A stretch of 33,298 nt of DNA. Origin: Flavobacteriaceae bacterium (GTDB lineage: Bacteria > Bacteroidota > Bacteroidia > Flavobacteriales > Flavobacteriaceae). How positions within the stretch are numbered: position 1 is the first letter of the stretch; each line of letters begins with the position of its first letter. Below the pieces are notes generated by a model. It saw only the letters and a list, made by a program, of their open reading frames with translations. It made no database searches and was not told the DNA's origin. The position numbers and the translations under genes were made by a program. Below are positions 1 through 33,298 of the stretch, one piece after another. The stretch is taken from NCBI GenBank assembly GCA_015490835.1, contig WFXA01000256.1, forward strand, positions 1-33,298, in the 5' to 3' direction.

Positions 1-685
1 AAAATTCTATAATGGTATCGCCTACTGGGAAAACACTTCCACTAACAGGTCCCATTGTTTGGGTAGTGGGGATAGGTCCATCTACATCGTCTATTGCTAC
101 GGCATCTGCAAAGTTAACAATGGCACCGCAAACACCGGCATCGTTACCTACTGTAATATCACCAGGGCAAGAAATTATCGGTGGGGCGCTTGGAGGAATT
201 GCTACATTAATAGTAGCCTCCCATCCGGCTCGAGTAATAATATTATCTGAACTAAAATCAAACGTTAAAGTACCTCCGGCAGTAGAAGTAAAAGGTCCTA
301 ATGTAGGATTTCCGGCAGGGTCTGTAGCGTCTGTACAGGACAAACTGGCACCACCATCAATATTATCTCCCGAATAAGTTGCATCTAGACCATTTGCATC
401 TCCTGTTACCGTTAAAGTATCCCAACAGATAGTTGTTGATGCTTCAACCGCAAAAGCTGTAAAGGTAATAGTAATAACTTCACCGGCACCTGCTTGAAAA
501 ACAAGGGAACTGAATTCGTTATTTGAATAATCTGCACCCGCTCCACCTGAATCGGTGTAGGTGTCTCCGTCAACAAAATCAACGCCGCTAATTACAGTAG
601 CATTTGATTGCATTATTTGCGCATTACCCTGCCACGCAAATGTCGTGACCAATAATGCAAGTAAAATAAATGTAATTTTTTTCAT
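1..685 (-). CDS. Secreted protein with signal peptide and HYR-like repeat, 5' part only (runs off the left edge)
   Basis: Manual reverse translation from the ATG (complement of 683-685): MKKITFILLALLVTTFAWQGNAQIMQSNATVISGVDFVDG...PPIISCPGDITVGNDAGVCGAIVNFADAVAIDDVDGP...FPVGDTIIEF. Signal peptide, then a CPGDITVxxDxGxCGAxV HYR signature. Open at the window edge, so not in the ORF track. Confidence 0.85.
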   Translation of the reverse strand, partial: MKKITFILLALLVTTFAWQGNAQIMQSNATVISGVDFVDGDTYTDSGGAGADYSNNEFSSLVFQAGAGEVITITFTAFAVEASTTICWDTLTVTGDANGLDATYSGDNIDGGASLSCTDATDPAGNPTLGPFTSTAGGTLTFDFSSDNIITRAGWEATINVAIPPSAPPIISCPGDITVGNDAGVCGAIVNFADAVAIDDVDGPIPTTQTMGPVSGSVFPVGDTIIEF

Positions 686-830
686 AGAAAAATAATTTTG
701 AGTTAATTAAGGTTAAAAATTTTGATAAAGATATAATTTTTTTTTCAATTATTTACAAATGAAACCCCTTTTACAAAAAAAAAACTATCTTACACCGTAA
801 TTTTGCTGCTTTAAAACAAAAATATACACT

Positions 831-2162
831 ATGGAAGACATGCTTTTTTATGACAGAATGCAGTTTGCCTTTACCATAACATTCCATTATTTGTTCCCGC
901 AATTAACAATGGGCTTATCCTTAATCATTGTTTATTTTAAATGGAAACACCTAAGAACGAGCGTATTAAAATACAACGAAGCAGCAAAATTTTGGATGAA
1001 AATCTTTGCGCTAAATTTTGCTATGGGTGTGGTTACAGGAATCCCTATGGAGTTTCAGTTTGGCACTAATTGGGCTAAATTTTCAGAACTTACCGGAGGT
1101 ATAATCGGGCAAACATTGGCGATGGAAGGAATGTTTTCATTCTTTTTAGAATCTTCTTTTTTAGGTTTGTTTTTGTTTGGTGAAAAACTTATAGGTCAGA
1201 AATTACATTTTTTAACCGGATTTTTAGTTTTTTTGGGATCTTGGCTAAGTGGGTTGTTTATTATTGCTACAAATTCTTGGATGCAACATCCGGTAGGATA
1301 TGAGATTTTAGAAAACGGTACGTATGTACTTTCCAATTTTTCAGCTCTTTTTTCAAACCCTTGGCTTATTCCTTCTTATTTACACAACCAAGCCGCATCG
1401 TTAGTTACTGCTTCATTTGTAGTAGCAGGAATAGGGTCTTTTTATTTACTTAGTAAAAAACACAAAGATTTTGGTAAGTTATTTGTTAAAACTGGAGTTG
1501 TTTTCGGGATTATTTCAACGACTCTTGTCGCTTTTCCTACCGGAGATTGGGCAGCAAAAAATGTAGTAAAATACCAACCGGTAACTTTTGCTGCTATGGA
1601 AGGAATTTTTGAAACCGAAAAAGCAGGAACCGAAATTGTACTCATAGGTCAACCCAATATTCAAGATAAAAAATTAGATAATAAAATAGCAGTACCTAAC
1701 ATACTAAGTTTTTTAACGTATCAAAATTGGGATGCTCAAATTAAAGGGTTGGATGCTTTTGAAGAAAACCTTCATCCTACTAACATTCCCGGCTTGTATT
1801 ATGCCTATCACATTATGGTAGGATTGGGTACTATTTTTATAGCGCTGATGATTGCCGGGGTGGTTCAGCTTTTTAGAAAAAAACTTTATAAAACAAAATG
1901 GATATTATGGTCGCTTATGTTTATGATTCCGTTACCTTATATTACCAACATAACCGGATGGTACACTGCCGAATTAGGCAGGCAACCTTGGTTGGTTTAT
2001 AATTTATTAAAAACTGCAGAAGGTGCTTCGCCAACAGTTTCATCAGGAAATACATTATTTACTTTATTAGGTTTTGTAGGCTTATATCTCTTGCTTGGAA
2101 TGCTGTTTTTAATCCTAGCCGGTAAAATAATTAACAAAGGACCCCAAATACAAAAACAATAA
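831..2162 (+). CDS. cydA: Cytochrome bd ubiquinol oxidase subunit I
   Basis: 443 aa with CydA hallmarks (MLFYDRMQFAFTITFHYLFPQLTMGLS, GWYTAELGRQPWLVYNLLKT), followed directly by cydB. Confidence 0.97.
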   Translation: MEDMLFYDRMQFAFTITFHYLFPQLTMGLSLIIVYFKWKHLRTSVLKYNEAAKFWMKIFALNFAMGVVTGIPMEFQFGTNWAKFSELTGGIIGQTLAMEGMFSFFLESSFLGLFLFGEKLIGQKLHFLTGFLVFLGSWLSGLFIIATNSWMQHPVGYEILENGTYVLSNFSALFSNPWLIPSYLHNQAASLVTASFVVAGIGSFYLLSKKHKDFGKLFVKTGVVFGIISTTLVAFPTGDWAAKNVVKYQPVTFAAMEGIFETEKAGTEIVLIGQPNIQDKKLDNKIAVPNILSFLTYQNWDAQIKGLDAFEENLHPTNIPGLYYAYHIMVGLGTIFIALMIAGVVQLFRKKLYKTKWILWSLMFMIPLPYITNITGWYTAELGRQPWLVYNLLKTAEGASPTVSSGNTLFTLLGFVGLYLLLGMLFLILAGKIINKGPQIQKQ

Positions 2163-2164
2163 TT

Positions 2165-3232
2165 ATGGAACTATTTTGGTATATCGTTTTAATGGCTATG
2201 CTCGCTGTATATCTTGTTTTAGACGGATACGATTTTGGTGCAGGAATCATTCATTTGTTCTTCGGGAAAACCGAAAAAGACAAAAAAGCCATTACAAGTG
2301 CTATAGGTCCTTTTTGGGATGCCAATGAAGTTTGGATAATTGCAGCAGGAGGTATTTTGTTTTTTGCTTTTCCAAAACTATACGCATCTTCTTTTAGCGG
2401 ATTTTATCTGCCCTTGATTATGATTCTCTGGTTGCTTATTTTTAGAGGAATAGGACTTGAATTAAGACACCAACTTAACAATAAAATGTGGCACATTATC
2501 TGGGACAAAGCTTTTGGAATAGCTAGTTTACTCTTGGCTTTGTTTTTTGGTATTGCTTTAGGAAATGTTGTTCGAGGTGTAAATTTAGGAATGGTTACTA
2601 ACGGTGTTTCCCAACATGAACCTCATTTCTTTTTTCTACCGCTTTGGAACCCTGATTTTAGTCCGTTATCAGATAATCTTGGTATTATAGATTGGTTTAC
2701 TTTATTATTAGGAATAATAGCAGTGGTGTCACTTACCATTCACGGTGCCGCGTGGGTTATTTTTAAAACCAATGCTTCTATAAATCCACAACTAAAAAAA
2801 CTTATTTTTAAATTAAGTGTTGTGTTGCTACTACTTATTGTTCTTTCTGTTTTAGTTTGGCATCATGTTCAACCGAACCCTTTTCATAACTTTTTTGAAA
2901 GACCTTGGCTCTGGATTTTCCCAATAATTACCCTAACAGGATTAATAGGACAATTTTGGGTTAAACAATTTAAAAAAGACGGACTTAGTTTTCTTTTTTC
3001 AACCATGTTTTTAATGGGAGGTTTTTTCGGGACAGCAGCTTCTATTTTCCCAAAGATGCTTCCTTCAACCAACAATACAAATCCATCGCTTACCATTTAT
3101 AATGTTGCCACTAGTCATTATGGTTTGTCTGTAGGAGTAAATTGGTTTGTTGTTGCAATACTATTAGTGGCGGTCTATTTAATTATACAATATAAGGTGT
3201 TTAAAGGCAAAATGGATGATGTAGCGTACTAA
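2165..3232 (+). CDS. cydB: Cytochrome bd ubiquinol oxidase subunit II
   Basis: VLDGYDFGAGIIHLF...GPFWDANEVWIIAAGG typical of CydB; 2 nt after cydA. Confidence 0.97.
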   Translation: MELFWYIVLMAMLAVYLVLDGYDFGAGIIHLFFGKTEKDKKAITSAIGPFWDANEVWIIAAGGILFFAFPKLYASSFSGFYLPLIMILWLLIFRGIGLELRHQLNNKMWHIIWDKAFGIASLLLALFFGIALGNVVRGVNLGMVTNGVSQHEPHFFFLPLWNPDFSPLSDNLGIIDWFTLLLGIIAVVSLTIHGAAWVIFKTNASINPQLKKLIFKLSVVLLLLIVLSVLVWHHVQPNPFHNFFERPWLWIFPIITLTGLIGQFWVKQFKKDGLSFLFSTMFLMGGFFGTAASIFPKMLPSTNNTNPSLTIYNVATSHYGLSVGVNWFVVAILLVAVYLIIQYKVFKGKMDDVAY

Positions 3233-3269
3233 CTAACGTAACTTCTAATTATTTGTTAAATTTTTCGTT

Positions 3270-3530
3270 TTACAAGCAAGTATATTTCAAATTGTTGACC
3301 CAATAATAAAAACCTTTAGGAAGTTTCCTGTTTCCATTAACAAAAAGCATCATTTCGTGTTGTAAAGCAGTTGGTATTATCGAAGGAAAATTATCTGCTC
3401 TAGGAATAAAAATATCGTCATTATTAACATCTATAGTTGTGTTTGATGTACTCACATCCAAGTTAGCAATTAGACTTTTGTAGTTTATTCCTACTTTTGA
3501 ATAGATAGAATAATTAATACAGTTTTCATC
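3270..3530 (-). pseudogene. Possible 5'-truncated gene remnant
   Basis: Open frame on the minus strand from two tandem in-frame stops (complement of 3531-3536) to a TAA at 3270-3272. Translation DENCINYSIYSKVGINYKSLIANLDVSTSNTTIDVNNDDIFIPRADNFPSIIPTALQHEMMLFVNGNRKLPKGFYYWVNNLKYTCL; no ATG near its beginning. Composition looks protein-like but no family recognised. Confidence 0.3.
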
Positions 3531-3606
3531 CTACTAGGTGTTTTTTTAAAGAATACGTGTTAAAATTATTATAATTAAAACAAGTAAGCTAGTGTGTGTC
3601 AACTTA

Positions 3607-3635
3607 TTAACTATATAGTTTAACCAAATGGTTAA
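3607..3635. promoter_or_regulatory. Double-palindrome operator candidate upstream of the DUF2202 gene
   Basis: TTAACTATATAGTTTAACCAAATGGTTAA: perfect palindrome AACTATATAGTT next to TTAACC-AAAT-GGTTAA. Reverse complement matches 4378-4406 at 26/29 positions. Confidence 0.7.
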
Positions 3636-3676
3636 TATTTGTAACAAAAGTTACTGTAATACAGTTAGGTACAATA

Positions 3677-3684
3677 TAAATTTG
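3677..3684 (+). promoter_or_regulatory. Bacteroidetes -7 element (TAnnTTTG)
   Basis: TAAATTTG 25 bp upstream of the ATG at 3709; no clear TTG -33 element. Confidence 0.4.
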
Positions 3685-3708
3685 TGTTATAATTTAAAAT
3701 AAAATATT

Positions 3709-4335
3709 ATGAAAAATCTAATAAATTCAAAATTATTATTGATAGCTGTAGCTGCTTTTAGTTCAAGCTTGTTTATCGCTTGTGATGATGATGATAACAC
3801 AAACAATGTTGTAAATAGTACAATTGTAACACAAGAAGAAAGCAATGGTTTGCTCTTCATGCTGGAAGAGGAAAAACTGGCACGTGATACCTATCAATAT
3901 TTATTTAGTATATGGAATCACAACACCTTTGGGAACATTAAAAATAGTGAACAAAATCATATGAATTCAATTGCCGGTTTACTTGATTTATATAATATAG
4001 AATATACTATTTTGCCAGAAGGGCAATTTGAAAACCAAGAGTTACAAAATTTTTATGATCAATTTGTGGAAGACGGACAACAAAGCCTTATAGAAGCACT
4101 TAAAATAGGTGCTACCATAGAGGATTTGGATATTGTTGACTTAGAAGATTACATGAATCAAACGACAAACAATAATATTTTAACAGCTTACGAAAGTTTA
4201 CAATGTGGATCTAGAAATCACTTGCGCGCTTATGTAACAAATATCATAAGTAACGCAGGTACCTATACACCACAATTTTTAAGCCTTGATGATTTTATCG
4301 AAATTATTAGCGAAAGTCACGAAAATTGCAATTAA
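3709..4335 (+). CDS. DUF2202 (ferritin-like fold) lipoprotein
   Basis: Lipobox-like LFIAC after a signal peptide; EEEKLARDTYQYLFSIWNHNTFGNIKNSEQNHMNSIAGLLDLY is the DUF2202 EEEK(L/M)ARD...F..I..SE..HM pattern. Confidence 0.88.
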   Translation: MKNLINSKLLLIAVAAFSSSLFIACDDDDNTNNVVNSTIVTQEESNGLLFMLEEEKLARDTYQYLFSIWNHNTFGNIKNSEQNHMNSIAGLLDLYNIEYTILPEGQFENQELQNFYDQFVEDGQQSLIEALKIGATIEDLDIVDLEDYMNQTTNNNILTAYESLQCGSRNHLRAYVTNIISNAGTYTPQFLSLDDFIEIISESHENCN

Positions 4336-4347
4336 TTCATAATAAAG

Positions 4348-4377
4348 TTGGTGTAACCAAAAAAAGATTTACCTTTG
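4348..4377 (+). promoter_or_regulatory. Promoter of the tetR-efflux operon
   Basis: TTG (4348-4350), 19-bp spacer, TACCTTTG (4370-4377), matching the Bacteroidetes TTG/TAnnTTTG promoter. The predicted start site falls inside the palindromic operator. Confidence 0.6.
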
Positions 4378-4406
4378 TCAACCAAATGGTTAAACTATAT
4401 AGTTAA
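4378..4406. promoter_or_regulatory. Double-palindrome operator candidate upstream of tetR
   Basis: TCAACCAAATGGTTAAACTATATAGTTAA, the inverted near-copy of 3607-3635; lies between the -7 element and the tetR ATG (4411). Confidence 0.7.
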
Positions 4407-4410
4407 TAAA

Positions 4411-5022
4411 ATGAAAAAAACAAAAGACACAAGTACTGAAACGGGGATTTTAAATGCTGCAAAAAGAGTATTTATAAAAAAAGGAATGACTGGAGCAAGG
4501 ATGCAAGAAATAGCAGATGAAGCCGGTATTAATAAAGCCATGTTGCATTACTATTATAGAAGCAAAGAACTTCTTTTTGAAGCAGTTTTTAAAAATGCTT
4601 TCTCGATGTTAGCACCAAAACTTAATAAAGTTATGAATGCCGATGTTCCGTTATTTAAAAAAATAGAAGATTTTACAAGCAGTTATATTTCATTTGTTGT
4701 AAAGCATCCGTATATACCAACTTTTGTTATTCAAGAACTTAACAGAAACCCAGATTTTGTAAAAAATCTAGTTGCAGAAGAGCATTTTCCCAATATTGAA
4801 GTGTTTAAAAAACAAGTAGAAAAATGCATTGAAAATAAAACCATTAAACCTATAAACACGGAGCAGTTGTTTATTAATATTCTGGCACTTACTATTTTTC
4901 CGTTTATAGGTGCGCCTTTACTAATGGGTTTTACCAGAACCAATAAAAAACAATATAAAGACTTAATGAAACAAAGAAAAACCGAAGTTGCTCAATTTAT
5001 TATTAACGCTATAAAGGTTTAA
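4411..5022 (+). CDS. TetR/AcrR family transcriptional regulator
   Basis: MKKTKDTSTETGILNAAKRVFIKKGMTGARMQEIADEAGINKAMLHYYYRSKELLFEAVF is a TetR N-terminal HTH. The ORF track's TTG start at 4375 lies inside the -7 element, so 4411 is preferred. Confidence 0.92.
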   Translation: MKKTKDTSTETGILNAAKRVFIKKGMTGARMQEIADEAGINKAMLHYYYRSKELLFEAVFKNAFSMLAPKLNKVMNADVPLFKKIEDFTSSYISFVVKHPYIPTFVIQELNRNPDFVKNLVAEEHFPNIEVFKKQVEKCIENKTIKPINTEQLFINILALTIFPFIGAPLLMGFTRTNKKQYKDLMKQRKTEVAQFIINAIKV

Positions 5023-5025
5023 AAA

Positions 5026-6282
5026 ATGAAAAACATAATAACAATAGCCGTATTTTTTGCAAGTATTTTAGCAATGAGTCAAGAAACCATAAGTCTTGAT
5101 GAATGTTATCATTTAGTTGAAAAAAACTACCCTTTAGCAAAACAAACTGGTTTACTTAAAAATCAAAACAACTTAGATGTCGAGGTACTAAAAACTAAAA
5201 AATTACCTCAATTTGGGTTAGAAGCACAAGCAACGTATCAATCTGATGTGATTGAGCTTCCTATAAACATACCCAATATATCTATTGATCCGCCAAATAA
5301 TGACCAATACAAAGCAACACTTTCCGTGAATCAGATTATTTATGATGGAGGCTTGGTAAATGCTTCGATTAAAGCTAAAGAAGCTTCGGTTAAAACCCAA
5401 TTAAAGAATATTGAAGTATCCCTATATTCTTTAAAAAAACAAATAAACGACATTTATTTTTCCATCTTGTTAAGCCAAGAAAAGGAAGCCTTGTTACTGG
5501 CAAAGAAACAACAATTGGAGGCTCGATTAAAAGAAGTAAAAGCAGGTATTCAATTTGGAGTTTTATTACCCACATCAGATAGTGTTTTGGAAGCCGAATT
5601 GCTCAAAGTTACACAACAACAAGCCGATTTAAATATAAGCAAGCAATCTCTTTTTACCATGCTTTCTTCGTTAATTGGAAAACCCGTAACATCAGAAATC
5701 ACTTTAGAAACACCCATTGTTTCTGAAACCGTTTCCAACACTTTAAGCAGACCTGAGTTAGCATTATTTTCGCTACAAAAACAACAGATTGAAGCTACCG
5801 AAAAAGTAATAAGCAAACAAAACGCACCCAAACTAATGGGTTTTGCAACAGGAGGTTATGGTAATCCGGGCTTAAATATGTTGGATAATTCATTTCAACC
5901 ATTTTACATCGTGGGTGCCAAACTAAATTGGAATGTGTTTGACTGGAATAGCAGCAAAAAACAACGTAAATCGCTTCAAATTAATAAAGAGATTATAGAT
6001 AACCAAAAAGAAGTTTTTACGCTAAATACGGAGATTGAATTAGATAAAAATCAGTCAGAAATTAGCAAATACCAAACCTATATTGCTTCCGATGAAGAAA
6101 TAATATCATTACGCGAAAAAATTGTAAAAACAGCCGAAGCACAACTTAAAAACGGAGTGATTACGGCATCGGCTTACATTACCGAGTTAACCAATCTATA
6201 TGAAGCAAAAAATAATCTTAATGCACATAAGATTCAGTTATTAATGGCTAAAATAAATTTCAATACCACTCAAGGAAATTAA
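5026..6282 (+). CDS. TolC-family outer membrane efflux protein
   Basis: Signal peptide, SLDECYHLVEKNYPLAKQ..., long coiled-coil repeats; 3 nt after tetR. Confidence 0.88.
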   Translation: MKNIITIAVFFASILAMSQETISLDECYHLVEKNYPLAKQTGLLKNQNNLDVEVLKTKKLPQFGLEAQATYQSDVIELPINIPNISIDPPNNDQYKATLSVNQIIYDGGLVNASIKAKEASVKTQLKNIEVSLYSLKKQINDIYFSILLSQEKEALLLAKKQQLEARLKEVKAGIQFGVLLPTSDSVLEAELLKVTQQQADLNISKQSLFTMLSSLIGKPVTSEITLETPIVSETVSNTLSRPELALFSLQKQQIEATEKVISKQNAPKLMGFATGGYGNPGLNMLDNSFQPFYIVGAKLNWNVFDWNSSKKQRKSLQINKEIIDNQKEVFTLNTEIELDKNQSEISKYQTYIASDEEIISLREKIVKTAEAQLKNGVITASAYITELTNLYEAKNNLNAHKIQLLMAKINFNTTQGN

Positions 6283-6293
6283 AAAAATAAAAT

Positions 6294-7190
6294 ATGAAAC
6301 TTAAAACAACAATTTTAATACTACTTGTTTTTTCAACCCTTATTTCTTGTAAAACAGGAGACGAAAAAGCAGACGGATACGGAAATTTTGAAGCAACAGA
6401 GATCACTATTTCTTCTGAAACGAACGGAAAATTACTTCAATTTACCGTAGAAGAAGGGCAAGATTTAGAAAAAGGAAAAGTGGTGGGGTTGGTAGATACG
6501 CTTCAATTGTATTTAAAAAAACAACAACTGTTAGCATCTAAAAATACCATAGGCTCAAAATCCAGAGGAGTGCTTTCACAAATTAATGTGTTAAATGCCC
6601 AATTAGCAACGGCAAAAACCAACAAAACTCGAATTGAAAACCTGATTAAAGCAAACGCAGGAACGCAAAAACAACTCGATGATGTGAACGGACAAATTGA
6701 CGTTATAAAACAACAGATACGAAGTGTAGAAACTCAAAATGCTCCCATTGTTAACGAGCTTAAAAGCGTAGCTATACAGGTAAAACAAATTGAAGATCAG
6801 ATACAAAAAAGCCTCATTACCAATCCTGTTTCGGGTACGGTTTTAACATCCTATGTAGAGCCCAATGAAGTTGTTAGTTTTGGAAAACCGCTTTACAAAA
6901 TTGCCGATTTAAACACCTTGGAATTACGTGTGTATGTGAGCGAACCACAATTACCAAACATAAAAATAGGACAAGAAGTAACTGTAAAAATTGATTCGGG
7001 AGAAACAATGAAATCCTATGACGGAACCATTACTTGGATAGCCAGCGAAGCCGAATTTACTCCTAAAATTATTCAGACCAAAGAAGAACGGGTAAACTTG
7101 GTTTATGCCATAAAAGTAACTGTAAAAAATGACGGAAGCCTAAAAATAGGAATGCCCGCAGAAATGTGGATTGATAAAAACAATAATTAA
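6294..7190 (+). CDS. HlyD/EmrA-like periplasmic adaptor (membrane fusion) lipoprotein, YbhG-like
   Basis: TLISC lipobox, biotinyl-lipoyl-like halves (NGKLLQFTVEEGQDLEKGKVVGLVDT; ITNPVSGTVLTSYVEPNEVV) around a coiled coil. Confidence 0.9.
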   Translation: MKLKTTILILLVFSTLISCKTGDEKADGYGNFEATEITISSETNGKLLQFTVEEGQDLEKGKVVGLVDTLQLYLKKQQLLASKNTIGSKSRGVLSQINVLNAQLATAKTNKTRIENLIKANAGTQKQLDDVNGQIDVIKQQIRSVETQNAPIVNELKSVAIQVKQIEDQIQKSLITNPVSGTVLTSYVEPNEVVSFGKPLYKIADLNTLELRVYVSEPQLPNIKIGQEVTVKIDSGETMKSYDGTITWIASEAEFTPKIIQTKEERVNLVYAIKVTVKNDGSLKIGMPAEMWIDKNNN

Positions 7191-7202
7191 AAAACAAAAA
7201 TC

Positions 7203-7487
7203 ATGAAATTAAAAAAAGTGTTTTCAGAAAAAAAAGACGTACAAACCAACGTTTTAAGACAAGTGGAAGAAGGTAAAGTTATTGCCTTGCAAATAGACAA
7301 AGGAAAAACGTTAAAAAAGCATGTGAGCAAAGTTCCCGCTATTTTGGTATGTATTTCTGGAAAAGCAGTTTATAATGAAGAAGAGCGAAAGGTAAAATTA
7401 AAAAAAGGAACCTACGTGCTTATTGAACCCAATGTAGAACATGAAGTAACAGCTTCAAAAAAAAGTAATTTCATTTTAATAAAATAA
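7203..7487 (+). CDS. Small single-domain cupin protein
   Basis: 94 aa: LKKHVSKVPAILVCISGKAVYNEEERKVKLKKGTYVLIEPNVEHEVTA, a cupin-type beta-barrel pattern. Confidence 0.78.
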   Translation: MKLKKVFSEKKDVQTNVLRQVEEGKVIALQIDKGKTLKKHVSKVPAILVCISGKAVYNEEERKVKLKKGTYVLIEPNVEHEVTASKKSNFILIK

Positions 7488-7492
7488 AAACC

Positions 7493-8029
7493 ATGATAAA
7501 AAATTTAATACTACTGTCGTCTCTTATTATGCTTGTTGTAAGTTGTAATAATGATACGAAAAAGAAAGCTGATTACACCACAGTAAATCACACCAATAAA
7601 GAAGTTGCTACAACTTCTAATAACACCCAAAGTGATGGATATACTTTAATGAAAAACAATTGTTATGTATGCCACAACCCGAAAGCAAAATCGCATGATG
7701 ATATCATTGCACCTCCCTTTAAAGCGGTTAAAATGCATTATTTAAGAGAATACGACAATCGCGAAGATTTTGTAAATGCAATGGTAAACTGGGTGCAAAA
7801 TCCTGATGAAGAAAAAGCACTAATGTTTGGAGCGGTAAATCGATTTAAGGTAATGCCGGCATTGCCATTAGAAACTGATGACCTTAAAAAAATTGCTGCT
7901 TATATATACGATAATGAAGTAGAACAACCCAACTGGATGCCCGAGCATATGAAAGAGATGAAAGGTAAAATGGGTAAAGGTATGGGAAAAGGAAAGGGTA
8001 AAGGAATGAAAGGGAAACAAAACAATTAA
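7493..8029 (+). CDS. Lipoprotein monoheme c-type cytochrome with Gly/Lys/Met-rich C-terminal tail
   Basis: Lipobox VVSC, heme motif CYVCH, candidate distal Met in KVMPALPL, tail MKEMKGKMGKGMGKGKGKGMKGKQNN. Confidence 0.85.
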   Translation: MIKNLILLSSLIMLVVSCNNDTKKKADYTTVNHTNKEVATTSNNTQSDGYTLMKNNCYVCHNPKAKSHDDIIAPPFKAVKMHYLREYDNREDFVNAMVNWVQNPDEEKALMFGAVNRFKVMPALPLETDDLKKIAAYIYDNEVEQPNWMPEHMKEMKGKMGKGMGKGKGKGMKGKQNN

Positions 8030-8060
8030 AGCATTTGCAAAAAAAATTAAAAGTATAAAA

Positions 8061-8537
8061 ATGAATAAAGCAATCATCATATTTCTCCTTTTTATTAGTG
8101 TTATTAGCTGTAAAAATGAGGTAAAAACCACTAAAAAAGATAATTCTGTTGTTTTTTCAGAAAGAAAAGATGAAACCCAAGAAAAAGATCACCACGGCGA
8201 GAATGAAGAAACAATAACATTAAACCATGGAAAAAAATGGCAAGCAAATCCTGAAACAACTTCAGGAATTAAGAACATGCAAGAAATTGTAAATGCCTTT
8301 TCTAATAATTCGTCTTTGGAAGATTATCAAGAATTTAAAACCAAGTTAGAAGCCGAGTTTACTACCATTTTTCAAAAATGCACGATGAAAGGTGAAGCTC
8401 ATGAACAGTTGCATAATTATTTAAAACCAATGATACCTATTTTTGAAGGGCTTGTTTCTAATCAAACCGAAACAAGGCAAGAGAATTTAAATAAATTAAA
8501 AAAGTACCTCGCAACCTACTCAACCTATTTTATCTAA
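8061..8537 (+). CDS. Hypothetical helical lipoprotein with conserved-looking Cys/Met/His cluster
   Basis: Signal peptide with ISC lipobox; NHGKKWQANPETTSGIKNM...FQKCTMKGEAHEQLHNYLKPM. Stop codon overlaps the next start (TAATG). Confidence 0.7.
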   Translation: MNKAIIIFLLFISVISCKNEVKTTKKDNSVVFSERKDETQEKDHHGENEETITLNHGKKWQANPETTSGIKNMQEIVNAFSNNSSLEDYQEFKTKLEAEFTTIFQKCTMKGEAHEQLHNYLKPMIPIFEGLVSNQTETRQENLNKLKKYLATYSTYFI

Positions 8538-8935
8538 TGAAATTACGTGCAAATAACATACAGAGTTTATGCTTAAAAACAGCTTCAACACTAGCTTTGT
8601 TTTTGGGTGTTATGTCTGTTTTTGCAGGTGGGAAAGTACTTCTTCAAATAGACTCCAAAGATTACAATGTTCTTTATTGGTTAGTGGTTTATAACGTAAT
8701 CTTTGGAGCTATTTCTATTGTTGTTGCCTATCTTATTTGGAAACGAATTAGCAAATTTACATACGCCGTTTGGTTTGTTTTCTTTTCTCACTTTTTTCTA
8801 TCGATATACCTTTTGTTTTTTAACAGTGAAGTAGCTTCAGAAAGCATTAAAGCGATGTTATTTAGAGTCATAACTTGGGTTATTATAGTTGCATTGTCAG
8901 TAATTATTCCATTTAAATTATCTAAGAAGTTATGA
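8537..8935 (+). CDS. Small integral membrane protein (about 4 TM)
   Basis: 132 aa, four hydrophobic stretches; ATG overlaps the upstream stop and its stop overlaps the downstream ATG (ATGA). Confidence 0.75.
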   Translation: MKLRANNIQSLCLKTASTLALFLGVMSVFAGGKVLLQIDSKDYNVLYWLVVYNVIFGAISIVVAYLIWKRISKFTYAVWFVFFSHFFLSIYLLFFNSEVASESIKAMLFRVITWVIIVALSVIIPFKLSKKL

Positions 8936-9834
8936 GCATATCGGTACAACATATTAGTAAATCGTTTAAAGAGATTCCCGCTTTACGAGATATTTCTTTT
9001 GAAGTAAAAGAAGGAGAACTCTTTGGGCTTATTGGTCCCGACGGTGCGGGAAAAACCACGCTGTTCAGGATTTTAACCACCCTTCTTTTTGCCGATAAAG
9101 GAACAGCAACCGTAGCCGGAAACGATGTAGTAGCAGATTATAAACAAATACGAAACAGTGTAGGTTATATGCCGGGACGATTTTCATTATATCAAGACCT
9201 CACCGTAGAAGAAAACCTTACTTTTTTTGCTACCATTTTTGGAACAACGCTGGAAGAAAACTATGATTTAATTAAAGATATTTATGTACAAATAGAGCCC
9301 TTTAAAACCCGTAGAGCAGGAAAACTCTCCGGCGGAATGAAGCAGAAATTAGCATTGAGTTGTTCCTTAATTCACAAACCCAAGGTGTTATTTCTGGACG
9401 AACCCACAACTGGTGTTGATCCGGTTTCGAGAAAAGAATTTTGGGAAATGCTAAAACGCCTTCAAAAAAAAGGAATTACTATTTTGGTTTCTACTCCGTA
9501 TATGGATGAAGCCGCACTTTGCGATAGAATAGCACTCATACAAGACGGAAAAATTTTACAAATAGACACACCTGAAACTATCGCAAATCAATTTCCAAAA
9601 AAAATCTATGATGTAAAAGCAGACAATATGTACTTGCTTATAGAAAGTTTAAAAGAATATTCACATAACCATAGTGTATATCCTTTTGGCGAGTTTGTAC
9701 ATTATACAGATCAACGAGATGATTTTATGCCGCAAGAGCTTACAGCATTTTTACAATCTAAAGGATTAAAAAACATATATATAAACACCACCCAAGCCAC
9801 CATAGAAGATGCTTTTATGGAGCTTGCTAAATAA
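8932..9834 (+). CDS. ABC transporter ATP-binding protein (similar to the N-terminal half of YbhF)
   Basis: Walker A GPDGAGKTT, signature LSGGMKQKLALS, Walker B VLFLDEPTTGVDP, VSTPYMDEAALCDR. Confidence 0.95.
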   Translation: MSISVQHISKSFKEIPALRDISFEVKEGELFGLIGPDGAGKTTLFRILTTLLFADKGTATVAGNDVVADYKQIRNSVGYMPGRFSLYQDLTVEENLTFFATIFGTTLEENYDLIKDIYVQIEPFKTRRAGKLSGGMKQKLALSCSLIHKPKVLFLDEPTTGVDPVSRKEFWEMLKRLQKKGITILVSTPYMDEAALCDRIALIQDGKILQIDTPETIANQFPKKIYDVKADNMYLLIESLKEYSHNHSVYPFGEFVHYTDQRDDFMPQELTAFLQSKGLKNIYINTTQATIEDAFMELAK

Positions 9835-9848
9835 CTAGTACTCATTCT

Positions 9849-9875
9849 CCTGCAAGGTTTTTAAAACCTTGTAGG
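9849..9875. repeat. Short palindromic intergenic repeat
   Basis: CCTGCAAGGTTTTTAAAACCTTGTAGG, near-perfect inverted repeat. Confidence 0.75.
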
Positions 9876-9920
9876 TATAAATAGAAGTGGTTTTTGTCTC
9901 AAAGTTCTTTTAAGTATAAA

Positions 9921-9939
9921 AAAACCTTGTAGGTATAAA
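9921..9939. repeat. Second half-copy of the intergenic repeat
   Basis: AAAACCTTGTAGGTATAAA identical to 9863-9881 (19/19). Confidence 0.75.
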
Positions 9940-9981
9940 AAGTCACTTCGTTAGGTAACGGAAATAGAAAAAAGTTAAATT

Positions 9982-10710
9982 ATGAACAACCAAAACGTTA
10001 TAGAAGCCCAAAAATTAACCAAAAAATTTGGTGATTTTACAGCGGTTAATGCTATTTCTTTTAAGGTAAAAAAAGGCGAGATATTTGGTTTTCTGGGAGC
10101 TAACGGAGCGGGAAAAACCACAGCGATGAAAATGCTTATCGGAATTTCAAAACCCACATCTGGAGAAGCTAAAGTAGTAGATTATGACGTTTATACCCAA
10201 CCCGAATTAATTAAAAATAATATTGGGTATATGAGTCAAAAATTTGCCTTATACGATGACCTTACCGTACGAGAAAACATTACTTTTTTTGGCGGAATTT
10301 ACGGGTTAAAACGTTCGGAGATTAAACAAAAAGCCGAAGCACTTATTAACGAATTGGGCTTGCATGAGGTTGCTGCTGATTTGGTTGGGTCCTTACCCTT
10401 GGGGTGGAAACAAAAAATAGCGTTCTCAGTCGCACTATTGCATGAGCCAAAAATTATTTTTTTAGACGAACCAACAGGTGGTGTCGATCCCATTACTCGA
10501 AGACAATTCTGGGAAATGATTTACAAAACAGCACACGAAGGAACCACCGTATTTGTAACCACACATTATATGGATGAAGCCGAATATTGCGACCGTGTTT
10601 CCATTATGGTAAACGGTAAAATAAAAGCACTCGACTCGCCAACTGAACTTAAAAAACAGTTTCAGGTAGCGAGTATGAACGATGTATTTTTAAAATTAGC
10701 CAGAGGATGA
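9982..10710 (+). CDS. ABC transporter ATP-binding protein (similar to the C-terminal half of YbhF)
   Basis: Walker A GANGAGKTT, Walker B IIFLDEPTGGVDP, non-canonical signature LPLGWKQKIAFS, TTHYMDEAEYCDR. Confidence 0.94.
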   Translation: MNNQNVIEAQKLTKKFGDFTAVNAISFKVKKGEIFGFLGANGAGKTTAMKMLIGISKPTSGEAKVVDYDVYTQPELIKNNIGYMSQKFALYDDLTVRENITFFGGIYGLKRSEIKQKAEALINELGLHEVAADLVGSLPLGWKQKIAFSVALLHEPKIIFLDEPTGGVDPITRRQFWEMIYKTAHEGTTVFVTTHYMDEAEYCDRVSIMVNGKIKALDSPTELKKQFQVASMNDVFLKLARG

Positions 10711-10749
10711 AGTTGCTATTATTGATGATTAAAATGAATTAAGTAGTAT

Positions 10750-10799
10750 CCCGCAAGGTTTTAGAAGGAAGAAGCAAAGGCAACCTTGTAGGTTTAAAA
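10750..10799. repeat. Third, interrupted copy of the CAAGGTTTT/AACCTTG palindromic repeat
   Basis: CCCGCAAGGTTTTAG...CAACCTTGTAGGTTTAAA, arms separated by an A/G-rich insert. Confidence 0.6.
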
Positions 10800-10843
10800 T
10801 TAGAAGATCGAGGATTGAGTTGATGAGTTTGTGAGTTGTTGAG

Positions 10844-10859
10844 CCTGTCTGCCGACAGG
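10844..10859. repeat. GC-rich palindrome in intergenic spacer
   Basis: CCTGTC-TGCC-GACAGG, 6-bp perfect stem, in an otherwise AT-rich spacer with degenerate TTGAG/TGAATACTG motifs. Confidence 0.65.
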
Positions 10860-10934
10860 TAGATTTGTGAGGTTGAGTTATGATTGAAGATTGAATACTG
10901 CCAACTGAATATTGAAAATTGAATACTGAAAAAA

Positions 10935-12041
10935 ATGAAACGATTTATAGGATTTATTAAAAAAGAATTTTATCACATCTTTAGAGATAGACGCTCGTTG
11001 TTTATTCTTTTTGGGATGCCTGTTGCCCAAATTATGTTGTTTGGTTTTGCCATTACCAATGAGATTAACAATGTTGACATTGCTATTTATGATAAATCTA
11101 ACGATGTAACCACACAACAACTCATTTCTAAAATTACGTCTTCAAAATATTTCACCAACAAACAACGCATTCACAATGAAGCCGAAATAGAATCGGTTTT
11201 TAAAAAGGGAAAAGTAAAAGCCGTCTTAATTTTTGAAAAAGATTTTGATAAAAAACTAACAAAAAATCATCAAGCAACGGTACAAATCATTACCGATGCC
11301 ACAGACCCTAATACGGCTAATACCATTAGCAACTATGTAAATTCTATTTTAAAAAATTACCAACAAGAAAAAAACAAAGAAGTAAAATTGGCATATCAAA
11401 TTGTACCTCAAACCAGAATGTATTACAACCCCGAGCTTAAAAGTGTTTTTATGTTTGTGCCGGGCGTAATGACTATTATTTTAATGTTGGTTTCTGCTAT
11501 GATGACTTCCATCTCCATTACTCGTGAAAAGGAAATGGGAACCATGGAAATACTACTGGTCTCACCCATAAAACCGTATCAAGTAATTATAGGGAAAGTG
11601 TTTCCGTATATTTTCTTGTCTATTATCAATGCCGCTGTAATTATTGTATTAAGCATCTTTATTTTTAAAATGCCGGTGGAAGGAAGTTTGTTTTTGCTGG
11701 GTTTAGAAAGTATTTTGTTTATTATTAATGCATTGTCTTTAGGAATTTTAATTTCAACTATTTCCGAAACACAACAAACAGCGATGATGGTTTCTCTCAT
11801 GGGATTAATGCTTCCGGTTATTTTACTCTCAGGGTTTATCTTCCCAATAAGTAGTATGCCTTTACCGCTTCAGATAATTAGTCATATAATTCCGGCAAAA
11901 TGGTTTATTATCATACTTAAAGCCATTATGCTAAAAGGAGTAGGTATTTCTTTTATATGGAAAGAAACCCTTATAATTTTAGGAATGACCTTGTTTTTTA
12001 TGGGCTTAAGTATAAAGAAATATAAAATTAGATTAGAATGA
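10935..12041 (+). CDS. ABC-2 type transporter permease (YbhS-like)
   Basis: MKRFIGFIKKEFYHIFRDRRSLFILFGMPVAQIMLFGFAI..., ITREKEMGTMEILLVSPIKPYQVIIGKVFPY. Confidence 0.93.
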   Translation: MKRFIGFIKKEFYHIFRDRRSLFILFGMPVAQIMLFGFAITNEINNVDIAIYDKSNDVTTQQLISKITSSKYFTNKQRIHNEAEIESVFKKGKVKAVLIFEKDFDKKLTKNHQATVQIITDATDPNTANTISNYVNSILKNYQQEKNKEVKLAYQIVPQTRMYYNPELKSVFMFVPGVMTIILMLVSAMMTSISITREKEMGTMEILLVSPIKPYQVIIGKVFPYIFLSIINAAVIIVLSIFIFKMPVEGSLFLLGLESILFIINALSLGILISTISETQQTAMMVSLMGLMLPVILLSGFIFPISSMPLPLQIISHIIPAKWFIIILKAIMLKGVGISFIWKETLIILGMTLFFMGLSIKKYKIRLE

Positions 12042-12115
12042 TGAACCAAAACATTCAATTAAAAAAAAGAGATAATAATTTATAGAATAATGCTTTTGCA
12101 TATTCAGAAAAGAAA

Positions 12116-13252
12116 ATGAAAACAATACTATTTATCATACAAAAAGAATTTAAGCAAATCTTTAGAAACAAAGGAATGTTGCCTATTATTTTTGTGCTTC
12201 CGTTATTACAGCTGGTGATTCTCTCTAATGCAGCCACCTTTGAGGTTAAAAACATTAAATTCTCCTATATCGATAATGATAATACATCGTTTTCAAGAGC
12301 ATTAATCGATAAGTTTGAAGCCTCTACCTATTTCAAGGTTTTAGATAAATTTGAATCTCAAAAAACAGCAAAGCAAGCCATGTTAAAAGGCGATGTTGAT
12401 GTGGTTTTAGAAATCCCCAACCATTTTGAAAAAGACCTAATCACGAACAAAAAAACAAACCTTTTGGTTGCAATCAATGCCATTGACGGAGCTGCTGCCG
12501 GAGTAGAAAATGTATATATTAATCAAATTGTTCAACAATTTAATAAAAATGTGATTGTTGATTTAAAAAAGTCGATGGTCATAACTCCTAGCACAAATAC
12601 TGAATTGTTAAAAACCATAGATAGCATTCCGTTGTTTTGGTACAATAAAACCTTAAATTATAAAACCTTTATGGTGCCCGGTATTTTAGTGTTGTTGGTG
12701 ACTATGATTTCTTTATTTCTATCGGGAATGAATATTGTACGTGAAAAAGAAATTGGCACCTTAGAGCAAATAAATGTTACACCTATTAAGAAATACCAGT
12801 TTATTGTGGGTAAGTTATTTCCTTTTTGGGTCATTGGTTTTGGGTTATTGACTATTGGATTAATCTTGGGAAAACTCATCTTTAATGTGCCTATGGTAGG
12901 GAGTATTGCACTTATTTATTTTTACACGGCAATTTATTTATTGGTTCTTTTAGGAATGGGGTTCTTCATTTCTAATTTTACAGATACCCAACAGCAAGCT
13001 ATGTTTATTGCTTGGTTTTTTGTAGTTATTTTTATTTTAATGAGTGGTCTTTTTACTCCTATTGAGAGTATGCCGGAGTGGGCACAATTCTTAACCGAGT
13101 TTAACCCCATTCGGTATTTTGTAGAGGTGATGCGAATGGTTATGCTGAAAGGAGCTTCTTTTACAGATATTCTTCCGCAATTTGTTAAAACTACGGTGTA
13201 CGCTCTTGTAATGAATAGCTTGGCGGTTTGGAGTTATAGAAAGACGAGTTAA
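12116..13252 (+). CDS. ABC-2 type transporter permease (YbhR-like)
   Basis: QKEFKQIFRNKGMLPIIFVLPLLQLVILSNAATFEV..., IVREKEIGTLEQINVTPIKKYQFIVGKLFPF. Confidence 0.93.
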   Translation: MKTILFIIQKEFKQIFRNKGMLPIIFVLPLLQLVILSNAATFEVKNIKFSYIDNDNTSFSRALIDKFEASTYFKVLDKFESQKTAKQAMLKGDVDVVLEIPNHFEKDLITNKKTNLLVAINAIDGAAAGVENVYINQIVQQFNKNVIVDLKKSMVITPSTNTELLKTIDSIPLFWYNKTLNYKTFMVPGILVLLVTMISLFLSGMNIVREKEIGTLEQINVTPIKKYQFIVGKLFPFWVIGFGLLTIGLILGKLIFNVPMVGSIALIYFYTAIYLLVLLGMGFFISNFTDTQQQAMFIAWFFVVIFILMSGLFTPIESMPEWAQFLTEFNPIRYFVEVMRMVMLKGASFTDILPQFVKTTVYALVMNSLAVWSYRKTS

Positions 13253-13878
13253 AATAATTTATCGTAATTATCTTTTGACCAAAGTAATAAACTGTTGGGT
13301 TTGTGTTCAAGTTTTAGTTTTGAGATAATATTGCTTCTGTGTTTTTCAACTGTTCGGGGGGAAATAAATAACAGTGAAGCAATTTCTTTATTGGTTTTAT
13401 CTTCGGCAATAAGTTTGATGATTTTTTTTTCTGAAGGGGTTAACTTTTCTATTTCATCGTCGCTTATGCTTCCTTTTATTAACGGTTCAATTTTCGGGCT
13501 AAGATATCGTTTCCCGCAAGCCACTGTTTTAAGACAATTTTCTATCTCTTCAATAGCAAATTCTTTTAAGATATATCCAAAAATATTAAGCTTTTGAGCC
13601 TTTTGGTAAAGTATTTTTTCTTTGTGAAATGTAATTAATATTATTTTGGTTTCAATATCGTTGGTTTTACATTGTTGGGCAATCTCTAATCCGGATAGAT
13701 AGGGCATTTGTATATCTAAAATAGCAATATCCGGTTTTTCTTGTACAATAAGATTATAGGCTTCTCTACCATCTTTGGCACTACCAATAATGTTATATTT
13801 TTTTTCCAAAAGAAAATCATTTAGTCCTTTTAATAACAAAGGATGATCATCTGCCGTAATAATTGTTTTGGTTTTCAT
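13249..13878 (-). CDS. LuxR/NarL-family response regulator
   Basis: Receiver (ITADDHPLLLKGL, IAILDIQMPYLSGLEI) plus LuxR HTH (LTPSEKKIIKLIAEDKTNKEIASLLFISPRTVEKHRSNIISKL). Confidence 0.95.
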   Translation of the reverse strand: MKTKTIITADDHPLLLKGLNDFLLEKKYNIIGSAKDGREAYNLIVQEKPDIAILDIQMPYLSGLEIAQQCKTNDIETKIILITFHKEKILYQKAQKLNIFGYILKEFAIEEIENCLKTVACGKRYLSPKIEPLIKGSISDDEIEKLTPSEKKIIKLIAEDKTNKEIASLLFISPRTVEKHRSNIISKLKLEHKPNSLLLWSKDNYDKLF

Positions 13879-15890
13879 GTAATAGGAATTTTAAAATTCA
13901 ATTGTGTTCCTTCGCCTTTTTTTGAATAAATAGTTGCCTGTCCGTTTAAATACTTGGTTCGCTCTAATAATGTTTTTAAACCCATTGAACTTTGTTTGTA
14001 AAGGTTTTTCTGAAAATCAAACCCCACACCATTATCTTTAATATTTATATAAATAAATTCTTTTGTTTTTTTTATAGAAATTTTCCCCGCTTTTGCATTG
14101 GCATGTTTAATGATGTTGTTTAAACTTTCTTGAATAATTCTGTATAGATTTACTTCCTTTTCTTTTGTTAAAAGGTTGTCTATATCATCTATTTCTGAAG
14201 AAATAAAAACACTCGTATTTTCATCTATTTGAGAAATGTTTTGTAAAATAGCTTTAGTAATACCCAATTCTTGTAACTGAAAAGGATACAAGTTTCTTGA
14301 AATTGCACGCACCTCTTCAATAGTTTCTTCTACCATCTCTTTTCCCTCTTTGTCTTTGGCTTTTAAAAGTTTATTTTTTAAAATTAATAATCGTTGCCCT
14401 ATCGAGTCGTGTAGGTCTGAAGATATTCGTTTTCGTTCTTTTTCTTGAGAGATAAGCAATTCTTGACTAAATTTTTCTTGTAATTGCTTTTTTGTCTTTA
14501 AGTTTTTTTGCTTTCGAAATAAAATAATATAGGCAAACAAAAACAATATGGCTAACCCGATAAACAGTCCGGTTTTTTTAAGTCCAGCATTTTTGTTTTT
14601 AAGAATTTTAATATTGGCATTTTTTAGGGCAAGTTCTTTTTCTTTTTTTTCGGTTTCGTAAAGGGTTTGGTAGTAGGCAAGTGTATTTGTCGCCGATTTG
14701 CTTTTTAAAGAATCACTAATGGCTAGGTAGCTGTTTTTATTGAGCAAGCTTTTTTTATAGTTTTTAGTTTTCTCATAAATATTTGCCAGCAATAAATGTG
14801 CATCCATAATGGCTTCACTATGGTTTAGTTCTTTCGCGCTTTGCAATACAATTTTTGCGTGTGTTAATGCACTTTCATAGTCTTTAATTGAAAAAAAATA
14901 GGTTGCAAAAGCATTTTCGAAGTTAATTTGGTTTATTCTATCATTACCTATTTTACCTTTGAGATTTTCTAATTTGTTTAAATAATTTTCAGCCTTATTA
15001 AAATCACCAATATCTGAATAATAGGAAACTAATTTTGAATATACATCGATATAATTTTCAAAATAAGCGTCTTTATCATTTTGTTGTTCTAAAATCTTTT
15101 TTGCCTCTTGTAAAGAAGAAAGCTGCATTTTTTTGTCTCCAATATTTTTATAATCAATAGATTGATTTGCATACAATCGTGGCAAGTATTGAAACAAGTT
15201 TAGCTCTGTAAGTTTGTTTATTAATTTTTCTCGCTCGTTAATGGCTTTTTCATAAAATCCGTTTTGGCTAAACATGATTATGTTTCCTTGTTGTGCATGA
15301 AGCATATACTCGTAATCTTTTAGCTTCTCATAATATTTATAAGCAGTATTAAAATCATTGCCTGCGGGAACGTATTTACCTAAGTTAGAGAAGGCTTGCC
15401 CTCTAAAAAGATAAGCATCAGCAATGTAAATAGAGTCTTTTTGTTTAGAAAAATGCTGGATGGCTAACGAATAGTTTGCAACGGCTTTTTGAGCATCGAT
15501 AACAAAATAAGCCCCTCCTTTTTTTAAATACAAACCACCCAATAAAAAACTGTCTTTTATTTTATTTTTCTGAATTAAAACACCATCAATAATAGTGATG
15601 CTTTTTCGAGCTTCCCCTTGACGTACAAGAACGTGTTGAAGGTTCATTGCTTTTTTAGCGGCAAGCTCAATACTGTCTATTTTTTTTGCTAATTCAATAT
15701 ATTGAATGCTATAGGTAATGAAGGTTGTAGGCTTAGACGCGTAGGTTTTAGACAAAACAGAGTCTATCGCTACTAGTTTTGCTAAATCATTATGTGACGT
15801 ATCTGCCAATTTTCTATAATAACTTAGGTCTTGAGCCATACTAAAATGGGACAAGAGCAAGAATGTTATGTATAGTTGTAATCGTTTCAA
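13875..15890 (-). CDS. TPR-containing sensor histidine kinase (HisKA_3/HATPase)
   Basis: Signal peptide, TPR-like repeats, one TM (GLFIGLAILFLFAYIILF), ERKRISSDLHDSIGQRL H-box, DNGVGFDF ATPase box; overlaps the response regulator by 4 nt. Confidence 0.94.
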   Translation of the reverse strand: MKRLQLYITFLLLSHFSMAQDLSYYRKLADTSHNDLAKLVAIDSVLSKTYASKPTTFITYSIQYIELAKKIDSIELAAKKAMNLQHVLVRQGEARKSITIIDGVLIQKNKIKDSFLLGGLYLKKGGAYFVIDAQKAVANYSLAIQHFSKQKDSIYIADAYLFRGQAFSNLGKYVPAGNDFNTAYKYYEKLKDYEYMLHAQQGNIIMFSQNGFYEKAINEREKLINKLTELNLFQYLPRLYANQSIDYKNIGDKKMQLSSLQEAKKILEQQNDKDAYFENYIDVYSKLVSYYSDIGDFNKAENYLNKLENLKGKIGNDRINQINFENAFATYFFSIKDYESALTHAKIVLQSAKELNHSEAIMDAHLLLANIYEKTKNYKKSLLNKNSYLAISDSLKSKSATNTLAYYQTLYETEKKEKELALKNANIKILKNKNAGLKKTGLFIGLAILFLFAYIILFRKQKNLKTKKQLQEKFSQELLISQEKERKRISSDLHDSIGQRLLILKNKLLKAKDKEGKEMVEETIEEVRAISRNLYPFQLQELGITKAILQNISQIDENTSVFISSEIDDIDNLLTKEKEVNLYRIIQESLNNIIKHANAKAGKISIKKTKEFIYINIKDNGVGFDFQKNLYKQSSMGLKTLLERTKYLNGQATIYSKKGEGTQLNFKIPIT

Positions 15891-15953
15891 AACAGTTGTA
15901 AAGGTGGCTTATAAAAGTAAAAAAAAAGATTATAAAAAAGCATGTTTTTTTGT

Positions 15954-16388
15954 TTATTTTAAATACATACAATTTCTTCCGTAATCTATCACTGCACGTG
16001 TTTTTTTTAAAAAATCGGCACCAATAATTCCGTTTACTTTTTTTTCTTTAACTTGTTCCATGGCTTGATTTACGTGTGACATATCAAATAGAATAAAATC
16101 AAGTTTGTAGCTGTTGTTTTTTCCCACTACAAGGGTGTTGTTCTTGGCAATTTGAGTTTGCATATTAATAGCCCCCGCACCGGCAGCTTTAATATCACTT
16201 TCTTCGTTTTTAAGCAAAAAAAGCAAACTATCTTCAAAACCAATACAACTTGTAGAGGCACCGGTATCTACAATAAATTCGCCGGGAATTTGATTTACTT
16301 TTGCGCTAATTTTATAGTGCCCTGTTGTTATTTTTTTTAAAGGAATTCTAATATACCCTTTGTTTTCCAGAAAAGCTCGTAACTGCAT
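15954..16388 (-). CDS. Retropepsin-like aspartic protease family protein
   Basis: GEFIVDTGASTSCIGF, VNGIIGADFLKKTRAVIDYG. The track start at 16445 extends through a -7 element (TACCTTTG, complement of 16404-16411), so MQLRAF at 16388 is preferred. Confidence 0.82.
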   Translation of the reverse strand: MQLRAFLENKGYIRIPLKKITTGHYKISAKVNQIPGEFIVDTGASTSCIGFEDSLLFLLKNEESDIKAAGAGAINMQTQIAKNNTLVVGKNNSYKLDFILFDMSHVNQAMEQVKEKKVNGIIGADFLKKTRAVIDYGRNCMYLK

Positions 16389-16450
16389 CTTATTTTTTAC
16401 CTGCAAAGGTAGTATTTTAGTTTTTGTAAGGTAAATTAGAAGCAAACCGT

Positions 16451-16458
16451 TAATTTTG
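16451..16458 (+). promoter_or_regulatory. -7 element (TAATTTTG) of the tatD gene
   Basis: TAnnTTTG match ending 5 bp before the ATG at 16464. Confidence 0.5.
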
Positions 16459-16463
16459 CTTTT

Positions 16464-17237
16464 ATGTTACTAGATACTCATACCCATTTATATACCGAAG
16501 CGTTTAAAGACGATATTCATCAGGTAATAAAACGTGCTAAACAAAAAGGCATCAACCATTTTTATCTTCCTGCCATAGATTCCGGCTACACAAAGGATAT
16601 GTATGATTTAAAAAAACAGTTTCCGGAAGAAATGCACCTTATGATGGGTTTGCACCCGACTTCGGTAAAAGAAAATTATTTAGAGGAGCTTATTCATGTA
16701 GAAAAGCAATTTGCAAATCATACGTTTTGCGCCGTAGGTGAAATAGGAATCGATTTATATTGGGATAAAAGCACACTCGAAACACAAAAAAAAGCCTTTA
16801 AACACCAAATTAGATTAGCAAAAAAACACAACCTGCCTATTGTTATTCATTGCAGAGATGCCTTTAACGAAGTTTTTGAAGTTTTAGAAACCGAAAAAAG
16901 TGAGGATTTATTCGGAATTTTTCATTGCTTTACCGGAACGTATGAGCAAGCTCAACAAGCTATTTCGTATAACATGAAGTTGGGAATAGGAGGTGTTGTT
17001 ACATTTAAAAACGGAACAATAGATGCTTTTTTACATACCATTCCTATAGAGCATATTGTTTTAGAAACCGATTCGCCATATTTAGCACCGGTACCTTATA
17101 GAGGAAAACGAAATGAAAGTAGTTACCTGTCTATAATTTGTGAAAAAGTTGCACTTATATACAACATAAAACCGGAAGAAGTTGCCAAACAAACCACTAA
17201 AAACGCACTACAAGTTTTTAAAAACTCGCAAATATGA
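16464..17237 (+). CDS. TatD family hydrolase
   Basis: MLLDTHTHLYTEAF, GEIGIDLYWD, IVIHCRDAFNE, IFHCFTGT, LETDSPYLAPVPYRGKRNESSY. Confidence 0.95.
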   Translation: MLLDTHTHLYTEAFKDDIHQVIKRAKQKGINHFYLPAIDSGYTKDMYDLKKQFPEEMHLMMGLHPTSVKENYLEELIHVEKQFANHTFCAVGEIGIDLYWDKSTLETQKKAFKHQIRLAKKHNLPIVIHCRDAFNEVFEVLETEKSEDLFGIFHCFTGTYEQAQQAISYNMKLGIGGVVTFKNGTIDAFLHTIPIEHIVLETDSPYLAPVPYRGKRNESSYLSIICEKVALIYNIKPEEVAKQTTKNALQVFKNSQI

Positions 17238-18262
17238 AACAAAAACCCAACATATTGCTTATTTATACCGGAGGGACTATAGGTATGATTAAAGACTTTA
17301 AAACAGGAGCGTTAAAAAACTTCAACTTTAAAGATTTATTAAAACACATACCCGAACTTAATCTACTAGACTGTACTATTAGCACGGTAAGTTTTAAAAA
17401 ACCCATCGATAGTTCTAATATGAACCCTACTCATTGGGTAAAGTTAATAACTATTATTGAGAAACAGTATCTGTACTATGACGGTTTTGTTGTCCTTCAC
17501 GGAAGCGATACCATGTCTTACACCGCTTCGGCATTAAGTTTTATGATAGAAAACTTAACAAAGCCTATCCTATTCACAGGGTCGCAACTTCCCATAGGAG
17601 ATTTACGAACCGATGCCAAAGAAAATTTAATAACTGCCATACAATTAGCCTCATTACAAGAAAATAACAAACCTGTTGTTAATGAAGTAGGTTTGTATTT
17701 TGAATACAAATTGTATAGAGCAAACCGAACAACAAAAGTAAATGCCGAATTTTTTGAAGCGTTTAACTCACCTAACTATCCGCCACTCATAGAAAGCGGT
17801 GTACATCTTACCACTCATAAAAATGCATTATGGAAACCCAACCGAAGAAAAAAAACAAAATTTCATAAAAAGCTAGTAACCGATATTATCGTATTAAAAA
17901 TGTTTCCGGGAATTAATAAGGAAACTGTTGAGTACATTTTTTCACTCCCAACTATTAAAGGTTTAATAATAGAAACATACGGAAGCGGCAATACCACAAG
18001 TTCAAAATGGTTTATTGAAGCATTAAAAAAACTAATAAAAAAAGACATTCCAATAATTAACGTGACTCAATGTAACGGAGGCAGTGTAATAATGGGTCTT
18101 TATGAAACCAGTAGCCAACTTAAAAAAATAGGTGTAATCTCGGGGAAAGATAGCACAACAGAGGCAGCACTTGCAAAGTTAATGTATTTATTAGGCAAAG
18201 GTGTTGTGGGTAAAGAGCTGAAAACCAACTTTGAGCAATCCTTGCGAGGCGAAATATCATAA
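17234..18262 (+). CDS. ansA: Type I L-asparaginase
   Basis: ILLIYTGGTIGMI, GFVVLHGSDTMSYTASALSF, GSQLPIGDLRTDAKENLITA; overlaps tatD by 4 nt. Confidence 0.94.
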   Translation: MKQKPNILLIYTGGTIGMIKDFKTGALKNFNFKDLLKHIPELNLLDCTISTVSFKKPIDSSNMNPTHWVKLITIIEKQYLYYDGFVVLHGSDTMSYTASALSFMIENLTKPILFTGSQLPIGDLRTDAKENLITAIQLASLQENNKPVVNEVGLYFEYKLYRANRTTKVNAEFFEAFNSPNYPPLIESGVHLTTHKNALWKPNRRKKTKFHKKLVTDIIVLKMFPGINKETVEYIFSLPTIKGLIIETYGSGNTTSSKWFIEALKKLIKKDIPIINVTQCNGGSVIMGLYETSSQLKKIGVISGKDSTTEAALAKLMYLLGKGVVGKELKTNFEQSLRGEIS

Positions 18263-18412
18263 ATTTATGTCATATTATTTTTATCAAACTATTTTTTTTT
18301 GTTAATTGCCCACCTTGTTTTTAACACCTTATGTATATCTTAAAATATAACCAAAATAATAGAGTCTTAAGATATAGTAAGGTAATTACGTTCTTACTTA
18401 TAATAATTATAG

Positions 18413-18502
18413 AGAGAGGTGGCCGAGTGGTCGAAGGCGCACGCCTGGAAAGTGTGTATCCCGATTGCATCGGGATCGAGGGTTCGAATCCCTTCCTCTC
18501 TG
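18413..18502 (+). tRNA. tRNA-Ser (anticodon GGA)
   Basis: Acceptor AGAGAGG/CCTCTCT, anticodon loop CTGGAAA, long class II variable arm (ATCCCGAT-TGC-ATCGGGAT), T loop GGTTCGAATCC. Confidence 0.95.
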
Positions 18503-18520
18503 CAAAATAAAAAACAAACA

Positions 18521-18611
18521 CAGTGTTTTAATCCTAAAAAACGAGCTTTAAAAAGAACAGTAGGATACTTAAAAAAAAGAAATAATAAAATTTTTTTTAA
18601 ATAAAACACTG
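18521..18611. repeat. Nested inverted repeat downstream of tRNA-Ser
   Basis: CAGTGTTTTA (18521-18530) with TAAAACACTG (18602-18611), and inner ATCCTA (18531-18536) with TAGGAT (18561-18566). Confidence 0.55.
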
Positions 18612-18747
18612 ATTAATTTTAGAGTTTTTATATTTTTGGCAAAACACTAACAACTATTTTTAAACAAAAAAATAATTTCTTGGAGATTAACTATTTTTTT
18701 ATATCTTTAAAACCTTTAACTAAAAACAAACTTTAAGTCAAATAACA

Positions 18748-19536
18748 ATGAAAAAATTATTTTCTATTCTGGCACTTGCCATCATGATTTTTGTAGGTAG
18801 TTTTAATGCAAATGCAACAACACCGAGCAACACCTTAACAAATGCCGCAACAATTTCTGTTGTTCAGGACGAAGAGCCCGCTGCCGATGCAGAGGACAAA
18901 CCCTTTCATCAAGAATTAAAAGATCGATTTGTAGAAGGAGGTCCCGGATTTATGGGAATTGTACTTTTATGCCTTATTCTTGGTCTTGCAATTGCAATTG
19001 AGCGAATTATTTACTTAAACCTTTCTACTACAAACACTAAAAAATTAGCCCAACAAGTAGAAGAAGCTCTTAATAGCGGAGGAATTGAAGCTGCAAAAGA
19101 AGTTTGTAGAAACACAAAAGGTCCTGTTGCATCTATTTATTATCAAGGTCTAGACCGTGCCAACGAGGGTCCCGAAGCTGCAGAAAAAGCTGTTGTTGCC
19201 TACGGAGGGGTACAAATGGGACAATTAGAAAAGAATGTTTCTTGGATATCGTTATTTATCGCATTAGCCCCAATGCTTGGGTTCATGGGTACAGTAATAG
19301 GGATGATTCAAGCCTTTGATAAAATTCAAGCAGCCGGAGATATGAACCCTTCATTAGTAGCCGGAGGTATTAAAGTAGCACTTCTTACAACTGTATTTGG
19401 TCTAATTGTTGCTATTATATTACAAATATTCTACAACTACATTATTGCAAAAATAGACAGTATTGTAAACAGCATGGAAGATGCATCTATTACTTTAATA
19501 GACATGTTGGTAAATTTCAAAAACAAGAATAACTAA
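18748..19536 (+). CDS. exbB: MotA/TolQ/ExbB proton channel family protein
   Basis: GGPGFMGIVLLCLILGLAIAIERIIYL, APMLGFMGTVIGMIQAFDKIQAAGDMNPSLVAGGIKVALLTTVFGLIVAI. Confidence 0.93.
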   Translation: MKKLFSILALAIMIFVGSFNANATTPSNTLTNAATISVVQDEEPAADAEDKPFHQELKDRFVEGGPGFMGIVLLCLILGLAIAIERIIYLNLSTTNTKKLAQQVEEALNSGGIEAAKEVCRNTKGPVASIYYQGLDRANEGPEAAEKAVVAYGGVQMGQLEKNVSWISLFIALAPMLGFMGTVIGMIQAFDKIQAAGDMNPSLVAGGIKVALLTTVFGLIVAIILQIFYNYIIAKIDSIVNSMEDASITLIDMLVNFKNKNN

Positions 19537-19554
19537 TTTAAAATACCAAGTATA

Positions 19555-20007
19555 ATGGGTTTATATAAAATATTAAAAATAGTGGCTATCGTGCTTAGTG
19601 TTGCCGGAATTGCATTTTTTGCAATGATTTGGTCAGCAGGCGATAAGTCCATTGTAGAAACATTAGCAAATGGAGAAAATGTACCTACTATAGATTGGTT
19701 GCTTTACGTGGCGTATGTTATGCTAGCTATTGTAGTACTCTTTGTTTTAGTTTTTTCTATACAAGGAATATTTGCCGGAAACATCAAAAAAACAATTTTA
19801 ACCGTTGTAGCCTTTCTTGCTGTAGTTTTAATAGCATATGTTATGTCTACAGGAAGTGACGCAAATAGTTTACCACTTGTAGATGGCAAAAACATTTCTG
19901 AAAGTGCTTCTCATTGGGTAGGAACAGGATTAAGAACTTTTTATATCTTAATTATTTTAGCAATTGGCACGATGGTATGGAGTAGTGTACGTAAATTCTC
20001 AAATTAG
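19555..20007 (+). CDS. Membrane protein of unknown function in the exbBD cluster
   Basis: 150 aa, about 4 TM, between exbB and exbD with short spacing. Confidence 0.8.
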   Translation: MGLYKILKIVAIVLSVAGIAFFAMIWSAGDKSIVETLANGENVPTIDWLLYVAYVMLAIVVLFVLVFSIQGIFAGNIKKTILTVVAFLAVVLIAYVMSTGSDANSLPLVDGKNISESASHWVGTGLRTFYILIILAIGTMVWSSVRKFSN

Positions 20008-20012
20008 AAACT

Positions 20013-20636
20013 ATGGCAAGACGATCTACACCCGAGGTAAACGCAGGATCTATGGCAGATATTGCTTTCCTATTGCTGATCTTTTTCCTAGTAACAACTA
20101 CTATTGAAAAAGACAAAGGGATTGCTAGAAATTTACCACCAAAAGTTGAACAAAAAGAAGATATCAATATTAAAAAGAAGAATCTTTTTGAAGTTTTGGT
20201 AAATAAAGATGACCAATTACTAGTAGAGGAAGCACCAATGAAACTGAAGGATCTTCGTCAAGCGGCAATAGATTTTTTAGATAATGGAGGTTTCCCAAGC
20301 AGCGACCCGGGTTACTGCAATTATTGTAAAGGAAAACGAGATCCTAATTCATCAGACAACCCGGATAAAGCAATTATCTCAGTAAAAAGTGACAGGCTTA
20401 CCTCTTATAAAACGTATATTGCTGTGCAAAATGAATTGGTTGCAGCTTATAATTTTTTAAGAAATAGAGAATCGCAACGATTATACGGTTGGAAATATAC
20501 CGATATGAAAAAGCAATTAGACGAAGGAGCGTTTAAAAATACGCCTGTTAAAGAAGAGAAAGTAAAGGAAAAATTGAAGAAAATTCAAGAGCTATTTCCT
20601 TTAAAACTCTCTGAAGCCGAAACCAAAAAAAATTAA
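20013..20636 (+). CDS. exbD: ExbD/TolR family biopolymer transport protein (copy 1)
   Basis: PEVNAGSMADIAFLLLIFFLVTTTIEKDKGIARNLPP. Confidence 0.93.
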   Translation: MARRSTPEVNAGSMADIAFLLLIFFLVTTTIEKDKGIARNLPPKVEQKEDINIKKKNLFEVLVNKDDQLLVEEAPMKLKDLRQAAIDFLDNGGFPSSDPGYCNYCKGKRDPNSSDNPDKAIISVKSDRLTSYKTYIAVQNELVAAYNFLRNRESQRLYGWKYTDMKKQLDEGAFKNTPVKEEKVKEKLKKIQELFPLKLSEAETKKN

Positions 20637-20642
20637 CTAGCA

Positions 20643-21116
20643 ATGGCAAAGTTTACAAAGAAAAAAGGAGGCGAATTACCAGCCATCTCTACGGCATCAC
20701 TGCCCGATATCGTTTTTATGCTACTGTTCTTTTTCATGGTAGTTACCGTTTTGCGCGACAGCAATTTACTGGTACAAAACAAACTACCTAAAGCAGATCA
20801 AGTAGAAAAATTGAGAAAAGACAGATCGGTGTTTATTTTTGCCGGTAAACCTAGTGATAGATACCAAAAAAAATACGGTACAGAAGCTAAAATACAAATT
20901 GGAGATAAGTACACAGATGTTTCCAGTTTGCGTTCTGCCTTAACAGAATTGCGGGGTAAATTACGCCCTGAACTTCAAGATAAGGTAATGGTTGCCTTAA
21001 AAGTTGATGAAGAAACAAATACAGGTGTAGTTTCCGATATTAAAGAAGAACTAAGGGAATTAAATATGTTAAAGATTATTTACATTACAACCCCCGGAAA
21101 TCAGCTTGATAATTAA
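20643..21116 (+). CDS. exbD: ExbD/TolR family biopolymer transport protein (copy 2)
   Basis: PAISTASLPDIVFMLLFFFMVVTVLRDSNLLVQNKLP. Confidence 0.93.
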   Translation: MAKFTKKKGGELPAISTASLPDIVFMLLFFFMVVTVLRDSNLLVQNKLPKADQVEKLRKDRSVFIFAGKPSDRYQKKYGTEAKIQIGDKYTDVSSLRSALTELRGKLRPELQDKVMVALKVDEETNTGVVSDIKEELRELNMLKIIYITTPGNQLDN

Positions 21117-21147
21117 CAACTACTTGCTTGTACATATATTAAATTTA

Positions 21148-21172
21148 CGCTCTTTTTTGAGAGCGTTTTTTT
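21148..21172 (+). terminator. Rho-independent terminator after the exbBD cluster
   Basis: CGCTCT-TTTTTG-AGAGCG followed by TTTTTTT. Confidence 0.85.
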
Positions 21173-21223
21173 ATGCTTACTTTTAAACAGAATCAACTAT
21201 CTTTGAATTATAAAAGACGTTTT

Positions 21224-21925
21224 ATGCGACGCTATATAACAACCCTTTTTTTCTTTTTCTTACTAGTGCAGTTAATGGCGCAGAATACAACCGTAATAAA
21301 AGAGGTTGATTCACTTTATAGAGAAGATCAATTTTATATGGGATTAAATTTAAATTTTCTTACTAATACGCCACAAAATGCTACAAGAAGAGGCATTTCC
21401 GGTGGAGTACGAATGGGATTTTTAAGAGATTTTCCCATTTCAAAAACGAGAAAAACCGCTGTTGCTATTGGACTTGGACTTTCATACGACCAATATAGAC
21501 ACAATTTGTTGATTCAACCATCAGAGAATAATTTACCCTCAACATTTAGTATAATACCTGAAGAGGTGTCCTTAAAGAAGAATAGGCTCACGATGGCAAC
21601 AGTAGAGATTCCATTTGAGTTTCGTTTGAGAACATCAAGTGCAACTAATTACGATTTTTTCAGGTTTTATTCAGGCATTACTATTGGATATACCTTTTGG
21701 CATAAAGCTATTTACGAGGGAGGAGGAGTGCTTATTTCTTCAACTGCCATTCCCGAATTTGAAAAACTTAGACTAGGAGCCACCTTAAGCGTTGGTTATG
21801 ATTCGTTTAATGCGTTTATTTATTACGGACTTAATCCTTTTTTTAATACTTCGGCTAAAACAACTAATCAAGAAACAGTTACATTTCAAGCCTTTAAGGT
21901 GGGATTGATTTTTTACTTTTTATAG
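21224..21925 (+). CDS. PorT-like outer membrane beta-barrel protein (possible T9SS component)
   Basis: MRRYITTLFFFFLLVQLMAQ signal peptide; beta-barrel-like alternating strands ending in FQAFKVGLIFYFL. The track start at 21173 is inside/adjacent to the terminator T-tract. Confidence 0.6.
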   Translation: MRRYITTLFFFFLLVQLMAQNTTVIKEVDSLYREDQFYMGLNLNFLTNTPQNATRRGISGGVRMGFLRDFPISKTRKTAVAIGLGLSYDQYRHNLLIQPSENNLPSTFSIIPEEVSLKKNRLTMATVEIPFEFRLRTSSATNYDFFRFYSGITIGYTFWHKAIYEGGGVLISSTAIPEFEKLRLGATLSVGYDSFNAFIYYGLNPFFNTSAKTTNQETVTFQAFKVGLIFYFL

Positions 21926-22525
21926 CCAAAAATTAAATAGAATAAATTGTGGGAAAGCCCCAACTACAAACCCAACGATGAGTTCCATTAGAGAGTGTGC
22001 TTTATTAAGTAATCTAGAAGATGCTACCCAGCCATTAATAATAAAAGAAAGGGCAATAACCGGAAGCAAATTTATTGTAAAATGAATGCTTAATCCTATT
22101 AAAAAAGCAGTAACTCCTGCTACAGCCATTTGATGTAAACTAGCTTTAAAGCCTAGCAATACTAACACTAATGCAGCAATAGTAGAAAAAAGAACCCCTA
22201 CAAAAAAAAAGTATAATTCGGGATTGGAATAAGGAGTGTAAATAGATTTTATTACCAATAAAATAAGCAAGCTATGTATCATTAACGGAAGCTTTCTTTC
22301 TCTCACAGAAAAAAGGTGTATGCTAGTAACAAGCCGTAAATTTTTTAACAGAAAAAAAACGACAATAGGAATTAAAAAAGTAATTATCACCAACGCACTT
22401 AGTGTTGCTGTTTTTATTTGGGGCTCAATAAATCTTGGCGTAACTACGTAATACAATACGGCACCTAAAAAAGGCATAAGCAAAGGATGAAAAATATAGG
22501 ATGCAATTTTCAGAAAGGCTTTCAT
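21920..22525 (-). CDS. PAP2-like multi-TM membrane protein of unknown function
   Basis: 201 aa, multiple TM; ...SRLLNKAHSLMELIVGFVVGAFPQ (PAP2-like H...E..G...G). Abuts rpoN. Confidence 0.7.
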   Translation of the reverse strand: MKAFLKIASYIFHPLLMPFLGAVLYYVVTPRFIEPQIKTATLSALVIITFLIPIVVFFLLKNLRLVTSIHLFSVRERKLPLMIHSLLILLVIKSIYTPYSNPELYFFFVGVLFSTIAALVLVLLGFKASLHQMAVAGVTAFLIGLSIHFTINLLPVIALSFIINGWVASSRLLNKAHSLMELIVGFVVGAFPQFILFNFWL

Positions 22526-23988
22526 TAAATTTCTTTTCGTAAACGGGCAACCGGAATGTCTAATTGTTCGCGGTATTTTGCAATGGTTCTACGGGCAATA
22601 GGATACCCTTTTTCTTTTAATATCTTTGCTAGTTTATCGTCGGTTAAAGGTTTTTTCTTATCCTCTTCGGCAATGGTTATTTCAAGAATTTTTTTAATTT
22701 CTCTAGTCGAAACATCTTCACCTTGGTCGTTTTTCATCGATTCGCTAAAAAATTCTTTTATAAGTTTGGTTCCATAAGGAGTGTCAACATATTTACTGTT
22801 TGCAACTCGTGAAACGGTGGAAACATCCATTCCTATTTTATCGGCAATATCTTTTAAAATCATGGGTTTCAGTTTTCGTTCATCTCCGGTTAAAAAATAT
22901 TCTTTTTGATGTTCCATTATGGCATTCATTGTTACATACAGCGTTTGTTGACGTTGTTTAATTGCATCTATAAACCATTTTGCCGCGTCTAACTTTTGTT
23001 TAATGAATTGTACGGCATCATTTTGAGATTTTGTTTTGGTTTTAGACTCTTTATAACCCTTGAGCATTTCGGTATAATCGTGTGAAATGTGTAATTCGGG
23101 GGCATTTCTTCCGTTGAGGGTTAACTCCAGTTCGCCATCTACTATTTTAATGGCAAAATCGGGCACAATGTGCTGTACTATTTTAGTGTTTCCCGAGTAG
23201 CTTCCGCCCGGGCGTGGATTTAAGTTTTCAATTTCGTGAATGGCATCTCGTAATTGTTGTTCAGAAATATCAAATTTTTGGATTAATTTTATGTAGTGTT
23301 TTTTTGTAAAATGATCAAAAGCCTTTAATAAAATTTTACCTGCCAATTGTACCGAAGGGGTTTGCTCTTTTCGCTTTAATTGTAACAATAAGCACTCTTG
23401 AAGGTTTTGTGCTCCAACTCCGGGAGGATCTAATTGTTGAACAATTTTTAATATTTTTTTTACTTGTTTTTCGGTGGTATAAACGTTTTGGGTAAAGGCT
23501 AAATCATCTACAATGTCTAAGATATCTCGTCTAATATAACCGCCTTCGTCTACACTACCTATTAAAAACTCAGCAATAATTTTTTCTTCCTCACTTAATC
23601 GATACGTATTAAGCTGTTGTAGTAAATACTGGTTAAACGATGTCCCCGAAGCATACGGAATTTGTTTTTCTTCATCATCTGCACTATAATTGTTTGAGGA
23701 TAATCTATAACCGGGCGTATCGTCGTCGCTTAAATAATCATCAATATTAATATCGGTTTCAATAACTTCGGTGCCTTCGTCATAATCTATGGCTTCTTCT
23801 TGTTTAAATTCATCTTCAAACTCATCATTAGTCTCTTCTTTACCACCTTCTAACGCAGGATTATCTTCTAGCTCTTGGTTAATTCGTTGTTCAAATGCTT
23901 GCGTAGGCAACTGTATCAGTTTCATTAACTGAATTTGCTGAGGAGACAGTTTTTGCGAAAGTTTTAAATTTAATTGTTGTTTGAGCAT
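22525..23988 (-). CDS. rpoN: RNA polymerase sigma-54 factor
   Basis: MLKQQLNLKLSQKLSPQQIQLMKLIQLP, MDVSTVSRVANSKYVDTPYG, RpoN box ARRTIAKYREQLDIPVARLRKE. Confidence 0.97.
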   Translation of the reverse strand: MLKQQLNLKLSQKLSPQQIQLMKLIQLPTQAFEQRINQELEDNPALEGGKEETNDEFEDEFKQEEAIDYDEGTEVIETDINIDDYLSDDDTPGYRLSSNNYSADDEEKQIPYASGTSFNQYLLQQLNTYRLSEEEKIIAEFLIGSVDEGGYIRRDILDIVDDLAFTQNVYTTEKQVKKILKIVQQLDPPGVGAQNLQECLLLQLKRKEQTPSVQLAGKILLKAFDHFTKKHYIKLIQKFDISEQQLRDAIHEIENLNPRPGGSYSGNTKIVQHIVPDFAIKIVDGELELTLNGRNAPELHISHDYTEMLKGYKESKTKTKSQNDAVQFIKQKLDAAKWFIDAIKQRQQTLYVTMNAIMEHQKEYFLTGDERKLKPMILKDIADKIGMDVSTVSRVANSKYVDTPYGTKLIKEFFSESMKNDQGEDVSTREIKKILEITIAEEDKKKPLTDDKLAKILKEKGYPIARRTIAKYREQLDIPVARLRKEI

Positions 23989-24017
23989 ACGTTTAATTAC
24001 TATTTGATAAAATTAAA

Positions 24018-24055
24018 AAAAACAATCTACTTACGCTATTAAATAGATTGTTTTT
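24018..24055 (-). terminator. Terminator between asnS and rpoN (minus strand)
   Basis: AAAAACAATCTA ... TAGATTGTTTTT inverted repeat, followed on the minus strand by a T-rich run. Confidence 0.7.
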
Positions 24056-24083
24056 AAAAAATTAGTTTATTAAAATTGTTATT

Positions 24084-25529
24084 TTAAAACTCGGCATGCC
24101 CCGGAAACCTAGGATAGGGTATAACATCTCTAATGTTTGTCATTCCGGTTACAAATTGTACCAATCGTTCAAACCCAAGACCAAATCCGCTATGCACACA
24201 AGTGCCAAATTTTCGTAAATCCAGATACCACCATAGTTCTTTTTCGTCTATTCCCATCGCAGCTATTTTTTCTTTAAGCACATCGTAGCGTTCTTCTCGT
24301 TGCGAACCACCTACAATTTCACCTATTCCGGGAAATAAAACGTCCATCGCTCTTACCGTTTTTCCGTCATCGTTTAAACGCATATAAAAGGCTTTAATAC
24401 TTGCCGGATAATCAAATAATATTACCGGACATTTAAAGTGCTTTTCTACCAAAAAACGTTCGTGTTCGCTTTGTAGGTCGGCTCCCCAATCTTCAATTAA
24501 ATACTTAAATTTTTTCTTTTTATTGGGCTTGGAGTTTTTTAGAATTTCGATGGCTTCGGTATAGCTTACTCGTTTAAAATTATTTTCGGTAATAAAGCGT
24601 AGTTTTTCACGTAAACTCATCTCACTACGCTCGTTTTGGGGTTTGGTTTTTTCTTCTTGTAACAACCTGTTTTCTAAAAACTCTAAATCATCTTCACAAT
24701 TTTCTAACGCATAATTAACCACATACTTGATAAAATCTTCGGCAAGATCCATGTTCTGTGCCAAGTTATAAAAAGCCATTTCGGGTTCAATCATCCAAAA
24801 TTCTGCAAGATGACGTGAGGTGTTTGAGTTTTCGGCTCTAAAAGTAGGTCCGAATGTGTAAATTTTCCCCAATCCCATAGCATAGGTTTCCCCTTCTAAT
24901 TGCCCGCTTACGGTTAGATTGGTTTCTTTACCGAAAAAGTCTTGTTTATAATCTATTTCTCCGTTTTTATCCAGCGGAGGTTTTTTTAAATCTAACGAGG
25001 TTACTTGAAACATTTCTCCGGCACCTTCGGCATCGCTTCCGGTGATAATGGGAGTATTCATATAATAAAATCCGTTTTCCTGAAAATATTGGTGTACTGC
25101 AAAAGCCAGTTTAGAGCGAGTACGCATTACAGCACTCATCGTATTGGTGCGAATACGAAGATGCGCTTGTTCCCTAAGTTTTTCCAGTGTATGGCGTTTG
25201 GGTTGCAGGATGGTTAGTTTTACCTCTTCGGGGTTTGCCTCGCCAAGAATTTCTATTTTAGAAACTTGTATTTCTACTTGTTGTCCGCTTCCTTGACTTT
25301 CTACCAAAAGTCCTGTTACTTTAATGGCGGCTCCAACCGTTATCTTTTTTAGTAAGTGATCTTCAAAGTTTTCAAAATCTACAACACATTGTATGTTTTT
25401 TATGGTAGAGCCATCGTTTAAAGCAATAAACCGGTTGCTTCTATACGAACGCACCCAGCCATTTACCGAAACTTCAACCGGAGATGGGTCACTTTGTAAT
25501 AACTGAACAACATTTTTTTCTTGCTCCAT
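24084..25529 (-). CDS. asnS: Asparaginyl-tRNA synthetase
   Basis: [19 protein letters not shown], class II motifs ([27 protein letters not shown]), C-terminus [23 protein letters not shown]. Start at MEQEKN (25529) preferred over the track TTG at 25556. Confidence 0.97.
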
Positions 25530-25553
25530 TCGTCTTTTTATTTTAATAGACGG

Positions 25554-25561
25554 CAAAGATA
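25554..25561 (-). promoter_or_regulatory. -7 element of asnS
   Basis: TATCTTTG on the minus strand; contains the TTG used as start by the ORF track. Confidence 0.5.
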
Positions 25562-25662
25562 CGGTTTTTGGTGAAGTGAAAAAGTAGCAGATTAAGGTTT
25601 TTGTTTTTTCTTATAAGGGTAGGGTAAATTAACCCAAAACGGTTTTATTTTTAAAATGTAAC

Positions 25663-26595
25663 GTGTATCTTGTCCAAAAAAAAGAATTGACGCTTTTAAA
25701 GCCACTTTTGTACTTTTCGTTATTTCGGTATCCGCTTACCGAAGAGGAAATTTTTGCTTTTTCTGAAATAAAAGATAAACACAAGGCTAAGAAAGAATTA
25801 CAAGCTTTGGTAGACGATAAAGTGGTGTTTAAAATAGCCGATTTTTACCTTTGTGAAAACAATCCCCAACTGGTAGAAAGGCGTATTATAGGAAACAAAA
25901 AAGCCAATCAAATTTTTGCCAAAGCACAAAAAGTATCTAAGTTTATAGCTCGTTTTCCTTATGTTGAAGGAGTGGGAATATCGGGATCTTTATCAAAAGG
26001 TTTTTACGACGATGACGGCGATATTGATTTTTTTATCATTACTGTACCTAAAAGATTATGGATAGCAAGAACTTTTTTAATTTTATATAAGAAGATTTTT
26101 TTATTAAACTCCCGAAAGTATTTTTGCGTAAACTACTTTATTGCTTCCAACTCCTTAGAAATTGAAGAAAAAAACCGATTTACGGCAACCGAGTTGGTAA
26201 CACTTATTCCTATGTTTGGCAACGGAAGTTTCCATGAGTTTTACAAACGAAATACGTGGGCTTTTCAATTTATGCCTAATTTTAATTCTTCCCAACCGTT
26301 GCAAAACCTTTCAGAAGTAAAAAAACCGCTTATTACCCGTCTTATCGAAAAAGTTTTAAATACTAAAGTAGGTGATTATATTGACACTTTATTTTTACGT
26401 CTCACTTATAAAAGATGGAAACAAAAGTTCAACAAAATGGATAAGCGCCATTTTAATGTAGCCTTAAAATCTACTCAAAATGTATCGAAACACCATCCGT
26501 TAAATTTTCAAAAACAGGTAATAAACCGTTTAAATAAAAAGTACGAAGAGTACCAATGCAAGTATAACATTCATTTACCTAAGGAACATGCTTGA
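25663..26595 (+). CDS. Nucleotidyltransferase-domain protein
   Basis: GVGISGSLSKGFYDDDGDIDFFIIT matches the GS-x-x-x-G-x-x-x-x-(D)xD polymerase-beta-like nucleotidyltransferase motif. GTG start as called; exact start uncertain. Confidence 0.8.
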   Translation: MYLVQKKELTLLKPLLYFSLFRYPLTEEEIFAFSEIKDKHKAKKELQALVDDKVVFKIADFYLCENNPQLVERRIIGNKKANQIFAKAQKVSKFIARFPYVEGVGISGSLSKGFYDDDGDIDFFIITVPKRLWIARTFLILYKKIFLLNSRKYFCVNYFIASNSLEIEEKNRFTATELVTLIPMFGNGSFHEFYKRNTWAFQFMPNFNSSQPLQNLSEVKKPLITRLIEKVLNTKVGDYIDTLFLRLTYKRWKQKFNKMDKRHFNVALKSTQNVSKHHPLNFQKQVINRLNKKYEEYQCKYNIHLPKEHA

Positions 26596-28048
26596 TATCC
26601 TCTTTTCACATTCTTATTACTACCCGTTAGACAAAAAACAATGGGATAACAAAACGCCCTATCCGCCATTAGGTACTATTTATGCAGCGTCTATGATGCG
26701 AGAGGAAGGGTTTCGTGTGGATTTGTTTGACACCAATTTACGTAGTAAGCCCAACGAAATTGAAACCATTTTACAGAAAGAAAAACCCCGGTTTTTGGTG
26801 CTCTATGACGATGGGTTTAATTATTTGACCAAAATGTGCCTTACCAATATGCGGGAAGCTGCTTTTAAAATGATAGGTTTTGGGAAAAAACATGGTTGTA
26901 TCGTAATAGTAAATAGCAGCGATAGTACCGACCATTACCAAAAGTACCTCCAAGCAGGAGCCGATTATGTAATAAAAGGAGAGGGAGAATTAACTTTAAA
27001 CGAATTAATAAAAACTTTAGAAGAAAAAAAACCGATTGATGTGGTAAAGGGAATTGTCTTTAAACAAGATAAGGAGTTTTATACTACTCCCCCAAGACCG
27101 GTGCTGACAAACTTAGACGACCTTCCTATACCTGCGTGGGATTTGGTTAACATAGATGCATATAAAACCATTTGGAAAGAAGGCGGCAACCCCTTTAGTC
27201 TTAATATGGCAACCACGAGAGGATGCCCGTATAAATGCAACTGGTGCGCCAAACCCATTTACGGAAACCGATATAACTCCCATTCACCCCAATACATTAT
27301 AAACCAAATTAATTATTTAAAACAAAATTACGGAGTAACCAATTATTGGATGTGCGATGACATTTTTGGTTTAAAGCCCGGATGGGTACAAGAATTTAAT
27401 CGGTTGCTAAAAAAAGAAAATTTACATATTTCGTATGTTATTCAAAGCAGGGTAGATTTGTTGTTAAAAGAAGATACAATTGATGCGTTGGCAGAAAGTG
27501 GGTTAAAAGAAGTATGGGTAGGTGCCGAAAGCGGTTCGCAAAAAATACTGGATGCAATGGATAAGGGCACGAAATTGGAGCAAATTTATACTGCAACAAA
27601 GCTCTTAAAAGAAAAAGGGGTACGAGTAGCATTTTTTATTCAGTTTGGATATTTGGGCGAAACCAAAAAAGATATTGCCAAAACCATAAAAATGATTGAA
27701 GAATTGCAGCCCGATAATATTGGCATTTCTGTTTCGTATCCCTTGCCGGGTACTAAGTTTTACGAGTTGGTAAAAGAAGATTTAAAAGCAAAAGCCAATT
27801 GGACCGACTCCGACGATTTAGCCATGCTGTTTCAAGGCACTTATAATTCTAATTATTACAAAAAATTACATCGTTACGTACACAAGATTTATCGAAAAAG
27901 TCAAGCCGTTTCTGTTTTTAAGCAAAGTTTAAAAAATCCGTTTTCTATTTCAACAAGCAGATTGCGTACCATGTTATTGTATTTTTATTATTTACCAAGT
28001 AGTTTAAGAGATCGTGTTGTATTAAAAAAAATGGAGCAAACATTCTAA
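26588..28048 (+). CDS. B12-binding-domain radical SAM protein
   Basis: N-terminal Rossmann-like domain (PPLGTIYAASMMREEGFRVDLFDTN; GADYVIKGEGELTLNELI), CxxxCxxC in TRGCPYKCNWCAKPIYG, VWVGAESGSQKILDAMDKGT; overlaps the upstream gene by 8 nt. Confidence 0.93.
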   Translation: MLDILFSHSYYYPLDKKQWDNKTPYPPLGTIYAASMMREEGFRVDLFDTNLRSKPNEIETILQKEKPRFLVLYDDGFNYLTKMCLTNMREAAFKMIGFGKKHGCIVIVNSSDSTDHYQKYLQAGADYVIKGEGELTLNELIKTLEEKKPIDVVKGIVFKQDKEFYTTPPRPVLTNLDDLPIPAWDLVNIDAYKTIWKEGGNPFSLNMATTRGCPYKCNWCAKPIYGNRYNSHSPQYIINQINYLKQNYGVTNYWMCDDIFGLKPGWVQEFNRLLKKENLHISYVIQSRVDLLLKEDTIDALAESGLKEVWVGAESGSQKILDAMDKGTKLEQIYTATKLLKEKGVRVAFFIQFGYLGETKKDIAKTIKMIEELQPDNIGISVSYPLPGTKFYELVKEDLKAKANWTDSDDLAMLFQGTYNSNYYKKLHRYVHKIYRKSQAVSVFKQSLKNPFSISTSRLRTMLLYFYYLPSSLRDRVVLKKMEQTF

Positions 28049-28129
28049 TAAAAACCTTACTAAAAGTAAGGAAAACCATACAATCAGCTGTAAATCAAAA
28101 TTTTAACACAAAAAATTTGCAGAGTCTCA

Positions 28130-28141
28130 TTTTTTTTTTTT
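28130..28141 (+). repeat. 12-T homopolymer tract
   Basis: Direct read of an uninterrupted run of T. Confidence 0.9.
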
Positions 28142-28258
28142 ACAGCTTAGCCCTCAACTCCCCGCAAAAGTAAAAATGCTTGCAAGCCATTTTGCAGTAC
28201 CGGTTGTAACTGTTACTGCGACAAGAATTGTATTGTTTAATTTTAAAAATTAGAATTT

Positions 28259-29383
28259 ATGAAAACTTTAAAAATTAAAATTAGTATTTTAGTATTGCTT
28301 TTAGTTACTTTACTATCGTGTAATAAAGATAATGAAATAATTAATAATGAAAACTCTTTATCCGATGCAATAAAAGTAATTCATTAAAATGATCCTATTG
28401 GAAGGTCAACATCATCTCAAATGTTGTCTTTTCCAGACATTCATTCTTTTAGACAGACAATTGAAAATTTAAAGAGTAGTATGGAGAATAGTGACAATGA
28501 TTTTTTATCTAGATGTCCAAGCTTAGATAGTGATGATTTAGCTCAAAAAGAAAATGAGGTAGGTTTTGATTATTATCAGCCAATTACGGATTATTTAAGT
28601 AATCTGGGATTTACAGAATCTCTTTATTATGTTTTTAAAAATAAAAATGATATTTGGCTAAATAATACCGAGTTAGATGCTCAAGCTGACCCAATATTAA
28701 ATGAGGATTTTTATTCATTAGATGAGGAAGAAATGGCTTTATTAAATCCTGATGGTGTTGTTAAAATAGGTCAATCTATTTATAAAGTATTAAATGGAGG
28801 AGAAATTGAGATTACAGATGGAGATATTGCAACTTTATCTGACTATACCCAATATAGGTTTTGTGACCCAATAGGAGGAATACCTATAAAGAGTAATGTT
28901 AAAATTAGCTGTAATGGCAACAACGGAGGCGGAGGCGGAGGAACAAACAATAATAGTGGTGGAGGAAACAGTAATAATTGTTTCTCTAATGAAATTGAAG
29001 TTACTTGGTGGAACATAGCAAGTGATAAAAGATTAAGAGGTAAAATAAAAGTTGTTTTTAGCAATTTATGGGGCTCAAAAATTAAAGCTAAAACGAGATA
29101 TTATAAAAAAGGGTTTTTGGGTGTTTGGTATAATAGAAGAGCTAATATCACAGCGGCATTAGATGGCGATTGCGATATATACCCAGATAGTGAATGTGGA
29201 GATAACAATTGGCATTTTGATAAAAATGTTGATTTTAAATATGAGCACAATAAATACGTTGCAAAATATAAAATGGATTTAAGTGTACAACAAACACCAC
29301 CACAACAATTTTTAATACAGGACTATAAAATTACCGGATTTCATAAAAGAGATAATTTTGAAAGAAGTCATACCTTACAATAG
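28259..29383 (+). pseudogene. Lipoprotein gene interrupted by an in-frame TAA (28385-28387)
   Basis: ATG 28259: MKTLKIKISILVLLLVTLLSCNKDNEIINNENSLSDAIKVIH*NDPIGRSTSSQMLSFPDIHSFRQ..., continuing in the same frame into the 28421-29383 ORF. The signal peptide and lipobox are upstream of the stop. Confidence 0.8.
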
Positions 29384-29384
29384 T

Positions 29385-30185
29385 ATGGTTAAAACTAATA
29401 ATATAACACATTTAAAAACAGCTATCGGTTTATTACTGATAGTTGTTTTTACTCAATCTTCTTTTTCACAAGAAAGCAACACAGCGTTTTTAAAAGATTA
29501 CTTTCTTGTAGGAGGATTTACGCAATACACCCACAATTTTAATTACAGTTTGTTTTTAGAAGACCCCACGGTAAACTTAGAGTTTTTACCTTATAAAACA
29601 CTTCAATTCGGAGTGCTAATTAATGTTTATCAAACCAAACGGTTTAATTTTAAAACAGGACTTATTTTTAAACCTCGTACTAATGTTAAGCGAATTGTTT
29701 TTACCGCTGCACAAACGGGATTAGATTATGACTTGGAACTAAACACCTTGGGTTCGGGTGGTTTAAAGCTAAAAGAGTTTCCTATGATGGCAGAATATAT
29801 TGTTCCCATCTCAAAAAAAATAAAATGGAGTGTTACTCCCGGTTTTTCTATAAATTGGATGAAAGATTACGGTGGAGGAGAAGGTGATATAATAAATGGT
29901 GCCGGAGTTTTTGTGTTTTATGATGACCTTTCTAATAAACCTTTCTTTTTTGATATTCATATAGGTACCGGTTTTTATTTTTTACTCAACCCTTTTTTGC
30001 TGCAAATAGGCTTTAGATATAGTAAAAGTTTAACACCGGTTGAAACCGGAGAGATACTGGTGGATAATTTTCAAACCGTACCGAACAGTTCAACCGGAAA
30101 AATGAAAGAATCGGGCGATTATTATGGAATTTCGTTGGCTGTTTTTATCAAGAAAAGAAACAAGAAAAGAAAAAAGAAACAATAA
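29385..30185 (+). CDS. Outer membrane beta-barrel (porin-like) protein
   Basis: Signal peptide ending SSFSQ; FKTGLIFKPRTNVK, GTGFYFLLNPFLLQIGFRYSKSL; very basic C-terminal tail KKRNKKRKKKQ. Confidence 0.75.
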   Translation: MVKTNNITHLKTAIGLLLIVVFTQSSFSQESNTAFLKDYFLVGGFTQYTHNFNYSLFLEDPTVNLEFLPYKTLQFGVLINVYQTKRFNFKTGLIFKPRTNVKRIVFTAAQTGLDYDLELNTLGSGGLKLKEFPMMAEYIVPISKKIKWSVTPGFSINWMKDYGGGEGDIINGAGVFVFYDDLSNKPFFFDIHIGTGFYFLLNPFLLQIGFRYSKSLTPVETGEILVDNFQTVPNSSTGKMKESGDYYGISLAVFIKKRNKKRKKKQ

Positions 30186-30200
30186 CTAAAAACGACTATT

Positions 30201-31142
30201 ATGAAAAAAATTATTTTAACCCTGGTTTTTTTATGTTTTGTCTTTGTTGGTGTTCAAGCCCAATACACATCAATACCCGACAACGAATTTGAACAAGCAC
30301 TTATCGATTTAGGTTTGGATGATGTGATAGACGGGCAAGTGCTTACATCCAATATTAATACTGTTACAGAGCTTGATCTTTGGGGTTATAGTATTCAAGA
30401 CCTTACCGGAATTCAAGATTTTACAGCTTTGCAAATTTTAGATTGCTCCGATAACTATTTAACAGCATTAGATGTTTCTGCAAACACTCAATTGTTTTAT
30501 TTGGTTTGCGGTTATAACTTATTAACTGAGATAGATGTTTCAAACAACCCGAATTTGGTAGGCTTGTTGGTAGATGGCAACCCGATAACAGAGCTTGATA
30601 TTTCAAATAATTTATCCATTTTTCAATTATGGTGCGATTTTACTTCTATTTCTGCATTAGACCTTAGTAACCATACTTCGTTGCAAGAGTTGTATTGTGG
30701 AGATAACAATTCGTTAACCGAGTTAAATTTAAAAAACGGCACCAATAACCAAATTATAGAATTAGATGCCACCGGTACACCCAATTTAAACTGTATTCAG
30801 GTAGATGATGAAGTAGCTGCAAATAACGGAGATTTCCCGTATTCATATTGGGAAGTTGATGGGCAAGTCATTTATGCCGAAGATTGCACCTTAGGTGTTG
30901 AAGATAGAGTGCTTTTTTCTATTTCGATTTTTCCCAATCCCGCAACCAAGGTTTTGCAAATAAACAACCCCATTAATGTGGTGATAAAACAGGTACAAGT
31001 GTATAATTTATTAGGCAAAGAAGTTTTGCAAGTGCAGGGCAATAACAACACGATAAATGTTTCCGGTTTACTACCCGGTGTTTACTTTGTAAAACTAATA
31101 ACGCAAGAGGGTGTTAGGAGTTTTAAGATGGTGAAGGAGTAA
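30201..31142 (+). CDS. Leucine-rich-repeat secreted protein with T9SS type A sorting domain
   Basis: Signal peptide, LRRs (LTEIDVSNNPNLVGLLVDGNPITELDISNN), C-terminal SISIFPNPATKVLQI...VQVYNLLGKEVLQ...LLPGVYFVKLITQEGVRSFKMVKE. Confidence 0.93.
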   Translation: MKKIILTLVFLCFVFVGVQAQYTSIPDNEFEQALIDLGLDDVIDGQVLTSNINTVTELDLWGYSIQDLTGIQDFTALQILDCSDNYLTALDVSANTQLFYLVCGYNLLTEIDVSNNPNLVGLLVDGNPITELDISNNLSIFQLWCDFTSISALDLSNHTSLQELYCGDNNSLTELNLKNGTNNQIIELDATGTPNLNCIQVDDEVAANNGDFPYSYWEVDGQVIYAEDCTLGVEDRVLFSISIFPNPATKVLQINNPINVVIKQVQVYNLLGKEVLQVQGNNNTINVSGLLPGVYFVKLITQEGVRSFKMVKE

Positions 31143-31155
31143 GCGGCTTTATTGC

Positions 31156-32172
31156 TTACAAACTCTTAAACTGATCTAAAAACCTTACATCGTTTTCGCT
31201 TAGTAAACGAATATCTGAAATTTGATGCAATAACAAAGCAATACGGTCTATTCCCATTCCAAAAGCAAAACCAGAGTATTCTTTGGGGTCTATGTTGCAA
31301 TTTTCCAACACATTGGGGTCTACCATACCGCATCCCATAATTTCTAACCATCCGGTACCTTTGGTCATTTTGTAGTCGGTTTCGGTTTCCAATCCCCAAT
31401 ACACATCTACTTCGGCACTTGGTTCGGTAAACGGAAAGTAAGAGGGGCGCAATCTAATTTTAGATTTCCCGAATAACTCGGTGGTAAAGTATTCTAATGT
31501 TTGTTTTAAATCGGCAAAACTTACATCTTTATCAATATACAATCCTTCTACTTGGTGAAAAAAGCAATGCGAACGAGCCGATATAGCTTCGTTTCGATAC
31601 ACTCTTCCGGGCGAAATGGTACGAATGGGCGGTTTATGGGTTTCCATATACCGTACTTGTACCGAGGAGGTGTGTGTGCGTAATAAAATATCGGGGTTGG
31701 TTTGTATAAAAAAGGTGTCTTGCATATCTCGTGCCGGGTGGTATTCAGGCAAGTTTAATGCAGTAAAATTATGCCAATCGTCTTCTATCTCGGGTCCTTC
31801 GGAAATGGTAAACCCGATGCGCGAAAAAATCTCGATAATATTATTTTTAACTATAGAAATAGGATGTCTGGAGCCCAATTCTATGGGTTCACCGGGGCGG
31901 GATAAATCGCCGTATTTTCCAACTACATCACCATTGTTTTGCAACGATTCTTTTAAAGTGTTAACCTTTTCTTGTGTTTTGTTTTTAAGGGTGTTAATGG
32001 CTTGACCTACTTCCTTTTTTTGCTCGTTAGGTACAGTTTTAAAATCGGAAAAAAGTAGGTTTAACAATCCTTTTTTACCAAGGTATTTAATTCTAAAAGC
32101 TTCTATTTCTTCTAAAGTATTAGCAGTAAAAGCTTCAACATCAGCAATATGTTTGTGTATGGTATCTATCAT
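31156..32172 (-). CDS. pheS: Phenylalanyl-tRNA synthetase alpha subunit
   Basis: GSRHPISIVKNNIIEIFSRIGFTISEGPEIEDDWHNFTALNLPEYHPARDMQDTFFI, GFAFGMGIDRIALLLHQISDIRLLSENDVRFLDQF. Confidence 0.97.
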   Translation of the reverse strand: MIDTIHKHIADVEAFTANTLEEIEAFRIKYLGKKGLLNLLFSDFKTVPNEQKKEVGQAINTLKNKTQEKVNTLKESLQNNGDVVGKYGDLSRPGEPIELGSRHPISIVKNNIIEIFSRIGFTISEGPEIEDDWHNFTALNLPEYHPARDMQDTFFIQTNPDILLRTHTSSVQVRYMETHKPPIRTISPGRVYRNEAISARSHCFFHQVEGLYIDKDVSFADLKQTLEYFTTELFGKSKIRLRPSYFPFTEPSAEVDVYWGLETETDYKMTKGTGWLEIMGCGMVDPNVLENCNIDPKEYSGFAFGMGIDRIALLLHQISDIRLLSENDVRFLDQFKSL

Positions 32173-32191
32173 TTTATTAAATAATGAACGG

Positions 32192-32199
32192 CAAAATTA
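32192..32199 (-). promoter_or_regulatory. -7 element of pheS
   Basis: TAATTTTG on the minus strand. Confidence 0.5.
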
Positions 32200-32249
32200 C
32201 GGTTTTAGAATGGGCGAAACAACTGTTTTGAAATGAAATTAATCAGAGA

Positions 32250-32606
32250 CTAATCAACCACCCCATTTTCTAAAAAATACTGTACAATAGCTTCTTTCAT
32301 TAATACACTTTGTTCGCCGGGTTTAAGCGGCGGTAATTTTTCGACCAAAGTGTAATGTGGCCAGCCGTCGGCATCTATATATTCAAATTTATAATACCCA
32401 AAGGGTTCTAAAAGCCTGCAAATAGCAATGTGCATTAAGTTTATTTTATCGTCTTTATTAAATTTTTTCGCAACCTTTCCCAGTTCTTGTATTCCAATAA
32501 GATAAATAATGGCATCTAACTCAAGGGTTTCGCCGTCGGTAAATTTTTTGCTTAACAACGAAACGATTTCATCCCATCGATTTTTTAATTGTATGTCTAA
32601 TGCCAT
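32250..32606 (-). CDS. Conserved hypothetical protein
   Basis: 118 aa, upstream TATCTTTG -7 element (complement of 32627-32634); ordered composition (ADGWPHYTLVEKLPPLKPGEQSVLMKEAIVQYFLENGVVD). Confidence 0.8.
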   Translation of the reverse strand: MALDIQLKNRWDEIVSLLSKKFTDGETLELDAIIYLIGIQELGKVAKKFNKDDKINLMHIAICRLLEPFGYYKFEYIDADGWPHYTLVEKLPPLKPGEQSVLMKEAIVQYFLENGVVD

Positions 32607-32681
32607 TTTCGGTTCTGATTAAAAAACAAAGATACTTTAGTTTTGTTATCTTTACCAATAATTAACTACACATTTTAAAGT

Positions 32682-33227
32682 ATGGTTTTAGCTGATATTG
32701 TTATTGGAATATTATTGTTATTAGGATTTTACAAGGGTTTTAAAAAAGGATTGCTGTTGTCTATAGCCTCTTTAGTTGGAGTTGTTTTTGGTGTATATGG
32801 AGCGATTTACTTTTCGGGATATGTTGCCCAATGGTTGGCAAACCGCTTTAGTTGGGGAGTACAACTAACACAATTGGTAGCTTTTGCCATTACTTTTCTA
32901 GCAATTATTTATACCGTTTCGTTACTGGGTAAGTTTTTAACCAGAGTAGCCGATTTTGCCTTTCTTGGAATTTTTAATAAATTGTTTGGTGGTGCACTTT
33001 ATACGTTAATTGTTGCCTTTTTAATAAGTGTGTTTTTTATGTTTGCCGGTTCGTTTGAAGCATACGGTTACGGAATTTCTAAAGAAACAAAAGAACAATC
33101 TGTTTTATATCTTCCGGTTGCTTCATTGGCTCCAATGGTTTTACCTGCAATTATCGAGAATGTGAAAAAGGTTAAGGAACAAAAAAGCTTCCGGACTAAT
33201 AAGAAGACAAACGATACGTTGCAATAA
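32682..33227 (+). CDS. CvpA family membrane protein
   Basis: VLADIVIGILLLLGFYKGFKKGLLLSIASLVGVVFGVYGAIYFSGYVA, FGGALYTLIVAFLIS. Confidence 0.88.
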   Translation: MVLADIVIGILLLLGFYKGFKKGLLLSIASLVGVVFGVYGAIYFSGYVAQWLANRFSWGVQLTQLVAFAITFLAIIYTVSLLGKFLTRVADFAFLGIFNKLFGGALYTLIVAFLISVFFMFAGSFEAYGYGISKETKEQSVLYLPVASLAPMVLPAIIENVKKVKEQKSFRTNKKTNDTLQ

Positions 33228-33298
33228 AATTTTCCCAACTCAAAATAGGTAGAATTGAAAAATTGTTATAAATTTGTCATGTATCGACAAGTCAAAAA

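Follow-up and report, generated by a model that had tools for sequence, protein, structure and literature searches.

A tandem palindromic operator predicted to place a ferritin-like DUF2202 lipoprotein gene and a YbhGFSR-type efflux operon under one TetR repressor

The window, that is to say the whole 33,298-nucleotide stretch of Flavobacteriaceae DNA analysed here, carries two inverted copies of a tandem palindrome, O1 and O2, which flank the gene of a ferritin-like DUF2202 lipoprotein; O1 directly precedes a tetR gene at the head of an efflux operon (Table 1). In our main reading, to which we assign a probability of roughly 70%, both are copies of the tandem operator of the adjacent TetR protein; O1 would mediate self-repression of the efflux operon, and O2 would add the DUF2202 gene to the regulon through hindrance of an activator. 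The operator identity and its link to tetR, the recurrent linkage of DUF2202, and the activator box with its spacing come from comparison between genomes; binding, occupancy by two dimers, repression, interference, and release by an inducer are the parts that we infer.

Table 1. Predicted features of the locus, with positions in the window
Feature	Position	Strand	Remarks
O2, tandem TetR operator (predicted) upstream of DUF2202	3607-3635	-	opposite orientation to O1; palindrome pair at 3609-3620 and 3622-3633
Crp/Fnr-type activator box GTAACAAAAGTTAC of the DUF2202 promoter	3641-3654	.	7 bp from O2 palindrome; conserved family-wide before DUF2202
DUF2202 promoter -7 element TAAATTTG	3677-3684	+	box-to-element distance of 22 nt, as in other genera
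DUF2202 gene, ferritin-like lipoprotein, 208 aa	3709-4335	+	PF09968, E 4e-49; model matches MJ0754, TM 0.96 by target length
tetR promoter -7 element TACCTTTG	4370-4377	+	same position in orthologues; possible -33 TTG at 4348-4350
O1, tandem TetR operator (predicted) between -7 element and tetR ATG	4378-4406	+	palindromes 4380-4391 and 4393-4404
tetR, repressor (predicted), 203 aa	4411-5022	+	PF00440, E 6e-15; TetR-type model, pLDDT 89.7
TolC-type outer membrane efflux protein	5026-6282	+	PF02321
HlyD/YbhG-type membrane fusion protein	6294-7190	+	PF13437, PF16576; PRK03598 below cut-off
Variable accessory block: cupin, cytochrome c, two small proteins	7203-8935	+	composition differs between genomes
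Two ABC ATPases (8932-9834, 9982-10710)	8932-10710	+	resemble the YbhF halves
Two ABC-2 permeases (10935-12041, 12116-13252)	10935-13252	+	YbhS/YbhR type

One palindrome used twice, at two sites of one locus

The inverted 29-bp pair described in the initial annotation was verified in exact sequence and coordinates: O2 and the reverse complement of O1 are identical at 26 of 29 positions. The description of two adjacent palindromes per copy also stands, but these are not of two distinct kinds; each copy contains the same 12-mer palindrome, AACYAWWTRGTT, twice, with the centers 13 bp apart. Two different palindromes serving two proteins are ruled out, because a single consensus accommodates both, and their variation between species stays within it. 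The palindrome pairs of O1 and O2 both fit this consensus perfectly (the 0-mismatch pattern).

A search with the 27-mer allowing up to 3 mismatches matched just these two places within the window and nothing in 100 shuffles. The genome-wide motif scan proposed in the initial annotation was run on the whole 2.77-Mb draft assembly, which consists of 276 contigs and is 94% complete: the tandem pattern occurs there without mismatch at two places, both at this locus, the next-best match has 3 mismatches, and a search for a third tandem copy in this assembly found none. Since base composition predicts about 5e-5 tandems per genome and the shuffles gave 0 of 100, neither shuffled sequence nor base composition explains the two copies. 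In a search for further targets, single palindromes with one mismatch numbered 35 in the host genome versus 37 in the reversed control; one further perfect single palindrome (C188) apparently lies within coding sequence.

The tandem palindrome marks one TetR clade

One copy had been placed between the -7 element and the ATG of tetR and the other upstream of the ferritin-like lipoprotein gene; both placements agree with Table 1, and O1 begins immediately 3' of the tetR -7 element. The same arrangement emerged from pattern searches made independently of the TetR protein. The tandem is present in 29 of 400 family genomes (the window genome included), and in all 28 others it occurs once, no more than 15 bp upstream of the start codon of a tetR orthologue and immediately 3' of a -7-like TTTG or TTTA. 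A public scan of 84,980 species gave at least 80 tandem loci, and the counts that follow refer to the matches listed. By a strict rule, a TetR gene directly follows the tandem in 69 of the 80 loci; about 72 have the tandem before tetR when three more are added, in which the gene is cut by the locus end (L087), the start is extended (L110), or DUF2202 comes first (L136). Several of the leftover loci are 13-bp microsatellite-like repeats. The tandem is thus limited to two copies in the host genome and elsewhere essentially always precedes tetR, and because protein-blind searches place it there, it can be assigned to the adjacent TetR.

The listed public loci span several phyla and include records labelled Desulfobacteraceae, Zixibacteriota, and Aminicenantes, in which the TetR is only about 28–31% identical to the window protein. 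In 62 aligned public loci, the tandem occupies the same place as O1, the free central palindrome positions are almost exclusively A/T, and the order towards the gene, an AACC-palindrome followed by an AACT/AACC-palindrome, is mostly preserved. The window protein has the TetR_N helix-turn-helix and an all-helical ligand domain of the TetR family, and its model matches RutR and HlyIIR. Across TetRs down to 20–30% identity, the recognition helix is near-invariant, with a mean top-residue frequency of 0.86 (residues 38–50) versus 0.49 in the ligand domain.

O1 is a palindromic site that overlaps the promoter of tetR and is conserved together with the protein. The operator identity and the near-exclusive link to tetR point to the tandem as the autoregulatory operator of one TetR clade. 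A literature search with the operator strings found no bacterial-regulation paper. The conserved operator, TTAACCAWWTGGTT-A-AACTAWWTAGTTAA, would thus describe an apparently uncharacterised, multi-phylum TetR clade and allow sequence-based prediction of the regulon of a common ABC-2 efflux operon. This operon is of the YbhGFSR type, with the order tetR-TolC-HlyD-(accessories)-two ABC ATPases-two ABC-2 permeases.

Two variations on this arrangement were observed. In two Bacteroidota outside the family (L075 and L139), a third palindrome (aaccatttggtt and aaccagatggtt, respectively) lies between the tandem and tetR. In genomes G009 (L049:10934-11608) and G004 (L014), tetR is broken by an in-frame stop or a frame break and the operator is largely kept; the interruption may be a sequencing error or a loss of the repressor.

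A ferritin-like lipoprotein gene is repeatedly linked to the operon

The product of the gene between O2 and O1 belongs to the DUF2202 family by both its family profile (PF09968) and its helical-bundle fold (pLDDT 84.7; superposition on MJ0754 with an RMSD of 0.8–1.0 Å), and the EEEKLARD, SEQxHM, and CGSxNH motifs are conserved. Its N-terminal sequence looks like a lipoprotein signal and continues with acidic residues. Acidic residues behind a lipoprotein signal can mark surface export in Bacteroidota.

The linkage of DUF2202 to the tetR operon takes several forms: (i) the window and genome G003 share the arrangement O2-DUF2202-O1-tetR, O2 in G003 having one palindrome partly changed (AACTATTCGGTT); (ii) G004 has DUF2202-O1-tetR on a contig that starts just before DUF2202, so that the O2 region is not covered; (iii) G274 has DUF2202-operator-tetR without O2; (iv) in the Lutibacter NORP37 metagenome-assembled genome, the operator stands directly before DUF2202-tetR-TolC-HlyD, with no second operator before tetR; and (v) in G008 and Flavobacterium UBA8409, the operon itself contains DUF2202, between HlyD and cytochrome c. 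O2 upstream of DUF2202 is confirmed in the window and G003 only. These differing arrangements support the proposal, already made in the initial annotation, of a regulon that pairs a ferritin-like lipoprotein with an ABC-2 exporter, in which the second operator copy would place DUF2202 in the regulon of the exporter's TetR.

Most DUF2202 genes of the family, in other genera, have no tandem TetR site nearby, and the link to TetR is therefore lineage-specific. In the DUF2202 tree, the operon-linked members fall into two separate clades, so DUF2202 was probably recruited to the TetR operon at least twice. DUF2202 is near cydAB in several genera and cydB is near tetR in some, and this proximity may explain their common neighborhood. 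In G009 (L050:2994-3018), a tandem operator was also observed 35 bp beyond the stop codon of DUF2202; it immediately precedes the ATG of another gene, which is apparently frame-interrupted, resembles DUF2141 by eye, and is a possible further target.

O2 abuts a Crp/Fnr-type box in the DUF2202 promoter

The pattern GTAAC-N4-GTTAC is matched at 8 or more of 10 positions in 23 of 33 family DUF2202 upstream regions, versus an average of 1.8 in shuffles. In most of the 19 alignable family regions, the box is followed after 22 nt by (T/G)AAATTTG, and Flavobacterium UBA8409 retains such a box before its in-operon DUF2202. An inverted-repeat box at a fixed distance upstream of the -7 element suggests the class II geometry of Crp/Fnr promoters, with the box at about -41.5 from the start site inferred by this analogy; a search for a -33 element in the DUF2202 promoter identified none.

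Perfect boxes number 13 in the host genome, versus 4 in the control. They lie near genes of a multicopper oxidase, a sulfide:quinone-reductase-type FAD oxidoreductase, a peroxiredoxin, and a metallo-beta-lactamase/rhodanese protein; further boxes are near the sulfur-transport genes SulP and DUF6691 and near a Crp/Fnr gene (L255:5525-6160), whose DUF983-crp operon has boxes on both sides. The flanking boxes are suggestive of autoregulation. Taken together, the boxes (window 3641-3684; L240-L257) likely mark a Crp/Fnr regulon of sulfide, thiol, and copper genes that includes the regulator's own operon. A literature search on HcpR as the Crp/Fnr protein found no comparable box in the papers retrieved.

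The palindrome and box centers are 20 bp apart, a distance at which, judging from typical footprints, TetR on O2 would contact or collide with a Crp/Fnr dimer. Because O2 lies against the activator box and not over the core promoter, anti-activation is likelier than a roadblock.

Proposed regulation and alternative explanations

The origin of O2 admits a simpler account, namely that O1 is a genuine autoregulatory operator and O2 a non-functional relic of its local inverted duplication before DUF2202. O2 is indeed an inverted near-copy of O1, the promoter in which it lies already has its own activator box, and one of its palindromes is degraded in G003. We nevertheless consider a relic unlikely, given the perfect fit of both window O2 palindromes to the consensus, the independent occurrence of DUF2202 behind this operator in Lutibacter NORP37, and its position inside the operon in two other genomes. 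More improbable still is that TetR on O2 covers the core promoter of DUF2202, with a -7-like AATATTTG at 3634-3641 taking the place of TAAATTTG at 3677; AATATTTG directly follows the operator, but it overlaps the activator box and lacks matching conservation, and the promoter that is conserved family-wide is box-22 nt-AAATTTG.

The presence of two predicted strong sites in cis could also indicate cooperation of O1 and O2 by DNA looping over the intervening 771 bp, to which we give very little weight because relatives have a single tandem site; to our knowledge, looping is uncommon among TetR-family repressors. Inverted repeats on both sides of one gene, finally, recall the termini of a small mobile cassette with DUF2202 as its cargo. 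This candidate was rejected as the least probable of all, since the repeats are not confined to element ends: dozens of genomes have the sequence before tetR as a lone copy, DUF2202 lies beside tetR without the outer copy in G274, and the host genome has no third copy.

With O1 and O2 taken as operators of the one TetR, regulation would proceed as follows. Repressor bound to O1, probably as two dimers on the two 12-bp palindromes, would cover the tetR transcription start, as its conserved position suggests, and sterically block initiation; the efflux operon would remain off until a ligand releases TetR. O2 would bring the DUF2202 gene under the same repressor, and since its promoter is predicted to be Crp/Fnr-activated, TetR on O2 would most likely hinder the activator or an upstream contact of RNA polymerase. 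DUF2202 would be fully on only with the activator active and TetR released.

More tentatively, and with odds somewhat against it, the ferritin-like and possibly surface-exposed DUF2202 lipoprotein could be a partner of the exporter, brought into the TetR regulon on at least two occasions and controlled in the window lineage by an activator AND NOT TetR promoter, in which the TetR operator is set against the Crp/Fnr box. If so, export and metal/sulfur stress would be joined at one promoter, the other candidate targets of the box being sulfide, thiol, and copper genes. The TetR/operator design is ordinary; the pairing of DUF2202 with an exporter is undescribed, and what is new lies in the second target and the composite promoter. 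An unstudied ferritin-like family is thereby tied to an exporter and to a Crp/Fnr-type regulon, which gives two leads to its function.

Comparison with known systems

QacR is a TetR-family protein that binds as a pair of dimers. Such occupancy of O1 and O2 would fit their two equal palindromes, spaced by 13 bp, and two dimers per site are plausible because binding by paired dimers was reported for the relatives HlyIIR and RefZ (PMC1828608, PMC6657595). Of the solved structures, that of HlyIIR is one of the nearest to the window TetR by sequence and by fold, and RefZ is its top NCBIfam match, below the cut-off; the operators, targets, and hosts of HlyIIR, RefZ, and QacR differ from those of the window TetR.

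MJ0754 (PDB 3q4n, 3q4o, 3q4q, and 3q4r) is a solved DUF2202 protein, and its profile match to the window protein has an E value of 1e-64. The ferritin-like helical fold is common to MJ0754 and the window model, and a Zn2+ structure of MJ0754 exists (title of 3q4r). A literature search found no paper on DUF2202 and none on MJ0754. Unlike MJ0754, the window protein has a lipoprotein signal and a predicted regulated promoter.

In the CecR-YbhGFSR system of Escherichia coli, as in the window, tetR is directly upstream of genes for HlyD, a YbhF-type ATPase, and two ABC-2 permeases; the transporter proteins are homologous, and the window operon encodes a YbhF/YbhS/YbhR-type exporter with a TetR regulator. 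Orthology of the window TetR with CecR is ruled out, as only 47 residues of the helix-turn-helix align (E 5e-5) and there is no match to the CecR C-terminal family. An operator-like palindrome, TTAATCAATCATTTGATTAA, lies directly upstream of E. coli cecR (L183:8644-8873), as the tandem does upstream of the window tetR; it resembles the half-site TTAAYCA of the window operator, which hints at related recognition, but it is single and has a wider spacer. The window operon differs further from CecR-YbhGFSR in that it includes a TolC-type gene of its own and encodes its ATPases as two separate proteins.
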